A DNA stretch of 64,000 bases, from NCBI GenBank assembly GCA_012837705.1, contig DUQQ01000109.1:1-64000 (forward strand), in the 5' to 3' direction. The stretch is from Hydrogenispora sp. (GTDB taxonomy: Bacteria; Bacillota; UBA4882; UBA10575). Each line of letters opens with the position of its first letter. The first letter of the stretch is position 1. The notes under the pieces are model-generated. The model was not told the DNA's origin. It made no database searches and saw only the letters and a list, made by a program, of their open reading frames with translations. The translations under genes and the position numbers were made by a program. This document shows, piece by piece, positions 1-64,000 of the stretch.

Positions 1-2
1 AG

Positions 3-584
3 CTCCGCCCCGATCTGAAGAGCCGGTTTCCGCTTCCGACCCCGACGGTGCAAGCCCGCCCTTTTTTACTCGCCCATTATACCCTCTCTTACCAGACCGA
101 TGAGCTCCATGAGGAGCTGGTAAGTCTAGGGTTGGATATGACAAGTGGCGCAATCACACCGGATTTTTTAAGTTTCTTATCCGCCGCGGAAACCATTCCC
201 GGTATTACCGATACCGCTGTCGAAACCCCCAGCTGTTCACTGGAAGAAGCTTTTACCCTCCTCCACCGCTATCTGGAGAAACTGGTGGCGGCTAGGGACC
301 GGCGCTGGGTTGACGACGCGCGTACCCGCTATGAGGAGGAGCTTGCCTGCCTTTACCAGTATTACCAGGAGGACCAGCGGGATTTCGCCGACTTCCACAG
401 TCGCGCACTGGACCTTTATGACAAGTTCCGCCCCCGTGTCCTGGTCCGCCTGGTTAACGTAGGCCTCTTGTACCTGCCAGAGCTAGTGTATACACTTCCG
501 GAAACGGGCCGCAAAAGAAAAGCCGTCCTACGCTACCTACCGTTGTTGGGAAAGGTGGAAGGCGCCGGTTCCAGCGCACCGTAG
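3..584 (+). CDS. yqhG: YqhG-like protein, 3' part (5' end outside window)
   Basis: The reading frame is open from position 3, and the first usable start (GTG at 48) has no convincing ribosome site, so the gene very likely begins left of the window. The visible part is a soluble alpha/beta then alpha-helical protein without membrane segments. The stretch around LSYQTDELHEEL and LGLDMTSGAI, followed by charged helices and a hydrophobic strand near VLVRLVNVGLLYLPEL, resembles my memory of the Bacillus YqhG family, whose function is unknown. The 3' end overlaps the convergent rsmE gene by about 50 bases. The family assignment is from memory of its pattern and is moderate; that the frame is coding is more secure. 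Confidence 0.55.
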   Translation, partial: LRPDLKSRFPLPTPTVQARPFLLAHYTLSYQTDELHEELVSLGLDMTSGAITPDFLSFLSAAETIPGITDTAVETPSCSLEEAFTLLHRYLEKLVAARDRRWVDDARTRYEEELACLYQYYQEDQRDFADFHSRALDLYDKFRPRVLVRLVNVGLLYLPELVYTLPETGRKRKAVLRYLPLLGKVEGAGSSAP

Positions 585-1318
585 TGATAGAGAAGGAGAC
601 CAGCAGCCAGGGGTCCCGCGGTCTCGGCCCGTAAAATCCGTGGTCCGAGCGACACCGAAAGGGCACCTTGGTGTACCAAAGCCTCCACCTCTTCGGGGGA
701 AAAGCCCCCTTCCGGGCCGATGACCAACTGCACAGCGGTCAACTGCTCCCGTTGGGATAGGGCCTGCCGGAGGGAGCAGGTGGTCTCCCCTTCCCAGGCG
801 ACCAGCGTAAAGTGTTCCGTTAATAGCCGTGGCACTGCTGACCATGGCGTTACCGGATGTACTGTCGGGATCAATCCGCGCCCGCTTTGCTTGGCCGCCG
901 CCGTCACGATCTTCTGCCAGCGTTCCTGTTTCTTCGCAAACTGGTGGGGAGCCGGCCGCGCCACCGTCCGGTCCGAAAGAATGGGGACAAAAGCGGTGAT
1001 CCCGATCTCCGTTCCCTTCTGAAGCACCCAGTCCATCTTCTCCCCTTTGAGAATGCTCTGGAAAAGGGTGATTTTGAGCGCCGGCTCCGCCTGGTCAGGC
1101 CCAATTTGAAGGACATCACCCTGGACCGTTTCCGGCGTCACCACGGCCAGCTCCACTTCATAAAGGTTTCCCTGCCCGTCGGTGACACTAATCCGATCCC
1201 CGGGTTTCGCCCGCAGGACGCGGGCCAGGTGGTGGGCATCCGCTCCCCCAATCGTCACTTGTCGTTGCCCCCCGTCTCCCGCGCGAAGGGCAGCCGGATC
1301 AATGAAAAATTTAGGCAT
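533..1318 (-). CDS. rsmE: 16S rRNA (uracil1498-N3)-methyltransferase RsmE
   Basis: Predicted SAM-dependent SPOUT-class methyltransferase that makes m3U1498 in the 30S decoding region. It has about 261 residues, the usual length. An N-terminal PUA-like part holds DAHHLARVLRAKPGD. The C-terminal knotted SPOUT part has the family signatures GTEIGITAFVP, IGPEGGFSPEE and LGPRILRAETA, the last forming the trefoil-knot SAM site. The ATG at 1318 was chosen because homologues begin just before such an FFID-like strand. Further in-frame sequence upstream is only the prmA coding region in another frame. The start overlaps the prmA stop by 8 bases, so the two are probably translationally coupled. The C-terminal tail after LLLYHYG is slightly longer than usual and lies in the overlap with the convergent YqhG-like gene. 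Confidence 0.93.
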   Translation of the reverse strand: MPKFFIDPAALRAGDGGQRQVTIGGADAHHLARVLRAKPGDRISVTDGQGNLYEVELAVVTPETVQGDVLQIGPDQAEPALKITLFQSILKGEKMDWVLQKGTEIGITAFVPILSDRTVARPAPHQFAKKQERWQKIVTAAAKQSGRGLIPTVHPVTPWSAVPRLLTEHFTLVAWEGETTCSLRQALSQREQLTAVQLVIGPEGGFSPEEVEALVHQGALSVSLGPRILRAETAGPLAAGLLLYHYGALEPAPSTFPNNGR

Positions 1319-2258
1319 CTTCTTTTCCAGCCCAGACCGCCAGATAGGCGACCCAGTCTTCCTTCCGTAATGTATTGATGATCTTAAACCCCGCATTAGT
1401 AAAAGCCATCTGTACCTTTGCGGCTTTATGATCGATGATGCCGGAAGCAAGTACGACGCCGCCCGGCTTTAATTTCGCCACCGCCTGCGGGATCAGTTCG
1501 ATGACCACTTCCGCCAGGATGTTGGCGATAATCAAATCCGCCGGTTCTTCCAGGTTGGTCAGGAGATCCCCGGACAAAACCGGAATCGCGACTTGGTTTA
1601 GGGCGCAGTTTTCCGCGGCGACCCGTACTGCAACCGGGTCTTTATCCACCGCCAGCACCTTCGCGCCCAATTTCGCGGCCGCAATCGCCAGGATCCCCGA
1701 ACCAGTGCCGATATCATAAACCAGGTGCGCGGGGCGTACCACCGTAGGAAGTACTTCCAAACAGAGCCGCGTTGTCGGGTGGGTCCCCGTCCCAAAGGCC
1801 ATTCCCGGATCAAGCCGGATCGGGATCGCCTCCGCCGTGGTGGGCGGAGACAGCCAGGAAGGGGTGATCAGGAAGGGACCAATCCGCTCCGGTTGGTAAT
1901 ATTCTTTCCAGGCGTTTGCCCAGTCTTCCTCGTGCAACTGACGGAGGTGAACCGTACCGCTCCCCACCGGAAGAAACCCTCGTACTTCCTCAATCCTGGT
2001 CCGGAGTTTCATCACCTTCTCTTCCCAGTTCGGTTCCAAGGCAAGGTAGCCGGCGACCCGGTATGTCTGGTCGTCCACTGGAACGGCGGGTAATAACTCC
2101 GCCGGTTTATCCTTCAATTCCGTCCACAAGCGGGGATCATGGTAGACTACCCCCGCACACCCGCATTCGGCCAAAAGTTCCCCCACCAGTTCCATAGCGG
2201 CCGCGGTGGTTTCAACTGTGATCTCCACCCACACCCCGTTATTCTTTACCGTTGTCAT
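1311..2258 (-). CDS. prmA: Ribosomal protein L11 methyltransferase PrmA
   Basis: Predicted SAM-dependent enzyme that trimethylates ribosomal protein L11. It has 315 residues, typical of PrmA. The N-terminal L11-recognition domain begins WVEITVETT and includes DWANAWKEYY. The Rossmann methyltransferase domain follows, with FGTGTHPTTRLCLE (PrmA hallmark), YDIGTGSGILAIAA (SAM loop) and IIANILAEV (substrate motif). The ATG at 2258 lies inside the end of the upstream ylbF-like gene, and a purine-rich GGAAGAAAAAG precedes it. The ylbF-prmA-rsmE genes all overlap and form one operon. prmA next to rsmE is a common Firmicute arrangement, often beside dnaJ, which is not seen here. Confidence 0.95.
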   Translation of the reverse strand: MTTVKNNGVWVEITVETTAAAMELVGELLAECGCAGVVYHDPRLWTELKDKPAELLPAVPVDDQTYRVAGYLALEPNWEEKVMKLRTRIEEVRGFLPVGSGTVHLRQLHEEDWANAWKEYYQPERIGPFLITPSWLSPPTTAEAIPIRLDPGMAFGTGTHPTTRLCLEVLPTVVRPAHLVYDIGTGSGILAIAAAKLGAKVLAVDKDPVAVRVAAENCALNQVAIPVLSGDLLTNLEEPADLIIANILAEVVIELIPQAVAKLKPGGVVLASGIIDHKAAKVQMAFTNAGFKIINTLRKEDWVAYLAVWAGKEDA

Positions 2259-2616
2259 CTTTTTCTTCCCGACTCTCTTCCTCCGGCAGCTGGACACCGA
2301 CGGCGGAAGCAATGATCCGTTGGATCTCCATGATCATCCGGTTCAGATTAAACTCGGCCATGAGAAAATCACGGACATACGGGTTATACTGAATAATCTC
2401 GGCCAGCTTTTTAATCTGCTCTTCTTGTTCGGGTTTAACCTCCTCCCCGCTGAGACGGGCTTTCTCCAGTTCCCATTGTTTCTTACGGAAATCCTCCAAC
2501 ATGATTTTAGCCGCTTCATGCTTGTCCACTTCCGCTTTGGCCTTTTCCCAGGCCTGATACTCCGGGCTTTCCCGGATGGAGTTGGCCAGTTCTTTCGCTA
2601 AAACCTGTGGTTTCAT
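2239..2616 (-). CDS. YlbF/YmcA-family regulator
   Basis: Small all-helical protein of 125 residues matching the YlbF/YmcA family (Com_YlbF). In Bacillus subtilis, members of this family act with YaaT in a complex that influences RNase Y activity, Spo0A phosphorylation and competence. The sequence shows the long amphipathic helices and conserved PEYQAWEKAKAEVDKHEAAK and EFNLNRMIMEIQRII segments. The tail is acidic and disordered. A strong AGGAGGT ribosome site supports the start. The 3' end overlaps the prmA start. Which paralogue (YlbF, YmcA or YheA type) it represents cannot be decided from sequence alone. Confidence 0.8.
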   Translation of the reverse strand: MKPQVLAKELANSIRESPEYQAWEKAKAEVDKHEAAKIMLEDFRKKQWELEKARLSGEEVKPEQEEQIKKLAEIIQYNPYVRDFLMAEFNLNRMIMEIQRIIASAVGVQLPEEESREEKDDNGKE

Positions 2617-2705
2617 GATTGAACCTCCTTATAATCTTTGTAATCTTATAATCCTTAAGTAAACTTCTCAGCGTTGTATGCCATAACACCAATCTAAAAC
2701 ACACT

Positions 2706-4340
2706 CTATAAGCCTTGCGAGACCGTGTAGAGCAGTTTCATTATGCGCCGGGCGGTGTCCCCCTCCGCCACTTGCGGCTGTTCGCTTGCGATCACCAGAG
2801 GAGTACATCGAAGCTGCCGGATCCCAAGACGGTCACCGGCTGCCTCCAGAAGCAAACCCTGCCGCGTGGCGTCCGGCTTTTGGTCAAAGATGAAATTCCC
2901 TAAGCTATAGGCAATAATTCCTTCTTCCGTCACCGCCAAACCCTGAATCACATGGGGATGGTGCCCCAAAACCAGGTCGGCCCCAGCGGCCAACGCGATT
3001 TTCCCTAAGTACTGCTGTTTAGCGGTGGGGTAATGCGCATATTCCTGCCCCCAGTGGATCGAGACGACAACCAGATCCGCTTGGGTTTTAAGCCGCGCAA
3101 TATCTTCTGAGAGATAGTCCGGACGGGCCGGGGTAACCCCTGGTAGCTCCGGCGTGGCCGCCCAGTGTTGCGGAGCCCGCGTATAGGTAAAGCCGGGTCC
3201 CAACTCGGTATAGGCAAGAAAACCCACTTTCACGCCGCCCAAGTTCAGGAGGCGTCCCTGGCGCGCTTTGGTCAGGTTGGTTCCGGCCCCCACATACATA
3301 ACGCCGGCGGCGGTCAGGCGTTCCATCGTATCAAGAAAAGCAACGGTGCCATAGTCCATAATATGATTATTGGCCAGCGATACCAGATCGATCCCCGCAT
3401 ACTGGATCCCTTCCAAAAAGCGGGGGTCGCCGCGGAACATATTCAACTGTTTTCCGCGGTCACTCAAAGGGCCTTCCAGATTTGCCATGGCCAGTGTCGC
3501 CCGGCGTAGGATTGGCGCCACCTTCAAAAAGGGATAGCGGTAATCACCCTGGCTGATACTGGTGGCGGCGACACCACGACTGAACATCATATCACCGGCC
3601 GCGGCTAAAGTGAAGGCGCTCTGCCCGCCTAAAGATTTAGTCGGCGCAAAACTTGCCGTAAGCGCGCGCCGGAAACGCCAGCGCCGCCACCATCCGCCAT
3701 ATAACCAGTTTCGCCCCGGAGAAAGGTTGGGTTCCGTCAGCGTCAGTTCGGTCCAGTAGGGATAGGAAGCAGGGGTCAAAGGCTCCAGCGTCCAAGCCGG
3801 GTTCACCCCATCAATGGTGAGGACCTTCACCGCCGGGTTCACCAACGGCCAGGTGATGATACCAATGGCGTTGGGATTGGCCCGCACCGCCGCCACCATC
3901 GCCTCCTGGGTCCGCACTTGCCGGAGTCCAGGCCGGTCGGTACCGGGGAGCCGTGGCAGATCGGGCCGGTTGTAGGCGAGGACCTCAATTGGCCGGTCCT
4001 CCCCGCCCAAGGCCGACCAGTTGGTAAGCTCCCCGCGCAATACCGCTTCCAAAGTTGCCCTCCCCACGGCTGCCACCGGGTTCCAAAAGTTAACAATGCA
4101 AAGCAAAGGGACCTGTCCCAACACCGTCTCCGCCGGGGAGAAGCCGGAGCCGTAATGGAGCCGGTAAGTGCCCTCCCCGGCGGGCGTCCACCGGTAGGCC
4201 AGACCCCGTCGGTTCTGAAAATTCGTCTGAAAAAACTGCTGCGCGGCCAGATCCCCGTTCAGCTCCAGATCGGAACTGAAACCGCCGAGCAAGCCCACGC
4301 AGAAACAGCTCAGGAGGAAAAAGTGAAAACCCCGTTTCAA
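2706..4340 (-). CDS. CapA-like metallophosphatase with N-terminal phosphate-binding-like domain
   Basis: Secreted protein of 544 residues in two parts. After a signal-peptide-like N terminus (about 1-22), residues about 30-230 resemble a PstS-type periplasmic phosphate-binding fold: VNFWNPVAAVGR, LRGELTNWSALGGEDRPIEV and a late NAIGIITWPLVN segment. Residues about 245-540 are a CapA/PgsA-type calcineurin-like domain with AAGDMMFSRG, MANLEGPLSD, SLANNHIMDYG, SIHWGQEY, LGHHPHVIQG and YSLGNFIFDQ. The family is named after poly-gamma-glutamate capsule synthesis, but many members have unknown substrates, and no pgsB/pgsC genes are near. Translation starts at TTG after GGGGAGG. It is divergent from satD. 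The domain fusion is the unusual point. Confidence 0.85.
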   Translation of the reverse strand: MKRGFHFFLLSCFCVGLLGGFSSDLELNGDLAAQQFFQTNFQNRRGLAYRWTPAGEGTYRLHYGSGFSPAETVLGQVPLLCIVNFWNPVAAVGRATLEAVLRGELTNWSALGGEDRPIEVLAYNRPDLPRLPGTDRPGLRQVRTQEAMVAAVRANPNAIGIITWPLVNPAVKVLTIDGVNPAWTLEPLTPASYPYWTELTLTEPNLSPGRNWLYGGWWRRWRFRRALTASFAPTKSLGGQSAFTLAAAGDMMFSRGVAATSISQGDYRYPFLKVAPILRRATLAMANLEGPLSDRGKQLNMFRGDPRFLEGIQYAGIDLVSLANNHIMDYGTVAFLDTMERLTAAGVMYVGAGTNLTKARQGRLLNLGGVKVGFLAYTELGPGFTYTRAPQHWAATPELPGVTPARPDYLSEDIARLKTQADLVVVSIHWGQEYAHYPTAKQQYLGKIALAAGADLVLGHHPHVIQGLAVTEEGIIAYSLGNFIFDQKPDATRQGLLLEAAGDRLGIRQLRCTPLVIASEQPQVAEGDTARRIMKLLYTVSQGL

Positions 4341-4531
4341 GGAGCCGCCTCCCCATATTTTTCGCTAAAATTAATAATATTCCTGTTTACTGGGAAAAAT
4401 GAATTAAAGCAGGAAATGGCAAGAAACGGAAGAATATTAACCCTGTATCTTTCCCTCGTCGCACTTACATGTTATACCGCCAAGTTTAATCATCTTCTAT
4501 CGGCTTCGACGGGGGATAGGGAGGGTTCTTG

Positions 4532-5167
4532 ATGGAACTATATACGGTTTTAACCGCCGATGTGATTGCGTCCCGGCATCAAGAAACGGTGGTTACCACC
4601 AAAAAGGCGCAGCTCCGAGAGCTAACCGACGCCGCGTTGGTAACACCCTTTACCTTTTCCCGGGGGGATGAGATCCAGGCGGTACTGGCTGGAGTACTCA
4701 GTTCACCCGCGCTCCTACGGAAACTACGCTACCATTGTCTGCCGCTTCAGTTACGAATCGGAATCGGGTTCGGGCGGATCACTTCCGGCCTGGGGGCCGT
4801 GAGCTCCTGGGAGATGAACGGTCCCGCTTTCCACCGGGCGCGGCAGGCTTTAGACGAACTTAAGCAGCACCGGCACTGGCGCACGCGGCTGATCAGCGGT
4901 GACCCGGGGCTGGACCAGATGGTAAATACCCTTCTCAACTTGTATGATGTCATCCAAAGCCGCTGGACTTATCCCCAATGGGAAGGGGTCATGGTTTACG
5001 AAGCAACCGGTTCCTACCAAGAAGCCGGCCAACAACTCGGGGTCGCCTTCCAAAACGTGGAGAAACGCTGCCGGGCCGCCCGTTGGTGGGCTTTACGCGA
5101 AGCGGAAGCGGCCTTTCCGCAGATCCTAACCCAATACACCGATCTTAACCTGATATTAGGTGAATAA
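4532..5167 (+). CDS. SatD-family protein
   Basis: A 211-residue cytosolic protein of the SatD family, named after the Streptococcus mutans sat (secretion and acid tolerance) locus. Its biochemical role is not established. The N-terminal part (YTVLTADVIASR, FSRGDEIQAVL, LRIGIGFGRI) looks like an alpha/beta nucleotidyl-cyclase-like fold. The C-terminal part (YEATGSYQEAGQQLGVAFQN, then EKRCRAARWW) looks like a sigma-region-4-like helix-turn-helix. The ATG at 4532 follows GGGAGG at a good distance; an in-frame TTG one codon earlier is less likely. The DUF3307 membrane gene starts about 40 bases downstream, a pairing I recall from other Firmicutes, so the two probably work together. Confidence 0.8.
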   Translation: MELYTVLTADVIASRHQETVVTTKKAQLRELTDAALVTPFTFSRGDEIQAVLAGVLSSPALLRKLRYHCLPLQLRIGIGFGRITSGLGAVSSWEMNGPAFHRARQALDELKQHRHWRTRLISGDPGLDQMVNTLLNLYDVIQSRWTYPQWEGVMVYEATGSYQEAGQQLGVAFQNVEKRCRAARWWALREAEAAFPQILTQYTDLNLILGE

Positions 5168-5207
5168 TATGATTTCACCCCTAATAGGATGATTGGAGGG
5201 GAAAGGG

Positions 5208-5978
5208 ATGAATCTTTTTCTCTTAGCGCTCTGCGCCCATCTGACCAGCGATTTTCTCCTGCAAAATGACCACTTGGTAGCGGCGAAAAACGCCGGTCGG
5301 ATCTGGGCCCATCTGAAACACGGGTTGCTTGTGACCGTATTAACCTTGCTTGCCACCCATTGTTACGGCCTGAAGGCGGCTTTTTTCTATGCACTCCTGG
5401 TTGGTCTGGCCCATCTTTTGCTGGACAGCGCCAAAGCCTTTTTGGAAAAAGGCAAATCCGCCGGGACCAAACTTCTCCTGTTTTTGCTGGACCAAGGATT
5501 GCATCTGTTGGTCCTTTTTGCTTTTTTTCCGCTGTTTCCAACCACCACTCCTGACCCAAAGGTGATCGCTTTTTACCAGCGTCTACGCCCGGCGACACCC
5601 GTTTTCGCCCTTGAGCTGCCCGCCTCTTTCACGGCCTATCCTTTGGAAAAGATCCTCTGGATCGCCGTTACTTACCTGGCGGCCGTCTTTGGCGGTGCGG
5701 TCTTCACCAACCGGATCCTGGCCTGGCTAACCGAAGACGCCCAGGAAGAAAAGACCCGGCGGTTGAGCAGCGCCATTGGGATAATGGAACGTTTAATTCT
5801 GATTACATTGGTGGCGGTGGACGCGGTCTCGGCGATCGGTTTTGTCCTTGCTGCCAAGTCGCTCGCCCGCTACCAGGAACTGAACAAACGTGATTTTGCC
5901 GAGTATTACCTGGTGGGTACCCTAACCAGTTTCAGCCTGTCGCTCTTTGCTGGGCTTTGGTTAAAGGGTATGCTGTAA
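5208..5978 (+). CDS. DUF3307 integral membrane protein
   Basis: A 256-residue membrane protein with about six hydrophobic segments. The family signature lies near the N terminus: AHLTSDFLLQNDHLVAAKN, followed by HLKHGLLV and GLAHLLLDSAKAF. This matches DUF3307, a family of unknown function often beside satD. The ATG at 5208 follows GGAGGGG; an in-frame TTG at 5193 lies too close to that site. The spacing to satD suggests one transcript. A hairpin at about 5990-6012 separates it from the convergent subtilase gene. Confidence 0.8.
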   Translation: MNLFLLALCAHLTSDFLLQNDHLVAAKNAGRIWAHLKHGLLVTVLTLLATHCYGLKAAFFYALLVGLAHLLLDSAKAFLEKGKSAGTKLLLFLLDQGLHLLVLFAFFPLFPTTTPDPKVIAFYQRLRPATPVFALELPASFTAYPLEKILWIAVTYLAAVFGGAVFTNRILAWLTEDAQEEKTRRLSSAIGIMERLILITLVAVDAVSAIGFVLAAKSLARYQELNKRDFAEYYLVGTLTSFSLSLFAGLWLKGML

Positions 5979-5987
5979 ACCCCGGAC

Positions 5988-6012
5988 AAAAAAGAAAAGG
6001 CCAAAGGCCTTT
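5988..6012 (-). terminator. Terminator between DUF3307 gene and subtilase gene
   Basis: The inverted repeat AAAGGCC-AAA-GGCCTTT touches the subtilase stop codon. Read on the minus strand it is followed by TTTTCTTTTTT, a good uridine tract. On the plus strand the tract is poor, so it mainly serves the subtilase gene. Confidence 0.65.
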
Positions 6013-7459
6013 AATTCTCCGCGGCGGGTTGTCGGAACAAGCACTCCCCAAGGGCGTAAAGAACCTGGGGGAGGTGTTCCCGGTAAAGATTGGTGTCCTC
6101 CGTCTGCAGCCAACCGGTCTTCTGGAGAGCCGTGGCCAAATGGTTGGTTAAGACCGTGAGCAGTTCCTTCCGCCGCTGCTCCGGCGCAAACTGGAGACCA
6201 AGGGTGAGAAAAAAGGTGAAAAAAAGATCATCATGGACGATTGGTGGCGCGTCCGGGTTCGTGGCCAGCTTCTCCAGGGCAGCGTTGATGTTGAGATAGC
6301 CAGCGCCTTGAATTAGGCGGTTGTAGCCCCGGTCTTCCGCCGTTGCGACCAATATTTCGCGGATCCGATTGGACGAAAGGGTTGGGTTCTTCTCCCAAAG
6401 CAAAGCAGCCGCCCCTGCCACCATTGGGGTTGCCATTGAAGTCCCCGATTGGGCCACATAACCGCCGTCCACTTTCAATGATGTAATATTGGCTCCCGGT
6501 GCGACCAAGTCCGGTTTCGACAGACGGTCGATGGTCGGACCCCGGCTAGAAAACTCGTTGATCACATCGTCTTCCCGGGGAATGGTCCCCTGGTCGTTGA
6601 TACTGCCGACGGTCAAGACCCGCGGCGAGATCCCCGGTGTGGTAATGGTCCGGCGCCGTGGCCCCATGTTCCCGGCGGCGGCGCAAACCAGCAGCCCCGC
6701 CCGCCAAGCCGCATCCACCGCTTTACTCGCCGGGTCGGTCCGGTAACCTTCTTCCGGCGGCGCGCCGAGCGAAAGGTTGAGGATTTTAATCCGATATTCC
6801 TCTTTATGCTCAACGACCCATTGGATTCCGGCAATCACCCGAGAGATCGGTCCACTCCCCCGCTGATCCAATGCCTTCACCCCAACCAGTAACGCCCCAG
6901 GGGCTACTCCGGTGTATTTCCCCTCTGATTCGTACCCATTCCCGGCGATAATCCCGGCCACATGCGTACCATGGCCTTCATCGTCATAGGGTTCGTTTTT
7001 CCCGTTGACCAGATCATACCAGCCCACAATCCGGGGTTCCGGTTTCATCAGGTCATCATGGGGCGCGATCCCCGTATCGATCACCGCCACGACTACTCCC
7101 TTTCCGGTCAACCCGGCCTGGTGGGCTTGGTCCGCCCCGATGGCGGGGACGGCCACATCAAGACAGGGCGTTGCCTTTACATCGGGCCAGACCATTTTGA
7201 CCCGCACCTCCGGGATCATCTTGAGGAGGGCTTCGGAAGGCAACTCCACCGCCAGGCTGTTAATGAGGGGTAGTTCATAAACGATCCGCCCCCCTGCTTT
7301 ATGGATCATCTCCCGCAGGCGATGGGAACGGCAGGAGCGGAGGGAGGAAAACTCCATGATCACCTGGATCGGTTCCTGCTGGGGCGCGTCTAGGACCGTC
7401 TGCGCTAAGGTGGGTGATAAGCGGTGGGCAACGGTCCGCTTCAATCGGTGTTGAATCAT
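6011..7459 (-). CDS. Subtilisin-like serine peptidase (S8), AprX-like, no signal peptide
   Basis: Predicted serine endopeptidase of 482 residues. The catalytic triad is visible at D128 (AVIDTGIAP), H163 (EGHGTHVAG) and S341 (SGTSMATPM), with the oxyanion Asn at N264 (AAAGNMG). Residues about 1-100 look like an inhibitor-I9-type propeptide (IQVIMEFSS, INSLAVELP). There is no signal peptide, which fits the AprX group of intracellular or non-classically exported subtilases. About 70 C-terminal residues after the catalytic domain are helical, and I do not recognise them. GGAGGTG precedes the ATG at 7459, which fixes the start. Confidence 0.92.
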   Translation of the reverse strand: MIQHRLKRTVAHRLSPTLAQTVLDAPQQEPIQVIMEFSSLRSCRSHRLREMIHKAGGRIVYELPLINSLAVELPSEALLKMIPEVRVKMVWPDVKATPCLDVAVPAIGADQAHQAGLTGKGVVVAVIDTGIAPHDDLMKPEPRIVGWYDLVNGKNEPYDDEGHGTHVAGIIAGNGYESEGKYTGVAPGALLVGVKALDQRGSGPISRVIAGIQWVVEHKEEYRIKILNLSLGAPPEEGYRTDPASKAVDAAWRAGLLVCAAAGNMGPRRRTITTPGISPRVLTVGSINDQGTIPREDDVINEFSSRGPTIDRLSKPDLVAPGANITSLKVDGGYVAQSGTSMATPMVAGAAALLWEKNPTLSSNRIREILVATAEDRGYNRLIQGAGYLNINAALEKLATNPDAPPIVHDDLFFTFFLTLGLQFAPEQRRKELLTVLTNHLATALQKTGWLQTEDTNLYREHLPQVLYALGECLFRQPAAEN

Positions 7460-7558
7460 CTTCACACCTCCGACAGATAAACTTCTCCCTATCAATTTAT
7501 TGCTGTCCGGGAGGAAAGGGAACGGAGGTGGTTCATCTTCTTCATTAAGCCCGGGCCT

Positions 7559-8320
7559 TCACTGGACGTCGGCACCCAACTGCTTCCCCCGGTACACTTG
7601 GACCATTTCCGGGCTGAAGTTTCCGTCGGCACCCTGGATCGGAAAGGGCGCCAGTACTTTAAGACCAGGACGGGCCAGCTTTTGTGCTTCCACCAACACC
7701 CGGTGGGGCCGGACCCCCGGTTTCGGTTGTACCAGGCAGAGCCTCTTCGGTTCCAGTTTAAAGTGGCGTAATGTGCTGAGGAGGTCCGTCAGGCGTTCTG
7801 GGAGGTGGATCAGTCCTACCCGCCCACCGTCGCGGCAAAAATGGGCTGCAGCGGCCACAACATCCCGTAGGGTACAGGTCAGCTCAAATTTAGCCTGGGC
7901 GAGGGCGGGTTCTTCCGGCAAAAGGTGGGTCGTCGCTGGCCAGTAGGGTGGGTTGCTCAAAACCCAGTCAAAACTACCCGCCGCCAGAACCGGAGGGGGC
8001 GTCCGTAGATCACCGGTGAGGATTTGGATCCGTTCTTCTAACCCGTTGAGCTTGACATTTTCGCGGGCCAAAGCCGCTACCTCGGGTTGGATCTCCAAAC
8101 CGGTCACCCGCTCAATGCCCCGGTAACCGGTCAACCAAAGCGGGATCACTCCGGCCCCGGTCCCCAGGTCAAGGACGGAAGCACGCGGCCGGATCCGCGC
8201 AAAACCCGCCAGTAGAATTGGATCCACCGTGAATTTAAAGATCGCCGGATGTTGCTTGATCCGTAGATCACCCAGGCCTAAACGGTCCGTTTCCACCGCG
8301 GCGAACTGTTCTTCATGCAT
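7559..8320 (-). CDS. tRNA1(Val) adenine37-N6-methyltransferase-like protein (TrmN6/YabB)
   Basis: A 253-residue class I SAM methyltransferase. Visible motifs are LDLGTGAGVIPLWL (SAM-binding loop), GLEIQPEVAALA (acidic loop) and LSNPPYW, the NPPY catalytic motif of N6-adenine and N5-glutamine methyltransferases. The N-terminal FKFTVDPILLAGFARIRP is typical of TrmN6/YfiC and Bacillus YabB, which methylate A37 of tRNA1(Val). The ATG at 8320 overlaps the end of the upstream radical SAM gene by 8 bases and follows GGAGGTG inside that gene, implying coupled translation. The exact target base in this organism is inferred from the family. Confidence 0.85.
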   Translation of the reverse strand: MHEEQFAAVETDRLGLGDLRIKQHPAIFKFTVDPILLAGFARIRPRASVLDLGTGAGVIPLWLTGYRGIERVTGLEIQPEVAALARENVKLNGLEERIQILTGDLRTPPPVLAAGSFDWVLSNPPYWPATTHLLPEEPALAQAKFELTCTLRDVVAAAAHFCRDGGRVGLIHLPERLTDLLSTLRHFKLEPKRLCLVQPKPGVRPHRVLVEAQKLARPGLKVLAPFPIQGADGNFSPEMVQVYRGKQLGADVQ

Positions 8321-10121
8321 CGGCTTCACCTCCGGAGGGGCAAACAACCTGACCCGAAGCCGCAGCCTCCGCAAGCAGCGCCGGTGGGAGCCGAAGCCAA
8401 ACGGGACGACCTCGCGCCGGCAGATAAACCAGAACTGGATAGCAGCCTTCTTCCCCCGTCTCCGGGTCTAGCCCAAAAGAAAAGACCAACATCCGGCGGC
8501 GCACTTCACTCTCGGTTCGATCCGGAGGGAGCGGAATAACCTTCTGCTCCGGATCCTTCAGCAGTTCTTTCACCGCTTCGCGCAAGGACGCCGCCTGGGG
8601 TGTCAGCCACGCCGGGGCGGCACCACCGGTGCCACTGAGGTAATAATCGAAGGTTATGAGGTCCCGCAGGTGTTCCTCCACCCACTGCTTTTGCCCTGCA
8701 TTGGGTAGAAATTCGCCGGTTAAAAAGCGCCACAGTCCGTTATAGAGGGCGACCGGCTTACGGGCTTGTCCGCTAAAGCCCTGGGCGCGGCCATAACGGG
8801 CTAGCGCCGCGAAGAAAGCCCAGGGCGAAAGGGTCTCGTCCCGGAAAAGATAGGCCAAGGTGTAGCGGAAACGGCCCGAATTGAAGAACTTCTCAACCAT
8901 CTCTTCGACCCCTTTCAACACCAAGAGGTCATCATAGAAAAGCCAGTTGTTCTGGAGGAGTTCATAGGGGGGTGTCGCGGTAAAGACGTATCCATACTCC
9001 GCCGCTTGTTCCCGCAGGGGCGAGCCTTTTAGTAGCTTCAAAAAACCCAGTTGCAGTTCGTCGGGGCGTAAACGAAAGGTCCAGTCAAACGAGCGGCCAA
9101 AGGTCGCCAGATCTTCATAGGGCAGCCCGGCAATCAGATCCAGGTGCACTAAGGGCCGTGGCTGGTCCAGGCCATCATCTTTAGCAGTTAACGCCCGACA
9201 GTTGGCTTGTAATTTCGCTAGATTATTATACCGCCGCACCGCCTTCAGTGCCTCGGCACAGGTGGACTGGACGCCAATCTCCACGCGGAAACGTCCAGCC
9301 GGGGCGGCCTTCAAGAGCCCGATTAGCTCTTCATCCAGAAGCTCACCGACCAGTTCAAAATGGAACTCGGTCTCGCCATCTTGCTCCAGAAGAAACCGGA
9401 GAATCGCCACCGTCCGCGCCCGGTCCACATTGAAGGTGCGGTCGATCAGCTTTACCGTCCGGACACCCGCCGTAATGAATCTTTGTAGATCGGCTTTGAC
9501 CCGGTCCAGTGGTAAAGCCCGGAGGTTCTTCTCCGTCCAACCCGACATGCAATAGGTGCACCGAAAGGGGCACCCCCGCGAAGCTTCGTAATATAGGATC
9601 CGGTGGCGAAAGGCGCTCAGATCGGAATAGGGAAAAGGTAGCGTTGCCAGATCGATGGGGGCCCGGTCCGGATTCCGTTGGATCATGTCCCCTTGGCGCC
9701 AGGCGAGTCCGGCGATCCTGGAAAAGTCGGCTTGTCCTTCCTCCAATTGGACCAGAAGCTGCCGGAGGGTTTCCTCGCCTTCCCCCAAGACAATATAGTC
9801 GGGTGCCCCCGGCCGTTCCAGAATGGCCGCGTAATCCGCTGCCGCTTCGGGCCCGCCCAGAATCACTACTGTCTCTGGCCGCACTTTTTTCACCCGGTCC
9901 ACCAGCTCCAAAGACTCGGTTATATTCCAGATGTTCGTCGAGATCCCCAGGATCCGTGGTTGTTTCCGGTGGATCTCGCCGAAAATCCAGTCCAGGCTCT
10001 GGTTGATATTGAACTCCAGCACCTGCAGGTCGGGGAAATCCCGCCGGCAATAGGCCTGTAAAGTATAGAGCGCCAGGGCGGTATGGACATACTGGGAGTT
10101 TAAAGTAGTCAGCAGAATCAT
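8313..10121 (-). CDS. B12-binding-domain radical SAM protein, DUF4080 type
   Basis: A 602-residue protein in three parts. Residues about 1-140 form a cobalamin-binding-like Rossmann domain (PRILGISTNIWN, VVILGGPEAAADYAA, YIVLGEGEETL). Residues about 165-400 are a radical SAM barrel with the [4Fe-4S] motif CPFRCTYC preceded by YYEASRG. The C-terminal third (about 430-600) matches the DUF4080 type and includes FDYYLSGTGG. Such proteins cleave SAM to a 5'-deoxyadenosyl radical; the substrate of this subgroup is unknown. AAGGGG precedes the ATG. The overlapping downstream gene is a tRNA methyltransferase, so a link to RNA modification is possible but unproven. Confidence 0.85.
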   Translation of the reverse strand: MILLTTLNSQYVHTALALYTLQAYCRRDFPDLQVLEFNINQSLDWIFGEIHRKQPRILGISTNIWNITESLELVDRVKKVRPETVVILGGPEAAADYAAILERPGAPDYIVLGEGEETLRQLLVQLEEGQADFSRIAGLAWRQGDMIQRNPDRAPIDLATLPFPYSDLSAFRHRILYYEASRGCPFRCTYCMSGWTEKNLRALPLDRVKADLQRFITAGVRTVKLIDRTFNVDRARTVAILRFLLEQDGETEFHFELVGELLDEELIGLLKAAPAGRFRVEIGVQSTCAEALKAVRRYNNLAKLQANCRALTAKDDGLDQPRPLVHLDLIAGLPYEDLATFGRSFDWTFRLRPDELQLGFLKLLKGSPLREQAAEYGYVFTATPPYELLQNNWLFYDDLLVLKGVEEMVEKFFNSGRFRYTLAYLFRDETLSPWAFFAALARYGRAQGFSGQARKPVALYNGLWRFLTGEFLPNAGQKQWVEEHLRDLITFDYYLSGTGGAAPAWLTPQAASLREAVKELLKDPEQKVIPLPPDRTESEVRRRMLVFSFGLDPETGEEGCYPVLVYLPARGRPVWLRLPPALLAEAAASGQVVCPSGGEADA

Positions 10122-10158
10122 CGTTTATCCCCTTCCGCTTATTTGGTCCGGCAAAAAC

Positions 10159-10181
10159 AAAACCGTGGAAACCACGGTTTT
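10159..10181 (-). terminator. Rho-independent terminator after the 30-residue gene
   Basis: A perfect 10-bp stem, AAAACCGTGG with CCACGGTTTT and a 3-base loop. On the minus strand it is followed by a T-rich stretch (GTTTTTG). It lies between the small membrane gene and the radical SAM gene. Confidence 0.75.
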
Positions 10182-10269
10182 CAGGTTAATCCTCCTCCCC
10201 GATCATTCGGGCACTTTTGGTCCTGCATTGGTCATGGGGGCGGGGTCCGCTAAGCAGCAAACCCAAAAG

Positions 10270-10362
10270 TTAGTCCCAGGTTAAGAAGAGGAGCAGCAAA
10301 AGTAAGAGTACAAACACTAACCCCTCGTTACGGTCTCTACGTTCATATCTTTCCACGTCCAT
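10270..10362 (-). CDS. 30-residue single-pass membrane peptide
   Basis: A short frame of 30 codons begins with ATG at 10362 after a clear GGAGGG ribosome site about 7 bases upstream, and ends with TAA. The peptide has a charged head (MDVERYERRDRNEG) followed by an unbroken hydrophobic run of about 14 residues, mostly leucine, and ends LTWD. A terminator lies about 90 bases downstream. The layout of charged head plus one membrane segment resembles the tiny transmembrane spore proteins of Firmicutes (YjcZ-like), but there is no specific sequence match I can defend. No function is assigned. Confidence 0.55.
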   Translation of the reverse strand: MDVERYERRDRNEGLVFVLLLLLLLFLTWD

Positions 10363-10454
10363 CGGCAACCCTCCAGCTTTTTTCTTACATCATATGGTCG
10401 TTCGGGTCCGGTTGTGCTTATGGGCGTGGTCTTTTCTCCGCGGGGCTCTTATCC

Positions 10455-10973
10455 TTAATCTTCGTAATGTACCAGCGAGATAATGGGCGCACCGTCCAGT
10501 TTGGCCCGGCCTTGAAGCGCATCCAGTTCGGCCAGGAAAGCATAGCCAATAATCTCGCCGCCGAGCCGCCGGACCAGTTCCGCCGTGGCCGAAACGGTCC
10601 CACCGGTCGCCAGAATATCATCGACGATCAGCACCCGCTGTCCGGGGCGGATCGCATCTTTATGGATCTCGAGGGAGTTTTCGCCGTATTCCAAGGAATA
10701 ATCGATCCGTTCGGTGGCCGCCGGCAGCTTCCCCGGCTTGCGAACCAGAATAAACCCGGCGTCTAAGGCGTAAGCCAAGGGGGCACCAATAATGTAGCCG
10801 CGGGATTCGATGCCCACCACCACTTCCGGCCGGGCCGACCGAAAACCCTTCGCCAGCTCTTGGACGATATAATGAAAAGCTTCGGCATTACCGATCACCG
10901 TGGAAATGTCTTTAAAGCTAATCCCTGGTTGGGGAAAGTCCGGGATCTCCCGAATGAGCGCTTTTAAGTTCAA
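10455..10973 (-). CDS. apt: Adenine phosphoribosyltransferase
   Basis: Purine salvage enzyme converting adenine and PRPP to AMP and pyrophosphate in the cytosol. The sequence has IPDFPQPGISFKDIS at the N terminus, VGIESRGYIIGAPLA, and the PRPP-binding motif VLIVDDILATGGT. I prefer a TTG start at 10973: GGAG lies 8 bases before it, and the product MNLKALIREIPDF (172 residues) matches usual Apt N termini. A GTG three codons earlier (10982) would overlap the ribosome site. In many Firmicutes apt sits by relA; here it stands between the repeated element behind serA and the small membrane gene. Confidence 0.93.
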   Translation of the reverse strand: MNLKALIREIPDFPQPGISFKDISTVIGNAEAFHYIVQELAKGFRSARPEVVVGIESRGYIIGAPLAYALDAGFILVRKPGKLPAATERIDYSLEYGENSLEIHKDAIRPGQRVLIVDDILATGGTVSATAELVRRLGGEIIGYAFLAELDALQGRAKLDGAPIISLVHYED

Positions 10974-11102
10974 GTATGTCACTCCGTTTCTCTCTCACAA
11001 TGGTGGATTAAAACCAATATATTAACTTCGGCACTTCAACGGTTAATTCCTGCGTGAATCGGTTATTGTCTTAATTTTGCCCATTTTGCGCGCCTTTTAC
11101 GG

Positions 11103-11136
11103 TAAAAAAGAACCTCCCGCTGCCTTGGGCGGGAGG
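11103..11136 (-). terminator. Terminator between serA and apt
   Basis: Stem CCTCCCGC with GCGGGAGG (8 bp), followed on the minus strand by TTCTTTTTT. It lies downstream of the repeated element 11162-11243 and ends the serA transcript. The plus-strand flank (AATTTTTA) could also allow weak activity in that direction. Confidence 0.75.
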
Positions 11137-11161
11137 AATTTTTATACACAAACCGGCCGCT

Positions 11162-11243
11162 GTCCACCTTCGGGCTGTCACCCACCCGGCTTTAATTTTC
11201 ATTCCTTCACGTGTACCAGCAGTTACCAGTGTGGGCGACTCCT
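11162..11243 (-). repeat. Repeated structured element, copy A (3' of serA)
   Basis: Begins about 10 bases after the serA stop codon and precedes a terminator. It is clearly related to 30295-30388, which sits in the same position behind the M23 peptidase gene. On the minus strand the copies share GAGTCGCCCAC, CTGGTAAC, a hairpin with a GAAA loop, GGTGACAG and CCGAAGG. Here the GAAA loop is closed by AAT/ATT; in copy B by GAT/ATC, a compensatory change. Strand is assigned by the neighbouring genes. It does not match the T-box, TPP, SAM, lysine, glycine, B12 or c-di-AMP aptamers that I can recall. Confidence 0.6.
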
Positions 11244-11253
11244 CACCGGAGGC

Positions 11254-12831
11254 TTACAGCCACACCTGAACCGGATTGTCAATACCCTCTATTTGCTTAA
11301 TCTGATCGAGGACCGCCGCCGGAACCTCATGATCGACGGTGAGGACCATAATCGCCGTTCCGCCCAGTTCTTTCCGTCCCACTTGCATGTAGGCAATATT
11401 GATGCCCGCCGCGCCCAAGATCGTTCCGACCTTTCCAATGATCCCTGGTTTATCTTGATGGGGGGCGATCAGGAGATGGCCGTGGGGAACCACATCAAAG
11501 TGGTAACCGTCGATCTCCACCACCCGTTGGTCATTCTGGCGGAAAAAGGCCCCCGCCACCACCCGTTCGCCCTGATCGGAGATGGTCTTGACCCGAATTT
11601 TGTTGTTGTAATCCGGATCACTGGCTTCACGCAGCTCGGCCACTTTAATCCCCCGCTGTTTCGCCAGAATGCGGGCGTTGACCATATTCACCTCGCTGTT
11701 GAGAACCGGTTGCAGTAGTCCTTTCACCACCAAAGTGGTCAGGGGGTTCAGATCATATTCGGTGATCTCCCCGCTGTACTCCACCTCAACCCGTTGCAAA
11801 CGGCCTTCGGTCAACTGTCCGATCAAACAGCCCAGTTTTTCGGCCAGGGGAAAATAGGGCGACAACACTTTCATCACTTCCGGGCGTACCGTCGGCAGGT
11901 TAACCGCGTTCTTGAAGGGCTCGTCCTTCAACACCTTCGCGATCTCCTTCGCCACATCGACCGCCACATTAACCTGAGCCTCAGCCGTGGAGGCCCCCAG
12001 ATGTGGGGTGACGATCACCTGGGGAAGGTTGATCAACCGTTGGTTGGTGGGAGGTTCTTCACTAAACACATCCAGGGCCGCCCCCGCCACCTGCCCGGCT
12101 TCGATCGCATCGGCTAGAGCGTCTTCATCGACGATCCCCCCACGGGCGCAGTTCACGATCCGCACTCCCGGTTTCGTCAGCTTTAGGGTCTCCGCATTGA
12201 GCAGACCTTTGGTCTCTTTGGTCAGCGGGGTGTGGAACGTGATAAAATCGGCAGCCGCCAGCAACTCATCACGGGTTACCAACTGGACACCTAGTTTTGC
12301 CGCCTTCTCTTCGGAGAGGAAGGGGTCCATGGCCAGAACGGTCATTCCCATCGCCCGCATCCGCCGGGCTACTTCGGTACCGATGCGCCCCATCCCGATA
12401 ATCCCCAGCGTCTTGCCGTTGATCTCCACTCCGGTGAAACTTTTCCGGTCCCAGCGGCCGTCCTTAAGCGCACTGTGGGCTTGGGGAATCTTCCGGGCCA
12501 GGGCCATGATCATCGCAATCGTGTGCTCCGCCGTGGAGATCGTGTTTCCGTCGGGAGCGTTCAGGACGATCACTCCTTTGTTGGTGGCGGCGTCCAGATC
12601 AACATTGTCCACCCCCACGCCGGCCCGGCCGACCACTTTCAGATTGGTGGCGGCTGCAAACACCCGTTCGTTCACCTTTGTTTGGCTACGGACGATCATC
12701 CCGTCATAGGGCGGAATCTTGGCAATCAATTCTTCCTCCGGCAACGTCGGGGAGACTTCGGCTTCAATCCCCTGCTCCCGTAGGACCGCCACCGCTTGCT
12801 CCGAAACATTGTCAAGCACCAAAACTTTCAT
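11254..12831 (-). CDS. serA: D-3-phosphoglycerate dehydrogenase
   Basis: First committed enzyme of serine synthesis, oxidising 3-phosphoglycerate to phosphohydroxypyruvate with NAD. It has 525 residues, the long SerA form. The catalytic and Rossmann domains hold GRAGVGVDNVDL, TLGIIGMGRIGTEVARR and NCARGGIVDEDAL, with the late HLGASTAEAQ holding the catalytic His. An intervening ASB-like domain follows, then a C-terminal ACT domain (INIAYMQVGRKELGG) that usually binds serine for feedback. GGAGGTG sets the start at 12831. A T-box leader precedes it, so transcription should rise when seryl-tRNA is uncharged. No serC neighbour is present in this window. Confidence 0.95.
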   Translation of the reverse strand: MKVLVLDNVSEQAVAVLREQGIEAEVSPTLPEEELIAKIPPYDGMIVRSQTKVNERVFAAATNLKVVGRAGVGVDNVDLDAATNKGVIVLNAPDGNTISTAEHTIAMIMALARKIPQAHSALKDGRWDRKSFTGVEINGKTLGIIGMGRIGTEVARRMRAMGMTVLAMDPFLSEEKAAKLGVQLVTRDELLAAADFITFHTPLTKETKGLLNAETLKLTKPGVRIVNCARGGIVDEDALADAIEAGQVAGAALDVFSEEPPTNQRLINLPQVIVTPHLGASTAEAQVNVAVDVAKEIAKVLKDEPFKNAVNLPTVRPEVMKVLSPYFPLAEKLGCLIGQLTEGRLQRVEVEYSGEITEYDLNPLTTLVVKGLLQPVLNSEVNMVNARILAKQRGIKVAELREASDPDYNNKIRVKTISDQGERVVAGAFFRQNDQRVVEIDGYHFDVVPHGHLLIAPHQDKPGIIGKVGTILGAAGINIAYMQVGRKELGGTAIMVLTVDHEVPAAVLDQIKQIEGIDNPVQVWL

Positions 12832-12871
12832 CCAGCAACACCTCCGTAATTTTCCTAAAACAAAATCCAAA

Positions 12872-13186
12872 CAAAAAAACCCCTCATCCCATAGGGACGA
12901 GAGGCTCGTGGTGCCACCCTACTTCTCCCTGCAAACGCAGGGACTTAGTGACCCGGAAACTGGTGTCCGGATCGAATCGTAACGGATTAGCTCCGGCCGG
13001 AATTACTGACCGCCCCGCGCCCCAGGCGCCTGCGGGTTCCTTCCGACAGCTCCAGACCGGGAAATGTTCTACCGCCGGTACAGGCTTCCACCACCCGCCT
13101 GCTCTCTAAAACCCAAACGATAAAACCGAGTCCTTCCTCGCTTTTATCCAACCATACTGTATATTTATTCTTCCGCATTAATATTA
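12872..13186 (-). promoter_or_regulatory. T-box leader of serA (probably serine-specific)
   Basis: The antiterminator consensus AGGGTGGCACCACG is at 12907-12920 (minus strand). The competing terminator is an 11-bp stem at 12880-12904 followed by a T run at 12872-12879. Stem I begins near AGCGAGGAAGGACTCGG with an AGAGAG bulge. A TCC triplet at 13060-13062, just before CGGTCTGGAGC, is in the expected specifier place and encodes serine, which fits the target gene. The specifier assignment is inferred from layout, without folding. Confidence 0.9.
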
Positions 13187-13192
13187 ATAGTT

Positions 13193-13221
13193 ATTATAAG
13201 GGGTCTGGCGATTATTGTCAA
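13193..13221 (-). promoter_or_regulatory. Sigma-A promoter of the serA T-box transcript
   Basis: Perfect TTGACA (13216-13221) and TATAAT (13193-13198) with a 17-base spacer, reading on the minus strand straight into the T-box leader. Expected transcript start is near 13186. Confidence 0.88.
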
Positions 13222-13310
13222 TACCATTTTTTTGACGTTTTCGCAAAAAGTCCTAACGATGAATTGAAAGATCAAGTGCCATAAAAATACCTTAAAATGA
13301 AAAAGTAAAA

Positions 13311-13337
13311 TCCACCCCGCCTAAGGCAAAGGGTGGA
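13311..13337 (-). terminator. Terminator after the GH2-like gene
   Basis: Stem TCCACCC with GGGTGGA, followed on the minus strand by TTTTAC. It lies about 30 bases after the GH2-like stop codon and before the serA promoter. Confidence 0.55.
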
Positions 13338-13364
13338 AGTTGGTTTCTCAATTGACCAAAAGTG

Positions 13365-15335
13365 CTAACCCACAACGATCTGGTAGTCATTGTCGATGGA
13401 TTCGTCTTGGTCCAGCCAGTTAAGGTTCAGCCGGTAAACACCCTTGGTCATCAGCATCACTGAGACTTCACCAAGGATGCGGGTTTCTTCGTCCGGCTGG
13501 GGTTTTACGTTCCATTGCTCTTTCCAGACCAGTTGCCCCCGGGGGTCGGTCAGCCGGGCTTTCACCAAAACCGTCGGTTGGTCGGGGCCGATCCGGTCAT
13601 TGCTGAAACAGATCGGAGCCTGGAAAAGGGTGCCGTTCCGGTAGTTTTCCCGGGGTAAAAGGGCAAAGACGTAGACCGGCCTGTAACATAGGGCGACCAT
13701 GGCAAAACCCTCCTTGGGCTGGCCACTACCATTCACCACCGACCAAGACAGACCCGGGTCAAGCGCACGGAAACAGAAGAATAGCATGCCACCGGTGGGG
13801 TTATATTTATGAAAGCGCAACCGGTCAATGTAAAAGCGCAGGGTTTCCGCCAGTTGTTTTTGGCTACGGGTGCGCGTCTTTTCATCGGGTTCGGCCGGTC
13901 CGAGTGCCGCCCGCCCGAACCAGGAGACAAAACGGATCTGACGTTGTTTAGCGCCCCGCCGGTACTGGTCAAACCGGTAGATCTCGTCCGGATACTGGTA
14001 GTTAAAGCCGGTGTCAACCGCCTCCCGTAGTGACCCCTGGCCCGAAAGGGGGATCACCGGCCGTCCCGGATCAAGTTCTGCTAAGCGTTGGGCTAATTTT
14101 TGCACCACCCGTCGGAAGTTGACACTGGGCCGCTCCGGTACCAACGCTTCAAACCCGCTTTGGTTGCTGATCGTCCAGATCGCTACCGAGGGGTGGTTTC
14201 CCAATAGGTTATAGACCGCTTCCACCTGTTGCAAAAGGTTGGTCAGATTGGTAAAGGTCGCACCGACCGGCAGGGGGAAATCTTGCCAAACAAGAATCCC
14301 GGCCTCATCCATAGCCTGGTAAAACTCGGGCTTTTCTACGTGTTGGTAACAGCGCACCATATTCTGGTGGCTCTGCTTTAAAAGGGCGATCTCCTGCTCG
14401 TAATCTTCCTTCCCCACCTTACTCAGGTAAAGCGCGGGGGGAAGATAATTACTCCCTTTCACCAGTAAACGTTGGCCATTAAGATAGGGGATCATGTTCT
14501 GGAGGGTAAAAGTCCGGATCCCAAAAAGAGTCTCCTGGGCATCCCACGTCGCGCCCGCCGCCTGCAACGTCAGGCTGGTCTGGTAGAGGCAGGGTTGCCC
14601 CCGGTCCCAGGTCTGCCAGGGACGGACTCCGTGGAGCGTAAAACGGGCCTCATATTGGTTGGTCCCCTTCTCTAGTTGGAGGGGGAAGACTTGCTGGTAA
14701 CTTTGACCGTCAAATTTATGGGGGGTGAGTTGTAGTTGGACGTTGATCGCGGCGGACCGGACCGCGTAGACTTCCAGCTTTAAGCTGAGGGTTGCTTCAT
14801 CCCCCGCCAGTTCCTCCGTGTGTAAATGCCAGCGTTCGATGAAAGCCGGACCGCTGCTTAGAATCCGGACCGGTCGCCAGAGGCCACCAGGGTTAAACCC
14901 TTTCGGAAGCGTGGGATGGCCCGCAAAAAGTCCGGTTATAACCGGTGCGGTCGCTTCATTCCCTTGTTCCCCGGGCGATTCTACCTCCAAGAGGATTTGG
15001 TTCTCTGCCCGCAAATAAGGGGTGATGTTGTAGTAGGCAGGATAAAAATAACCCTCTTGGCCCCCAATGGCATAGTTATTGAGGTAAACACGATATTTGT
15101 AGAAGACGCCCCCGATCTCCAAGCGGTAAATCCGGTCTGGTTCCGGTGTAAAATTAAAATTACGACGATAGACCATTTTCCCAGCATACCCGGAGAAGTT
15201 CTCAAGCTCCTGCCATTGACCGGGAATCTCCTGCTCGACCCATCCTTCGTTGGGAACCTCCTCACTCCACCAGAGGCTACTAAACTCCGCTACCGGATGT
15301 AGTTCCCAGGTCCCACCCAAATCCATCTTTGCCAA
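13365..15335 (-). CDS. GH2-family protein lacking both catalytic glutamates
   Basis: About 656 residues in the GH2 layout: jelly-roll sugar-binding domain (LGGTWELH to ILLEVESPG), immunoglobulin-like domain ending TLFGIRTF, then a TIM barrel from LNGQRLLVKGSNYLP. The acid/base motif, normally N-E after HPSVxxW, reads NHPSVAIWTISNQ, with CAA coding Gln at 14160-14162. The nucleophile motif, normally SEFG or TEYG, reads RFVSWFG, with TGG coding Trp at 13920-13922. Hydrolysis by the GH2 mechanism therefore looks impossible. There is no signal peptide. A TTG start at 15335 is preferred because GGGGGGAG lies 7 bases upstream; the ATG at 15326 is the alternative. It follows thiQ in the same direction with no clear terminator between. 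Confidence 0.8.
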   Translation of the reverse strand: MAKMDLGGTWELHPVAEFSSLWWSEEVPNEGWVEQEIPGQWQELENFSGYAGKMVYRRNFNFTPEPDRIYRLEIGGVFYKYRVYLNNYAIGGQEGYFYPAYYNITPYLRAENQILLEVESPGEQGNEATAPVITGLFAGHPTLPKGFNPGGLWRPVRILSSGPAFIERWHLHTEELAGDEATLSLKLEVYAVRSAAINVQLQLTPHKFDGQSYQQVFPLQLEKGTNQYEARFTLHGVRPWQTWDRGQPCLYQTSLTLQAAGATWDAQETLFGIRTFTLQNMIPYLNGQRLLVKGSNYLPPALYLSKVGKEDYEQEIALLKQSHQNMVRCYQHVEKPEFYQAMDEAGILVWQDFPLPVGATFTNLTNLLQQVEAVYNLLGNHPSVAIWTISNQSGFEALVPERPSVNFRRVVQKLAQRLAELDPGRPVIPLSGQGSLREAVDTGFNYQYPDEIYRFDQYRRGAKQRQIRFVSWFGRAALGPAEPDEKTRTRSQKQLAETLRFYIDRLRFHKYNPTGGMLFFCFRALDPGLSWSVVNGSGQPKEGFAMVALCYRPVYVFALLPRENYRNGTLFQAPICFSNDRIGPDQPTVLVKARLTDPRGQLVWKEQWNVKPQPDEETRILGEVSVMLMTKGVYRLNLNWLDQDESIDNDYQIVVG

Positions 15336-15454
15336 CAATATGCTCCCCCCTTGAATATCTCCCCTCACTTGATACTATTTGGCGGATACTTGCGGTTTTC
15401 CTCCATAAAATTCTATAATTTTTAACAAAAGGTCTATATTCTATTCTATGATGG

Positions 15455-16534
15455 TTATTTCTGGTTTATGGGGAGCAATTTCAAAGCGGGTTCCCGGAAG
15501 GAGAGCCCTACCCGCGCCCCCAGCGCAAAATGGGTCTCTTTTCCGGTCAAAATTTTAAGCGTTGGCCCGTGGTCGGTTTTCACCTCCGCATAGGAAGCGT
15601 ACCCCAGATACTCCCAGGTCACAATCGTCCCCTGGTAAATGGGCGCCACGGTGTCGATAACCACATCTTCGGGGCGGATCATCATGTAGAAATGCGCGTT
15701 AGTTGTGTCCGTCTCTCCTCCTTGGACCATGTGGCCTCCCGTATCCGAAAGGTTGAAAACCCGACCGCCCTGGGGATGAAGCTCGAGTCCCTCTGCGGTG
15801 GGAACGGCCACGCACGGAATCAGGTTGGCATCACCGAGAAAGGTCGCTACAAAGGGGTGCGCCGGACTCGAATAGACCTCGGTTGCCGTTCCCACCTGAA
15901 GAATCTGACCGGCTTGCATCACCGCCAACCGTTCCGAAAGGGAAAGGGCCTCCTCCTGCTGGTGCGTGACGAAGATGGCGGTAAAGCCCAGTTTCCGCTG
16001 GAGCTCTTTCAGTTCACGCCGGAGACGCCGCCGCAAACCGTAGTCGAGAGCGGCAAAAGGCTCATCCAGTAAGAGAAGGAAAGGTTCGGGCGCAAGGGCA
16101 CGGGCCAGCGCCACCCGCTGCCGTTCCCCGCCGGAAAGTTCTTGTACCCGGCGGCCAGCCAACTCCGTAATCTCGAAGACCGCCAGCATCGCATCGACCC
16201 GTTCCCGCCGTCGCGTGGCGGGCAGACGCCGGACCTTTAGACCGTATTCAATGTTTTCCCCGACCGTCAAGTGGGGAAAGAGCGCATAATCCTGAAAAAC
16301 AAAACCGATCCGCCGTTCAGCTACGGGGACCGCGGTCAGGTCCTGCCCGTTGAGGATGATCCGGCCCCGGTCGGGCTGGATCAAGCCGGAGATCAAACGA
16401 AGGAGGGTCGTTTTCCCACAGCCACTGGGCCCGACCAGCGAAAAAAACTCTCCCTCGGCCACAGTCAGGTTGGCAGTCAACCGAAACTCCGGGTAGTCTT
16501 TGACGACATCAATCTGCAAAAATTCGTTCTTCAT
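15455..16534 (-). CDS. thiQ: ABC transporter ATPase, thiamine/iron type (ThiQ-like)
   Basis: A 359-residue importer ATPase with all nucleotide-binding motifs: Walker A GPSGCGKTTLL, Q-loop FVFQDYALFPH, signature LSGGERQRVALARAL, Walker B LLLLDEPFAALD and switch His in VTHQQEEAL. A C-terminal TOBE-like regulatory domain (about 240-355) is present, which E. coli ThiQ lacks. By itself it would be called an iron/sulfate-type ATPase. The thiamine role comes from the thiB and thiP genes directly upstream and the TPP riboswitch in front. It starts 3 bases after the thiP stop, with GGGGGGAG as ribosome site. Confidence 0.85.
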   Translation of the reverse strand: MKNEFLQIDVVKDYPEFRLTANLTVAEGEFFSLVGPSGCGKTTLLRLISGLIQPDRGRIILNGQDLTAVPVAERRIGFVFQDYALFPHLTVGENIEYGLKVRRLPATRRRERVDAMLAVFEITELAGRRVQELSGGERQRVALARALAPEPFLLLLDEPFAALDYGLRRRLRRELKELQRKLGFTAIFVTHQQEEALSLSERLAVMQAGQILQVGTATEVYSSPAHPFVATFLGDANLIPCVAVPTAEGLELHPQGGRVFNLSDTGGHMVQGGETDTTNAHFYMMIRPEDVVIDTVAPIYQGTIVTWEYLGYASYAEVKTDHGPTLKILTGKETHFALGARVGLSFREPALKLLPINQK

Positions 16535-16537
16535 CGT

Positions 16538-18184
16538 TTACTCCCCCCAACGCCCGCCAGTCCCCTTACCACGGTAACCCCCCTCGACCAAAGAAAAGAG
16601 CACCACCGCCAGCAGCATAAAGAGGGTTCCGAGGGCAATCGCCTGCGGAAAATTATAATGGCCGATTAAGCGGTAGACCGCCACTGCCAGGGTGATCACT
16701 TTCCCCTGGCCTAACACCAAAACCGCCGAGAGATCGCCAAGCGAGAGGGCGGCCCCGTAAGCAAAAGCACTGCTCAGTGCTTTCCGCATCAACGGCAGTT
16801 CTACCGTGCGGAAGAGTTCCCACCCGGACGCACCTAAACATTGGGCCGCTTCGATCATCTCCTCCCCCCATTCCCGCCGCGCGGTACGGAGTAACGCATA
16901 GACCAGGGGGAAAGCCAGAAAGACCTGGGCCCAAATGATTAAAAGCGCCGGTGGCAAGGCATGTCCAACCAGTTTTAACAGGCCAAAAGCAAACGTCAAG
17001 AAGGAAATCCCCATTGGCAATTGTAGCCACAGGTCAATCCGTCCCCATGGTTTTTGCCGCCGCTGGCGGGCCAGCACATAAGCGAGGACCATCGTCACCA
17101 GCCCCACCGTGATCGCCAAAGCCAGACTGGTCCCGACCACCGTCCATAAATCGCGCCCTACAGCAAAACGGAAACCTGCCCCGAAAAGTTGCCGGTAGTT
17201 GTCCAAGGTCCACGCACCGTCGGGAAGCCCCCTTTTTTTAAATGACCGGTAGAGGACAAAAAACAAGGGCATAAAAAAGAAAAGCAGACTTCCGGCCAGA
17301 TAGCAAAGGAAGATTCCCGTCGCGACCGGCTGTTTTCTCGGTCGCAACGGCGGTAGGAGGTTAACTTCGCCGCTTTGCCTCTGAACCAGCCGCTGGGTCC
17401 ACCGCTGCAAAGCGATGATCCCGGTCAGCAGAAAAATTTGTACTACCGCCAGCATCGAAGCCTGCGCAAAACGGAGTTTATTATTGTATTCGATATAAAT
17501 CAACACTTCAAAGGTCTGGTACAGATAGCCCCCCAGCACCAGAACGACGGTAAAACTGAGGAACGAATAGAGGAAAACCAGGACCCCTAGATAGCCAATG
17601 GTCGGGGCCAAAAGCGGCAGGATCACCCGCCACCAGGTGGCGAACCGCCCTGCCCCGAGCACGGCCGAGGCCTCTTCCAGTTTGGGACTGATCCGCTCCC
17701 AGCGTTCCCCCAACATCCGAAGGCAAAAGGCAAAGTTATAGAAGACGTGTGCGAGAATAATCCCTTTATACCCATACAACCCGGTAAAGACCAGGTCTCG
17801 TCCAGGAAAGAGCGCTGCCAGCCAGGTGTTGAGAATACCGTTTTGCCCGTAAAAGACGACCATCGCCAGGACGACCAAGATCCCCGGAAGCATAAAGGGG
17901 AGAATCATCACACTCCGGAGGAGCCGTTTCCCCGGGAACCGGTAGCGGCCGAAAAAATAGGCCCCGGGAACGGCCAGGGCTAAACTGAAAAAGGCGCTCC
18001 AAAAGGCCTGGCTTGTACTGAAGGCCAAAACGCGCCGAAACTGCCCAGATCGGAGAAAGCCCAGCAGCTCTGGCCAGGCGTTTGGGCGTCCGAACGCCTG
18101 GCCGAGGACGGCGAGCACCGGAAGGAAAAAAAGACCGATCAGGATTAGGGCTAAGCAGTTTGGCCTGTTTCTGGCGCCGCTCAT
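16538..18184 (-). CDS. thiP: ABC transporter permease, thiamine type (ThiP-like)
   Basis: A 548-residue double permease with about twelve membrane segments in two similar halves, as in ThiP and FbpB. Each half carries an EAA-type loop that contacts the ATPase: EASAVLGAGRFATWWRVILP in the first and EAAQCLGASGWELFRTVELP in the second. The ATG at 18184 overlaps the thiB stop by four bases (ATGA), a typical coupled arrangement. It should form the channel for the substrate delivered by ThiB, energised by ThiQ. Confidence 0.87.
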   Translation of the reverse strand: MSGARNRPNCLALILIGLFFLPVLAVLGQAFGRPNAWPELLGFLRSGQFRRVLAFSTSQAFWSAFFSLALAVPGAYFFGRYRFPGKRLLRSVMILPFMLPGILVVLAMVVFYGQNGILNTWLAALFPGRDLVFTGLYGYKGIILAHVFYNFAFCLRMLGERWERISPKLEEASAVLGAGRFATWWRVILPLLAPTIGYLGVLVFLYSFLSFTVVLVLGGYLYQTFEVLIYIEYNNKLRFAQASMLAVVQIFLLTGIIALQRWTQRLVQRQSGEVNLLPPLRPRKQPVATGIFLCYLAGSLLFFFMPLFFVLYRSFKKRGLPDGAWTLDNYRQLFGAGFRFAVGRDLWTVVGTSLALAITVGLVTMVLAYVLARQRRQKPWGRIDLWLQLPMGISFLTFAFGLLKLVGHALPPALLIIWAQVFLAFPLVYALLRTARREWGEEMIEAAQCLGASGWELFRTVELPLMRKALSSAFAYGAALSLGDLSAVLVLGQGKVITLAVAVYRLIGHYNFPQAIALGTLFMLLAVVLFSLVEGGYRGKGTGGRWGE

Positions 18185-19197
18185 TCGTTGATCACTTGCT
18201 CCCAAGCCGACAGCCACCGCTCAAGATTGGCCGCCACCTCAGCGGGTGGAAGATTAAACAACCGTTCGGCCTGAGCAGCCACCCGGAAGCTCGGTGGTAA
18301 CTCCAGATCACTACGCACCGGGTACATAAACTGGGTTTCCGGGATCAGGGACTGGAACGCGGGGGACAGAACGTAATCAACCAGGCGTTGGGCATTCTGC
18401 AAATGAGGCGTCCCCTTCACGATCCCAACCCTTTCAATCTGGGCATAAGCACCGCCATCAAGGACCAACGCCTTGTACCGCTCGGTCCCCTCCGCAATCA
18501 GATGGTAAACCGGACTGGCCCCGTAAGAGACCACCAGCGGAACCTCGCCACTGGTAAAGATCCCGTAGGCTTCGTCCCAGCCCGGAGTGATAGTAAGGAG
18601 GTTCGGCTTTAAAGCCCGCCAGAAATCAAGGTAGCCGTCTTCGCCAAAGAGGGCGATCGTCGTCAAAAGAAAGACTTGTCCCGGGGAAGACGTCAGCGGG
18701 TTCTCCACAACAATCTTCCCTTTGTACTCCGGATCGAGGAGATCCCGGTGGGAAGTGGGGATCCGCGTCAAACGTTCACTATCATAGTTGAAGACCACAT
18801 ACCCGTAGTCAAAGGGGGTCAGGTGAAACTCGGGATCAAAAATCAGATCGGGACGAATCCGGTCCGCGGCTTGTGGTCTGTATGGTGCGAGAATCCCTAG
18901 CTCCAAAGCCTTCGGTAAATAATTATTGTCGAGGCCAATCACCACATCACCCTGGGGATTCTTCTTCTCCTGCGCTAACTGGTTCAGGAGCGGCCCCGTG
19001 TCGGAGAACGACCGGAATTCCACTTGAACACCGTATTCTGCTTGGAAATGGTCGACGATCTGCTCAATCAAAATTGGGGGGAAACTGGCATAAGTGTACA
19101 CGGTCAGCGGTCTCTCCGGCCGACCGAAACAGCCGCTCAAGAACAGCGCAAATACCAACACCAGAACCAACGGAAAACCCCATTTTCTTAAAACCAT
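18181..19197 (-). CDS. thiB: Thiamine ABC transporter substrate-binding lipoprotein (ThiB-like)
   Basis: A 338-residue solute-binding protein. The N terminus is a lipoprotein signal with lipobox FLSGC, so it should be anchored outside the inner membrane. The mature part begins LTVYTYASFP and contains DVVIGLDNNYL, FDYGYVVFNYD, TSSPGQVFLL and VVSYGASPVY, all typical of thiamine-binding ThiB/TbpA. GGAGG precedes the ATG at 19197. It is the first gene after the TPP riboswitch, which strongly supports thiamine or a phosphate ester as the substrate. Confidence 0.9.
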   Translation of the reverse strand: MVLRKWGFPLVLVLVFALFLSGCFGRPERPLTVYTYASFPPILIEQIVDHFQAEYGVQVEFRSFSDTGPLLNQLAQEKKNPQGDVVIGLDNNYLPKALELGILAPYRPQAADRIRPDLIFDPEFHLTPFDYGYVVFNYDSERLTRIPTSHRDLLDPEYKGKIVVENPLTSSPGQVFLLTTIALFGEDGYLDFWRALKPNLLTITPGWDEAYGIFTSGEVPLVVSYGASPVYHLIAEGTERYKALVLDGGAYAQIERVGIVKGTPHLQNAQRLVDYVLSPAFQSLIPETQFMYPVRSDLELPPSFRVAAQAERLFNLPPAEVAANLERWLSAWEQVINE

Positions 19198-19242
19198 TAA
19201 TAATTCCTCCTTACGGGATGCGAACACGGAACCAGCACTAAA

Positions 19243-19346
19243 GAAAAAACCCCCACAAAAGGGGGATCTCTCCTACTTCTCCCTACGCCGGCATTACCCG
19301 GATCAGGTTCCAAGGGTATAATCTCAGCCCTGTCGAGCACCCCTTT
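19243..19346 (-). promoter_or_regulatory. TPP riboswitch (THI element) with terminator
   Basis: On the minus strand the sequence carries the THI-box hallmarks: GGGGTGC, CAGGGCTGAGAT, ACCCTTGGAACCTGATC and GGGTAATGCCGGCGTAGGGA. The aptamer covers about 19280-19346. A stem CCCCC-TTTTGT-GGGGG (19250-19265) followed by TTTTTT forms the terminator just before thiB. Bound thiamine pyrophosphate should favour termination and shut the importer off. Confidence 0.95.
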
Positions 19347-19358
19347 TAATTTACACCT

Positions 19359-19387
19359 ATCGTACCATATTTTATGCCTTGGGGCAA
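19359..19387 (-). promoter_or_regulatory. Candidate promoter of the thi transcript
   Basis: TTGCCC and TACGAT separated by 17 bases, ending about 13 bases before the TPP aptamer. The match to consensus is partial. The site overlaps the 3' end of ispDF. Confidence 0.4.
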
Positions 19388-20679
19388 GAAAAAGAAGTCA
19401 TCGCCATGAGGACCACCGCCTGGGCGGCAATTCCTTCCTCCCGCCCGGTAAAACCTAAACCTTCCGTGGTTGTTGCTTTCACATTGACGGCGGTCTCCGC
19501 TAGTCCCAACAGTTTAGCCAACCGCTGCCGGATCTTGACCCGATACGGGGCCAGCTTGGGTTTTTGCGCAATCACCGTCACGTCCAAATTAACTGGTTTA
19601 AAGCCCACCGCTCCCAGCTTGACCACTACTTCCCTTAAAAGCAGGGTACTGTCGATCCCGGAATAAGCCGGATCAGTATCGGGAAACAGTTCTCCGATAT
19701 CGCCAGCACCAGCCGCCCCCAGGAGGGCATCGGTCACAGCGTGGGTTAAAACATCCGCGTCGGAATGGCCGGCCAGGCCGACCGGCGCATCGATCTCCAC
19801 CCCACCCAAGACCAACCGGCGCCCCTCCACCAGGCGGTGGACATCAAACCCTTGCCCGACCCGTAGCGCCGACTCCGCTCGTCGCCCCGGCGCCGCCGTT
19901 TCTTCCACTACCGACGGGGTCTTCTTACCCGTTTCTCCCGCCTGTAGCAAGGCCGTGGCCGCCGGTAAATCTTCGGGCGTAGTGATCTTGAGGTTCCGGT
20001 AGGACCCGGGAACGATCCGCACCGGGTGGCCCGTTCTTTCAACCAAAGCAGCATCGTCGGTCATTTTATCGTCGGCCAGTTTGGCCTGGGCGTAAGCCTT
20101 TTGCAGTACCGGCCAAGAAAAGACCTGGGGTGTCTGGGCTGCCCACAGCGTTTGCCGCTCCGGAGTTTGTCGAATCGTCCCTTCCGGCCCCACCACTTTA
20201 ATGGTATCTTTAACCGGAACCGCCACACAAGCCGCCCCGCTTTCTTGGGCCACGGCAAGGGCCCGACGGATGATCTCGACCTCCACCAACGGCCGGGCGG
20301 CGTCATGGATCACCACCAAACGCTGCGCCGGCGACACCCGCCAGCCCGGCCAACGGTCCACTTCCGCCAGGGCATTGGCGATCGAATCCTGGCGTTCCGG
20401 CCCGCCCGTGCAGAAAAACACCTCTTGTGCAATGCCGCCATCCTTGAGCTCTTCCGCAAAAAGCGCCCGGTCCTCCACCGCCACCGGAAGGAAAAAAGCT
20501 TCGATCTCCGGGAGGGCCAAAGCCTCTAGTGTACGCCGGAGAATAGTTTTCCCTGCTAGCGAAAGGAGCAGTTTCTGCCGCTCCGGCCCCCCCTTTATCC
20601 GCATCCGCCGCCCGGAACCGGCCGCCGGGATTATTGCCACGATCTGAACCGCGCTCAACCCATCCATCTTCATCACCAT
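19372..20679 (-). CDS. ispDF: Bifunctional IspD-IspF of the MEP isoprenoid pathway
   Basis: A 435-residue fusion. Residues about 10-240 are IspD (MEP cytidylyltransferase): AIIPAAGSGRRMR nucleotide loop, HDAARPLV, VPVKDTIK and AAQTPQVF. After a linker rich in Pro, Glu and Arg (about 240-275), residues 276-430 are IspF (MECDP synthase): RVGQGFDVHRL with metal ligands, GLAGHSDADVLTHAV, GDIGELFPD and the late TTTEGLGFTGR. In most Firmicutes these are two adjacent genes; here one frame runs through. Several in-frame ATG codons occur within the first five codons and no strong ribosome site is seen, so the exact start is uncertain. Confidence 0.93.
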   Translation of the reverse strand: MVMKMDGLSAVQIVAIIPAAGSGRRMRIKGGPERQKLLLSLAGKTILRRTLEALALPEIEAFFLPVAVEDRALFAEELKDGGIAQEVFFCTGGPERQDSIANALAEVDRWPGWRVSPAQRLVVIHDAARPLVEVEIIRRALAVAQESGAACVAVPVKDTIKVVGPEGTIRQTPERQTLWAAQTPQVFSWPVLQKAYAQAKLADDKMTDDAALVERTGHPVRIVPGSYRNLKITTPEDLPAATALLQAGETGKKTPSVVEETAAPGRRAESALRVGQGFDVHRLVEGRRLVLGGVEIDAPVGLAGHSDADVLTHAVTDALLGAAGAGDIGELFPDTDPAYSGIDSTLLLREVVVKLGAVGFKPVNLDVTVIAQKPKLAPYRVKIRQRLAKLLGLAETAVNVKATTTEGLGFTGREEGIAAQAVVLMAMTSFSCPKA

Positions 20680-20783
20680 CCGTTGAAAAATTGGTTTTCC
20701 GCCCGTTTTCCGCTCAGGAATATTTTACCCGAGCAGATGATCAAGAACAATAGTCGTAGGCACAAACAAAACCCCATCAAGCA

Positions 20784-20809
20784 GTAAAAGCGGGATAACC
20801 CGCTTTTAC
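20784..20809 (-). terminator. Hairpin between yacL and ispDF
   Basis: Perfect 11-bp stem GTAAAAGCGGG with CCCGCTTTTAC and loop of four. The T tract is inside the stem arm, so it may end transcription on either strand, though weakly. Apart from it I see no element in the stretch 20680-20954. Confidence 0.5.
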
Positions 20810-20954
20810 CCTTTATAGAACATGGAGAATGGATGAAACTCACATGTCCTTTGCTTTCATCTTGCCGGACCACTGGTCAATAACTTTGGCTGGCGTGCGC
20901 GCCATCCTAACCAGGGCGGGCAACATAAGTAAAAGAATTTTAATGATTCCATTC

Positions 20955-22037
20955 CTACGAGAGAGAGGAGGCTTTCGCCACAATGCCCTCTTTCGGCTTG
21001 GCAAAGATCATCCGTCCGGCGGCAGTCTGCAGCACACTGGTGACCGTCACCGTGATCTCTTCGCCGATGTACTGGCGTCCACCATCGACCACAATCATGG
21101 TCCCGTCCTCCAGGTAGGCAATACCTTGCCCCAGTTCTTTGCCGTCTTTGATCACTTGGATCACAACCTCTTCGCCGGGGAGAATGATCGGCTTGATCGC
21201 ATTGGCTAGTTCGTTGATGTTTAGGACCGGAACACCGTATAACTCGGCCACCTTATTCAGGTTAAAATCGTTGGTGATCACCTTTGCCCCCAAGACTTTA
21301 GCCAGGCGGACAATTTTCGTATCGACATCGCTTAACTCCTCAAAATCCTGATCGTAGATGCGAATCGTAATGCCCGCGTCTTTCTGCATCTTGTTCAAAA
21401 TGTCCAAGCCGCGGCGGCCGCGGTTCCGTTTGAGTGAATCGGAAGAATCGGCGATTCTTTGTAGTTCCGCCACGACAAAGCCGGGAACAATAAAGATCCC
21501 TTCCATAAAACCGGTCTGGGCCACGTCCATAATGCGTCCATCGATAATACTGCTGGTATCCAAAACCTTATAAGAGGCCTTTCCCGCGGACAAACGCCCT
21601 TTGCTCCCACTTTTTTCTCCGGTTTTCACCGTAGAACCTAAGAAATTAAGGATCTCATCCTTCTTCCGGTGGGTAAGACGGCCGATCGTACCGGTGATCG
21701 TCAGAATTATCAAAAGCGCCAACGAATTACCCAAAGGACCGGGTAAACGGGTAAGGGGCATCGCCACCACAAACAAACCAGAGAGGATTAACCCGAAAAA
21801 GATGCCTAAACCCTCAACGATCAGTTCCGGAACGGTGATCTTCTGAAAACTCTCTTCAATCTTTGACCACAAGGCGGGAATAAGAAATTTTGCCAAAAGA
21901 TAGCCTAAGACCGAACCCACCAGGGCACCAGCGGATATAACCAACCAATGAAGTTGGGGGAAGAAGGAATAGAGAAAATAATAGCCAGCAAAACCGGTGG
22001 ATAAACCAAATAAAACTGTTAAAATTTTCGTAAACAA
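20955..22037 (-). CDS. yacL: PIN/TRAM-domain membrane protein (YacL-like)
   Basis: A 360-residue protein. Four hydrophobic segments occupy residues about 1-120, followed by a basic linker. A PIN nuclease domain then shows conserved acidic residues (VLDTSSIIDGRI, LDILNKMQ, DTKIVRLAKVLGAKVITNDFN). A C-terminal TRAM RNA-binding domain (about 285-345, GIAYLEDGTMIVVDGGR) ends it. The architecture is that of Bacillus YacL, usually between radA-disA and ispD, as here. Target RNA is unknown. Translation starts at TTG seven bases after GGAGGTG. A 20-bp palindrome lies just upstream. Confidence 0.9.
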   Translation of the reverse strand: MFTKILTVLFGLSTGFAGYYFLYSFFPQLHWLVISAGALVGSVLGYLLAKFLIPALWSKIEESFQKITVPELIVEGLGIFFGLILSGLFVVAMPLTRLPGPLGNSLALLIILTITGTIGRLTHRKKDEILNFLGSTVKTGEKSGSKGRLSAGKASYKVLDTSSIIDGRIMDVAQTGFMEGIFIVPGFVVAELQRIADSSDSLKRNRGRRGLDILNKMQKDAGITIRIYDQDFEELSDVDTKIVRLAKVLGAKVITNDFNLNKVAELYGVPVLNINELANAIKPIILPGEEVVIQVIKDGKELGQGIAYLEDGTMIVVDGGRQYIGEEITVTVTSVLQTAAGRMIFAKPKEGIVAKASSLS

Positions 22038-22061
22038 CTTTTGGCACCTCCTTTCTTCTTA

Positions 22062-22081
22062 ATTTATCCATATGGATAAAT
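22062..22081. promoter_or_regulatory. 20-bp perfect palindrome upstream of yacL
   Basis: The sequence TTTATCCATATGGATAAA with one more complementary base on each side is a perfect palindrome, 24 bases before the yacL start codon. It has no loop, so it looks more like a dimeric repressor operator than a terminator. The cognate regulator is unknown. Confidence 0.45.
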
Positions 22082-22149
22082 AATATCCCTCTTCGGGAGC
22101 GGTCTTTTGGCAAAAACTTAACGTAATCACCTTTAAAGAAGGGGAAAAG

Positions 22150-22171
22150 AAAAAAAGCCAGTTTTCCTGGC
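22150..22171 (-). terminator. Terminator of carD
   Basis: Stem GCCAG-GAAAA-CTGGC followed on the minus strand by TTTTTTT, directly after the carD stop codon. Confidence 0.85.
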
Positions 22172-22172
22172 G

Positions 22173-22649
22173 CTAATTTAGACAGTCCTCAACCATTGAT
22201 TGCACCTGTTCTTCATCGAGGTCCTCAACCAACGCTAATTCGCTATACAGAATGTTCTTGGCATTCTCCAGCATTTTCCTTTCGCCAGTCGAAAGTCCTT
22301 TTTCGCGGTCCCGCTGGGACAAGCCACTGACGACCTCCGCCACATCGTAAATATTGCCGGACTTGATCTTTTCCATGTTTGCACGGTAACGTCGATTCCA
22401 GTTCGTCGACATATCCATATCTTTATTCCTGAGCACTTCCAGGACTTTATCCACTTCATCCTTGCTGATTATCTCACGTAAACCGACCAGATCTTTGTTG
22501 CAAACAGGAATCATCACCTTCATTTCCCCACTAGTCAACTTGATAATGTAGTAGTCCTCGGGGGATCCTGATACGTCCCGTTGCTCGATTCCCTCGATAA
22601 CACCGGCTCCGTGCATCGGATATACTATCCTGTCTCCAACATTAAACAT
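22173..22649 (-). CDS. carD: CarD-family RNA-polymerase-binding regulator
   Basis: A 158-residue CarD/CdnL/TRCF-RID protein. The N-terminal RNA polymerase interaction domain shows FNVGDRIVYPMHGAGVIEGIE and YYIIKL, and a helical C-terminal domain follows (NWNRRYRANMEKIKSG, SQRDREKGLSTGER). Such proteins bind the beta subunit and stabilise open promoter complexes. GGAGG precedes the ATG at 22649. Its own promoter and terminator make it a single-gene unit inside the conserved clpC-ispD region, where it is common in Firmicutes. Confidence 0.92.
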   Translation of the reverse strand: MFNVGDRIVYPMHGAGVIEGIEQRDVSGSPEDYYIIKLTSGEMKVMIPVCNKDLVGLREIISKDEVDKVLEVLRNKDMDMSTNWNRRYRANMEKIKSGNIYDVAEVVSGLSQRDREKGLSTGERKMLENAKNILYSELALVEDLDEEQVQSMVEDCLN

Positions 22650-22684
22650 TAAGCTACCTCCATAGTAAAGTTTCGACATTAAAT

Positions 22685-22714
22685 AGTATACCACGAAACC
22701 GGTCTTTATGTCAA
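22685..22714 (-). promoter_or_regulatory. Sigma-A promoter of carD
   Basis: TTGACA (22709-22714) and TATACT (22685-22690) with an 18-base spacer on the minus strand, about 40 bases before the carD start codon. Confidence 0.82.
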
Positions 22715-22786
22715 TTTATATAAAATTATAGATTTTAACAGATTGTATGTACAAAGTCAAGATGTTTTTTGCGCCCAAAATTTTTC

Positions 22787-22808
22787 GGCGATTACCAGGC
22801 TAATCGCC
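22787..22808 (-). terminator. Hairpin after disA
   Basis: Stem GGCGATTA with TAATCGCC (8 bp, loop 6) followed on the minus strand by GAAAAATTTT. It lies about 90 bases downstream of disA and before the carD promoter. Confidence 0.5.
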
Positions 22809-22896
22809 TTGCACTTATGGTCAACTCCTGTACTTAAAGCAACCATTCTTTGCGGTTTCTACCCCCTGCTCTCCAGGGTTTATGTTTTCCTGTTTT

Positions 22897-23955
22897 CTAG
22901 ATATGCCGATCTAATAAGACTTGCTCCCGCAGACGCCGCAGACCTTCTTTAATCGAGCGGGCTCTTACTTCACCGATTCCTTCGACTTCATCCAATTCCT
23001 CAATCGAAGCCCCCACAATATTCTGGAGATTCTCGAACCGCTGGACTAAGTTTTCAATAACCGGGAAGGGGAGTTTGGGGATCTTTTTTAAGATCCGGTA
23101 ACCCCGGGGGGTGACTGGCACGTCTAAGGTCTGGACCGAGAAACCCATCTCTTTAATGACCCCGGTTAAATCCACCAGCTCTTCATAGCTCCGCCCGAAC
23201 AATTCGTCTTGGACCTTTTCCAGCTGGTCAAGATCGGGGATATAATCCTTCAAAACAAGAATTCCTTCTTCCTCCAGGTCGTACATCAACTCTTCCAGCT
23301 GCATATTAACCAAGCGGCCTTCCGAACCCAGCTCATAGATGTAGATCTCGATCTCCTTCGCGATCCGCGAGACCATGGCTGTCCGCTGCACGACAGTGGC
23401 CACCTCCGTAACGGTCACCAGATCTTCGAATTCAAGGGCACTTAGATTGACCAATGCTTGGTCAAGGACACTTTTGTATTTCTCCAGAGTTTGGAGGGCT
23501 TGGTTTGCTTTAACCAAAATTGTGCTCACATCACGTAAGACATGACGCTGGTTGCCCTTGAAAAGGGTAATCAGATTACGCCTTTGGGAAATAGCAATCA
23601 CCATTTCTCCGGTTTGGATCGCCACCCGTTCCGCCGTGCGGTGCCGGGAACCGGTTTCCCGGGTTGGAATGATCGCGTCCGGTGTTAAATGGGTATTGGC
23701 GTAAAGAATACGTTTCGCGTCGCTACTCAGGATGATGGCCCCGTCCATCTTCGCCAACTCATAGAGACTCGCCGGGTTCAGCTCCGTATTGATCTGGTAA
23801 CCTCCATCCACCACTTCCATCACCTTTTCGCTGTCCCCAACGACGATCAGCGCCCCGGTCCGTGCACGCAGAATATTTTCCAGCCCTTCATAAAGCACCG
23901 TTCCTGGCGCAACCATTTGTAATATTTTTATGATTCCGGAATCATCCCCTGCCAC
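22897..23955 (-). CDS. disA: DNA integrity scanning diadenylate cyclase DisA
   Basis: Makes cyclic di-AMP from two ATP while scanning DNA for branched structures. It has 352 residues, the normal length. The DAC domain (about 1-140) carries D71-G-A (MDGAIILS) and RHRTAER at 104-110, the two catalytic motifs. A helical linker follows. The C-terminal helix-hairpin-helix DNA-binding domain contains VEGIGEVRARSIKEGL. It starts with GTG two bases after the radA stop; GGAGG lies in the radA 3' end. radA-disA adjacency is a known Firmicute arrangement, and RadA moderates DisA activity in Bacillus. Confidence 0.96.
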   Translation of the reverse strand: MAGDDSGIIKILQMVAPGTVLYEGLENILRARTGALIVVGDSEKVMEVVDGGYQINTELNPASLYELAKMDGAIILSSDAKRILYANTHLTPDAIIPTRETGSRHRTAERVAIQTGEMVIAISQRRNLITLFKGNQRHVLRDVSTILVKANQALQTLEKYKSVLDQALVNLSALEFEDLVTVTEVATVVQRTAMVSRIAKEIEIYIYELGSEGRLVNMQLEELMYDLEEEGILVLKDYIPDLDQLEKVQDELFGRSYEELVDLTGVIKEMGFSVQTLDVPVTPRGYRILKKIPKLPFPVIENLVQRFENLQNIVGASIEELDEVEGIGEVRARSIKEGLRRLREQVLLDRHI

Positions 23956-23957
23956 CC

Positions 23958-25331
23958 TTACACCTCCTCCTTTTTGGTCAAAACCGTAAGTAGTTCAAGA
24001 ACACTACTGATTCCCCGGATCGACCCTTGCTCCCCCTTTGGCACTTCCCCCAGTAACCCGCGGGGAATCAACAGCCGCTCAAATCCATGTTTCACTGCTT
24101 CCTCCACCCGACGCTGGGCGTTACCGACCCGCCGGATCTCGCCCGTCAGGCCGATCTCGCCAAAGGCGGCCAGATTGGCCGGCAACGGTTGATCGTAAAA
24201 ACTGGAAGCAACGGCTAAAGCCACCGCCAGATCACACGCGGGCTCTTCCGTTCGAAAGCCACCAATTACCGAAACGTAAACCTCCCGGTTGGCTAAGGGC
24301 AGCCCGCCGCGGCGCTCCAACACCGCCAGGACCATCGCAACCCTTTGGTTATCAAGACCGGAAACCAAACGGCGGGGGTTACCGGGATTACCTGTGGTCA
24401 CGAGCGCCTGGATCTCCACCAACAGGGGGAGGCTCCCCTCAACAATCGGCACCACCACCGTTCCGCTTTGCTGCGCGCAACGTTCCGAGAGTAAAAAGGC
24501 GGACGGGTTATCGACCGGGGTTAAACCCTGGTCGGCCAAACTAAGGAGCGCGATCTCCTGTGTCGAACCGAACCGGTTTTTCACGACCCGCAGCACCCGG
24601 TAGGGATATCGCCGGTCGCCTTCAAAATAGAGCACCACATCCACCATATGCTCAATCAGTTTTGGGCCGGCCAGAACCCCGCTTTTGGTAATATGTCCCA
24701 CTAAAAAACAGATCATACCCCGCTCTTTAACCACACCCATCACACTCTGGACGACCTCCCGGACTTGGGCCGGACTACCGGCGAGTCCAGGCCGTTCCGC
24801 GCTGCTTAAAGTCTGGATCGAGTCAAGAATCACCGCGATCGGTTTTAAACGTTCGATCTCCGCCGTGACGGCTTCAATCTCATTGGCGGTCAAGAGAAAC
24901 AATTCGGGCCCGCTGATCCCTAACCGTTCCGCCCGTAATCGGACCTGCGTTTGGGACTCCTCAGCACTAACATAAAGGACCTTTCCGTACTGGGCTGTAA
25001 GGAGGGCAGCAATCTGCAACAAGAGGGTGGACTTACCCGCACCCGGTTCTCCCCCTAAAAGGACCAGCGAACCGGGGGCCAACCCACCCCCAAAGAGGCG
25101 GTCCAGTTCCGGGCGGCCGATCACCAAGCGTTGCTGCGGACCAGATTCCTCGGCGGTAAAAACCAGCGGCGTAGCGCAAGCCTGCACCGCAGCTGGACGA
25201 CGGGCCGACGACGGGGCTGGGCCCGACTGCTCGACAAAGCTGTTCCAAGCCCCACAGGACGGGCATTTCCCCAACCACTTAAGGGATTCATATGCGCAGT
25301 TTTCACAGATAAAGCAGGAACCTTTCCGCAT
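23958..25331 (-). CDS. radA: DNA repair protein RadA
   Basis: A 457-residue RecA-like ATPase and helicase that promotes branch migration during recombination repair. An N-terminal zinc finger (CFICENC and CPSCGAW) is followed by the ATPase core with Walker A GGEPGAGKSTLL, Walker B-like VILDSIQT, and the RadA-specific KNRFG motif. A C-terminal Lon-protease-like domain without peptidase activity (VYVSVIGGFRTEEPACDLA) ends it. GAGG precedes the ATG. It starts after a strong terminator behind clpC, so radA-disA are probably transcribed mainly from their own promoter. Confidence 0.96.
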   Translation of the reverse strand: MRKGSCFICENCAYESLKWLGKCPSCGAWNSFVEQSGPAPSSARRPAAVQACATPLVFTAEESGPQQRLVIGRPELDRLFGGGLAPGSLVLLGGEPGAGKSTLLLQIAALLTAQYGKVLYVSAEESQTQVRLRAERLGISGPELFLLTANEIEAVTAEIERLKPIAVILDSIQTLSSAERPGLAGSPAQVREVVQSVMGVVKERGMICFLVGHITKSGVLAGPKLIEHMVDVVLYFEGDRRYPYRVLRVVKNRFGSTQEIALLSLADQGLTPVDNPSAFLLSERCAQQSGTVVVPIVEGSLPLLVEIQALVTTGNPGNPRRLVSGLDNQRVAMVLAVLERRGGLPLANREVYVSVIGGFRTEEPACDLAVALAVASSFYDQPLPANLAAFGEIGLTGEIRRVGNAQRRVEEAVKHGFERLLIPRGLLGEVPKGEQGSIRGISSVLELLTVLTKKEEV

Positions 25332-25394
25332 TTTAAACCTCGATTCTTTTCTCCCCCAGCCGTTAGCGGGTCTATAAGTAAAATCTTCTTAAGA

Positions 25395-25436
25395 TTACTA
25401 AAAAATCCTTCCCCGTAGGGAAGGATTTTTTAGTAA
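25395..25436 (-). terminator. Strong bidirectional terminator after clpC
   Basis: A perfect 19-bp stem with a CGTA loop; the arms end in ATTTTTTAG-type tracts in both directions. It lies 20 bases after the clpC stop and separates the ctsR operon from radA-disA. Confidence 0.9.
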
Positions 25437-25456
25437 ATTTCGCCTTACTTGCTTTT

Positions 25457-27910
25457 TTACACCAGCGAAGAGGCTTCCTCTTTTTCGAACTTCAGCTGAT
25501 TCTCCTCCGCGGTCACCCGGATGAGATCCCCGGACCGGAACCGGCCCCGCAAAATCTCATCAGAGAGCGGATTCTCGACCAACCTTTGGATGGCCCGCCG
25601 TAGTGGCCGGGCACCAAAGAGTGGATCATAGCCTTCTTTGTAGATAACATCTTTGGCTTCAGCCGAGATTTCAAGCTTAATTCCCTGTTCCTCCAGTTGC
25701 TGGCGGAGCGTTTTAAGCATTAATTCGATGATCTGCTCTAGTTCCTCTTTCCGCAAGGGGTGGAAGACGATGATGTCATCGATCCGGTTGAGAAACTCCG
25801 GCCGGAAGGTCCGTTTTAATTCATCCAAGACCCGCTCTTTCATCCGTCCGTAGTCAACGGCCCCATCATCTTCATTGGTTTCAACCGTAAAGCCGATCGG
25901 CCCGGACTGTTCAATCAGGTTCGCCCCCACATTCGAGGTCATAATCAACACCGTGTTTTTAAAGTCGACCGTCCGCCCCTGTGCATCAGTAAGGCGGCCG
26001 TCCTCCAGGACCTGTAGTAAGATGTTGAAGACCTCCGGGTGGGCCTTTTCCACCTCATCGAGGAGAATAACGCTGTATGGTTTGCGGCGGATCTTCTCCG
26101 TTAACTGGCCGCCTTCATCATACCCAACGTAGCCGGGAGGAGCCCCCACTAAACGGGAGACGGTATGCCGCTCCATATATTCGGACATATCCAGCCGCAC
26201 CAAGGCATTTTCATCCCCAAAAAGGGCTTCCGCCAGTGCCCTGGCCAATTCAGTTTTACCGACCCCCGTTGGCCCTAGGAAAATGAAGGAACCCACCGGC
26301 CGCTTCGGATCCTTGAGTCCAGCACGGGCCCGCCGTACCGCTTGGGATACCGAGTCGATCGCTTCATTTTGGCCGATGACCCGCTGGTGGAGAATCTCTT
26401 CGAGCCGCAGGAGCCGCTCGCCCTCTCCTTCCTGTAGTTTAGTGACGGGAATCCCAGTCCAACTGGCCACCACTTCCGCCACTTCCTCTTCGGTTACGTT
26501 CGGCTCTAAACGACTCTGCTGGTTTTTCCAGTCGTTCTGGTCCGCGGCCAACTTAGCGCGGAGTTTCTGCTCCTCGTCCCGCAGACTAGCCGCTTTTTCA
26601 AACTCCTCATTACGGATCGCCGCTTCTTTCTCCTTTTGCACCTGCTCAATCTGGTCTTCCAAATCCTTCAGGTTGGGCGGGGTCACAGTGGTTTTTAACC
26701 GTACTTTGGATGAGGCTTCATCAATGAGATCAATGGCTTTATCTGGCAGGAAACGGTCGGAGATAAAACGGTCAGAGAGATCAACCGCCGCCTTGATCGC
26801 CTCGTCAGTGATCTTCACCCGGTGGTGCGCCTCATACCGGTCGCGCAATCCTTTGAGAATCTGTTCCGCCTCTTCCCGGTTGGGTTCGCCAACAATGATC
26901 GGCTGGAACCGTCGTTCTAAAGCGGCGTCTTTCTCTATATGCTTGCGGTACTCGTCCAGGGTCGTCGCACCGACACATTGCAGCTCGCCCCGGGCCAGCG
27001 CCGGCTTGAGAATATTAGCCGCATCAATGGCCCCTTCCGCCGCTCCTGCACCGACCAGGGTATGCAATTCATCGATGAAGAGAATAACATCGCCGGCGCT
27101 TCGGATCTCTTCCAACACTTTTTTCATCCGTTCCTCGAATTCGCCCCGGTACTTCGAACCGGCGACCATTGAGCCCATATCAAGAGTGACCACCCGTTTG
27201 GTCTTCAGAATCTCCGGCACATCACCGGCCACGATCTGTTGGGCTAACCCTTCCACGATCGCGGTTTTACCCACCCCCGGTTCCCCAATTAACACCGGGT
27301 TGTTCTTCGTCCGGCGGGAGAGTACTTGAATCACCCGTTCAATCTCCTTCTCCCGGCCAATCACCGGATCCAGCTTACCAACTTTGGCCATCTCGTTCAG
27401 ATCCCGTCCGAATTGGTTTAGGGTTTGGGTTTTACTGGGCCCGCCCCCTTTGCTCCCGGGACTGGCACCGACGTTGCCCCCAAGCAGACTAAAGATCTGT
27501 TTACGGGCCGCCTCGAGATCGACCCCCAGGTTCTTCAAGACCTGAGCCGCCACCCCTTCGCCCTCCCGGATTAACCCTAAAAGGATGTGTTCGGTCCCGA
27601 CGTAATTGTGGCCCAGCTGCCGGCTTTCATCCCAAGCCAACTCCAAAACACGTTTGGCCCGAGGGGTAAAAGGAACTTCACCGAAGACCATCTCTTCCCC
27701 CACGCCGATGATCTTCTCCACTTCACTCCGGATTTTATTGAGATCAACACCCAATGACTCCAAAGCTTTTGCGGCAATGCTGTCGCCCTCCTTGACGAGG
27801 CCGAGCAGAAGATGTTCGGTTCCGATCACATTATGTCTTAACCTGGCTGCTTCCTTTTGCGCATGGAGTACAACGCGCCGCGCCCGTTCCGTAAATCTTT
27901 CAAACATCAT
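25457..27910 (-). CDS. clpC: ATP-dependent Clp protease ATPase ClpC
   Basis: A Hsp100 unfoldase of 817 residues that feeds substrates to ClpP. Two N-terminal Clp repeats (1-145: [13 protein letters not shown] and [13 protein letters not shown]) are followed by AAA module 1 with Walker [11 protein letters not shown] at about 209 and the UVR-containing middle domain ([14 protein letters not shown]). AAA module 2 has [11 protein letters not shown]. In Firmicutes ClpC works with the adaptor McsB, which marks proteins with phosphoarginine. It is the last gene of the ctsR-mcsA-mcsB-clpC operon. GAGGTG precedes the double ATG start. No clpP is in this window. Confidence 0.97.
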
Positions 27911-27936
27911 TCTTCACCTCTCTTTGTTCTTTGCTA

Positions 27937-28989
27937 TTATCCCCGTTTCGTTTGCAAATGTTTCCGGATGACTTCCGCCCGGTAATAATCCCGTTCATGG
28001 GGGGTAAGGTCTTTCCCCACAATATGCTGGAGGATGGCCGGACGGATCAGGAAGAATAGTTCATTGACTTGCTCGACACTGACTTCGGGGATCAGGCCTA
28101 ATTTAACGCCCAACAATACATTATTCCACAGTTTAAACGCTTCTTCCGAAGAGATTAAGCGCGCTTCACTCAAGAGCCCGTAAGCCCGGCGCACCCGGTC
28201 TTCCAGTTGCAAGCGGGATTCTTTGGCCAGGAGCGCTTCACGGGCGGAGCGTTCTTGGTCCATCACCTGTTTGGTCACGGAGATTATTTTTCCGATAATC
28301 TCATCCTCCGTCAAGCCCAATGTAACTTGGTTAGAGATCTGGTACAGATTGCCCGTCGACTCTGTACCTTCGCCATAGATACCCCGGACACTCAACCCCA
28401 CATGGGGGAGGACGGAAAGGACTTTCTTGACTTGATCCACCATTTGGAGGGCCGGTAAGTGCAGCATGACCGAAGCCCGGAGACCAGTACCGACGTTCGT
28501 CGGACAGGTGGTCAAATATCCCGCCTTTTCAGCATAAGCGTAATCAAGTTCCGCCTCGAGGACATCATCAAAACGGTTGGCCTCATCCCAAGCCTCCTGC
28601 AACGCTAGTCCAGGATGGATGCTTTGGATCCGAATGTGGTCCTCTTCGTTCAACATAATCGCGACGGTTTGATCTGAATTAACCATCACCCCGCGGTGGG
28701 CTGGGTTTTTCAACAGATCCGGACTGATTAGATACTGTTCGACGAGGAGCAACCGGTCCGACTGGCCTATTCCGTCCAGGCGTTTCAAGGTAAAGGCGGA
28801 CTTTTTCAAAGCACGTTCTACCTTCGCGATCACCGACTCCAGTGCCTGTTCATCAGCCTGGTGCGGAAAGGAATATCCTTGCAAATTACGGGCTAAACGG
28901 ATCCGACTACTCACAACTACATCCCCCTCGGGCGCTGGACGGTGTAGCCAACCCGGGAGTAATTCTTTCATTTTTTTCTTATGATCCAA
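27937..28989 (-). CDS. mcsB: Protein-arginine kinase McsB
   Basis: A phosphagen-kinase-like enzyme that phosphorylates protein arginines and marks them for ClpCP. About 350 residues. Motifs are VVVSSRIRLARNL (ATP-binding arginines), TTCPTNVGTGLRASV (the NEG-type loop region) and VRGIYGEGTESTGNLYQISN. The C-terminal part holds the dimer and phosphoarginine-sensing region. The TTG start at 28989 is preferred because AGGAGGTG lies 6 bases upstream; the GTG three codons earlier is part of that ribosome site. It is followed closely by clpC. Confidence 0.95.
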   Translation of the reverse strand: MDHKKKMKELLPGWLHRPAPEGDVVVSSRIRLARNLQGYSFPHQADEQALESVIAKVERALKKSAFTLKRLDGIGQSDRLLLVEQYLISPDLLKNPAHRGVMVNSDQTVAIMLNEEDHIRIQSIHPGLALQEAWDEANRFDDVLEAELDYAYAEKAGYLTTCPTNVGTGLRASVMLHLPALQMVDQVKKVLSVLPHVGLSVRGIYGEGTESTGNLYQISNQVTLGLTEDEIIGKIISVTKQVMDQERSAREALLAKESRLQLEDRVRRAYGLLSEARLISSEEAFKLWNNVLLGVKLGLIPEVSVEQVNELFFLIRPAILQHIVGKDLTPHERDYYRAEVIRKHLQTKRG

Positions 28990-29008
28990 TCCGTCCACCT
29001 CCTACCAA

Positions 29009-29539
29009 CTACTTTAACTCCTCTTCCTTTGCTCGGATCTCATCCCGAATCTGGGCAGCTTCTTCATAAGCTTCCCGCCCAATGGCTTCCTGCAGTTTAC
29101 GCCGGAGATCGGCAATCTCTTTTTTGATTCTCACTTTGCCGCCGGTCCGCTTAGGGACTTTCCCGGTATGACTAAGGTGCCCATGGACCCGCCGGAGAAG
29201 CGGTCCAAGGGATTTGTCAAAAGCCTGGTAGCAATCGGCACAACCCAAAAGTCCAATCTTTCTAAAGTCAGTAAAGGTCAGTCCGCAAGTAGCGCATTTC
29301 TCAATTTTCGTCTGGTAAGGCGAGATAGCGCTTTGCGGCCCAAATTCATTCTCGAGCAAGCTGGCGAGTAAGTTATGGAATGAAAAGTTCGGTTCGAAAA
29401 GAAAACCTAGTTCTTTCCCGGCATCAACCCCGCTTTCCTGGGCGCAAGTTGCGCACAGGTGCGTTTCGGTCTTATGATTATTCACGACCTTTGTGACATG
29501 AACCGTCGCCGGACGTTGTTTACACCGTTCACACCACAT
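29009..29539 (-). CDS. mcsA: McsA, zinc-binding activator of McsB
   Basis: A 176-residue protein with paired zinc-finger CXXC motifs: CERCKQRP and CATCAQES near the N terminus, then CATCGLTF and CADCYQAF. A C-terminal UVR motif follows (DLRRKLQEAIGREAYEEAAQ). In Bacillus and Staphylococcus McsA activates McsB and stabilises CtsR regulation. AAAGGAG precedes the ATG. Confidence 0.94.
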   Translation of the reverse strand: MWCERCKQRPATVHVTKVVNNHKTETHLCATCAQESGVDAGKELGFLFEPNFSFHNLLASLLENEFGPQSAISPYQTKIEKCATCGLTFTDFRKIGLLGCADCYQAFDKSLGPLLRRVHGHLSHTGKVPKRTGGKVRIKKEIADLRRKLQEAIGREAYEEAAQIRDEIRAKEEELK

Positions 29540-29569
29540 TTATCCCACTCCTTTTGGCTTAGCAATCGG

Positions 29570-30034
29570 TTACTCCCGTCCGTACAGCACCAATAAGGCG
29601 GTACGGAGCAGAATGGCCCGATGCTTATCTTTTTTATCTTCCGGGAAAACCGGATTCTCCAGTTCATTATTGATCACTTGCCATAAAAGCCAGGAATCCT
29701 TCTCTTCAAGCATTGATTCCCGAACCAGGCGCCGGAGCAAAGTGGCCATCCCTTCCTGGGTAATCTCGGTCCCGATCAAGTCCTTGATCTTCTCAAGAAC
29801 ATCCCGATCTCCGTGCCAACTGGCCCGGGTGATCTTAATGTAACCGCCACCGCCGCGGCGACTGACAATCAAGTAGCCGTGCTCCATGGTAAAACGGGTT
29901 TCCAACACGTAATTAATCTGCGAAGGAGCGCACCGAAACATCTGAGCTAACTGCCGTCGTTGAATCTCTATGCTGTCCTTTTTCTCTAGTAAATCCTGCA
30001 AATACTGTTCGATGAGGTCAGAAAGTGAACTCAT
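29570..30034 (-). CDS. ctsR: Class III heat-shock repressor CtsR
   Basis: A 154-residue repressor of clp genes. The N-terminal winged helix-turn-helix shows RQLAQMFRCAPSQINYVLETR and the glycine-rich wing RRGGGGYIKI, whose equivalent senses heat in Bacillus. The C-terminal part is the McsB-responsive dimer domain. GAGGTG fixes the ATG at 30034; the longer upstream frame runs through the operator and is not coding. It is first in ctsR-mcsA-mcsB-clpC and probably autoregulated through the tandem site just upstream. Confidence 0.95.
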   Translation of the reverse strand: MSSLSDLIEQYLQDLLEKKDSIEIQRRQLAQMFRCAPSQINYVLETRFTMEHGYLIVSRRGGGGYIKITRASWHGDRDVLEKIKDLIGTEITQEGMATLLRRLVRESMLEEKDSWLLWQVINNELENPVFPEDKKDKHRAILLRTALLVLYGRE

Positions 30035-30051
30035 TTTCGCAACACCTCTTT

Positions 30052-30070
30052 TCTGACCTTTCCTGACCTT
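30052..30070 (-). promoter_or_regulatory. CtsR operator
   Basis: On the minus strand two direct repeats, AAAGGTCAGG and AAAGGTCAGA, lie one helical turn apart, about 20-40 bases before the ctsR start codon. This is the tandem GGTCAAA-N3-GGTCAAA layout of CtsR boxes with G for A at position 6. Confidence 0.8.
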
Positions 30071-30140
30071 TGTCTTTATTTTAACTCTTCCTGCACTGAG
30101 AAGCAAGGGCATTTTTACGTGATAATAGTTAATTTTAGGG

Positions 30141-30187
30141 AAAAAAAAAGAATGTCGGGAGATTATTGCGCTCCATCACTAACATTC
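30141..30187 (-). terminator. Terminator upstream of the ctsR promoter region
   Basis: GAATGT and GGAG pair with CTCC and ACATTC across an 11-base loop, followed on the minus strand by a run of nine T. A second hairpin with GGTCA/TGACC and TTTTTT lies at about 30235-30285. These end transcripts from the M23 gene and repeat copy B. Confidence 0.65.
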
Positions 30188-30294
30188 TTCCAGTAAACGT
30201 CATTTTTCGCCCTCGTCCCCACTACGCCTCCTTAAAAAAGGTCAGTCGGTCTTTCTTCCGTTGTCAGCGGCACCGCTGCGAATGACCTGCTTAA

Positions 30295-30388
30295 GTCCGC
30301 CTTCGGGGCCTGTCACCCCCCTGGTTTTGATTTTCATCACTCCATGTGTGCGGGCAGTTGCCAGCGGTTACCAGCGTGGGCGACTCCT
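30295..30388 (-). repeat. Repeated structured element, copy B (3' of the M23 gene)
   Basis: Starts directly after the M23 peptidase stop codon and is followed by terminator-like hairpins. It matches copy A (11162-11243) along its length, with an insertion of about 10 bases near GCCCGCACAC. Shared blocks are GAGTCGCCCAC, GGTAAC-GCTGG, TGAAAAT, GGTGACAG and CCGAAGG. A local hairpin TGAT-GAAA-ATCA covaries with AAT-GAAA-ATT in copy A. Confidence 0.6.
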
Positions 30389-30389
30389 T

Positions 30390-31202
30390 TTAAAGATAAA
30401 GTAAGGGATCGACTTTCTCCCCGTTAATCACGAGTTCAAAATGGAGATGATTCCCGGTTGCGTTACCGGTTTGTCCGACTTTGGCAATGGGCTGGCTCCG
30501 CCTAACCTTATCCCCAACACGCACCAGATTTTCTGTATTATGCGCATATTTGGTTTGGTAGGAGCCATGGTCAAGCTCCACGATCAGGCCGTATCCGGTT
30601 TTCCACCCAGAAAAAGTGACAATCCCGGAAGTAGCCGCCAGCACCGGTGTCCCGGCAGGGGCGGCCAGATCAATTCCCCAGTGCATCCGGCCCCGCCGCA
30701 TTCCGTACTTGGATGTTAAACGCGCTCCCGGCAGTGGATGGGATATAGTCAACGGAGAACTGCGCGGTCCACTCCGGCCCCGGCTGGTGGCCACCGTCAT
30801 ACGGCGCACAAGGAGATAATCCCCGGATTTAATCTTTTCCGGATCCAAACCAGGGTTAAGCGCCGCCAGTTCGCCTAAGCTCATACCATGGCGGCGGGCG
30901 ATCGACCAACAGGTATCGCCCCAGCAGATTCGGTAAAGGTCACGGTCGTCGTTATCCTCTATGGCACCGGCTCGCGGCTGTATGTACTCCACCTGGGCGG
31001 CCGCAGAACTTGGATCTCCTTCCGCCGGCTTGTTTTCGGCGGCCAACATAACCGTCTTCACCACCGGCTGCAAGAGATCGAAAAGCGTCTTCTTGGGGTT
31101 CGGGTTTAATTCTTCTCCCCCAACCGGGCCGGAAAAGAGAAATACCGCCAAGAGAAAGCCCAGGCTTTTTCGGCCTAAATCCAACTTTAGGTTTTCATCC
31201 AT
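30390..31202 (-). CDS. Secreted LysM/M23 peptidoglycan peptidase
   Basis: A 270-residue envelope protein. A signal-like segment (SLGFLLAVFLFSGPVGG) is followed by a linker and a LysM domain at about 90-135 (YRICWGDTCWSIARRHGMSL and LNPGLDPEKIKSGDYL). A C-terminal M23 zinc endopeptidase has HWGIDLAAPAGTPVLA (first His and Asp) and GNHLHFEL (HxH). It may cut cross-bridges or, if divalent-metal binding is poor, act as an amidase activator like EnvC, but the metal motifs look intact. GGAGG precedes the ATG. It faces the ctsR operon and carries repeat copy B at its 3' end. Confidence 0.9.
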   Translation of the reverse strand: MDENLKLDLGRKSLGFLLAVFLFSGPVGGEELNPNPKKTLFDLLQPVVKTVMLAAENKPAEGDPSSAAAQVEYIQPRAGAIEDNDDRDLYRICWGDTCWSIARRHGMSLGELAALNPGLDPEKIKSGDYLLVRRMTVATSRGRSGPRSSPLTISHPLPGARLTSKYGMRRGRMHWGIDLAAPAGTPVLAATSGIVTFSGWKTGYGLIVELDHGSYQTKYAHNTENLVRVGDKVRRSQPIAKVGQTGNATGNHLHFELVINGEKVDPLLYL

Positions 31203-31445
31203 CTATTGCCAACCTCCAAAAAGCTTGCCACTCAGTTACAACCGTAAAGAAAGAAAATCACTTGCTTTATCTTTACCGTAACTAATATATTTCATACATA
31301 GTTAGGAATTGCCGGATTTACCAGGTTTTTAGTTATAACATTTCAGGCAAGATTGGAGGTGAAAGCGCAAACAAAGAAAAAGGCGGTCCGTACTGGGGTA
31401 GAAACGGGGTCAACCAAGAAGACAAGACCAGAAAGGCAGGAGGGT

Positions 31446-32729
31446 TTAGTTTTGCCCTCTTTTACTTAGGACATTTTCGGCGAAAGAAGAGTTAAGGACG
31501 AGACTTTGCAGTTCTTGGTTGTCTTCGGTATGGGCTAACCGGTCCAGAAGCAGTTCCATCGTTTCCGCTGGCCCCAGTGAGCTCAGGAGTTTTCGCAGCA
31601 CCCAGGTCATCTCCAGCTCTTTCGGGTCAAGGAGAAGTTCTTCTTTGCGCGTACCAGAACGGACAATATCAATGGCTGGGAAGATCCGTCGGTCAGCCAG
31701 TTTGCGGTCGAGATGAAGTTCCAAATTTCCAGTGCCTTTGAATTCCTCGAAAATAACATCATCCATCCGGCTTCCGGTTTCCACCAGGGCGGTGGCCATA
31801 ATGGTCAAACTTCCACCCTCTTCAATATTCCGGGCGGCACCAAAGAACCGTTTCGGTTTATGTAGGGCACCGGGGTCTACCCCCCCTGAGAGGGTCCGCC
31901 CGCTTGGTGGAACCACCAGGTTGTACGCCCGTGCCAGCCGGGTAATGGAGTCCAAGAGGATCACCACATCTTTTTTCACTTCCACCAGTCGTTTGGCCCG
32001 CTCAAGGACGAGTTCGGCCACGCGAACATGGTTCTCGGCCGGTTGGTCAAAGGTCGAGCTAACCACCTCACCCGAGACCGATCTTTCCATATCCGTCACT
32101 TCCTCCGGCCGTTCGTCAATAAGGAGAACGATCAGGTGAATCTCCGGATGATTCCGGGTCAGGCTGTTAGCAATATTCTTAAGTAAAGTGGTTTTCCCCG
32201 CCTTTGGAGGGGCGACAATCATCCCCCGTTGCCCTTTGCCCACTGGCGCAATGATATCCACAAGGCGCATGGCAAACTCCTTCGGCTGGGTTTCTAAGAC
32301 CAACCGTTCCTGGGGATAAATGGGGGTTAACTCCTCGAAATAGTCCCTTTCCTGGTATGTATCGGGGTCAAGGTAGTTAACGGCTTGGGTTTTCAGGAGG
32401 GAAAAGTAACGTTCATTGTCTTTCGGTGGTCGGACCTGACCGGCGACCAAATCACCGGTCCGGAGATGAAAACGGCGGATTTGGGAGTTGGAAACATAAA
32501 CATCGTTCGGGCCCGGCTCGTAGTTATCAACCCTTAAAAATCCATACCCTTCCGGCAAAATCTCCAGCACACCCTGGGAAAAGATCCTTCCTTCCTGGGT
32601 CGCCAGAACCTTGAGAAGCTCATAAATGAGTTCACGTTTACGGTACCGGTTATAGTTATCAATCCCAAATTCTTTGGCCATTCTCTGGAGTTCCACCAGA
32701 GTTTTTGCTTCAAAATCGGCCAATTGCAT
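31446..32729 (-). CDS. rho: Transcription termination factor Rho
   Basis: A hexameric RNA-dependent ATPase of 427 residues. Order of parts: N-terminal Rho-N helices ([13 protein letters not shown]), cold-shock-like RNA-binding domain ([11 protein letters not shown]), Walker [12 protein letters not shown], Walker [18 protein letters not shown]-loop [20 protein letters not shown]. No large insertion is present. I prefer the ATG at 32729 with GGGGTGAG four bases upstream; an earlier ATG at 32765 lacks a ribosome site and sits right behind the HDOD gene. The usual neighbour rpmE is absent. Confidence 0.95.
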
Positions 32730-32766
32730 GTGCTCACCCCAATTAACATTAATATTTCTTGTCATT

Positions 32767-33618
32767 CTAACATAAAGCTAAAAAATCACCAGCAGTCAAC
32801 AACTCCTGTTTAATTTGCTGCAAGACGTCGGGTTTTTGCTCTGGTTTAAGTTCAAGCCAGGTCCAAACGGTTGTGGCAAAATCCGGTGTGGTGTCGTATC
32901 CTTCCAGAAAACCAACACCCGTCTCTTGGGCCAAGTTATCGGCTAGAAATACCAAGGCCGTGGCAACCCAGTGGTTTCTGGTCTGGACCGGCCGGTGGTG
33001 ATAGCGTAAGACGTCAACTAAAAAGGGGGGGAAGTTCCATTTTTCTGCCACCATCTTCCCCACCAGCGTGTGGTTGAAACCCAGAACTTTTTCCTCAGCC
33101 CGGATCAACGGAATCCCGTCGGTAGTGGTCGAAGCAATGATCTCGTCAAATTCGGCGTTCAAACATAAATCCAAAAAGAGAACGCCGATATCATGAAGAA
33201 GCCCTGCGATGAAAGCATCTTCTTCAAAAGGCAACCCGGCACAGCGGGCTAAGATCTTCGCACCAATCGCGGTCACCACAGCATGCTGCCACAAGGCCGC
33301 CCGGTCAAAGACTTTCGCCTTTCCTTTCATCCGAAAAAGGTCGGCAATGGAGATACTTAAAACAAGTTCTTTCAGGGTCTTATAGCCCAAGATGACAATA
33401 CCTTGGCCCACAGTGGTAATATGGCGGGGGTAACCATAATAAGCGGAGTTAACCAATCGGAGAACACGTGCGGTTAAAGCTTGATCATGTTTGATTACTT
33501 GTTCCAGATCAGCCGCGGAAGAACTGGGGTTATTGAGGAGACTGACCACCCGTTGCGCAACCAACGGCAGTGTCGGAAGCTCCTGCATCCTCCGTTCTAC
33601 TAAGTCAAGGGGGGTCAT
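32767..33618 (-). CDS. HDOD-domain signalling protein
   Basis: A 283-residue single-domain HDOD protein. It contains [33 protein letters not shown] and [11 protein letters not shown], and ends with helices. HDOD proteins are HD-domain relatives used in signalling, often without hydrolase activity. The full HD metal set is only partly visible. The ATG at 33618 has GGGAG nine bases upstream; the TTG three codons earlier is too close to that site. It lies 15 bases after cheB and just before rho, so these genes may share a transcript. Confidence 0.85.
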
Positions 33619-33633
33619 CTTTGCCAACTCCCG

Positions 33634-34680
33634 TTACTGTTGCTCCGTAAACTGGGCTAATACCGTGGAAAGACGCTGCGGGATCTCGGAGAGGGGTAAC
33701 TGATAGCGAACAGCACCTATTTCTACGGCCACGCGTGGCATCCCGTAGATGACACAAGTACTTGCCGCCTCGGCAATGGTAATCCCGCCGGCTTCTTTAA
33801 TCAGTTTTAAGCCATGGGCACCATCGGCACCCATCCCGGTCAAGAGCACCCCCACCGCGTTTTCTTTATAGACCTCCGCTACGGATTTAAAGAGGTAGTC
33901 AACGGAGGGGCGATAGATGGCATCACTTTGTGTCAATTTGATCCGAATTCTCCCGTCTTCCCTCACCAGGCCAGTCTGTAGTCCGGATGGCGCCACCAAG
34001 ACCTGCCCGGGCCGGATCTCATCATTTTCTGTGGCCACCTTGACCGATAAAGACGTGAGGGCACCCAAGCGCGAGGCAAAACTCCGATTGAATTCAACCG
34101 GAATATGCTGAGCAATGACTATACCCCAGGGAAAATCGGCCGGAATTTGGGATAGAAGGTAACGCAGGGCGCGGGGACCTCCGGTAGAAGCGCCGATCGC
34201 TACAATCCCCGTGGATGGCACTTCAGCAAAGACCTTTTCCGGAACCGGCTGCGGGACGGGCAGTTGCTTAATAAGCTCGGGTCGGACTTCGGCGGCCGCT
34301 TTTACTTTGAGGACTAACTCATCCTGGATCTGCCATAATTCGAGCGAAGGTTTGGCCACCGGTTTGGTCACAAAATCGACTGCCCCCAGCTCCAATGCTT
34401 GAAGGGTTTGTTCGCCCCCTTCCACCGCGACCGAACTGACGACCACCACCGGCAGGGGGTGCTTACGCATCAATTCGGCCAGCATGGTGAGGCCGTCCAT
34501 ACGTGGCATCTCCAGATCCAATGTCACTACTTGGGGACGGTAAAATTCAATTTTGTTCAAGGCATCAATTCCGTCCGTCGCCACTGCTACGACTTTAATC
34601 TCCGGATCCGACTCTAACATTTGCTTGATCAATTGGCGCATAAACGCCGAATCATCTACAACTAGAACGGTGATCGCCAA
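33634..34680 (-). CDS. cheB: CheB-type protein-glutamate methylesterase with receiver domain
   Basis: A 348-residue two-domain protein. The receiver domain (1-120) has VVDDSAFMRQ and the phosphorylatable D55 in VVTLDLEMPRMDG. The C-terminal methylesterase domain has the catalytic Ser in AIGASTGGPRAL, His in IAQHIPVEF and Asp in GMGADGAHGLK. In chemotaxis it demethylates receptors. No cheA, cheR, cheW or receptor gene is in the window, so a chemotaxis role is not secured here. It starts at TTG behind AAAGGA. Confidence 0.93.
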   Translation of the reverse strand: MAITVLVVDDSAFMRQLIKQMLESDPEIKVVAVATDGIDALNKIEFYRPQVVTLDLEMPRMDGLTMLAELMRKHPLPVVVVSSVAVEGGEQTLQALELGAVDFVTKPVAKPSLELWQIQDELVLKVKAAAEVRPELIKQLPVPQPVPEKVFAEVPSTGIVAIGASTGGPRALRYLLSQIPADFPWGIVIAQHIPVEFNRSFASRLGALTSLSVKVATENDEIRPGQVLVAPSGLQTGLVREDGRIRIKLTQSDAIYRPSVDYLFKSVAEVYKENAVGVLLTGMGADGAHGLKLIKEAGGITIAEAASTCVIYGMPRVAVEIGAVRYQLPLSEIPQRLSTVLAQFTEQQ

Positions 34681-34783
34681 GCTCGCTCGTCCTTTCTCTA
34701 TTTTCAGTCGCCCTTAATCTCTCAGTTTCTATTCGCGAGATTCCCTTATGATCCTGCTTCCACAGGTAAAGCCGCCAATCCGT

Positions 34784-35359
34784 TCACGGTCTACTGATAA
34801 TCCGGCGCACCCGGTGCTCCCAATCGAAAAGAAAATAACAGATCTCACCCGAGGCTGGAAGAGGGCTGGTGGTGGGGAGAAGTGGCGAGCAGATAAACTG
34901 GTTGGTTTCGGTTTGGTCGAGGGGTCGAACTGTAAGCAAGCGGCGTTCCCGGTCAACGGCAAGCACTTCCGCTTCCACCCCAAGATACCAACCATCTACC
35001 AAACGAAGAACTCCTTGGTGGTCAAAGTAAAGACGAGCGGTAAAGTTAAAACCGGGCGCAATGGGCCGCAGGGCATTATTCACCCCAGCCTGACCATTGA
35101 CAAAAACTGCCGCATCATTCAGGGAAAAGGTGCGTTCGCTACGGTCCATTTCGCGTAGGCGGATCCCATCCGTCGTTACGGCGCTGATCTCCCCGGCAAT
35201 ACAGACCAATGGGCCATACTCTTTTGTGTAGAGATGGAGGGTCTGTTCGACCTGGTTACGGTCGGGGAAAAAAAGACCATTTACAGTAGCTTCCGCACGT
35301 AATGCCAAAAATGTTAAAGAGAATAAGATAAGCGTGCCGCATGCAAGCTTCAGTTTCAT
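34784..35359 (-). CDS. Exported protein with two beta-rich repeats, unknown function
   Basis: I do not recognise a named family. The 191-residue product has a signal peptide (MKLKLACGTLILFSLTFLAL, then RAEA). The rest shows two similar beta-rich units, GEISAVTTDGIRLRE to GVLRLVDG and AEVLAVDRERRLLTV to HRVRRI. Each has a G/A-x-V-x-x-V start, a central PG-type turn and a short closing strand. The layout recalls DUF5666-like repeats, but that is a guess. GGGGTGG precedes the ATG at 35359. It is third in line after the peptidase-propeller and Omp85-like genes, which suggests a periplasmic role in the same process. Confidence 0.7.
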   Translation of the reverse strand: MKLKLACGTLILFSLTFLALRAEATVNGLFFPDRNQVEQTLHLYTKEYGPLVCIAGEISAVTTDGIRLREMDRSERTFSLNDAAVFVNGQAGVNNALRPIAPGFNFTARLYFDHQGVLRLVDGWYLGVEAEVLAVDRERRLLTVRPLDQTETNQFICSPLLPTTSPLPASGEICYFLFDWEHRVRRIISRP

Positions 35360-35563
35360 CGCTAACCACCCCTTATTCCCATTTTCGGCCAAAATAAGGG
35401 GGGTTATACCTCACCCGGTGAATTATCTTACGCCATCCGTAACAGACTGGTTCAGTTGTTACTTCCGAAAATTATTAGTCGGCCCTTTAATAATTTGTGG
35501 TTTTTCCTAGCAATGGCAATGGGGCTGCTGGAAGTGACTTGGTTGCCGCGGAAGCAGCTCCTC

Positions 35564-36682
35564 TTAAAAGACTTCCCCCAAACTAAAGTGCCAACGCGGT
35601 TTCCCGTCTTCGGTATTGAGCGGGATCGCGTAGTCAAAACCAATGTTTAGCCCAGCCAAGAAAAACCGAAAACCGAAACCCACTCCCACGGAAGGATTAT
35701 CCGAAATACGCTGGTTACCATCCCAGACCCAGGCTGCATCAGCAAAAGCGCCAAGGGAAAAAGCGACGCTCCGACGCTGTTGGTAAGAACGCGGCCACGC
35801 CAGGAAGCGTAATTCCAAATTAGTGAGGACAAAGCCATCTCCCCGGTAACGATAGGCCGGGTAACCCCGGAGTACGCTATCAGCCAACGCACCTAAAAGC
35901 CCCTGGTTGGTTAGGGTGCCTAAACTACTGATACTCACTTGTTGAATTCCACCAAGGGCAAATCCACGGTGGGCCGGGTAACTCCCCCATATTTTTCCGG
36001 TCCGGCCGCTGAGGATCAAAGAAGTACGCTCTCCCGACCAGTAGCGCCGGTAATCCCCTTCCACCTTAATATTTTTGTAATCGGTACCGAAGAACGGATA
36101 CGCCCCGCCTAAACTGAAGTACCGCCGGGCGCCCACTTGCCGCAGAAAAGAAAAATCATCATGGGTTAGGGTCGCCTCTACTCCGAACAGCGAAGCGTCA
36201 TCCACCGGATAACGGAAGTCATTTAAGGGGTAAAAATCCTCCAACTGCATCCTCAGGTCTAAACGGTCTTCATTGGTAAAATGACGGCTGGCCAGTAAAC
36301 TGATGCCCGTCTGCTGCTCCCAAAAACCGAGGCCCCAGGGGAGGCCGGTGTAGACCGGCATTTCGTAAAAGTTCAGCCCGTATGACCAGTAGGGAGCATG
36401 GTAGGTATAGCCTACAACCAGGTTGATCCGCTCCTCCCCTTGTGCAAAAAGGACAAAATCCAACTCTTGATCCCGGAGGATGCTGCTCATCTTACCATAA
36501 GTCGCAGCGTGAAAAGAACCATCGTACATGATAAACGGGATAAAATACTCCAGCTCCAACTGCGAACGGTACTCTTCATATTCCATTGGCACATCAGCTT
36601 TAGCTTGGGCGGCACCAACAACGAAAAAAAGAAGAACCAGCAGCAAACAGGAAGAGCGCCACCGGTAGGTCTGATTGTCCAT
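35564..36682 (-). CDS. Omp85/BamA-like outer-membrane beta-barrel
   Basis: A 372-residue protein with signal peptide (SCLLLVLLFFVVGAAQAKA) and alternating-polarity strands to the end, closing in FSLGEVF with terminal Phe. The barrel part has GFALGGIQQVS, then VLRGYPAYRYRGDGFVL, like the conserved G-G and (V/L)RGY/F segments of the Omp85/surface-antigen barrel, and a GVGFGFRFF strand. No POTRA domains are present. It starts one base after the upstream stop (TAA-G-ATG) with GGGAGG inside that gene. The tight coupling to the peptidase-propeller suggests that the two form one unit that in other bacteria may be a single polypeptide. Confidence 0.75.
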   Translation of the reverse strand: MDNQTYRWRSSCLLLVLLFFVVGAAQAKADVPMEYEEYRSQLELEYFIPFIMYDGSFHAATYGKMSSILRDQELDFVLFAQGEERINLVVGYTYHAPYWSYGLNFYEMPVYTGLPWGLGFWEQQTGISLLASRHFTNEDRLDLRMQLEDFYPLNDFRYPVDDASLFGVEATLTHDDFSFLRQVGARRYFSLGGAYPFFGTDYKNIKVEGDYRRYWSGERTSLILSGRTGKIWGSYPAHRGFALGGIQQVSISSLGTLTNQGLLGALADSVLRGYPAYRYRGDGFVLTNLELRFLAWPRSYQQRRSVAFSLGAFADAAWVWDGNQRISDNPSVGVGFGFRFFLAGLNIGFDYAIPLNTEDGKPRWHFSLGEVF

Positions 36683-36683
36683 C

Positions 36684-38351
36684 TTATTTGTCCTCCCCTG
36701 GTTGGTAACGATAAAGCTCAAAACGGCGGTCATTATAAAGGGTGACCAGAAAATCCTCGGTGGTCGGCACGAACTCGAGAACCGTTTCCTGGTAAGGCCA
36801 GAGGTGAGTTGTAATCCCGTACTCTAAATCAACAGCGGCCATCCGGTAATAGCCCCGCTGCCCTGTAATACAATATAGGTCCCCCGTAGGACTCCAGACC
36901 GGATTACGGTGGTGTTCGGCCGTCCGGGTCAGCATCCGGATCTTTTTGCCGTCCCAGAGGTAAAGTTGATCATATAATTCGCGGGGGGAGACAAACGCCA
37001 GTTGCTGGCCGTCGGGGGACCAAGCCGGGTCGGTCTCGTCGGCTTCGCTATCGGCAATTACTTCCAAAAGCCGCCCCTCCAGGTCAATCAGGAAAAGGTC
37101 GGCATCACCTTTTATATTCGCAACCACGACCAACCGGTCCCCTTCCGGGGACCAGGCCACGCCAATGGGGTTTGTTACCTCCAATTCCAGTGCCGTCTCC
37201 ACACCCGAAACCAAATCTAACCGGTAAAGTCGCCGGTCGCCCTCATCGTCAGAGAGAAAAACGAGCTGCCGTCCGTCGGGCGCCACGTCATAAGCAAAGA
37301 CGCTTCGGTCGGTTAAGTTCTGGACCTGGTCACCATCGGCCTGGAATAGATCGTACAGCCGCCCATTGCAGTTGGAGAGGAAGAAAACTTCTCCGCCCGG
37401 ACCAATCTTGACCATCGACTGGTCGCGGTAGTCGGGAAACAGCGGTTCCGTCTCCTCCGTATAAGGGGGCGCTTCTGCTCCCGCCTGGTAAATTTGGGGT
37501 AACTCCTCCCGCCAATCCTTCCACAGTTCCAGGCGCGTCCGGCCGAATAGTTTTTGAAAGGTCTGGTCCCGGTGCCCTTCCTTTACCACCGCCTCCAGCA
37601 TCGCAAACAACTGCTCACGGCCGTATTTTCGGGCAATATAATCCACCAAGGACCAGGCTTCGGCATAGTGGAGATTACCACTGACCGTCGAGATCTCACT
37701 GAGCGAATCCACTTTATCCCGTAACACCACATCACGGAGGGCAACCTCCCGGATAGGATAGCGGGTTTCCGCCGGCATATAGTATTCGGCCAGCCCTTCC
37801 GCAATCCAACCGGGGACGCCACTCCCCGACCCGTACAACAGGTGATCCTTGAAAGGGTGGATCGTGATCAAGTGGGTGACTTCATGGGTTAAAACCCCCC
37901 GCAAATCCCGGTAAGTCGGCTGGCCTATTACGACCAAGCGGTTGACAAGGGTGTGGGCAACCCCTTCGGAGGTTGTTTCGAGCGAGAGTCCACTCGCTTG
38001 CGAATTCCGGTATTCCTTCCGGGAGGCAAAGAGGATCACACGGATTTTTCGGTATGGGTTTAGGGTAAATAAGTTGCGGAAATCAGGATAAACCCGCTCG
38101 AAGGCATCTTCTTCCAAGATGCGGGCGCTACGTTCCGCCAGTTCCTCCAGGCCCTGGTAGAAGAAGATCTCAAAATGGGGGGTCACCAGCTTTCGCCAGC
38201 GCAAAGGACGGGGCAGTGCTTTGACTTGCCCAAAACGGTATTCGGCCCCGGTTTTACTTAACTCCACCGCCGACTGGACGGGGAAAGCTAAAACAAAGCT
38301 GAACAAAAGGAAGCTAATAAAAAAGAGATGGCAACGGCGGTGTTTCTTCAT
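36684..38351 (-). CDS. Secreted MA-type metallopeptidase with TolB-like beta-propeller
   Basis: A 555-residue exported protein. After a signal peptide (FFISFLLFSFVLAFPVQS), residues about 50-270 form a gluzincin-like peptidase: zinc motif LTHEVTHLITI with downstream Glu in WIAEGLAEYYMP. Residues about 290-550 are PD40/TolB-like propeller blades (DVAPDGRQLVFLSDDEGDR, AWSPEGDRLVVVANIKGDAD, AWSPDGQQLAFVSP and VWSPTGDLYCI). GAGGTG precedes the ATG at 38351. The substrate is unknown. The following barrel gene starts one base later, and the pairing suggests handling of proteins at the outer membrane. Confidence 0.82.
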   Translation of the reverse strand: MKKHRRCHLFFISFLLFSFVLAFPVQSAVELSKTGAEYRFGQVKALPRPLRWRKLVTPHFEIFFYQGLEELAERSARILEEDAFERVYPDFRNLFTLNPYRKIRVILFASRKEYRNSQASGLSLETTSEGVAHTLVNRLVVIGQPTYRDLRGVLTHEVTHLITIHPFKDHLLYGSGSGVPGWIAEGLAEYYMPAETRYPIREVALRDVVLRDKVDSLSEISTVSGNLHYAEAWSLVDYIARKYGREQLFAMLEAVVKEGHRDQTFQKLFGRTRLELWKDWREELPQIYQAGAEAPPYTEETEPLFPDYRDQSMVKIGPGGEVFFLSNCNGRLYDLFQADGDQVQNLTDRSVFAYDVAPDGRQLVFLSDDEGDRRLYRLDLVSGVETALELEVTNPIGVAWSPEGDRLVVVANIKGDADLFLIDLEGRLLEVIADSEADETDPAWSPDGQQLAFVSPRELYDQLYLWDGKKIRMLTRTAEHHRNPVWSPTGDLYCITGQRGYYRMAAVDLEYGITTHLWPYQETVLEFVPTTEDFLVTLYNDRRFELYRYQPGEDK

Positions 38352-38453
38352 CCTACACCTCAGCGTTAATATTCTCACGCGATCCTCCTGGTTTGGTTAG
38401 ACTTTTATATGTTTCCATAAAGCAACAGCAATTCCTGCCGGGAAATAAAAACA

Positions 38454-38479
38454 AAAAAAGAGGTTGTTTCCTCTTTTTT
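38454..38479 (-). terminator. Terminator after yabP
   Basis: Stem AAAAAAGAGG with CCTCTTTTTT, loop of six. It works on either strand but lies behind yabP on the minus strand. Confidence 0.8.
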
Positions 38480-38539
38480 CTTTTACGGCCCAGCAACTGT
38501 CGGCCTTGAATCATCACAAAAGGGAATTTATGCCTTCCC

Positions 38540-38821
38540 TCATTTAAAGATTTTGCCTAAAAGACCTCTGCTTTTTTGGCTGAGCGATTCATTACTGTAG
38601 ATGAGGGCGTTAATCTCTCCGCTTAACCCGATTTTGCCCTGTTCCAGATTTAACAGGGTCAAATGGAGATTTTCGCCTTTAATCAATAGTACCCCGGCAG
38701 CGGTCTCCAGTAAGAGTGCGGACGGGTCATAACTGCCCACATTGGTGACCCCATCGAGGGTCAGCTTTTCCCGGTTGACCATCGACAATTGATGGCTGGT
38801 CTTTGTTCCCTTCGGGTCCAT
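38540..38821 (-). CDS. yabP: Spore coat-morphogenesis protein YabP
   Basis: A 93-residue YabP/YqfC-family protein. The pattern HQLSMVNREKLTLDGVTNVGSYDP, read in two parts, plus LIKGENLHLTLLNLEQGKI and ALIYSNESL, is typical of YabP. In Bacillus yabP is transcribed by sigma-E in the mother cell and, with yabQ, is needed for spore cortex formation. yabQ, which usually follows, is not found here. GGAGGG precedes the ATG. It lies behind the SpoIID-like and mazG genes, a partial version of the mazG-hup-yabO-yabP-yabQ cluster. Confidence 0.87.
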   Translation of the reverse strand: MDPKGTKTSHQLSMVNREKLTLDGVTNVGSYDPSALLLETAAGVLLIKGENLHLTLLNLEQGKIGLSGEINALIYSNESLSQKSRGLLGKIFK

Positions 38822-38892
38822 CCTTGCCCTCCTCTGCTCTATAGTTCCTTACCATCATATGAGCAAAGATGGACGATTGGACCAGAAGTCTT

Positions 38893-39852
38893 TCACCATA
38901 ATTTCTGGATCTTCACTTTAGGGTAATAATGCTTGATAATCTCCTCCGGGTTTTTCCCTTTTTTGGCTAGAGCATGGGCCCCCCACTGGCAAAGCCCCAC
39001 CCCATGCCCAAACCCACGGCCGCTCATGGTGATCCCGTCGGCTTCATGCTCGATATCGGTCAACCAAATGGAACGCATTTTTTGTGGATCGATGGCGATC
39101 CGAAAGTCGGCTCCCGGGACCGTAGCTTCGCCACCGGCCCCCGTAAATTTCAGCTCCCGTGCTCGGTGGGACTCTTTACTCCGGGAGGCCACTGCCATCC
39201 GGGAAACGGTACCGATCTCGTGACCGAGTTCGGAAAGGGCGGCCGTAAGCTCCTGGTGGGTGAATTTCTTTTCCCAATATAATTCCTCATCCGGAATCAC
39301 CTCCGCCTCCGGGCAGGAAACCGAGCGCATGTATGGCGGTTCTGGTTCTTTATAGGCTAAACCGTCTTTTGCCAACGCCGTACGCCCACCGCAACTGGCT
39401 GAGAACCACCCTTTCACATACCGCCCGCGGTAGGTCATTACTTGTCCCGCCGTCATCTGCACGGCACGCCGGATCTCCGGCGTAATCGCCTCGGCGTTAT
39501 AAGCCTGGGCTTCTTCTTCATCGGTCGAAATATCGGTATTATGTTGCTCTTTTGTTCCGCCGTCGGCGATAAAATCCATCGTAAAGGTCCGGGCGACAAT
39601 CGCCTGCGCCGCATAGGCCTCCACCGGCCAGTCCGGCTTCATCTCACCGGCCACAACACCGAGGAGATATTCTTCAATCGGCATCGTTTTCGTCTCTTTT
39701 GTCTGGTGGAAATAGACGGAAATCTCCGGTTCCTGGTTGAGTTTCTTCGCCACATTCCCCTCCGCACCGGGACAACCCATTAAAAAAGGAACCAGTAGTA
39801 AATGGGCACAGGCAATCGCAAACAGTTTTCGGGTCCATTTGGGCGGCCACAT
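38893..39852 (-). CDS. SpoIID/LytB-domain lipoprotein
   Basis: A 319-residue exported protein with a lipobox LMGC at residue 27, so probably lipid-anchored. The SpoIID domain is clear: IEEYLLGVVAGEMKPDWPVE, AYAAQAIVARTF, WFSASCGGRTA and the C-terminal GRGFGHGVGLCQWGAHALA. SpoIID is a lytic transglycosylase acting on denuded glycan during engulfment. The catalytic Glu should be the one in AGEMKP. Since SpoIID proper is not usually a lipoprotein, this may be a paralogue. Its place between mazG and yabP supports a sporulation role. GGAGG precedes the ATG. Confidence 0.88.
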   Translation of the reverse strand: MWPPKWTRKLFAIACAHLLLVPFLMGCPGAEGNVAKKLNQEPEISVYFHQTKETKTMPIEEYLLGVVAGEMKPDWPVEAYAAQAIVARTFTMDFIADGGTKEQHNTDISTDEEEAQAYNAEAITPEIRRAVQMTAGQVMTYRGRYVKGWFSASCGGRTALAKDGLAYKEPEPPYMRSVSCPEAEVIPDEELYWEKKFTHQELTAALSELGHEIGTVSRMAVASRSKESHRARELKFTGAGGEATVPGADFRIAIDPQKMRSIWLTDIEHEADGITMSGRGFGHGVGLCQWGAHALAKKGKNPEEIIKHYYPKVKIQKLW

Positions 39853-39924
39853 CTTAATTCCTCCCCTTCTATAGGTTCTAGCATTAACTTAACCGAAGGG
39901 CAGAGGATTATGCAGGGTCACCCC

Positions 39925-40719
39925 TTACCGCCGTTTCTTTTCTTCCTCCCAAAGCTGATCCATTTCCTCCAGAGTAAGGGTGGAAAGTTCCTGCCCCTGC
40001 GCGGCCGCCCGTTCTTCGATATAGCGAAAGCGGCGGACAAACTTATCGGTACTCCGCAGCAGAGCCAGTTCTGGTCGGATCTTAAGAAAACGGGCCAAGT
40101 TAACCAAGGAAAAAAGGAGATCGCCGAATTCTTCTTCCAATTTTCGCTGGTCCGCTTCGCTCTTCACACCGGCTTCCCAGACGGCGACCAGTTCTTCCGC
40201 TTCCTCTTTCACCTTAGCAAGCGGTCCCCGCACCTCGGACCAATCAAAACCGACCCGGGCGGCTTTCGTTTGTACCTTCTCCGCGCGCATTAAAGCCGGA
40301 AAAGTGGTCGGCACCCCCGAAAGGGCGGAACAGGGTACTTCCGCTTTCTCCCGCGCCTTGATCTCTTCCCAGTTGGCAACCGCCGCTTCAGCTCCAGTCT
40401 CCTCCGGAGTGGCGAAGACGTGGGGATGACGGCGGAGCAGTTTGGCATTGAGCTCCGCAAGGACATCAGCCAGGGTGAAGAGCCCGCTCTCCGCGGCCAA
40501 CTGCGCATGAAAGACCACCTGTAGCAAAAGGTCGCCTAGTTCTTCGCGGAGATGGGCCGGGGATTCCTCCTCCAACGCTTCTAAAACTTCATAGGCCTCT
40601 TCCAGTAAATAAGGCCTTAAAGACCGATGGGTCTGTTCCCGATCCCAAGGACAACCCCGGTCGCTTCTTAAAGTACGCATGATCTCTTCTAACCGTTCTA
40701 ACTCTTGGCCGCTGCTCAT
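39925..40719 (-). CDS. mazG: Nucleoside triphosphate pyrophosphohydrolase MazG
   Basis: A 264-residue tandem MazG protein that hydrolyses NTPs to NMPs and pyrophosphate. The first domain has CPWDREQTHRSLRPYLLEE and EEAYEVLEALE with EELGDLLLQVVFH. The second has KEEAEELVAVWE and EEEFGDLLFSLVNLARF. In Bacillus the same domain is the C-terminal half of YabN, which has an N-terminal methylase domain missing here. AAGGAG precedes the ATG. It is first of the mazG-spoIID-yabP group. Confidence 0.93.
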   Translation of the reverse strand: MSSGQELERLEEIMRTLRSDRGCPWDREQTHRSLRPYLLEEAYEVLEALEEESPAHLREELGDLLLQVVFHAQLAAESGLFTLADVLAELNAKLLRRHPHVFATPEETGAEAAVANWEEIKAREKAEVPCSALSGVPTTFPALMRAEKVQTKAARVGFDWSEVRGPLAKVKEEAEELVAVWEAGVKSEADQRKLEEEFGDLLFSLVNLARFLKIRPELALLRSTDKFVRRFRYIEERAAAQGQELSTLTLEEMDQLWEEEKKRR

Positions 40720-40911
40720 GATCTTCTCTCCTTCGTTTCCGGAATTCTACGCCTGGACTTTTTCCATTACCGATCAAAGCGCAAGCTTGGATAGTATCCC
40801 CCCGCTCGCTTGCCTCATAGCCGTCCAGATCCGTTGTTTTCTTTTGTTACGTGACTGTTAAGCCGGAAGTTGCCAACCGGCCCGAATTTCGAACCAAAAT
40901 TAAAAATCCAT

Positions 40912-40941
40912 GTATACCGCCCCCCCAAACTACATAAGATA
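40912..40941 (+). promoter_or_regulatory. Possible forespore promoter of yyaC
   Basis: GTATA (40912-40916), 16 bases, then CATAAGATA, about 40 bases before the yyaC start. The first box fits a sigma-F/sigma-G -35 region, but the second box fits only loosely. Confidence 0.3.
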
Positions 40942-40980
40942 CAATGTGTTAATTTTTACCGGAAAGGTGGAGGGGTAAGT

Positions 40981-41619
40981 TTGTTCTTTTCTCTCGCGCG
41001 AAAATCCGCCAATTTGCAACCATTACTGCCATATCGCATCGATAGTAACAATGGTCAAGCGGCGCAATTATGTACGGAACGCCTTCAAAGGTCCTTTACC
41101 CATATGTGCGCAAAAAATTCATCCTGTGTTCTTTTGTGTATCGGCACCGACCGCTCAACGGGAGACAGTTTGGGTCCTTTGGTCGGGACTAAAGTCGAAG
41201 ACCACCTTCCCCCTCAGGTTACGGTCTACGGTACGCTGGACCGTCCCGTACATGCGGTAAACCTCGAAGCAACGATCAAAGAAATCGAAGAAAACTTTAC
41301 AAACCCCTTTATTATCGCCGTTGACGCCTGCTTAGGACGGACCGAAAGCATTGGCTACATTAACATTAAACCCGGCCCTCTATATCCTGGGACGGGTGTA
41401 AATAAACATCTGCCCGCAGTGGGGCAGATGCATATCGTCGGCGTTGTAAATGTCGGTGGCTTCATGGAGTATCTTGTCCTCCAAAACACCCGCTTAAGCC
41501 TTGTCATGCGGATGGCGGAGGTGATCAGCACCGGACTGATCAACAGTTTTCGCGGTTTTTTTCAACAACAAAAGGCGACTCAGCCGGAAAACACCCTACT
41601 TTCGGCCCGGACTAAATAG
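40981..41619 (+). CDS. yyaC: Spore protein YyaC (putative protease)
   Basis: A 212-residue protein of the YyaC family, related to the germination protease and hydrogenase-maturation peptidase fold. Typical segments are LLCIGTDRSTGDSLGPLVG, YGTLDRPVHAVNL, FIIAVDACLGR and VGVVNVGGFMEYLVLQNTR. In Bacillus it is made during sporulation. The frame is open far upstream, but GGAGGGG at 40969-40975 points to the TTG at 40981. The N-terminal 30 residues are poorly conserved. The 3' end overlaps the convergent ROK gene by 24 bases. Confidence 0.88.
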   Translation: MFFSLARKSANLQPLLPYRIDSNNGQAAQLCTERLQRSFTHMCAKNSSCVLLCIGTDRSTGDSLGPLVGTKVEDHLPPQVTVYGTLDRPVHAVNLEATIKEIEENFTNPFIIAVDACLGRTESIGYINIKPGPLYPGTGVNKHLPAVGQMHIVGVVNVGGFMEYLVLQNTRLSLVMRMAEVISTGLINSFRGFFQQQKATQPENTLLSARTK

Positions 41620-42591
41620 GCTGACTAAAGCCCTTTTCTCCGGCGGGAAACCTAGGAGCGCCGCCCCGACAATCCCCGCATCATTGCCGAGAAGAGCTAA
41701 TCGTAACTCCGCTGTGGGGACCCCGGCTTGACCGTAACACTCCCGTGCTACTTTCTCCTTCAGGGGAACCAAGAGATTCTCGCCTTCTTTCGAAACCCCA
41801 CCACCAATAACGATCACTTCAGGTTGAAAGATATTGATGATATTGCCGACACCAACCGCCAAGTAATCCAGGTACGTGTCGACCACCTCTGCGGCAACCG
41901 CATCACCTTGCTTGGCGGCATCAAAGGGGGTCTTCGCCGAGATTTTACTTAAGTCCCCGTTTACCATCGTATAGAGTAAAGATTCGGGCGCTTTAGCCGC
42001 CGCTTCCTGGGCCATCTCAACCAAGCCCCGCGCTGACGCATATGCTTCCCAGCAACCTTTCCGGCTACAGGTGCATAATTTTCCGCCCGCCGCAATTACC
42101 ATGTGGCCTAACTCGGAACCAGCATTGTTAAATCCGCTATAGATGTTATGATCGATGATGACGCCACCGCCGATCCCGGTCCCCAGCGTGACCGTGACCG
42201 AGTGACGGACCCCACCGGCCGCCCCGAGCAAACCTTCGGCCAGGGCGGCGCAGTTGGCATCATTATCAACATAAACCGGTAATGGCAGGTACTTTTGCAG
42301 TTCGGCACGGACCGGAACGTTACGAAAACCTAGATTATTATTATAAATTATGACGCCATTCTCCACGTCGGGAGCACCCGGCGAACCAACCCCAATACTG
42401 CTAATCTGGTCTAGACCAACCCCGGCTTTGGCCGCTACCTCCTGCGCAAGTTCGGCCATGTCCTTCAGGATCATTGTGGCGCTACGCTCTCTTCCAGTTG
42501 GGGCATTTCCACGCTCAACGATTTCTCCCTCTTCATTCACCAACCCGATGGCAATATTGGTACCCCCCAAATCAATCCCCAAATAATACAT
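41596..42591 (-). CDS. ROK-family sugar kinase (glucokinase-like)
   Basis: A 331-residue cytosolic kinase. It has the phosphate-1 motif GIDLGGTNIAIGL, sugar-binding DNDANCAALAE, the ROK zinc motif around CTCSRKGCWEAYAS, and GTGIGGGVIIDH. Glucose is the most likely substrate (Firmicute glucokinases of this type), but other hexoses are possible. It follows the UgpC/MsmX gene after a terminator. The 3' end overlaps yyaC on the opposite strand. Confidence 0.9.
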   Translation of the reverse strand: MYYLGIDLGGTNIAIGLVNEEGEIVERGNAPTGRERSATMILKDMAELAQEVAAKAGVGLDQISSIGVGSPGAPDVENGVIIYNNNLGFRNVPVRAELQKYLPLPVYVDNDANCAALAEGLLGAAGGVRHSVTVTLGTGIGGGVIIDHNIYSGFNNAGSELGHMVIAAGGKLCTCSRKGCWEAYASARGLVEMAQEAAAKAPESLLYTMVNGDLSKISAKTPFDAAKQGDAVAAEVVDTYLDYLAVGVGNIINIFQPEVIVIGGGVSKEGENLLVPLKEKVARECYGQAGVPTAELRLALLGNDAGIVGAALLGFPPEKRALVSLFSPGRK

Positions 42592-42639
42592 GGTTACCTC
42601 CCCTTCTGCGAACGCCTATTAATGTCAGGATAATTTAAA

Positions 42640-42668
42640 TAATCCCTCACCGCAGCGATGAGGGATTA
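42640..42668 (-). terminator. Terminator after the UgpC/MsmX gene
   Basis: Stem TAATCCCTCA with TGAGGGATTA (10 bp, 9-base loop), followed on the minus strand by TTTAAATT. It lies about 20 bases after the stop codon and before the ROK gene. Confidence 0.65.
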
Positions 42669-42688
42669 CTGAGGTCAACTTATTTCCC

Positions 42689-43792
42689 TTAGGGAATGGC
42701 TTTCTCGGTTTCTTTATCAAAGAGGTGGATTTTCTGGGTATTAAAGACCAGTTGATGTTGTTCCCCATCAACCGCTTTGGTGTGGGCATCTACCCGGGCG
42801 GTGAAGCTATGCGCACCATTGGAGACCCAGAGATAGGTTTCGGACCCGATCAGTTCGCTAACGTCAACGGTCGCGACAACCACATCTTCCTCTTTCGCAT
42901 TGGGAACATCGGCGAGCTCATTGATGTTCTCCGGACGAATTCCGAAGATGATCTCTTTATCCACATACATGTTGGCCGTTTTGAATTTACCTTCGGGGAT
43001 ATAAATCTTGAAGGTGTCGAAATCCACATATAACCGGTCATTTTCTTGCCGGAGAATACCCTCCAAGAAGTTCATCGGTGGTGTTCCGATAAAGCCCGCC
43101 ACAAATACGTTATTCGGATGGTCGTAAATGTCGAGCGGACGACCGACTTGCTGGATCACGCCATCTTTCATAACCACAATCCGGTCACCCATGGTCATGG
43201 CTTCAATCTGGTCGTGGGTCACATAGATGATGGTGGTTTGTAGACGGTTATGTAGTTTTTGCAGTTCCGCGCGCATCTGAACCCGTAGTTTGGCGTCGAG
43301 GTTGGAAAGGGGCTCATCCATCAAGAAGACTTTCGGCTCACGGACAATAGCCCGGCCCAACGCTACCCTTTGCCGCTGACCACCGGAGAGTGCCTTCGGC
43401 CGGCGGTCAAGAAGGCTTTCAATACCAAGAATTTTTGCTGCTTCCTTCACCCGACGGTCGATCTCCGCTTTCGGGAATTTCCGCAGTTTCAAGCCGAAAG
43501 CCATGTTGTTGTAAACATCCATATGCGGATAGAGGGCGTAGTTCTGGAAGACCATCGCGATATCCCGGTCTTTCGGCGCCACATCGTTCACCAGCGTGTC
43601 ACCGATATAAATATTACCAGAACTTGCTTCTTCAAGACCAGCTACACACCGTAAAGAAGTGGTCTTACCGCAACCGGAGGGACCAACCAAAACCACAAAC
43701 TCTTTATCCTTGATCTCTAAGTTAAAATCGTTAACAGCAACGACACCGTTGGGGAATTTTTTGTAAACGTGTTCAAAAACTACCTTTGCCAC
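42689..43792 (-). CDS. Sugar ABC importer ATPase (UgpC/MsmX type)
   Basis: A 367-residue CUT1-type ATPase. Walker A GPSGCGKTTSLR, signature LSGGQRQRVALGRAI, Walker B VFLMDEPLSNLDAKLR, and switch VTHDQIEAMTMGDR are all present. C-terminal OB/TOBE regulatory domains follow (FGIRPENI). In Firmicutes MsmX is a shared ATPase that energises several oligosaccharide importers whose permease operons lack one. No permease or binding protein is nearby, which fits that role. GGGAGGT precedes the ATG. It has a long leader of over 350 bases without a recognised element. Confidence 0.93.
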   Translation of the reverse strand: MAKVVFEHVYKKFPNGVVAVNDFNLEIKDKEFVVLVGPSGCGKTTSLRCVAGLEEASSGNIYIGDTLVNDVAPKDRDIAMVFQNYALYPHMDVYNNMAFGLKLRKFPKAEIDRRVKEAAKILGIESLLDRRPKALSGGQRQRVALGRAIVREPKVFLMDEPLSNLDAKLRVQMRAELQKLHNRLQTTIIYVTHDQIEAMTMGDRIVVMKDGVIQQVGRPLDIYDHPNNVFVAGFIGTPPMNFLEGILRQENDRLYVDFDTFKIYIPEGKFKTANMYVDKEIIFGIRPENINELADVPNAKEEDVVVATVDVSELIGSETYLWVSNGAHSFTARVDAHTKAVDGEQHQLVFNTQKIHLFDKETEKAIP

Positions 43793-44176
43793 AGTTGTCT
43801 ACCTCCCAATCCAATAATCGAAAATTTATATAGAATCACGTTCGCTTACTCCATAGCATGTCAATTCCGATCAACAGTTAGCGGTTGTTACCTCACCTCC
43901 CATGGTGACCAGTGGTCGTTCTTGTCTATTCTGAATAAGGTGCAAAAATTTCGTGATGAATGCTGGTCGCTATATTACTTTTCGCTCGAGCTTTAGAGTT
44001 TTCTTGATCTTTTATATTCGACATAAACCCAAATTTTCCTGCCACGAAATACCTGTTCTTTCCTCACCACCGCCCCCAGTTGTCGGCGGACCAAGCCTCC
44101 AATAAATCTTATGGGTTGTGGCAAAAAATATGTCCAAAGCTTTACCAAGCCAAACAATATCCTGTTATTAAAACAG
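43793..44176. other. Long intergenic stretch upstream of the sugar ATPase gene
   Basis: No gene is supported. On the minus strand there is a TTGACA at 43859-43864, but the nearest TATATA lies about 26 bases away, too far for a standard promoter. Several A+T-rich patches could hold the real promoter. I recognise no riboswitch. Confidence 0.4.
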
Positions 44177-44204
44177 AAAAACCCCGGATTAGTCCGGGGT
44201 TTTT
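44177..44204 (-). terminator. Terminator of the porin gene
   Basis: Perfect 12-bp stem AAAAACCCCGGA with TCCGGGGTTTTT, loop TTAG. It lies about 55 bases behind the porin stop and can act on both strands. Confidence 0.9.
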
Positions 44205-44258
44205 CCTTATTCTTTTGTCACCAAGCGTGGCACAAAGCACCCGACGCTTCTTGCTGGT

Positions 44259-45284
44259 TTAGAATTGCAGCTCTAAACCGGCAGTGATTTTCGGCTGGTT
44301 TTCGATGAAGTCATAACCAGCAGTAAGCTCCAGTCCGTTCGGTGCACTGTAACCAACCGAGGCTTCCAGTTTTTCCGCTTCGGCAGCCGTAAAATCGTAG
44401 TTACCAGCCAGTTCGGTGTTGAAATCCAACCCGGCTAAACTAACCGTACGGGCAATGGAGTAATCAAGCGTATCTTCATATTCCACATAGTCGGCAGCCA
44501 CTTCGAAACCGAATTTGTTCGCGGTTGCGCCAACGGTGAACCCGGTTCCCGGATTGACGTTATTGTCATCGTCGGCGTCGGTGTTCCGATGGGTCGCGTC
44601 AAATGCGGTCGGAATATCTTGGTAGCCGGCCCGCACTTCCAGACCTTCAAGTACCTGGTACTTCGCGTTTACCCGGTAAGCGTCGGCCCCTTCATGCACC
44701 GCGGCGTAGGCCCCGGATACTTCGGCCCCGGTAAGCGGTTGCACAGTGGTGGACAAGGCGTAAGCGAGTTGCTCATCGGCCTTCACAACGGTCGCCTGGG
44801 CTTCGATCCCATTCATTGGGTTAACTTTTACATAAGCACCGCGGTCCAGATTACTGTCGTGGTCCAGGGAATAGTAACCACCAAGGGTAACCGGACCAAC
44901 GGCCAGTTTATCCATGCTGATTCCGGTGGTTTTGATTCCCTTCGCCACAAAATCCGAGTAGCTATGGTTTAAGGACCCAATTCTGGTGGTAAACTCGGGG
45001 GTTCCCGGAATAATAGCACCAGTGGTTTCCATCCATAAAGCAGTAACGTTCAGATCCCAGTTATCCCAGGGAAAACCCTTTTCTTTGCTGCCAAAACTGA
45101 GACCAGCTTTCAGGTCTTCTCCGATCTTAGCGGAGAGTTCAATCTCGGAATTTCCGCCGAAGCTCTCGCCATAAGCGGCTTCCGTTGCAACTTTACCCGA
45201 AAAGTCTAAATTAGCAGCCATCACAACGGGGGTCATTGTTACAATCATTAATAGGGCAAGTAGTGATGCGACAATGCGTTTCAT
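44259..45284 (-). CDS. Porin-like outer-membrane beta-barrel protein
   Basis: A 341-residue exported protein. The signal peptide is KRIVASLLALLMIVTMTPV then VMAA. The mature part is alternating-polarity beta strands rich in Gly, Ala, Thr and acidic residues (IELSAKIGEDLKAGLSFG, TRIGSLNHSY, GLELTAGYDF), closing with ITAGLELQF, whose terminal Phe is the barrel-assembly signal. No SLH domain is seen, unlike the OmpM porins of Negativicutes. An Asp-rich loop (DADDDNNVN) may face outside. AAGGAGG precedes the ATG at 45284. It has its own terminator and is probably abundant. It supports an outer membrane in this organism. Confidence 0.75.
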   Translation of the reverse strand: MKRIVASLLALLMIVTMTPVVMAANLDFSGKVATEAAYGESFGGNSEIELSAKIGEDLKAGLSFGSKEKGFPWDNWDLNVTALWMETTGAIIPGTPEFTTRIGSLNHSYSDFVAKGIKTTGISMDKLAVGPVTLGGYYSLDHDSNLDRGAYVKVNPMNGIEAQATVVKADEQLAYALSTTVQPLTGAEVSGAYAAVHEGADAYRVNAKYQVLEGLEVRAGYQDIPTAFDATHRNTDADDDNNVNPGTGFTVGATANKFGFEVAADYVEYEDTLDYSIARTVSLAGLDFNTELAGNYDFTAAEAEKLEASVGYSAPNGLELTAGYDFIENQPKITAGLELQF

Positions 45285-45752
45285 CAATTGCTTCCTCCTT
45301 AGGTTCTGCGATTTTTTCTTCGATTTGTTAGGTTACTTTATTAAGACTAGTGCTGCGATAGGAAAAGAACCGAACTGAGTTGACATGTTTCCTCAATTCC
45401 CTCTCTTTTCCGGCCATGAACGGTAGTGCGATGAATTACTACCCCTGTGTCCGTCCCATGCCTAAGTCGTTTTCACCTCCTTTACACCGAACGGTAAGCG
45501 CAGGTGTAGTAAACTTGAAAACTGGATTGTTACTTGAACCGTGTTATGAAGTTTTGATGGTCCGTCGCTCTGCCCTACTATTTCGCTTTTTAAGACATAA
45601 GTCCTGCTAAACCCCCTTATGTATATATTGACTCTGTTTGTATAATTTAAGCATTCAGCCAAAAAATACTTCTTGGCTCCGACAGGCTTCACGCTTCAAA
45701 ACAAATGCTGATCTTAAGCCCGGCGCCTTTACCCCAGCGCGCCGGGGGCACT
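45285..45752. other. Intergenic stretch between uvrC and the porin gene
   Basis: No gene is supported. It holds a perfect ribosome-binding sequence AAAGGAGGTGA (45473-45483, minus strand) that is not followed by a usable frame, and a GC-rich hairpin with stem CCCGGCGC/GCGCCGGG at 45719-45746 behind uvrC that lacks a T run. The porin promoter should lie at about 45300-45400 but was not pinned. Confidence 0.45.
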
Positions 45753-47588
45753 CTACTCCATTTCCTCCAGTCCCTCCAAAACCGCCCGCGCCGCACTGAC
45801 CGTCATCCCCTCCACCGACAACAACTCTTCCAAGGAGGCTTCACGAATCTGCCGGAGCGACCCAAACTTCTGCAGCAACGCCTTTTTCCGCTTGGGACCA
45901 ATCCCCTTGATCTGGTCTAAGGCCGAAGCGAAACTCTGTTTTTGCCGCCGGGCCCGGTGGAAGGTCAAAGCAAAACGATGGGCTTCATCCCGGAGATGCT
46001 GCAGGAGGTGTAAAGCCTGATCGTCCCGGGCTAAACGCAATGGTTCTTCCGCACCGCGCTGGTAGATTTCTTCCTCTTTCTCCGCCAAGCTAATCACCGG
46101 TAGTTCATCCCAACCGAGAGCGGCCATTTTTGCACAGACGGCGTTTAATTGACCCTTTCCACCGTCGATCACCAGCAAGTCCGGGAAAGGGAGGAAGCCC
46201 GGGTTTGGCTCCTCTTCTTCCTGCTCTTTCCGCCCGCGCAAGAACCGGCGGCCTACCGCTTCCTGGAGGGACGCATAGTCATCTATTTTATTAATCCCCC
46301 GAATCCGAAACCGCCGGTACGCCTCCGGTGCTGGCCGTCCATCCAGGAAAACCACCATCGCGGCCACCGGCTCTTCCCCTTGCCAATGGGAGATGTCAAA
46401 GGCCTCGATCCGCTGCGGAATCTGGGGGAGCGCCAGGAGATCCCGTAACCGTTCCAAAGCCAGCCGGGTCGCGGCGGCGGCCTGTTTCCGCCGGGTAAGC
46501 TCTCCTTCAAGGAGAATTTCCGCATTTTCCTGGGCCATCCGCAAAAGCTGAAACTTTTCTCCCCGTTTCGGGTGGATTAATTCCACTTTCTGTTGCTTTC
46601 GCTCCGAAAGCCAAGCGGTGACCGCCGCTTGGTCGGACAGAAGCGCCGGGAGGATAACCTCTTTGGGGATGTAATCCAGCTCATCATAGTACTGGAGAAG
46701 AAAACTCCGGAGAAATTCCTCGGTTTCACTCACCAGATCTGTAAAGAGGAAGCCTTCTTTGCCAATGAGTTTGCCCCGGCGAATCTGAAGGACCTGAATA
46801 AAACTGCCCTCTTCCGTCACGGCGAGCCCAAAGACATCCCGGTCAATCGGGTTGGTCGAGACAACCGTCTGCCGCTGGGCAACCTTTTGGAGGGCCCGTA
46901 ACTTATCACGGTACACCGCCGCTTCCTCATATTCTCGCCGAGAAGCAGCCGCCTCCATCTCTTGCTTCAGTTTAGCCTCCAGTTGCTCAGTATGGCCTTC
47001 CAATATTCGACAGAAATCCTGAATCATCTGGCGGTAGGTTTCTTCCCCGACCTCACCAGCACAAGGGGCTAAACAACGGCCAATATGGTAGTTAAGGCAT
47101 GGCCGGCGTCGCTCTTCTGGATTCAAGTTTCTCTTACAGGAGCGGATCGGAAAGATTTTACGTAACAGACGCAGAATCTCCCGTAACGCTCCGGCTTCCG
47201 TAAACGGACCATAGTAACGAGCACCGTCCCGTTGCGGACGGCGAACGATATATACCCGTGGGAAGGGTTCTTGCCAGGTTACTTTCAACCAAGGATACTG
47301 CTTATCATCGCGGAGACGCACATTATACTTGGGCCGATGCTCCTTGATTAAATTGCATTCCAACGCCAACGCCTCAAGTTCGGAGGCGGTTGTGATAAAA
47401 TCAACCTTTACTACCTGTTCCACCATCCGCGCAATACGCGGCGGGTGTATTTTAGCCGGTTGAAAATAGGAACGCACCCGATGGCGAAGGGAGTTTGCTT
47501 TGCCAACATAGAGGATTTGGTCCGCTTCGTTTTTCATCATGTAAACCCCTGGTGTCGTTGGGATCAACCGTAGTTCTTCTTCGTTCAT
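45753..47588 (-). CDS. uvrC: Excinuclease ABC subunit UvrC
   Basis: The endonuclease of nucleotide excision repair, 611 residues. The N-terminal GIY-YIG domain (TTPGVYMMKN and ILYVGKAN) makes the 3' cut. A cysteine-rich region (RPCLNYHIGRCLAPC) follows, then a UVR motif (EEAAVYRDKLRALQ) that binds UvrB. The RNase-H-like domain for the 5' cut has EAFDISHWQGEEPVAAMVVF and LLVIDGGKGQLNA. C-terminal helix-hairpin-helix motifs (IKGIGPKRKKALLQKFGS) end it. AAAGGAG supports the ATG at 47588. Confidence 0.97.
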   Translation of the reverse strand: MNEEELRLIPTTPGVYMMKNEADQILYVGKANSLRHRVRSYFQPAKIHPPRIARMVEQVVKVDFITTASELEALALECNLIKEHRPKYNVRLRDDKQYPWLKVTWQEPFPRVYIVRRPQRDGARYYGPFTEAGALREILRLLRKIFPIRSCKRNLNPEERRRPCLNYHIGRCLAPCAGEVGEETYRQMIQDFCRILEGHTEQLEAKLKQEMEAAASRREYEEAAVYRDKLRALQKVAQRQTVVSTNPIDRDVFGLAVTEEGSFIQVLQIRRGKLIGKEGFLFTDLVSETEEFLRSFLLQYYDELDYIPKEVILPALLSDQAAVTAWLSERKQQKVELIHPKRGEKFQLLRMAQENAEILLEGELTRRKQAAAATRLALERLRDLLALPQIPQRIEAFDISHWQGEEPVAAMVVFLDGRPAPEAYRRFRIRGINKIDDYASLQEAVGRRFLRGRKEQEEEEPNPGFLPFPDLLVIDGGKGQLNAVCAKMAALGWDELPVISLAEKEEEIYQRGAEEPLRLARDDQALHLLQHLRDEAHRFALTFHRARRQKQSFASALDQIKGIGPKRKKALLQKFGSLRQIREASLEELLSVEGMTVSAARAVLEGLEEME

Positions 47589-47723
47589 CAAGTATTGCTC
47601 CTTTGTGCTTTGTTTCGCTTTAATTATGCCAAAAAACATCGGGGCTGTCGAACACCGGAAAGCTCCGTCCTTTTATTTTTCCTATGAAGCGCTGCTGTTC
47701 TCATCTGTTCTCTTTTTGGATAT

Positions 47724-47748
47724 TAAAAAAGTGGTCGCAAGCGACCAC
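47724..47748 (-). terminator. Terminator of the small unit upstream of uvrC
   Basis: Perfect 8-bp stem GTGGTCGC with GCGACCAC, two-base loop, followed on the minus strand by TTTTTT. It lies five bases after the TAA of the small frame. Confidence 0.88.
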
Positions 47749-47753
47749 TATGT

Positions 47754-47984
47754 TTACCTTCTTTCCGCAACCCGTTGCCGAGAGATGATCTCTGTATGGC
47801 TTACCTTTCCATCCCAGAAAAAACGGACCTTCAAACGTTCGCCGTTAAAAGAGACAAATTGATAAACACGAAGATCACGCCCAGCTTCCAAGAGCCGGAG
47901 ACGTCCCTTTTCCCTCAGAAAAGCAACGTTCTTCTGCCAATCACTGGTTCTATTCTTCTCTATAAAGGCAATAATCTCTTCCAG
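47754..47984 (-). CDS. Small protein-like frame without a standard start codon
   Basis: The minus-strand frame from 48023 to 47754 is open for 89 codons, bounded by TAG at 48024-48026. Its content looks coding: FISEEGEKVLEEIIAFIEKN and QKNVAFLREKGRLRLLEAG, then VRFFWDGKVSHTEII. It contains no ATG, GTG or TTG. AGGAAGGAG ends 8 bases before a CTG at 47984, which would give 76 residues. The alternatives are a gene broken by the TAG, a -1 frameshift from the overlapping 23-codon ATG frame (48031-47960), or a noncoding RNA. A consensus promoter and terminator frame it, so the region is surely transcribed. No family is recognised. Confidence 0.45.
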   Translation of the reverse strand: MEEIIAFIEKNRTSDWQKNVAFLREKGRLRLLEAGRDLRVYQFVSFNGERLKVRFFWDGKVSHTEIISRQRVAERR

Positions 47985-48071
47985 GACTTTTTCTCCTTCC
48001 TCGCTAATAAAGTAAAAGCGCCGCTATTCATTTGCCAATAAAGAACAAAATAAGGAAAAACCACCTTCGCT

Positions 48072-48100
48072 ATTATAATGAAGAGCGCGCGCCTTGTCAA
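48072..48100 (-). promoter_or_regulatory. Consensus sigma-A promoter of the small unit
   Basis: TTGACA (48095-48100) and TATAAT (48072-48077) with a 17-base spacer, perfect in all twelve positions. Expected transcript about 340 bases, from near 48065 to the terminator at 47724-47748. Confidence 0.88.
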
Positions 48101-48128
48101 GGCGATTTTATGTTAAGAGATCTTTACT

Positions 48129-49157
48129 TTAGGAAAGCCGCCTTACGATCTTTAATAAGCCATTCGCCTTTAAGGCAATCCTTTTGCCCTTGTCCGTACC
48201 GGTCAAAAATTCGATCTTCACCCTTTCGCGGGTTACATTTGTGACCAATCCCACCTCCAGGTTATTTAGCAAAACAACGCTACCCACCGGGTATAAAGCA
48301 ACGGACTGCGCTAAAAGCTTGATCATCTTTGGTTCGTACTTCTCCGGTGCGTCGGCGGTCAACTCCGCCAAAGCCTCATGGCTCCACAGCGTTCGCCGGT
48401 AACTACGCCCCGAAGTCATCGCATCGTAAGAATCGGCCACCATCACAATTTTGGCGTAAAGGTGAATCTGGTCACCATTCAGTCCACGGGGATAACCGGA
48501 GCCGTCCTCGCGTTCGTGGTGTTGGTATGCAACGTGGGCGGAGAGTAGACTTAAACCCGGTGCCCCACGCATGAGTTCAAAACCGTATTTCGGGTGAAGG
48601 CGCATCATTTCGTACTCTTGATAAGTGAGATGTCCCTTTTTTTCTAAAATCGAGTTTTCGATGCACATCTTGCCAATATCATGAAGCAAAGCACCCATCG
48701 TCAGCTCTTTGATTTGCTTCCGGGTCAAACCCATGTTTTTCCCCATGATCATGGCGATAATTCCAACCTTAACCGAATGGAGATATGTATAGTTATCGTG
48801 CTTACTGATTTCAACTATATTATACATAACATCTTCGTTTAATACTTCATCCACCATGAAATCCACCACAGCCAGCACCTCTTTAAAATCAAGGTTCTGG
48901 TTTTTAGCGGCGTTTAAAAAGACTTCCCGGACCGAACTGAGTACTTGGCTATAGGTTTGGTCACTGATCCCATTCTCCTCAAACTCTTCCGGCCGGTCCC
49001 CCACAAAAAGGTGGGTATAATCCATTGTTTTCAACTCACGTAGGTAGTTTTTGGTCAATTTAACGCCTCTGGCCAGTAGTGTTCTCCCGTCTTCACCAAA
49101 GACACTCCGAGCTAGAAACATACCTTCTTCAATCTCATCCAGCGGTAAATAGCGCAA
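48129..49157 (-). CDS. HD-GYP-domain cyclic-di-GMP phosphodiesterase (first paralogue)
   Basis: A 342-residue cytosolic protein. Residues 1-130 are an N-terminal domain starting RYLPLDEIEEGMFLARSVFG, shared with the paralogue at 56645-57667. Residues about 130-300 are an HD-GYP domain with HSVKVGIIAMIMG, ALLHDIGKMCIE (HD) and HHEREDGSGYPRGL (the GYP motif). Such enzymes hydrolyse c-di-GMP. The C-terminal 50 residues form a small beta domain (VGSVVLLNNLEVGLVTNV). It starts at TTG behind GGAGG. The full set of metal ligands appears present. Confidence 0.92.
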   Translation of the reverse strand: MRYLPLDEIEEGMFLARSVFGEDGRTLLARGVKLTKNYLRELKTMDYTHLFVGDRPEEFEENGISDQTYSQVLSSVREVFLNAAKNQNLDFKEVLAVVDFMVDEVLNEDVMYNIVEISKHDNYTYLHSVKVGIIAMIMGKNMGLTRKQIKELTMGALLHDIGKMCIENSILEKKGHLTYQEYEMMRLHPKYGFELMRGAPGLSLLSAHVAYQHHEREDGSGYPRGLNGDQIHLYAKIVMVADSYDAMTSGRSYRRTLWSHEALAELTADAPEKYEPKMIKLLAQSVALYPVGSVVLLNNLEVGLVTNVTRERVKIEFLTGTDKGKRIALKANGLLKIVRRLS

Positions 49158-49294
49158 TCTTCAAGTCCTCCGTACGTTCATAAATATTGATCCGAATGGT
49201 AAACTAACGTCAATGCTCGTCCCCTTCGCGCAGAAGATGAAGGAGGGATTTCTACCTCCAGTATAAATCAAATTTATTGTTTTTTCTATAATGA

Positions 49295-49324
49295 TTGGTA
49301 AAGAGTTTGTTTTAATGTTATAAT
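49295..49324 (+). promoter_or_regulatory. Promoter of tldD
   Basis: TTGGTA (49295-49300), 18-base spacer and TATAAT (49319-49324), about 45 bases before the tldD start. The surrounding 49158-49367 is A+T-rich and should also hold the divergent HD-GYP promoter. Confidence 0.7.
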
Positions 49325-49367
49325 CCTTTATAATCCAGTCAGAATTTATAGAGAGAGGGAAGTCCGG

Positions 49368-50744
49368 ATGAACATAGATTTATCCACCTATAAAGGCTTG
49401 TTCACGGATTACACTGAACTACGCTGTCAAGAAAACAACAGCCTAGTCATTGGTTTTTTAAAAGGGAACAACACGACCAACACCCGGTTAACGACCAGCG
49501 GAGTCTCCGCCCGGGTTTATAAGGATGGAGCCTGGGGTTTTGCTTCTTCCCCGGAAACAACCGCCGACGGTGTTAAGTTTGTAATTACCACCGCCACCCA
49601 TAACGCCGCTTTTCTCGCGGCAAAAGAGCGGCAGGATGCTCCCCCTTTACCCCACGGTGAAGTAACTACCCATCACGACTCTCCCCCAACCAGCCAACAG
49701 CTTAACCCGGAGCAGTTCGTCGCCTTTCTCCAAGAGATCGACCATTATATCGCCACGAATTACCCGGGCTTAGCCAGTAGAACGGTGACCCTGAACCGTA
49801 CAGAATTGAAAAAAAATCTTCTCACTTCTGACGGTGCCTCCGCCTTTTCCCTGCTTTCCCGGTCTTTAATTCAGATCGGCTTAACCGTAGAGCAGGACGG
49901 TGCCCCCGTCAGTCTGCACGAGGTCTTCGGGGGTCGCGGACAATTTGAAACCCTTTTTTCTACGCCGGAGGCGCTCTACCCAAAGATTGATCAGTTATAC
50001 GAACATTTAATGCGCAAACGGGAAGGAATCTATGCCGCCGCCGGTCTGAAAACCTGTATTCTCGCTCCGGAAATGACCGGAATCCTAGCCCACGAAGCCA
50101 TCGGCCACACCTGCGAAGCCGATCTGGTCCTGGGTGGGTCGGCCGTCGGGACGAAACGCGGTCAGCCAGTGGCCAGTCCTTTGGTCTCCCTCGTTGATTT
50201 TGCCCATACCGCGTTCGGCGAAACTTGCCCGGTTCCCATCTTCGTCGACGACGAAGGAACCACCGCCCGGGACACCGTCCTCATTGACCAAGGGATCCTC
50301 AAGGGTTTTCTGCATAATAAAGAAAGCGCCTGCCACTTTCAAGTCCCCCCGACCGGCAACGCCCGTGCTTACCGTTTTTCCGATGAACCTTTAATCCGGA
50401 TGCGTAATACCGCAATCTTACCGGGTAAGGACCGACTGGAAGAGATGATCGCTTCGCTCGACGACGGCTACTATCTGATGCGCCCCAGCAATGGGCAAGC
50501 CGACGCCACCAGTGAATTTATGTTCGGCGTCACCTTAGGTTATGAGGTGAAAGACGGTAAACTGGGCCGGGCAATCAAAGATACGACCATCTCCGGTTTG
50601 GCCTTTCAGGTTTTACAGACGGTAAGCGAGATTTCACAGGAGTTTAAATGGTTAAGCGGGGGAATGTGCGGAAAAAAACAACTGATCCCGGTCGGCTTAG
50701 GCGGACCCGCTCTCAAATGCCAAGTAATGATCGGAGGTCGCTAA
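49368..50744 (+). CDS. tldD: TldD metallopeptidase subunit
   Basis: A 458-residue TldD. The zinc motif is HEAIGHTCEAD (HExxxH with downstream Cys and Asp). Further family segments are FVDDEGTTARDT, GFLHNKESA and SEFMFGVTLGYEVKDG. TldD and TldE form a heterodimer that trims unfolded peptides, for example in microcin B17 maturation and CcdA degradation. GAGGG precedes the ATG. tldE follows three bases after the stop. Confidence 0.93.
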   Translation: MNIDLSTYKGLFTDYTELRCQENNSLVIGFLKGNNTTNTRLTTSGVSARVYKDGAWGFASSPETTADGVKFVITTATHNAAFLAAKERQDAPPLPHGEVTTHHDSPPTSQQLNPEQFVAFLQEIDHYIATNYPGLASRTVTLNRTELKKNLLTSDGASAFSLLSRSLIQIGLTVEQDGAPVSLHEVFGGRGQFETLFSTPEALYPKIDQLYEHLMRKREGIYAAAGLKTCILAPEMTGILAHEAIGHTCEADLVLGGSAVGTKRGQPVASPLVSLVDFAHTAFGETCPVPIFVDDEGTTARDTVLIDQGILKGFLHNKESACHFQVPPTGNARAYRFSDEPLIRMRNTAILPGKDRLEEMIASLDDGYYLMRPSNGQADATSEFMFGVTLGYEVKDGKLGRAIKDTTISGLAFQVLQTVSEISQEFKWLSGGMCGKKQLIPVGLGGPALKCQVMIGGR

Positions 50745-50746
50745 AG

Positions 50747-52039
50747 ATGTCGTTAAAAGAATTAAACACCTACGCACTACAAGCCTTAGAGGAAGCCGGT
50801 GCCGAAAAAGCCGAAGCTGTCATAACCAGGTCGGAAAAGACGGAGATGAACCTGGAAAATGGAGCGTTGAAACTAATCCGGACGACCGTCGATCATCACC
50901 TTCGGTTAACAGCTCTTCAAGACCAACGGCAGGGCAGTATCCTTTTGAACAAAATCCACCGGCAGGCTTTGGCGCCGGCCGTTAAGGAAGTAATGGCCAT
51001 CGCCGCCTCCTCCGCTCCGGACCCGGCCCATGATATCGCCGCGTACCAACCGCCAAAAATATTTAGTAAGGGCGAAACCACCCCCGATTTAGACCTGATG
51101 TACCAAAGGGTTAAAGCTTTTACCCAGCAGGTGGCGGCGGACTTCCCCCGGATCGTCCTCCTCAACGCCCATCTGGATTTCACTAGGCAGACCACGTTCT
51201 TCCAGAATTCCAACGGCGTTGATTTTACCGTTAACCAAGGCGGGTATCGTTTTGCCATTACCTTCTCAGCCCAAGAAGGCGACAGTTCCTCTTCCTTTAA
51301 CAACACGGGCTTTTTTACTCTAAACCTTGATCAAGCTCTCCTTAATTGCGGTTCCCTCCGGATTCTTTTGGACCAAGCCAACCAAGGGCAAGCTCCGCGG
51401 AAAGCGCCCGGGAAGTTTATCGGGGATGTGATTATTACCCCGGATTGCCTTGAAGGGTTTCTCCACTCTTTACTGGGGATCACCATCAGCGACGGACCTT
51501 TGATCGCTGGAACCAGCCCTTTCCAACACAAGTTAAACCAGCTGGTCGCCAGTCCCTGCTTAACTTTGGCCTCCTGTCCAGTTTCCCCCGAAATTAGCAG
51601 CGGTTACTTTATCACCAGCGACGGGTATGAAGCCCAAAATACCCCCATCATTGAAAACGGCGTTTTAAAAACCTTTCTGTTAAGTCAATATGGCGCGAAC
51701 AAAACTGGTCTAACTCGGGCGGTCAATGACGGCGGGGCCTTTGTCGTCACCCCGGGGGACCAACCCCTCGCAGAAATCTTAAAAGGGGTCAAAAAAGGTC
51801 TCCTCTTGAACCGTTTTTCCGGAGGCGCCCCCAGCCCAAACGGGGACTTTTCTGGCGTCGCCAAGAACAGTTTCTACATTGAAGATGGTGCCATCCAATA
51901 TCCGCTCAGCGAGACGATGATTGCCGGTAATCTGATCGCCCTCTTTCAGTCAATCGCCGCCGTTTCGCAAGAACGCATCGACTTCGGCTCGGCCCTTTTA
52001 CCGTGGATCTATGCCCAAGGTGTAACCATCTCCGGATAA
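50747..52039 (+). CDS. tldE: TldE/PmbA subunit
   Basis: A 430-residue partner of TldD that lacks the zinc motif, as expected. N-terminal ALEEAGAEKAEAVITRSEKT and later GDVIITPDCLEGFLHSLLG, SCPVSPEISSGYFITSDGYE and FSGGAPSPNGDFSGVAKNS are typical. GGAGGT precedes the ATG at 50747, two bases after the tldD stop. Both should be made in equal amounts. Confidence 0.92.
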   Translation: MSLKELNTYALQALEEAGAEKAEAVITRSEKTEMNLENGALKLIRTTVDHHLRLTALQDQRQGSILLNKIHRQALAPAVKEVMAIAASSAPDPAHDIAAYQPPKIFSKGETTPDLDLMYQRVKAFTQQVAADFPRIVLLNAHLDFTRQTTFFQNSNGVDFTVNQGGYRFAITFSAQEGDSSSSFNNTGFFTLNLDQALLNCGSLRILLDQANQGQAPRKAPGKFIGDVIITPDCLEGFLHSLLGITISDGPLIAGTSPFQHKLNQLVASPCLTLASCPVSPEISSGYFITSDGYEAQNTPIIENGVLKTFLLSQYGANKTGLTRAVNDGGAFVVTPGDQPLAEILKGVKKGLLLNRFSGGAPSPNGDFSGVAKNSFYIEDGAIQYPLSETMIAGNLIALFQSIAAVSQERIDFGSALLPWIYAQGVTISG

Positions 52040-52146
52040 GGAACCAACCCGGCAACAACTCCCCTCCTCGCTCATAAGATAGATCGATCCATACACAATA
52101 AGCGAGTGTGAGTTCGGTCAGCACCTAATCCACTGGGGGAATTGAA

Positions 52147-53103
52147 ATGAAACGCGCATTGGTTTTATCCGGAGGAGGGAGCAAAGGCGCTTTTGAGGTC
52201 GGAGCCATTGCTAATCTGATCAATAAAAAAAAGTTGGATTTCCAGCTGTTCACCGGGACGAGCGTCGGCGCGTTAAACGCCGCCTTTCTCGGCCAGGCCC
52301 GAAACTATAACGAGCTACAGGAGCTATCCAAAGAACTAACCGACCTCTGGTTAGGGATTAAAGGAAACCGCTGCATTTACCGCAGCGGGCTCTTCGGGAA
52401 TTTGTGGCGTATTTTTAGGCGGGGCGCTTTATATCACCCCAGCGGGCTATGGGATTTAATCAACCGTAAGATCGATCCGGGACGTCTTTTTCATCCGCGA
52501 ACAGTCGTCAAAGTAACGGTCGTCTCTTTTGAGACCGGAAAGATCCTGTGCGCCGACAGCCGTAAACCAACGCTCCGCCCGGATTATCTGGCTTATGTTA
52601 TGGCCAGCGCCAGTATGCCCTTTTTCTTCCCGGCGGTACCCATTGCGGGTCAACACTGGTATGACGGGGGCTTACGTGATCTAACCCCATTAGCAACGGC
52701 AATTAGGGAAAACCCCGATGAAATCGTCGTGATTACCACTTTTCCCCTCAGTCCAAACTTGGAAGCAACTCTACCTCCCGCCCGGCCCGGTAGCGCCCTC
52801 AAGGCCGTACTGCGTACCGTCGAGATCCTGCTCAGTGAGATCTCGGCCAATGATCTACAGCTCGCCCAAGCGATAAATAAGGCTTGGTGGCGCTATCCGG
52901 GGAAAAAACCGATTCCAATCCAGATTATTGCACCAGCCAAGCCTTTACCAGGCCATGCCCTTTCTTTTGATCCGATTCAAATCCGCACAAACCTACAAGC
53001 CGGTTACGAAGCAGCAGAAAAACCCCATTTCTTAGCGATGAACCTTTCCCCGACGCCATCAACACCGCCAACAGCCGCCTTTAAGAGGCATATTTCGGAG
53101 TAG
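52147..53103 (+). CDS. Patatin-like phospholipase (RssA/YchK type)
   Basis: A 318-residue hydrolase with a Ser-Asp dyad. Oxyanion loop VLSGGGSKGAFEVGAI, nucleophile Ser in FTGTSVGALNAAF, and catalytic Asp in WYDGGLRDLTPL. No signal peptide, so it is cytosolic or peripheral. The last 30 residues are Pro/Thr rich and look disordered. GGGGGA precedes the ATG. It is 107 bases behind tldE, perhaps in the same transcript. The 3' end overlaps the convergent SMP-30 gene by 23 bases. Lipid substrate unknown. Confidence 0.9.
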   Translation: MKRALVLSGGGSKGAFEVGAIANLINKKKLDFQLFTGTSVGALNAAFLGQARNYNELQELSKELTDLWLGIKGNRCIYRSGLFGNLWRIFRRGALYHPSGLWDLINRKIDPGRLFHPRTVVKVTVVSFETGKILCADSRKPTLRPDYLAYVMASASMPFFFPAVPIAGQHWYDGGLRDLTPLATAIRENPDEIVVITTFPLSPNLEATLPPARPGSALKAVLRTVEILLSEISANDLQLAQAINKAWWRYPGKKPIPIQIIAPAKPLPGHALSFDPIQIRTNLQAGYEAAEKPHFLAMNLSPTPSTPPTAAFKRHISE

Positions 53104-53953
53104 GAAGCCCCTTGACCCCCGGCCGTAAGCAGAAAATCCCACCGGCATGGGGTTGCCGGGCTAATTCTTTCGGATTCAACGGATAACGGGCCGTGGTAAT
53201 ATAGAGTTCTTCAAAGGCACTTCCGCCAAATTGGCAAGCAGTGACAAGCGAAACCGGAAGCTGAACCGTGGCAAGCAGTGTACCGGTCTCCGGATCCCAG
53301 CGGGTCACCCGACCGCCCTGCCAGTGGGCCACCCAAAGCTTCCCGTCCGCATCGACCGTCATCCCCGCGGGTAAACCAACCCCATCCGGAAATTTCACCA
53401 CCGTCCGTTTGTTATTTAACGCACCAGTCTCCGGGGTGAAATCAAAGGCAACTATCTCCCGCGTCGGTGTGTCCACATAATACATCAGCCGGTAGTCCGG
53501 ACTCCACCCCAACCCCCACGGCAGGGTAGCATTGACCAACACCGGGCGCACCGTATGATCCTTTTCCATACAGTAAAGGGTCCCCCAGGGTTTTTGACTC
53601 AAAAGATCAGAAGTTCCGGCCCAAAACCGTCCGGTCAAGTCACATTTCCCACTGATGAAGCGGTTCTCCGAGGGATCGGGAATAAAGACGGGCACCACTT
53701 CTTTCGTTTGTGGCTCCAAAAGGTAAAGGCCGCTTTGGAGCGCAATTACCGCCCCACCACCCTGCCGGGGGATATATGCCCCCACATGCTGGTTCACCTC
53801 CAGCCAGTGCCGCTCCCCGGTCGCCGGCTGGTAAGTATAGACTTTACTCCCCATCAGGTCCACCCAGTAAAAGGTTTGGGTCTCCTCTTCCCAACAAGGG
53901 TTTCCGCCCATTAAGGTTTTGCTGTCAACCACGAGCTCGACCTGGCTATTCAT
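53081..53953 (-). CDS. SMP-30/gluconolactonase-family protein
   Basis: A 290-residue six-bladed propeller. Family residues visible: metal Glu in NPCWEEETQTFYWVD, LPWGLGWSPDYRLMYYVD and LPAGMTVDADGKLWVAHWQG with the conserved Asp. These enzymes open sugar lactones with a divalent metal ion. The true substrate is not given by sequence. AAGGAGG precedes the ATG at 53953. No sugar dehydrogenase is nearby. Confidence 0.85.
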   Translation of the reverse strand: MNSQVELVVDSKTLMGGNPCWEEETQTFYWVDLMGSKVYTYQPATGERHWLEVNQHVGAYIPRQGGGAVIALQSGLYLLEPQTKEVVPVFIPDPSENRFISGKCDLTGRFWAGTSDLLSQKPWGTLYCMEKDHTVRPVLVNATLPWGLGWSPDYRLMYYVDTPTREIVAFDFTPETGALNNKRTVVKFPDGVGLPAGMTVDADGKLWVAHWQGGRVTRWDPETGTLLATVQLPVSLVTACQFGGSAFEELYITTARYPLNPKELARQPHAGGIFCLRPGVKGLPTPKYAS

Positions 53954-54095
53954 TGGCGCCCCTCCTTTGTCGGGTTTTGTTGTCCTTTGCTGCATTTCGG
54001 TTCCCCCACCAAATGCTTTCGTGACATCGCACCGCTACGTTATACATAGTATCGTCCAATGTAACAAGAATTATTCCCGAAAAAAGCGGAGCGGC

Positions 54096-55487
54096 CTAAA
54101 ATTCGGCCGACCCAACCGTCCGCGGGAAGGGGAGCACATCCCGAATGTTGGTCATCCCTGTCAAGTACATAATCGCGCGCTCGAAACCAAGGCCAAAGCC
54201 GGCGTGCTTGGTCCCGCCGTATTTACGCAGTTCAAGGTACCACCAATAATCAGCAAAATCCAGCCCGCACTCTTTCATTCGGGCTTCCAAAAGCGGCAGG
54301 CGTTCCTCTCTTTGGCTGCCGCCGATGATCTCACCGACGCCCGGAACAAGCAGATCCATGGCTGCTACAGTCCGTCCGTCATCATTCAGCCGCATATAAA
54401 AGGCTTTAATCGCTTTGGGGTAATCGGTCACAAACACCGGTTTCTTAAAGATCTTTTCGGTCAGGTAACGTTCATGTTCGGTCTGGAGGTCGGCCCCCCA
54501 CTCCACCGGATATTTAAAGTTTTGGCCCGCTTTTTTAAGGAGTTCTATAGCTTCCGTGTAGGAGATCACCCCAAAGTCGGAATTGACCACGTTGTCCAGC
54601 CGTGGAAGAAGGTCCGGATCGATAAACCGGCCGAAGAATTCCATCTCCTCCGGAGCCTGTTCCAGACAATAGTTGATGATGTACTTCATCATCTCTTCCG
54701 CTAAAACCATATTATCGTTCAAGTCCGCAAAGGCGATCTCCGGTTCGACCATCCAAAACTCGGCAGCGTGCCGCGGGGTATTGGAGTTTTCCGCGCGGAA
54801 GGTCGGCCCAAAGGTGTAAACATTGCGGAAGGCCATACAGAAAGTCTCCGCTTCCAACTGCCCACTCACGGTTAGATGGGTCTCTTTGCCGAAAAAATCT
54901 TGGCGGAAATCAACCTGGCCTGCTTCATCCCGGGGAATATCGGTTAAATCAAGGGTCGAAACACGGAACATCTGGCCCGCCCCTTCACAGTCACTCCCGG
55001 TAATAATCGGTGTATGGACATACACAAAATTCCGCTCCTGGAAAAAACGGTGGATCGCATAGGCCGCCAACGATCGTATGCGGAACACCGCGGAGAAAGT
55101 ATTAGAACGCGGTCGCAGATGGGCGATGGTCCGTAGGTACTCCAGCGAATGCCTTTTCTTCTGTAAAGGATAGTCCGGCGCGGAGTGTCCTTCGATGGTA
55201 ATCGCCGTCGCTTTTAACTCCCATGGTTGTTTCGCCCCCGGGCTCTCCACCAACTCACCTTCGACCCGTAGGGCTGTCGCAATCGGTAGTTTAGCAATCT
55301 CTAGGAAATTAGGCAACTTATCGTCAAAGACGACCTGGATGTTTTGGAAGAAAGAGCCGTCATTGAGTTCGATGAAACCAAAGCTTTTCGAGACCCGAAG
55401 GGTCCGGACCCAGCCACTAACCTGGAGTGAGCGGCCCAAATAGGAATCGGGATCCCGGAAAATCTGTTTTACTAATACTTCTTCCAT
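54096..55487 (-). CDS. asnS: Asparaginyl-tRNA synthetase
   Basis: A class IIb tRNA synthetase of 463 residues. The N-terminal OB-fold ([20 protein letters not shown]) binds the anticodon. The catalytic domain has motif 2 ([20 protein letters not shown]) and motif 3 ([15 protein letters not shown]). [14 protein letters not shown] and the lack of an Asp-specific signature fit AsnRS rather than AspRS. The ATG at 55487 is preferred because GGGGGA lies 7-8 bases before it; an ATG two codons earlier is too close. asnA lies directly upstream, so asparagine is made and charged by one locus. Confidence 0.95.
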
Positions 55488-55557
55488 GTTCATTCCCCCA
55501 ACTTAAGAATCGCTTTTCTTTATTTTGTAAAACCACGTAGCCGTTGTCCTCCTCCGC

Positions 55558-56580
55558 TTACAAAAGGAAGATCTCCGCTTCCCGGCAGGTCTTAATCATG
55601 TCGTCGGGCCATACGGAGGCTTGGACTTCCCCGATGTGGGCCTTCTTCAGAAAATACATGCATAACCGCGACTGACCAATCCCCCCGCCAATGGTATAAG
55701 GGAGCTTACCCGCCAGTAAATCCCGGTGGTAAGCCAGGGCCAACCGCTCTTCGCAGCCTAAATCCGCAACTTGTCGCCGTAGGCTTTCCGCGTCAACCCG
55801 GATTCCCATCGACGAGATCTCCATGGCCTTCTCCAGTACATCATACCAGAGAATCAGATCGCCGTTGAGACTCCAGTCGTCGTAGTCGGGAGCGCGCCCG
55901 TCATGGCGCTGTCCTGACCTCAGGGTTCCCCCGATCTTCATGATAAATACCGCCCCCCATTCCCGGGCGATCTTATCTTCCCGTGCTTTGGGGGTTGCCT
56001 CCGGATAGCGGTCTTCCAGCTCCTGGGAAGTAACGAATTTAATCTCCGCCGGTAATTCCGCGGGAAGCACAGGATAGTACTGTCGGATGTAGGATTCGGT
56101 CGCTTTTAATACCCGGTATATGGCCCGCACGGTCTCTTTTAAGGTCGCAACCGTCCTTTCCTCCCGCCGAATCACCTTCTCCCAGTCCCACTGGTCAACA
56201 TAGATCGAATGGAGGTTATCGAGGTCATCGTCCCGGCGGATCGCATTCATATCGGTATATAATCCTTCACCAGGCCCAAAACCGTAATTTTGCAGCGCCA
56301 TTCGTTTCCACTTGGCTAAGGATTGGACAATCTCACATCTTTGCCCGCTTAAGCCTTTCACATCAAAGCTGACCGGTCGTTCCGTACCGGTCAGATTGTC
56401 GTTTAACCCTGATTCAGGTGTCACGAATAAGGGAGCAGAAACCCGAACCAAACCCAGTTCTTGTGCCAACGCATTTTCAAAATAATCTTTCAGTTTTTTA
56501 ATGGCAATTTGGGTATCTTTAACCCCCAGGAGTGACCGGTACTGTTTTGGGGTACAAACGGAGTAGGGTAGTTCAATCAT
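55558..56580 (-). CDS. asnA: Aspartate-ammonia ligase AsnA
   Basis: Makes asparagine from aspartate, ammonia and ATP. 340 residues with a class II synthetase-like fold. Typical segments are [49 protein letters not shown] and [19 protein letters not shown]. It precedes asnS by 70 bases. Such an asnA-asnS pair is known in Firmicutes. No T-box or other leader is visible in the short gap upstream. Confidence 0.95.
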
Positions 56581-56644
56581 TAAGTCTCCTCCTATTCATT
56601 AGCCTTGAATTATTAACCCGTCAAAGCTTGGTTGACTAGCATAA

Positions 56645-57667
56645 CTAAAGGACCCGTTTTGTAATACGGGAAAACTCCGTCACCGGTAACTCCAGCAGGT
56701 CCGAAAGTTGTTTTGGGTTTTGCAGGATCACTCTCGTGGCCGAAGCCGCGACCACAACCCTTTGTTCCCCGTCGGTAAGCTCCACCACGCTCCCCACCGG
56801 GTAGAGGGCAATCGACTGACGAAGGGCCCGAATGACAGCGGGATTATACTTGGCCGGGCTCTCGGCCGTTAACTCCTTAAGCGCCCGATCGTTCCAGAGC
56901 GGCTCCCGGTAAGCCCGGTTGGAGACCATCGCATCAAAGGAATCGGCCGTTGCCACGATCTTCGAGGAAATGGGGATATCGACCCCGATTAACCCCAGGG
57001 GATAGCCGGAACCATCTTCCCGCTCATGGTGCTGATAGGCGATGTTGGCTACCTTCAGCGAAAAACTAGTCCGTAAAATATCAAATCCTCTTTTCGCGTG
57101 CTGTTTGATTTGGACCGTATCCATGGCCGAAAGGGCTTTTAGCTTCTTGAGCGCCGCCTTAATGTAAGCTTTACCCAGATCGTGGAGGAACGCGCCGAGC
57201 GCAATCTCCTTCAATTCTTCCCGGTCAAGCCGCAGCTGTCTTCCCATCAAGACCGAAAGGACTGCCACATTAAGGGAGTGGTTAAAAAGATAATTATCGG
57301 GGGTTTCTATATCAATAATATCGAAAACCCGTTCTTCCTGTTGCAGCACATCCTTTAAAAGCCCTTCGATCACGAAGGAGATGAGCGGCTCGTTAAGGGG
57401 TTTACGCTCCACAACACGAACGAGCGATTCGCGCAAAACACGGATGGCTTCAACCCGGATCTTATCGCTGAGGGGACCGGTGCAGTCCCACTCCTCATCG
57501 GGTGATTCATAAACATATAAATGGGTGTATTCCATTCTCTCCAAACGTTGCAGGTAGGCAGGAGTCATCCTCGTCCCCTTATTCAGCAGGACTCGCCCGT
57601 CATTTCCGAAGACCGCATGCGCCAGAAACATTTCTTCGCTGATCTCGTTTAACGGTAAATATTTCAT
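56645..57667 (-). CDS. HD-GYP-domain cyclic-di-GMP phosphodiesterase (second paralogue)
   Basis: A 340-residue protein with the same architecture as 48129-49157: N-terminal KYLPLNEISEEMFLAHAVFG, middle helices, then HD-GYP with NHSLNVAVLSVLMG, AFLHDLGKAYIK and HHEREDGSGYPLGL, and a C-terminal VGSVVELTDGEQRVVV strand set. The paralogues probably arose by duplication and may differ in the sensing N-terminal part. GGGAGGG precedes the ATG at 57667. It stands before asnA in the same direction. Confidence 0.92.
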   Translation of the reverse strand: MKYLPLNEISEEMFLAHAVFGNDGRVLLNKGTRMTPAYLQRLERMEYTHLYVYESPDEEWDCTGPLSDKIRVEAIRVLRESLVRVVERKPLNEPLISFVIEGLLKDVLQQEERVFDIIDIETPDNYLFNHSLNVAVLSVLMGRQLRLDREELKEIALGAFLHDLGKAYIKAALKKLKALSAMDTVQIKQHAKRGFDILRTSFSLKVANIAYQHHEREDGSGYPLGLIGVDIPISSKIVATADSFDAMVSNRAYREPLWNDRALKELTAESPAKYNPAVIRALRQSIALYPVGSVVELTDGEQRVVVAASATRVILQNPKQLSDLLELPVTEFSRITKRVL

Positions 57668-57786
57668 CTTTCCCCTCCCTCCCAACACCGATAAATTCGA
57701 TCCAATAGAGATGAATTCTCTATCGGTAATATTTTCCCTTTAATCGCCGTTGTTGCGAATTTGTTTACTATACGTAAACCGTAAGG

Positions 57787-59076
57787 TCAACCCCAGACCA
57801 ATTGGATGATGTCATTGAAAAGAACCAAAAGGCCTAACGCCATTAACAACACAAAGCCAACCATCGAGATACTTGCTTCCCGTTCCGGTGGAAGCGGCTT
57901 TCCTCTAAGTGCCTCGACGAAATAGATCAAAAGGCGCCCCCCGTCCAAGGCCGGTAGAGGCAAGAGGTTGGTTGCACCAAGAGCAATACTGATCAAAGCC
58001 GAAATGTTCAGGAGGTTGAGCAGGACTAGAGATAATGTGGGGCTGTAACTCACCGCCTCACTCATCATACTGACGATCCGTACAGGCCCCGCCAATTGGG
58101 TCAAGGACACTTTACCCGTTAGCAGCCAACCGAAGCTATAGACCACGCTCCGGATCACCGAGTAAATATAAAGCACGGCTTGTTTTAAGATCGTCCCGCT
58201 TCCGCCGCGAAGCGTCCGGAAGGAAAGGCCGGTATCAAAGTAGACGGTCCCTTTCTCCAAACGGGGCGTGAGCCGCAGGGTCTCCTCCTGGCCGGCGCGT
58301 AAAACGGTTACGGTGATCGGTTGGTCCTGCTTTTCCTGGACCAATGCGCTGATCTCCTTTTTCGTTCTTACCGGCTGCCCATCAAGGCGGATGATCCGGT
58401 CACCTGGTAATAACCCGCCTGCTTCCGCCGGAGAATCGGGGACAATATACTGGACAAGGGTGGATTCTTCACCATAAGGTTCCGCGGCACCAAAACCGAG
58501 AATATATCGTTCCGCGGGGATAATGTCTGGGACAAACAACACCTGTTTTTTCTCGGTCCCCCTTTGAAGCTGGATAACACTGGGCTTTCCGTTATTAATC
58601 GCCATAAAAGAATAAAAATCAGACGGTTGGTATACCCGCCGCCCGTCATAACGGAGAATCCGGTCACCAGCCATCAATCCAGCTTCGGCGGCAGGTGAGC
58701 CGGGGGAAACTGGGCCTAGAACCATTGAGCTGTACCCGATCACGGCAAAGACAACACTAATAAAAACCAGGGCGGCAAGGAAGTTCATGACTGGGCCTCC
58801 GGCAACAACCGCCATTCGGACCGCCAATGGTTTGTTGCTGAAAGACCGCTCATTATCGGAAGCTTCTTCTTCCCCTTCCAAAAGAACAAAAGCGCCTATT
58901 GGTAAAAGCCGGAGGGAAAAGGTGGTCTCCCCCTTCTTTCTACTGAGCAGCTTTGGCCCCCAAAAGAGTGAAAATTCCAAGACCCTAATTCCTGCTGCTT
59001 TCGCCACTAAAAAATGGCCTAATTCGTGTAAGATCACAATGAGATTCAAAGCCAAAATGGCGATCAAAATGTTCAT
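57787..59076 (-). CDS. rseP: RseP/RasP-type site-2 membrane protease
   Basis: A 429-residue intramembrane zinc protease. The HELGHFLVAKAAG motif lies in the first membrane segment and the third ligand in LPLPALDGGRLL near the C terminus. Two PDZ domains sit between them (SPAAEAGLMAGDRILRYDG and SPAEAGGLLPGDRIIRLDG); many Firmicutes have one, Gram-negative RseP has two. It cleaves anti-sigma factors or signal peptides. The ATG at 59076 has GGAGG six bases upstream. The usual dxr and uppS neighbours are absent. Confidence 0.93.
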   Translation of the reverse strand: MNILIAILALNLIVILHELGHFLVAKAAGIRVLEFSLFWGPKLLSRKKGETTFSLRLLPIGAFVLLEGEEEASDNERSFSNKPLAVRMAVVAGGPVMNFLAALVFISVVFAVIGYSSMVLGPVSPGSPAAEAGLMAGDRILRYDGRRVYQPSDFYSFMAINNGKPSVIQLQRGTEKKQVLFVPDIIPAERYILGFGAAEPYGEESTLVQYIVPDSPAEAGGLLPGDRIIRLDGQPVRTKKEISALVQEKQDQPITVTVLRAGQEETLRLTPRLEKGTVYFDTGLSFRTLRGGSGTILKQAVLYIYSVIRSVVYSFGWLLTGKVSLTQLAGPVRIVSMMSEAVSYSPTLSLVLLNLLNISALISIALGATNLLPLPALDGGRLLIYFVEALRGKPLPPEREASISMVGFVLLMALGLLVLFNDIIQLVWG

Positions 59077-59507
59077 TCTCATCCTCCTTCTCGCCGCTCC
59101 GCCAAGAGCCAAGGGTCTTCTCCTCAAGTCATATAATACCCTTTGTAGCGTTAACTGTAGTCAGCACGAGCGACTGCGTGTCACTTAATCAAACGCTACG
59201 ACCGGTTTTAAGTTCCATTATGTTTATTCCCGACTACCCCCATTATGCTCGAAAAAAAGGGTCCTTAGCCAGGCCCCTTTTTCGTCTTTACCTACTTTAA
59301 TTCGTACTTAAACAATGCTTTTTCTGCCTGTATTTCTAGTATACTTTAGCAGAACCTACGGATAAATTCAATCGAAAACAATGCCAACCAAACGATCTAA
59401 ATAAACCAATCTTAAACTCCGGGGCTTGACCCGGTACGTCGACTAACAGGCCGTCTGCCCATCCGGCAATGACACCGTGCTCCGCTAGTTTCATCCTTAG
59501 AGCGGTA
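59077..59507. other. Intergenic stretch between the small barrel gene and rseP
   Basis: No gene is supported. A terminator is present at 59250-59284, and GTAGCGTT/AACGCTAC inverted repeats about 40 bases apart lie near 59146-59200. The rseP promoter should lie in this stretch. Confidence 0.4.
59250..59284 (-). terminator. Terminator behind the small barrel gene
   Basis: AAAAAGGGGCC pairs with GGACCCTTTTTTT around a seven-base loop with one mismatch. It is about 220 bases behind the stop of the 164-residue protein. Confidence 0.65.
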
Positions 59508-60002
59508 TTAGTAGTTAACACCTAATCCAATCTGAAAACTAAAATTTTTCCCGTCTTGGTCGGTTTCCGCCAACAACCCACCCCGGAGATCCAGGTTATC
59601 AACCAAGTCCAAAACCACACCCAGTTCCAATTGGGCAGACAAGCGGTTGCTGGCCAGGGAAAGGCTAAGGTCGCCAATGAACCCCATGTACTCGTCGAGC
59701 GGCAAAAAGAGATTCGCGCCGATAAATGGGGCCTGATCGATCGCGCCTAAAAGCAAGGCGAGATTAGAATCGAATTCATACTTGGCGCCGACTTTAGTCG
59801 CGTCTTTCCTGATTGCCACGCATAACCCGACTTCTGAAGTAACGCCGTATTCGGTGCTCAGTTGCAAACCTTTGTCCCCAACAAACATTAAGGTGGTCTC
59901 GCCGCCTCGTGCTTGGACCTCTGGCGTGCTAAAGCCTAAGGCAACCTGGGAAATAAGTAACAGACAAATAACCAGGAAACCGACGAAAAAGGACTTTCTC
60001 AT
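59508..60002 (-). CDS. Small exported beta-barrel-like protein
   Basis: I do not recognise a specific family. The 164-residue product has a signal peptide (FFVGFLVICLLLISQVALGF) and about eight predicted amphipathic strands (TTLMFVGDKGLQLSTEYG, ATKVGAKYEFDSNLALLLG, LSAQLELGVVLDLV), ending FQIGLGVNY with terminal Tyr. Eight strands and this length fit a small OmpA/OmpW-size barrel. GGGAGG precedes the ATG. It follows the secreted Asp-box protein by about 80 bases in the same direction and may be its envelope partner. Confidence 0.65.
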   Translation of the reverse strand: MRKSFFVGFLVICLLLISQVALGFSTPEVQARGGETTLMFVGDKGLQLSTEYGVTSEVGLCVAIRKDATKVGAKYEFDSNLALLLGAIDQAPFIGANLFLPLDEYMGFIGDLSLSLASNRLSAQLELGVVLDLVDNLDLRGGLLAETDQDGKNFSFQIGLGVNY

Positions 60003-60084
60003 GTTTGTTTCCTCCCTTCTGATCTCTGATGCGACTCCTTTCGTCGATTATATGCCCATTTCGTGAATGGGACCGAATTTCCCT

Positions 60085-62070
60085 CTATTCGGCAAGCTGG
60101 TAAATTATATCAGACAAGGGTCTCCTTACCATATAGTAATCATTGGAGTTATTCCATAAGATAAAACCGGAAGCAGGCGAAGCAAGCGTTCCCATAACCT
60201 GCTTAATCAGGTATTCACTATAAACGGGCGCGGTCATCCTTAATTCTCGCCCGGTTAAACGGAAGGCTTGCACATAGGGGCGGATAATACTTTCTCCCTC
60301 TGTCAAAGCCTGCGCCCGAAACGAACCTTCCCGGTAAATATACTCGGCCCGTTCCAAATAATCTACGGGATGAAAGGAGGCCGGAAAATGGGAGGGATAA
60401 TACATGGGACAGATCGCATCTACATACTGGGCAAATACGCGAATGTTCTGCCCGGTCAATCCTTCCATCAGATACCAGCAGTGATAACCGTAAAGGTCGG
60501 CACTGATTGGAATCTGCAGCCGCTTCCGGGCCAAAGCGAGAAAGCCTTCTAAGGCATCAACCCGCCGGGCACCATGGGGTTGATACCGGTAATAACAACG
60601 GCTCAAGTTTCCGTCGGTGGGAAAGCGGATATAATCAAACTGGATCTCATCTACACCCAAGGCTTGCAACTCTTCCGCAATCGCCAGGTTATACTCCCAA
60701 ACCTCCTGGGCATAGGGGTCAACCCAGTGTTCCCGCTGCTCATATGTGGTCGCACCGTCGCCCGTCCGGGCTGCCACCAGATGGCGCCAGGGTCCACCGC
60801 CGTTACGATCCCAGATTGCGTATCGATAATTATCGTAATGGTACAGTCGGCTGTCCTTGAAGACCACCAAACGGCCGATCAGATAGATCCCGTTTTCCTT
60901 CGCTTTTTGGATCAGCCTTTTGGCTTCAAAACGTTTCAGGACAGCACCAATTTGGTGCGCAAAAGCAACTCCGGTGTCATAGGTGATATAGCCCATGTCG
61001 TCTTTAAAGTCAACCACCATGGCGTTTAAACCATTTCTCTTCATAAACTGGATGTGGTTTTCCAGTCGCCGACCAGAGGCAAAATCGGAACGTACATAGA
61101 GCCCGTATTTGTCAGCAGCAAGAGCCCGTCGCTCTTCTTTCGCCGGGTCCACTACCGGAGGAAACGGCGCGGTTACAATCGATACCAGTTCAAAGGCGGG
61201 CCAAGAGTATACTTCGATCCCATCAGCGTATGTAATCTGCAACCACCAAGCTGACGACGGGGAAGGGTCCGCCTCCGTAGGGCGCGGTACCTGCTGGAAA
61301 AGGAGGTTCTTGACCAAACGCCGACCAGTGTCCCCTGTCGCTAATTCCTCCCAGATGTTTAAAGCTTTATTGTAAAGATAGAGCCCATTACCAAAACCGC
61401 AAGCCAAAACGAGCTTGTCTGGATTCTCAGGATGGTAGGCTAAAGCGGCAATCTCTTCCTCATAAGGCGTCTGCTGCAGAAAACTTAAATTCCCGGACAG
61501 CTTTGTCCAGTTACGGCCAGCATTCGTCGTTTCATAAAAGCCCGCAAACGAGGTCCCAACCATAATTTGGGCTTCATTTTCGGGCGCGAGCGCAACCGCC
61601 GTGATCACGCTACCGTTGTTAAAGGGAATGTGCCGCCAAGTTGCACCGTAATCTTCAGAGAGAAAGATCTGGGCCGCGGTCGTCACGGCTACCCGCTGGG
61701 GCCGCGCCGGATCAACGCCGATCGCGGTGAGCAGCGCTGGATGTTCTACCCCCGCCAGCAATCGGGAAGGGAGACCTTCGTTCCGAGCTTCCCAGGTTAC
61801 GCCCGCATCGAACGTCACCATAAAGCCCTCCCGCGGGGAAATTCCGTACCAGAGGAGAGGCCCGGTTTCCACAATCCACGCAGGACCAATCGCCTCTGGA
61901 ATCTCCTCCACTGCAGCTGGCTCCAACCAGTCGCGTTCAGTGGCCAATTCTGGCGCTTCCGGTCCCGAAAAAGGTTCTGCCTCTCCCGGTTCAATAGCCA
62001 AAACAGATGGTGCAACCAGCATCAACATCATACCAAAAAAAAAGCTCCAATAAAAACGACGACTTTTCAT
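60085..62070 (-). CDS. Secreted Asp-box propeller plus glycoside-hydrolase-like barrel (DUF4015 type)
   Basis: A 661-residue exported protein with signal peptide (FFFGMMLMLVAPSVLA). Residues about 70-300 carry Asp-box (BNR/sortilin-like) repeats: VTFDAGVTWEA, LSEDYGATWRH and ETTNAGRNWTK. Residues about 310-655 resemble the DUF4015 putative glycoside hydrolase: YVRSDFASGRRLENHIQFMK, NAMVVDFKDDMGYITYD, WVDPYAQEVWEYNLAIAEEL, GVDEIQFDYIRFPTDG and ICPMYYPSHF. The acidic residues in VVDFKDD and QFDYIRFPTDG are active-site candidates. Substrate is unknown; envelope or spore polysaccharide is plausible. AAAGGAG precedes the ATG at longer than usual spacing. Confidence 0.82.
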   Translation of the reverse strand: MKSRRFYWSFFFGMMLMLVAPSVLAIEPGEAEPFSGPEAPELATERDWLEPAAVEEIPEAIGPAWIVETGPLLWYGISPREGFMVTFDAGVTWEARNEGLPSRLLAGVEHPALLTAIGVDPARPQRVAVTTAAQIFLSEDYGATWRHIPFNNGSVITAVALAPENEAQIMVGTSFAGFYETTNAGRNWTKLSGNLSFLQQTPYEEEIAALAYHPENPDKLVLACGFGNGLYLYNKALNIWEELATGDTGRRLVKNLLFQQVPRPTEADPSPSSAWWLQITYADGIEVYSWPAFELVSIVTAPFPPVVDPAKEERRALAADKYGLYVRSDFASGRRLENHIQFMKRNGLNAMVVDFKDDMGYITYDTGVAFAHQIGAVLKRFEAKRLIQKAKENGIYLIGRLVVFKDSRLYHYDNYRYAIWDRNGGGPWRHLVAARTGDGATTYEQREHWVDPYAQEVWEYNLAIAEELQALGVDEIQFDYIRFPTDGNLSRCYYRYQPHGARRVDALEGFLALARKRLQIPISADLYGYHCWYLMEGLTGQNIRVFAQYVDAICPMYYPSHFPASFHPVDYLERAEYIYREGSFRAQALTEGESIIRPYVQAFRLTGRELRMTAPVYSEYLIKQVMGTLASPASGFILWNNSNDYYMVRRPLSDIIYQLAE

Positions 62071-62166
62071 CTTCCGGGAATCTCCTTTATTAGATTATCC
62101 TCGTAATACTAGGCGAGTTCTTCGGCACCAGTTCTAGAACTCCTCTTTCCAGCACGACCCGTTATT

Positions 62167-64000
62167 TTACTCTGCTTCCTCCTGGGGCGCAACCGGGAGG
62201 GTGAAATAGAAAGTGCTGCCCTGCCCGAGGACGCTTTCAACCCAGACTGTTCCGTTATGGGCTTCCACCAACTTTTTCACGATGTAGAGGCCTAACCCGA
62301 TTCCTTCTTCGTCGGAGGCCTGCACCCGGTAATACCGGTCGAAGATCCGGGGTAAATCTACCGGGCTAATCCCTTGCCCTTCATCTCGAACGGCAATAAC
62401 GACCTGCGGACCGTCGACCCTTAATGCGATCTCAACCATGGTTTCAGGCGATGAATACTTTAAAGCATTGGACAATAGATTAACAAAGATTCGTTCCAAA
62501 CGATTGGGATCGGCTACAACCGTTTGTAAAGGTTCCCCCTTGATCAGGCGGATACGCTCAACGTTGATCACGCCCTGCATCCGTAGTAAAAAATCGGGAA
62601 TAAACCGGTCCAAGTTGATCCGCACCGTCTTCAGGACCAACTGCCCCGATTCGATTCGTGTCGAATCAACAAGGTCAGCGATCATATTATTCATCCGAAG
62701 GGCGGAATCTGCAATCGCTTGTGCGCTATTGGCTATTCTAGTTTCTTCTTTCGCCATTAACCCCAACAGCTGAGCATGGGATAAGATCACCGCCAGCGGA
62801 GAACGGAGATCGTGGGAGACCATATGTAAATAATCCTCCCTAATCTGTTCCAAGTTCCGTAATTCGGTCACATCCCGGATGGTGACCAGATTCATGAAGA
62901 TCTGCCCCTGGCGGTCTTTGACCGCATTTCCACTGATTAAAAGGCGCCGTTCCGTCCCGTCCGCCCGCTTTAATCGGTACTCTTCATCGGTAAAGTAGTG
63001 GCCCGCCAGCAGGCGTGGGGTCAGCAGTTCGTTCAACGCCAGCCGCGATCCGTCGTTCCGGAATAAAGCAGCCGGTGAAAGCAGCTCTTCAATCGTCTCT
63101 GGCCACCCCTGAACGCCGCTGATCTCCAAAGCTACTTTATTGGCCATTAGCAAGCGGCCATTAGGGGCGATCACCAAAACGCCTTCCCCGATATTATCAA
63201 GCAGGACCTGTTTCTGCATATCCTGCCTCTCGGCCTCGGTCCGTACCTTGTGCTCGATGGTCAGGATTCTTGCCCGATCGTGCACCGTTTGCACCGCCTG
63301 TTTTCCGTGGGTATTCTCACGGGAAACTACTCCCCCCTCATCCCTTTGCTCCCCGGTTTTGACCTGTTCGGTTACATCAACAACGATAAATAAAAGCACG
63401 GGCGCTTCGGACTCATCCAGCTCCAAACGGATAATGGTTAGACGCCAGTAAACAACCCCCCGCTTAAAACCGTCAATCCGAAATTCAGTAGCAACAAAGG
63501 GCTCCCCCGTCATAGCCACATTATCACAAGCGCGGACCAGACCATTTTCTTGGGCACCCGGGATCGTTTCAAAGATAGTACGCCCTAATGCGTTCTTGTT
63601 CTCCTCCAAGAACCCCCGGTAAACGGAGTTCGCCCATTGAAGCCGCAAAGCAACGCTATCGTACACCGCAATCCCGACCGGTAAATTACTGAGCACCACT
63701 TCTGCCGAGAGGAGCTGCTCAATCCGGCGTTTTTGGAGAGCATCAATGAGTTTTTGGTTGGCCTGCCCTTGGTCGTCGGCCCTTTGGTCCCCAGGTAAGG
63801 TGGGAAAGCCAAAATCACCTTCCCAACCTTCTGAAAACAAAAGTAACCATCCGGCAAAAGCTTGGTCCCAACCGAAGAGCGGAAGAATCTTCAGGGTTTC
63901 CGTAATAAATGGTTCCTTCCTCTCCTTCACCTGGTTACAAAGGCCACGTAACTTCGGATCGAAATCGGAGATAAGCTGGTTGATACCGACTCCATGCCAA
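62167..64000 (-). CDS. PAS-domain sensor histidine kinase, 5' end outside window
   Basis: At least 610 residues. The frame stays open past the GTG at 63930 to the window edge and looks coding there (NQLISDFDPKLRGL), so the true start lies beyond 64000. Two PAS domains are seen (LPVGIAVYDSVALRLQWANS and NIGEGVLVIAPNGRLLMANK), separated by a helical linker. The kinase core has H-box MVSHDLRSPLAV, N-box NLLSNALKYSS, and G motifs DEGQGIS and GIGLGLYIVKKL. No transmembrane segments are visible in this part, so sensing may be cytosolic. No response regulator lies downstream in the window. Confidence 0.92.
   Translation of the reverse strand, partial: WHGVGINQLISDFDPKLRGLCNQVKERKEPFITETLKILPLFGWDQAFAGWLLLFSEGWEGDFGFPTLPGDQRADDQGQANQKLIDALQKRRIEQLLSAEVVLSNLPVGIAVYDSVALRLQWANSVYRGFLEENKNALGRTIFETIPGAQENGLVRACDNVAMTGEPFVATEFRIDGFKRGVVYWRLTIIRLELDESEAPVLLFIVVDVTEQVKTGEQRDEGGVVSRENTHGKQAVQTVHDRARILTIEHKVRTEAERQDMQKQVLLDNIGEGVLVIAPNGRLLMANKVALEISGVQGWPETIEELLSPAALFRNDGSRLALNELLTPRLLAGHYFTDEEYRLKRADGTERRLLISGNAVKDRQGQIFMNLVTIRDVTELRNLEQIREDYLHMVSHDLRSPLAVILSHAQLLGLMAKEETRIANSAQAIADSALRMNNMIADLVDSTRIESGQLVLKTVRINLDRFIPDFLLRMQGVINVERIRLIKGEPLQTVVADPNRLERIFVNLLSNALKYSSPETMVEIALRVDGPQVVIAVRDEGQGISPVDLPRIFDRYYRVQASDEEGIGLGLYIVKKLVEAHNGTVWVESVLGQGSTFYFTLPVAPQEEAE

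Follow-up and report, generated by a model that had tools for sequence, protein, structure and literature searches.

What role is left for a GH2 protein that has lost both of the glutamates with which its relatives cleave glycosides, and why is such a protein kept? The question is raised by a gene on the minus strand of the window, the 64,000-nucleotide stretch of a Hydrogenispora sp. contig analysed here. The gene, which we describe as encoding a GH2-fold pseudo-glycosidase, occupies positions 13365..15335 and specifies 656 residues from a TTG start at 15335 to a stop codon at 13365-13367. Membership of the product in GH2 as a sequence and fold family was evident from Pfam, where PF02836 scored 40.9 bits (cut-off 21) and PF00703 39.2 bits (cut-off 23), and from hhalign, which matched it to Glu-bearing relatives with 100% probability; PF02837, the model of the N-terminal sugar-binding domain, reached 24.2 bits, below its cut-off of 28. 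Among the 15 orthologues described below, PF02836 matched 13/15 and PF00703 15/15 at an E-value of 0.001.

The domain layout displayed the following regions, all on the minus strand: (i) an N-terminal jelly-roll domain of the sugar-binding type (residues 1-162; 14850..15335; located by Pfam and hhalign), which is the most conserved region within the family, with 40% of its positions invariant; (ii) an Ig-like domain (residues 163-280; 14496..14849), in which PF00703 matched residues 165-274; (iii) a TIM-barrel domain (residues 283-545; 13701..14489), identified by PF02836 at residues 283-428 and by full-length profile alignments; and (iv) a beta-rich C-terminal domain (residues 546-656; 13368..13700), which has a homologous counterpart at the C terminus of active relatives and is invariant at 36% of its positions. 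The initial annotation had described a three-domain fold that was otherwise intact. The GH2 fold itself was confirmed, but four regions are present once the C-terminal beta domain is counted, and the barrel is not intact: the loop past Trp472 is shorter in the window protein, where hhalign found no counterpart for 39 columns of the active relatives. A signal peptide was indeed absent, since the highest 19-residue mean hydropathy starting within the first ~40 residues was 0.10 and the hydrophobic N-terminal stretch of an exported GH2 enzyme is missing, export being judged here from hydropathy alone.

The catalytic columns were identified in four ways, namely by phmmer against PDB chains, by MAFFT alignments of the window family with GH2 relatives, by a profile compared with beta-mannosidase structures, and by hhalign against two separately built alignments of Glu-bearing relatives (one of nine relatives, the other of four mannosidase-like GH2 proteins). 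The reading frame, its strand and both codons agreed with the initial annotation: the position of the acid/base Glu, following the Asn at the end of strand 4, is occupied by Gln392 (CAA, 14160..14162, minus strand), and that of the nucleophile Glu on strand 7 by Trp472 (TGG, 13920..13922, minus strand). With phmmer, Gln392 was aligned to the Glu of WSGNNEDD in 9nfe; 9npn, a further entry of the same protein, has Ala at that Glu. The multiple alignments matched Gln392 to the conserved Glu in HNEP and Trp472 to that in [ST]EFG, and in hhalign both residues paired with the catalytic Glu columns of both targets at 100% probability. In 2vjx, the Glu residues aligned to Gln392 and Trp472 are chain positions 437 and 530, which, with an offset of 25, we take to be Glu462/Glu555, the catalytic pair in full numbering. 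Multiple and profile-profile alignments therefore concur that both glutamates have been replaced, and neither sequence nor profile alignment put another Glu at either position. A retaining glycosidase that lacks both carboxylates should not hydrolyse glycosides by the GH2 mechanism. Hydrolysis is thus not expected of this glycosidase homologue without catalytic residues, and, as far as its sequence can tell, the window protein very likely has no glycosidase activity.

The PDB sequence matches of the window protein are GH2 enzymes. A PDB search with a profile of 13 sequences from the window family and its relatives gave as best matches the GH2 beta-mannosidases 5n6u (318.8 bits) and 2vjx (268.7 bits), which aligned nearly end to end. 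With these enzymes and 2je8 the window protein shares the domain order, the barrel motifs KG.N and WQDF, and the Asn at the end of strand 4. In contrast, the GWDWG motif of mannosidase-like GH2 relatives is NPGG in the window protein.

An orthologue search of 61 genomes, plus 29 genomes of the class, detected the gene in 15/16 genomes of the window's bacterial family, whose members are uncultured, whereas the 13 other genomes of the class yielded no match at an E-value of 1e-30; all are assemblies, and several are incomplete. The one family member without an orthologue, G011, also has no match to the essential neighbour ispDF, so the absence of the GH2-like gene there is uninformative, and its assembly probably lacks the region; a GH2 paralogue in G011 has Glu at both columns. 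The initial annotation had proposed to look for orthologues with the same substitutions; the nucleophile substitution proved to be shared by all of them. Trp occupies the nucleophile position in 15/15 orthologues, against Glu in 16/16 active-type relatives, while the acid/base position is Q in seven, L in two and H, N, K, A, V or I in one each, and Glu in none. Both columns are Glu in 16/16 active-type relatives compared and in 0/15 family members; the double loss is a fixed trait of the family. The orthologues of G005 and G009 are each split across two contigs, and the longer piece was used. Kept outside the column counts and the tree described below were L082 (G349), which is broken by N and retains both Glu in its readable part, the remaining fragments L086 (G009) and L031 (G005), L087 (a copy of L075), L002 (a second GH2 gene of the window genome) and L023-L030 (weaker GH2 matches). 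Further relatives were sought in viral contigs, and none was confirmed there.

Among the eight genus members, dN/dS lay between 0.073 and 0.153 in 27 of the 28 pairs, the last pair giving no dS; together with the presence of the gene in 15/16 genomes, these values mark a pseudo-glycosidase kept by strong purifying selection. Constraint was concentrated in one part of the barrel. In the family alignment, eight strand-end segments (62 residues), which were picked by eye from homology with that alignment already in view, were 53% invariant, and the remainder of the barrel 15%. In 262 circular shifts, such invariance was never attained, and the entropy value was attained twice. Seventeen residues are invariant in the family yet absent at the same place from all 16 active-type relatives, including Q324, C329, E396, W472 and R523, and the new invariant residues sit at the C-terminal ends of the barrel strands. 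Glu396 (14148..14150, minus strand) is invariant in 15/15 orthologues and is Glu in no active-type relative; it is possibly a displaced acid. Arg523 (13767..13769, minus strand) is invariant in all 14 rows that reach it and is never Arg in the active-type relatives. Ser393 and Gly394 are likewise invariant in the family, each being present also in a few relatives. Several residues of the older site persist: Asn391 (14163..14165, minus strand), which belongs to the N-E motif of GH2, and His332 (14340..14342, minus strand) are kept in 15/15, as is Asp352 of WQDFP (14280..14282, minus strand), which is also found in all aligned relatives. Asp441 is present in 14/15 orthologues.

The invariant Trp, the shortened loop and the other pocket changes that have become invariant point to a remodelled pocket. 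As read from the alignments, this pocket is constrained; it appears neither to be decaying nor to be a frozen sugar site minus two residues. The initial annotation had spoken of a kept but inactive sugar-binding barrel. That the protein is kept, almost certainly non-glycosidic and cytosolic was upheld, but an intact sugar site was not. A predicted structure computed with six sequences (the window protein and L032-L036) had a mean pLDDT of 41.5, with most of the barrel below 50.

The loss of catalysis, the selection on the gene, the constraint on the pocket and the conservation of the beta domains together fit a ligand-binding, non-hydrolytic protein. On balance, we favor a cytosolic pseudo-glycosidase, i.e., a GH2-fold protein that binds a ligand without hydrolysing it and may have a partner-directed role as regulator or scaffold. 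The ancestor would have been a retaining beta-glycosidase of the mannosidase-like GH2 branch. Its two catalytic carboxylates would have disappeared no later than the root of the bacterial family, and the protein would then have been kept for a non-hydrolytic role. The remodelled pocket would bind the ligand and be lined by His332, Asp352 and Asn391, with Trp472 in the former place of the nucleophile, presumably filling the old -1 site, where it would be joined by the new Glu396 and Arg523. Such pocket geometry is suggested by the alignment columns. Occupancy of the pocket might then be relayed to a partner via the conserved N- and C-terminal beta domains. Ligand binding itself seems probable; signalling of occupancy to a partner is a more tentative proposal.

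A counterpoint to reading the protein as a ligand binder is that the carboxylates D352, E396 and D441, which are invariant or almost so, are found near the pocket by sequence. Because of them, the main rival is an enzyme that has been re-tooled for another reaction or mechanism, with Glu396 (after strand 4), Asp352 and Asp441 acting as migrated carboxylates and Trp472 and Arg523 serving in binding. The novelty and invariance of Glu396 and Arg523 and the high conservation of the strand-end loops agree with such an enzyme, and an excerpt of PMC10211241 documents migrated catalytic residues in pseudokinases. However, the family alignment contains no invariant carboxylate within eight residues of Trp472, and the residue at the former acid/base position varies freely between orthologues (Q, L, H, N, K, A, V, I). 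A re-tooled enzyme is rather unlikely.

A second alternative concerns the history of the losses. In a tree of 35 sequences, the 15 family sequences formed one clade (support 100/100) on a long stem of 1.0 changes per column, and their sister clade consisted of G242, G165 and G194, which have both Glu, together with G046. These three nearest outside relatives are ~34-36% identical to the window protein and come from other families of the phylum; they are uncharacterised cytosolic GH2 proteins that can be aligned end to end with it and have no signal peptide-like stretch either, but unlike it they retain both Glu, and their loop following the nucleophile is long. Overall, 17 rows of the tree have both Glu (the 16 active-type relatives and the G011 paralogue), the 15 family rows have neither, two rows of f128 have neither, and one Glu is lost in G046. 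The G046 protein (L071) carries Ser at the acid/base position and keeps the nucleophile Glu. The f128 GH2-like proteins (G329 and G370; L083 and L084; loci L099 6854-9025 and L100 7826-9934) have Lys and Asn at the catalytic positions. The f128 pair joins sequences of f60, which keep both Glu. The f128 genes adjoin a DUF4438 gene (Pfam), of which f60 has a look-alike as judged by eye, and these shared neighbours agree with the pairing of f60 and f128. A conserved gene without a Pfam match also lies beside the f128 GH2-like genes and near the f60 relatives. A homologue of the 'TNAYVYEELTG' gene was not found in the genome of the window, in a search run without a positive control, and a link of the window gene to the DUF4438 / 'TNAYVYEELTG' cluster of f60/f128 was set aside, as the homologue of this second gene was not found.

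At least three independent losses of Glu have apparently occurred on one GH2 branch, a count to be read with caution since the branches of f128 and G046 are long and f128 is unusual in composition. Such losses might be neutral: an ancestral cytosolic GH2 protein that was already non-catalytic would have allowed the window family and two other lineages to drop unused residues. The three apparently independent events, including those of f128 (Lys, Asn) and G046 (Ser) whose nearest relatives keep both Glu, would be in line with this. However, 16/16 other aligned relatives retain both Glu, which speaks for catalysis being under selection in most of these, and the f128 rows are long-branched and odd in composition. 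Neutral loss is improbable. The f128 proteins differ from the window protein in their substitutions and represent a separate loss.

The gene neighbourhood bears on a third alternative, that the protein works within a thiamine uptake unit, e.g., as a sensor expressed from the thiBPQ transcript. The order in the family is carD, a PIN/TRAM gene, ispDF, (thiBPQ), the GH2-like gene, (ilvBNC) and serA. In the window, a thiBPQ-like ABC transporter is located at 15455..19227 on the minus strand (ATPase 15455-16534, permease 16538-18217, binding protein 18181-19227), preceded by a TPP riboswitch (19261..19354, minus strand; RF00059, 66 bits) and by the ispDF fusion gene (19372..20679, minus strand; TIGR00453 and TIGR00151 above cut-off), an upstream neighbour that is constant in the family. 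The binding protein scored above the cut-off of TIGR01254 (266.6 vs. 93.4 bits), whereas the permease and ATPase matched the ThiP and ThiQ models only below cut-off. For the 'thiQ' ATPase (15455-16534), models of 2-aminoethylphosphonate and polyamine transporters outscored ThiQ, all those shown being below their cut-offs; a role in thiamine uptake is suggested for it by the binding protein and the riboswitch.

The GH2-like gene starts 120 bp after thiQ, and a consensus scan of this gap in the window found neither a terminator nor a promoter; thiQ adjoins the gene directly in 11/15 genomes (nine of them show all three thi genes, and in two a contig end cuts the set short). In G008, G009, G014 and G015, however, the GH2-like gene directly follows ispDF with no thiBPQ there, and constant association with thiBPQ and the riboswitch thus fails in 4/15 genomes. 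A deletion scar was observed in G008 (L044 6700-6760), where thiBP and the TPP riboswitch are missing along with most of thiQ. The last thiQ codons and the leader, as aligned to G013, are still present together with an intact GH2-like gene, demonstrating that the thiamine genes can go while the GH2-like gene stays. The earlier suggestion that the gene may be read from the thiamine transcript stands to the extent that read-through from thiQ is possible in the window; the functional tie was not supported, a conserved role as thiamine sensor or operon part was rejected on the basis of the four genomes and the G008 deletion, and this reading is very unlikely.

The other surroundings are housekeeping genes and point to no partner. 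ispDF lies upstream in 13/15 genomes, the contigs of G002 and G007 ending first, and its proximity may only reflect chromosome order. Several further features were observed nearby. In G010 (L046 10049-12237), a gene of the GH130 phosphorylase family (beta-1,4-mannooligosaccharide phosphorylases) and a LacI-like regulator gene directly follow the pseudo-GH2 gene; this is a hint from a single genome towards mannosides. Ahead of serA, the window carries a T-box leader at 12890-13147 (minus strand; 90.2 bits, just under the gathering score of 93 bits), preceded by a promoter-like site at 13221-13193 (minus strand) with a perfect TTGACA-17-TATAAT; in relatives, T-boxes that pass the gathering score are located ahead of ilvB or serA. 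A spoIVA homologue (L108, G000:C90:6082-7554; 705 bits) is present in the window genome, and on this ground the organism probably forms spores. A CATAGAAT-like stretch follows thiQ in several genomes; it is not evident upstream of the gene in G009, G014 and G015, and no claim of sporulation control is made.

The weakest alternative, a decaying relic or a sequencing or assembly artefact, has the absence of both catalytic residues in its favor but is hardly credible and was refuted by full-length frames that are intact except at contig ends, a dN/dS of about 0.1 and pocket residues that are invariant over 15 genomes from separate assemblies.

The favored reading, a ligand-binding pseudo-glycosidase, can be compared with known systems. 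YKL-39, the klothos and CyRPA are animal or protozoan proteins and act extracellularly or at the cell surface; the window protein is instead bacterial, cytosolic and of the GH2 family. In YKL-39 (GH18), the klothos (GH1-like) and CyRPA (GH33-like), glycoside hydrolase folds were kept after catalysis was lost and have binding roles, according to an excerpt of PMC7828330, in which the pseudo-glycosidases named belong to GH1, GH18 and GH33. A search of the open-access literature found no paper on a GH2 pseudoenzyme. Few pseudo-glycosidases have a known role, and a family-wide, selected and cytosolic case with relatives that keep both Glu would provide a clean pair for studying the function of a barrel after catalysis is lost. 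For metagenome annotation it is a warning that such genes should not be read as beta-galactosidases or beta-mannosidases. It is conceivable, if somewhat doubtful, that the GH2 barrel now serves the whole bacterial family in a new cytosolic activity or as a metabolite sensor, with a new pocket made of Trp472, Glu396, Arg523 and the Ser393-Gly394 turn. If this were true, the at least two further losses of Glu on that GH2 branch would represent a recurrent route from glycosidase to non-glycosidase.

Follow-up and report, generated by a model that had tools for sequence, protein, structure and literature searches.

The window analyzed here, a stretch of 64,000 nucleotides from a Hydrogenispora sp. 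contig (DUQQ01000109.1), contains on its minus strand a compact transcription unit with a small reading frame (Table 1). The original prediction had placed around this frame a consensus promoter (TTGACA-17 nt-TATAAT) and a perfect hairpin with a T run, had noted the in-frame TAG that closes the frame on its 5' side, and had pointed to AGGAAGGAG 8 bases before a CTG codon. All of these elements are present, and the promoter matches the consensus at 12 of 12 positions. The further statement that the frame is devoid of ATG, GTG and TTG holds insofar as there is no ordinary start, but an internal TTG exists at 47891 (codon 32). Mechanical ORF calling lets a 45-aa fragment begin at this TTG, which cannot be the real start because it lies inside the conserved core. 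Promoter, terminator, frame, Shine-Dalgarno (SD) sequence, and CTG are all conserved, a layout that is beyond chance. The small gene is best explained as monocistronic, with its own consensus promoter and its own terminator.

Table 1. Elements of the small gene, in window coordinates.
Feature	Position	Strand	Remarks
Upstream motif TTAACATAAAA	48106..48116	(-)	16 nt 5' of the -35 box, start to start; putative operator- or UP-element-like function
-35 box TTGACA	48095..48100	(-)	Kept as TTGACAAG in 11/11 orthologues
-10 box TATAAT	48072..48077	(-)	Spacer to the -35 box of 17 nt
Leader motif copy TTATTTTGTT	48044..48053	(-)	Degenerate TTATGTTA, inverse of the upstream TTAACATAA; putative role
In-frame TAG closing the frame on the 5' side	48024..48026	(-)	
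Overlapping 23-codon ATG frame	47960..48031	(-)	Candidate -1 frameshift donor; lacks an SD
Shine-Dalgarno AGGAAGGAG	47993..48001	(-)	8 nt 5' of CTG
CTG start codon	47982..47984	(-)	Sole invariant codon, 64 columns, 11 orthologues
Coding sequence	47754..47984	(-)	76 codons + TAA (47756-47754)
Intrinsic terminator AGTGGTCG-CTTG-CGACCACT	47724..47749	(-)	8-bp stem + T6

Orthologues of the frame, translated from the CTG, were found in 15 of 16 genomes of the same Bacillota family, with one match each, including all eight genomes of the genus. Outside the family, none was detected in a 300-genome sample of the phylum, and the named relatives are all MAGs of Bacillota (Firmicutes). The encoded proteins range from 65 to 76 aa, the latter being the length of the window protein. 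Eleven orthologues (L001-L011) from three genera (g1, g2, and g6) align without gaps from the CTG and were compared over 64 columns. Their identity decreases to approximately 40%, and their synonymous sites are often saturated. The pairwise dN/dS values (codons 2-64) range from 0.05 to 0.23. The shifted frames yield pN/pS values of ~1.5 and ~2.1, and synonymous and nonsynonymous divergence are equal in the in-frame DNA 5' of the SD. Together, these patterns show that the small frame is a real protein-coding gene.

In g1, g2, and g6 the small gene adjoins a gene for an HD-GYP protein, and uvrC is located on the other side. It is inherited vertically, with a fixed position beside the HD-GYP gene in these genera. 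In g2 and g6 (L042, L043, L044) a ribonucleotide reductase gene separates the small gene from uvrC, which is not the case in g1 (L048-L054 and the window), a local rearrangement. The names of these three neighbors represent a reading of their sequences. Elsewhere in the window, a TPP riboswitch (19261-19354, minus strand) is the only above-threshold Rfam match.

Among the 64 aligned columns, the CTG at 47984 is the only codon that never changes in the 11 orthologues from three genera. Fourteen further residues are invariant but encoded by varying codons, and two of these are leucines (columns 23 and 31). Four neighboring genes from the same genomes (uvrC, the HD-GYP gene, a porin-like gene, and an ABC ATPase gene) served as controls. 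Only 2 of their 74 invariant leucine columns keep a single codon, none of the 74 is CTG in all genomes, and this includes the 16 columns in which the window has CTG (0/16). The neighboring genes start with ATG, GTG, or TTG, and the start of the HD-GYP gene drifts among all three from genome to genome. The CTG is one point mutation away from each of these codons, yet it is unchanged. Upstream of it, the core of the SD is invariant in the 11 orthologues (positions -13 to -11, -9, and -7) and its spacing is constant; the motif reads AGGAAGGAG or GGAGG and is situated 7-8 nt 5' of the CTG. The codon immediately 5' of the CTG varies (GTC, ACC, ATT, ATC, or ACT). Every orthologue has an in-frame stop upstream, at a distance of 6 to 71 codons. 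The interval between promoter and CTG is free of in-frame ATG, GTG, and TTG in 7 of 11 cases, and the chance occurrences in the other four (L005, L007, L008, and L011) have no convincing SD. An ordinary start with an SD was found in none of the 11 CTG-type orthologues. A CTG start was one of four options among which the original prediction had not decided, and the comparative data single it out: they show that translation of the small gene starts at CTG 47984, and that in three genera selection acts on this very triplet to retain the CUG. A point against this start is that a CUG with an SD can bind 30S subunits in toeprinting and yet not serve as a start in the cell, as seen for Caulobacter dnaA (PMC8443254). 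Moreover, the CTG arrangement is confined to these 11 orthologues. The more distant g3 and g4 members start elsewhere, with ATG behind AGGAGG in L012 and with ATG in L015. The starts of the g3 orthologues are hard to place: ATG AGG TTG ATC of L013 and L014, whose starts are uncertain, aligns with ACG AGG TCG ATG of L015.

The remaining options fare poorly in the same comparison. If translation began at ATG 48031, ribosomes would have to slip by -1 at GAG-AAA-AAG, near the SD-like AGGAAGGAG, to enter the protein frame. The window itself offers what such a mechanism needs, namely an ATG frame overlapping in the right phase, an A5G run at the junction, and an SD-like stimulator 5' of it. However, neither the slippery run nor the overlapping frame is conserved: the A-run has disappeared in L003 and L005 (GAAACAG), L006, L007, and L009-L011, and only three orthologues (L001, L003, and L006) have a frame of the right phase that extends across the CTG, which the other 8 of 11 lack. 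Moreover, ATG 48031 lacks an SD, and the invariance of the CTG would be left unexplained. A frameshift is thus rejected on the evidence of the relatives, and we judge the overlapping 23-codon frame to be fortuitous. Slightly more room, although still very little, is left for a start at an ATG, ATT, or ATC approximately 24 nt before the CTG, in which case the purine run would code for GEGE-like residues. At -24, L005 and L008 have an in-frame ATG, and ATT or ATC occurs nearby in several further orthologues. Against such a start stand the TAG 6 codons before the CTG in L004 and the TAA 9 codons before it in L002, the missing SD in front of the ATGs of L005 and L008, and the lack of conservation of the residues 5' of the CTG; the codon invariance and the fixed SD spacing would not be accounted for either.

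That the TAG might reflect a fresh nonsense mutation, and the frame a pseudogene or a sequencing error, was suggested by the lack of an ordinary start in the window. Homologues with an ordinary upstream start and no stop would have spoken for this reading, but an upstream stop is found in every orthologue and an ordinary start with an SD in none of the 11. The same arrangement, with stops at differing places, recurs in separate assemblies (eight genus members and three further genomes), and the gene is under strong purifying selection, so that the probability of this reading is negligible. The same is true for a noncoding RNA between promoter and terminator with an incidental frame. The compactness of the unit would suit an RNA gene, but a single frame, and no other, shows a dN/dS far below 1, Rfam has no match at the small gene, and the leader and start region show no covarying structure (consensus energy -2.06 kcal/mol). 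As the sole function of the locus, a noncoding RNA is refuted. Likewise, no shared leader structure or sequestration of the start is conserved among the orthologues.

The promoter scores 12/12 in 10 of the 11 orthologues and 11/12 in L009, and the 12/12 promoter is the best match between 44 and 52 kb of the window. A scan of this region returned 8 matches, compared with 6.0 expected by chance, and weight can therefore be given only to the perfect score and to the fact that it is conserved. The distance from the -10 box to the CTG ranges from 77 to 140 nt in the 11 orthologues. At the 3' end, a terminator of the type GTGGTC...GACCAC-T-run follows the gene in all eight genus members. On the 5' side, TTAACATAAAA occurs 14-16 nt from TTGACA in seven of these eight genomes, with one TTGACATAA variant; TTAACATAA(AA) sits at the same distance before the -35 box in the genus. 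The combination of TTAACATAAAA and TTGACA exists once per genome in seven genomes, always at the small gene, and a control with the reversed pattern gave no occurrence. The genome from which the window originates has two more TTAACATAAAA sites, neither of them before TTGACA. In most orthologues TTATGTTA or a near copy is located 3' of the -10 box, and it is degenerate in the window. TTAACATAAAA and TTATGTTA form an inverted pair around the promoter in the window and in L002-L008. The flanking motifs could represent paired operators or an UP-like element, both of which are possible. As a pair, TTAACATAAAA/TTATGTTA is a candidate operator, at which a dedicated regulator, or one that acts on its own gene, would bind.

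AlphaFold2 models of the window protein and of the L009 orthologue (mean pLDDT 84-86) agree in two helices followed by four strands (ααββββ). Searches of Pfam, NCBIfam, PHROGs, and PADLOC gave no convincing match for the small protein, tblastn against phages and plasmids gave none, and no PDB structure matched either model at E <= 0.001. A PDB sequence profile retrieved only short matches to antibody and designed proteins, which were judged spurious. The best Foldseek match of the L009 model is the NRD domain of RnlA (E 0.025-0.17, TM 0.58-0.62, ~57 residues), with a TM of 0.60 at the lowest E value of 0.025; for the window protein the corresponding E value is 0.74. In E. coli, both the antitoxin RnlB and RNase HI are binding partners of the NRD (PMC5308261). 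Membership in the RnlA NRD family (PF15935) was rejected, because the best member, L009, reaches 16.4 bits, below the Pfam cut-off of 27 bits, and the other 14 of 15 members have no match. An RnlA-RnlB toxin-antitoxin system was also dismissed, since a protein of 76 aa has no room for a HEPN RNase domain, none being fused to it, and its neighbors (HD-GYP, uvrC, and in g2 and g6 ribonucleotide reductase) do not include an adjacent antitoxin. The weak resemblance of the predicted fold to the NRD is taken to point toward a binding domain and does not establish membership. Most likely the product is a small binding domain with an alpha-alpha-beta4 fold, and by the searches above it appears to be an orphan family confined to one bacterial family.

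How could such a gene be controlled? A clue is provided by infC. In the 15 genomes with an IF3_N match (L058-L072, the window's own genome being L068), this gene has no ATG, GTG, or TTG at its start; AGGAGGTG is followed after 7 nt by ATT, or by ATA in L058, L062, and L065. The lineage therefore has the IF3-type weak-start architecture. Gene callers restricted to ATG, GTG, and TTG will mis-start infC of this family. A pattern search of the window's genome retrieved one ordinary initiator tRNA (anticodon CAT, GGG/CCC stem) and no dedicated CUG initiator tRNA (CAG form). IF3 limits initiation at non-canonical codons, including that of infC, and represses the Streptomyces gene sigR, which has a GTC start (PMC5472188). 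At the small gene, the consensus promoter would feed strong transcription, and the strong SD 8 nt 5' of the CUG would position ribosomes with good binding. IF3 would then destabilize most complexes of the initiator tRNA with CUG, resulting in an output that is low but, as with infC, goes up as IF3 becomes less active. The sites TTAACATAA and TTATGTTA around the promoter would add regulation of transcription. Initiation may be the controlled step, because a strong promoter and a strong SD are combined with a weak start codon. We are fairly confident that the best explanation is a small-protein gene that is strongly transcribed and throttled at a conserved CUG, probably through IF3. For the gating of the CUG by IF3 as such, the analogy with infC makes the chances about even.

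Alternatively, the CTG could be the start, and the weak codon might merely keep expression low, with no IF3- or condition-dependent control. This simpler reading has an appreciable, albeit minority, share of the probability. CUG is intrinsically inefficient, with a reported output of 0.86% of that of AUG in E. coli (PMC11497404), and the AUU start of S. aureus cvfC1 showed no effect of the medium (PMC13009471). On the other hand, infC starts with ATT or ATA in the same genomes, which implies IF3 discrimination, and a perfect promoter with a strong SD would be an odd route to constitutively low output; neither argument is decisive. Besides the proposed throttling at the CUG, transcription is probably regulated as well via the TTAACATAA/TTATGTTA sites, but we consider it rather unlikely that the small protein itself is the regulator of its promoter. 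Only tentatively, and with little more expectation, can the elements be merged into one picture: a small protein that binds DNA or RNA, responds to IF3, and regulates its own gene, with paired operators around the promoter and an invariant CUG, the latter being kept by purifying selection over the long term for its regulatory role. If true, this family would lie outside the searched databases and would escape any gene caller accepting ATG, GTG, and TTG only.

Individual CUG calls are usually distrusted, because this codon accounts for ~0.02% (0.024%) of bacterial starts and is hardly functional in E. coli (PMC11497404). A study of start codon evolution counted no more than a few changes to CUG (PMC5622118), and in the open literature we found no description of a CUG start that a bacterial gene has kept in more than one genus. 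The conservation of CUG in three genera suggests a deliberate throttling of output at the first step of translation. As a clean example from nature, it allows one to ask for what reason CUG is avoided or retained by bacteria, and whether regulation by IF3 extends beyond infC. Furthermore, a whole conserved protein family is missed or truncated by standard gene callers that consider only ATG, GTG, and TTG, and a simple method to find further such genes is to look, downstream of an SD, for first residues whose codon never varies.

Conserved weak starts with a strong SD are already known from infC, ccpN, cvfC1, and sigR; the new element is the invariant CUG. Like the small gene, infC (AUU, AUA, or AUC) has a strong SD and then a start outside AUG, GUG, and UUG that is conserved across species. 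However, infC occurs almost universally and encodes the discriminating factor itself, whereas the window gene starts with CUG and its protein is unrelated and restricted to the lineage. In S. aureus, infC, cvfC1, and ccpN have conserved weak starts with an extended SD (PMC13009471). Of these, cvfC1 (AUU, a 61-aa protein) and ccpN (AUA) resemble the window gene in being small or regulatory Bacillota genes with a conserved non-canonical start, a strong extended SD, and reduced initiation (PMC13009471). The window gene differs by having CUG instead of AUU or AUA, by matching no known family, and by belonging to another, uncultured lineage. Finally, Streptomyces sigR (GTC) shares the non-canonical start, an extensive RBS, genus-wide conservation, and its omission from annotation (PMC5472188). 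Repression by IF3 has been tested for sigR and is proposed for the window gene. By coincidence, a GTC stands just before the CTG in five members of the genus, but it is not conserved in the others.
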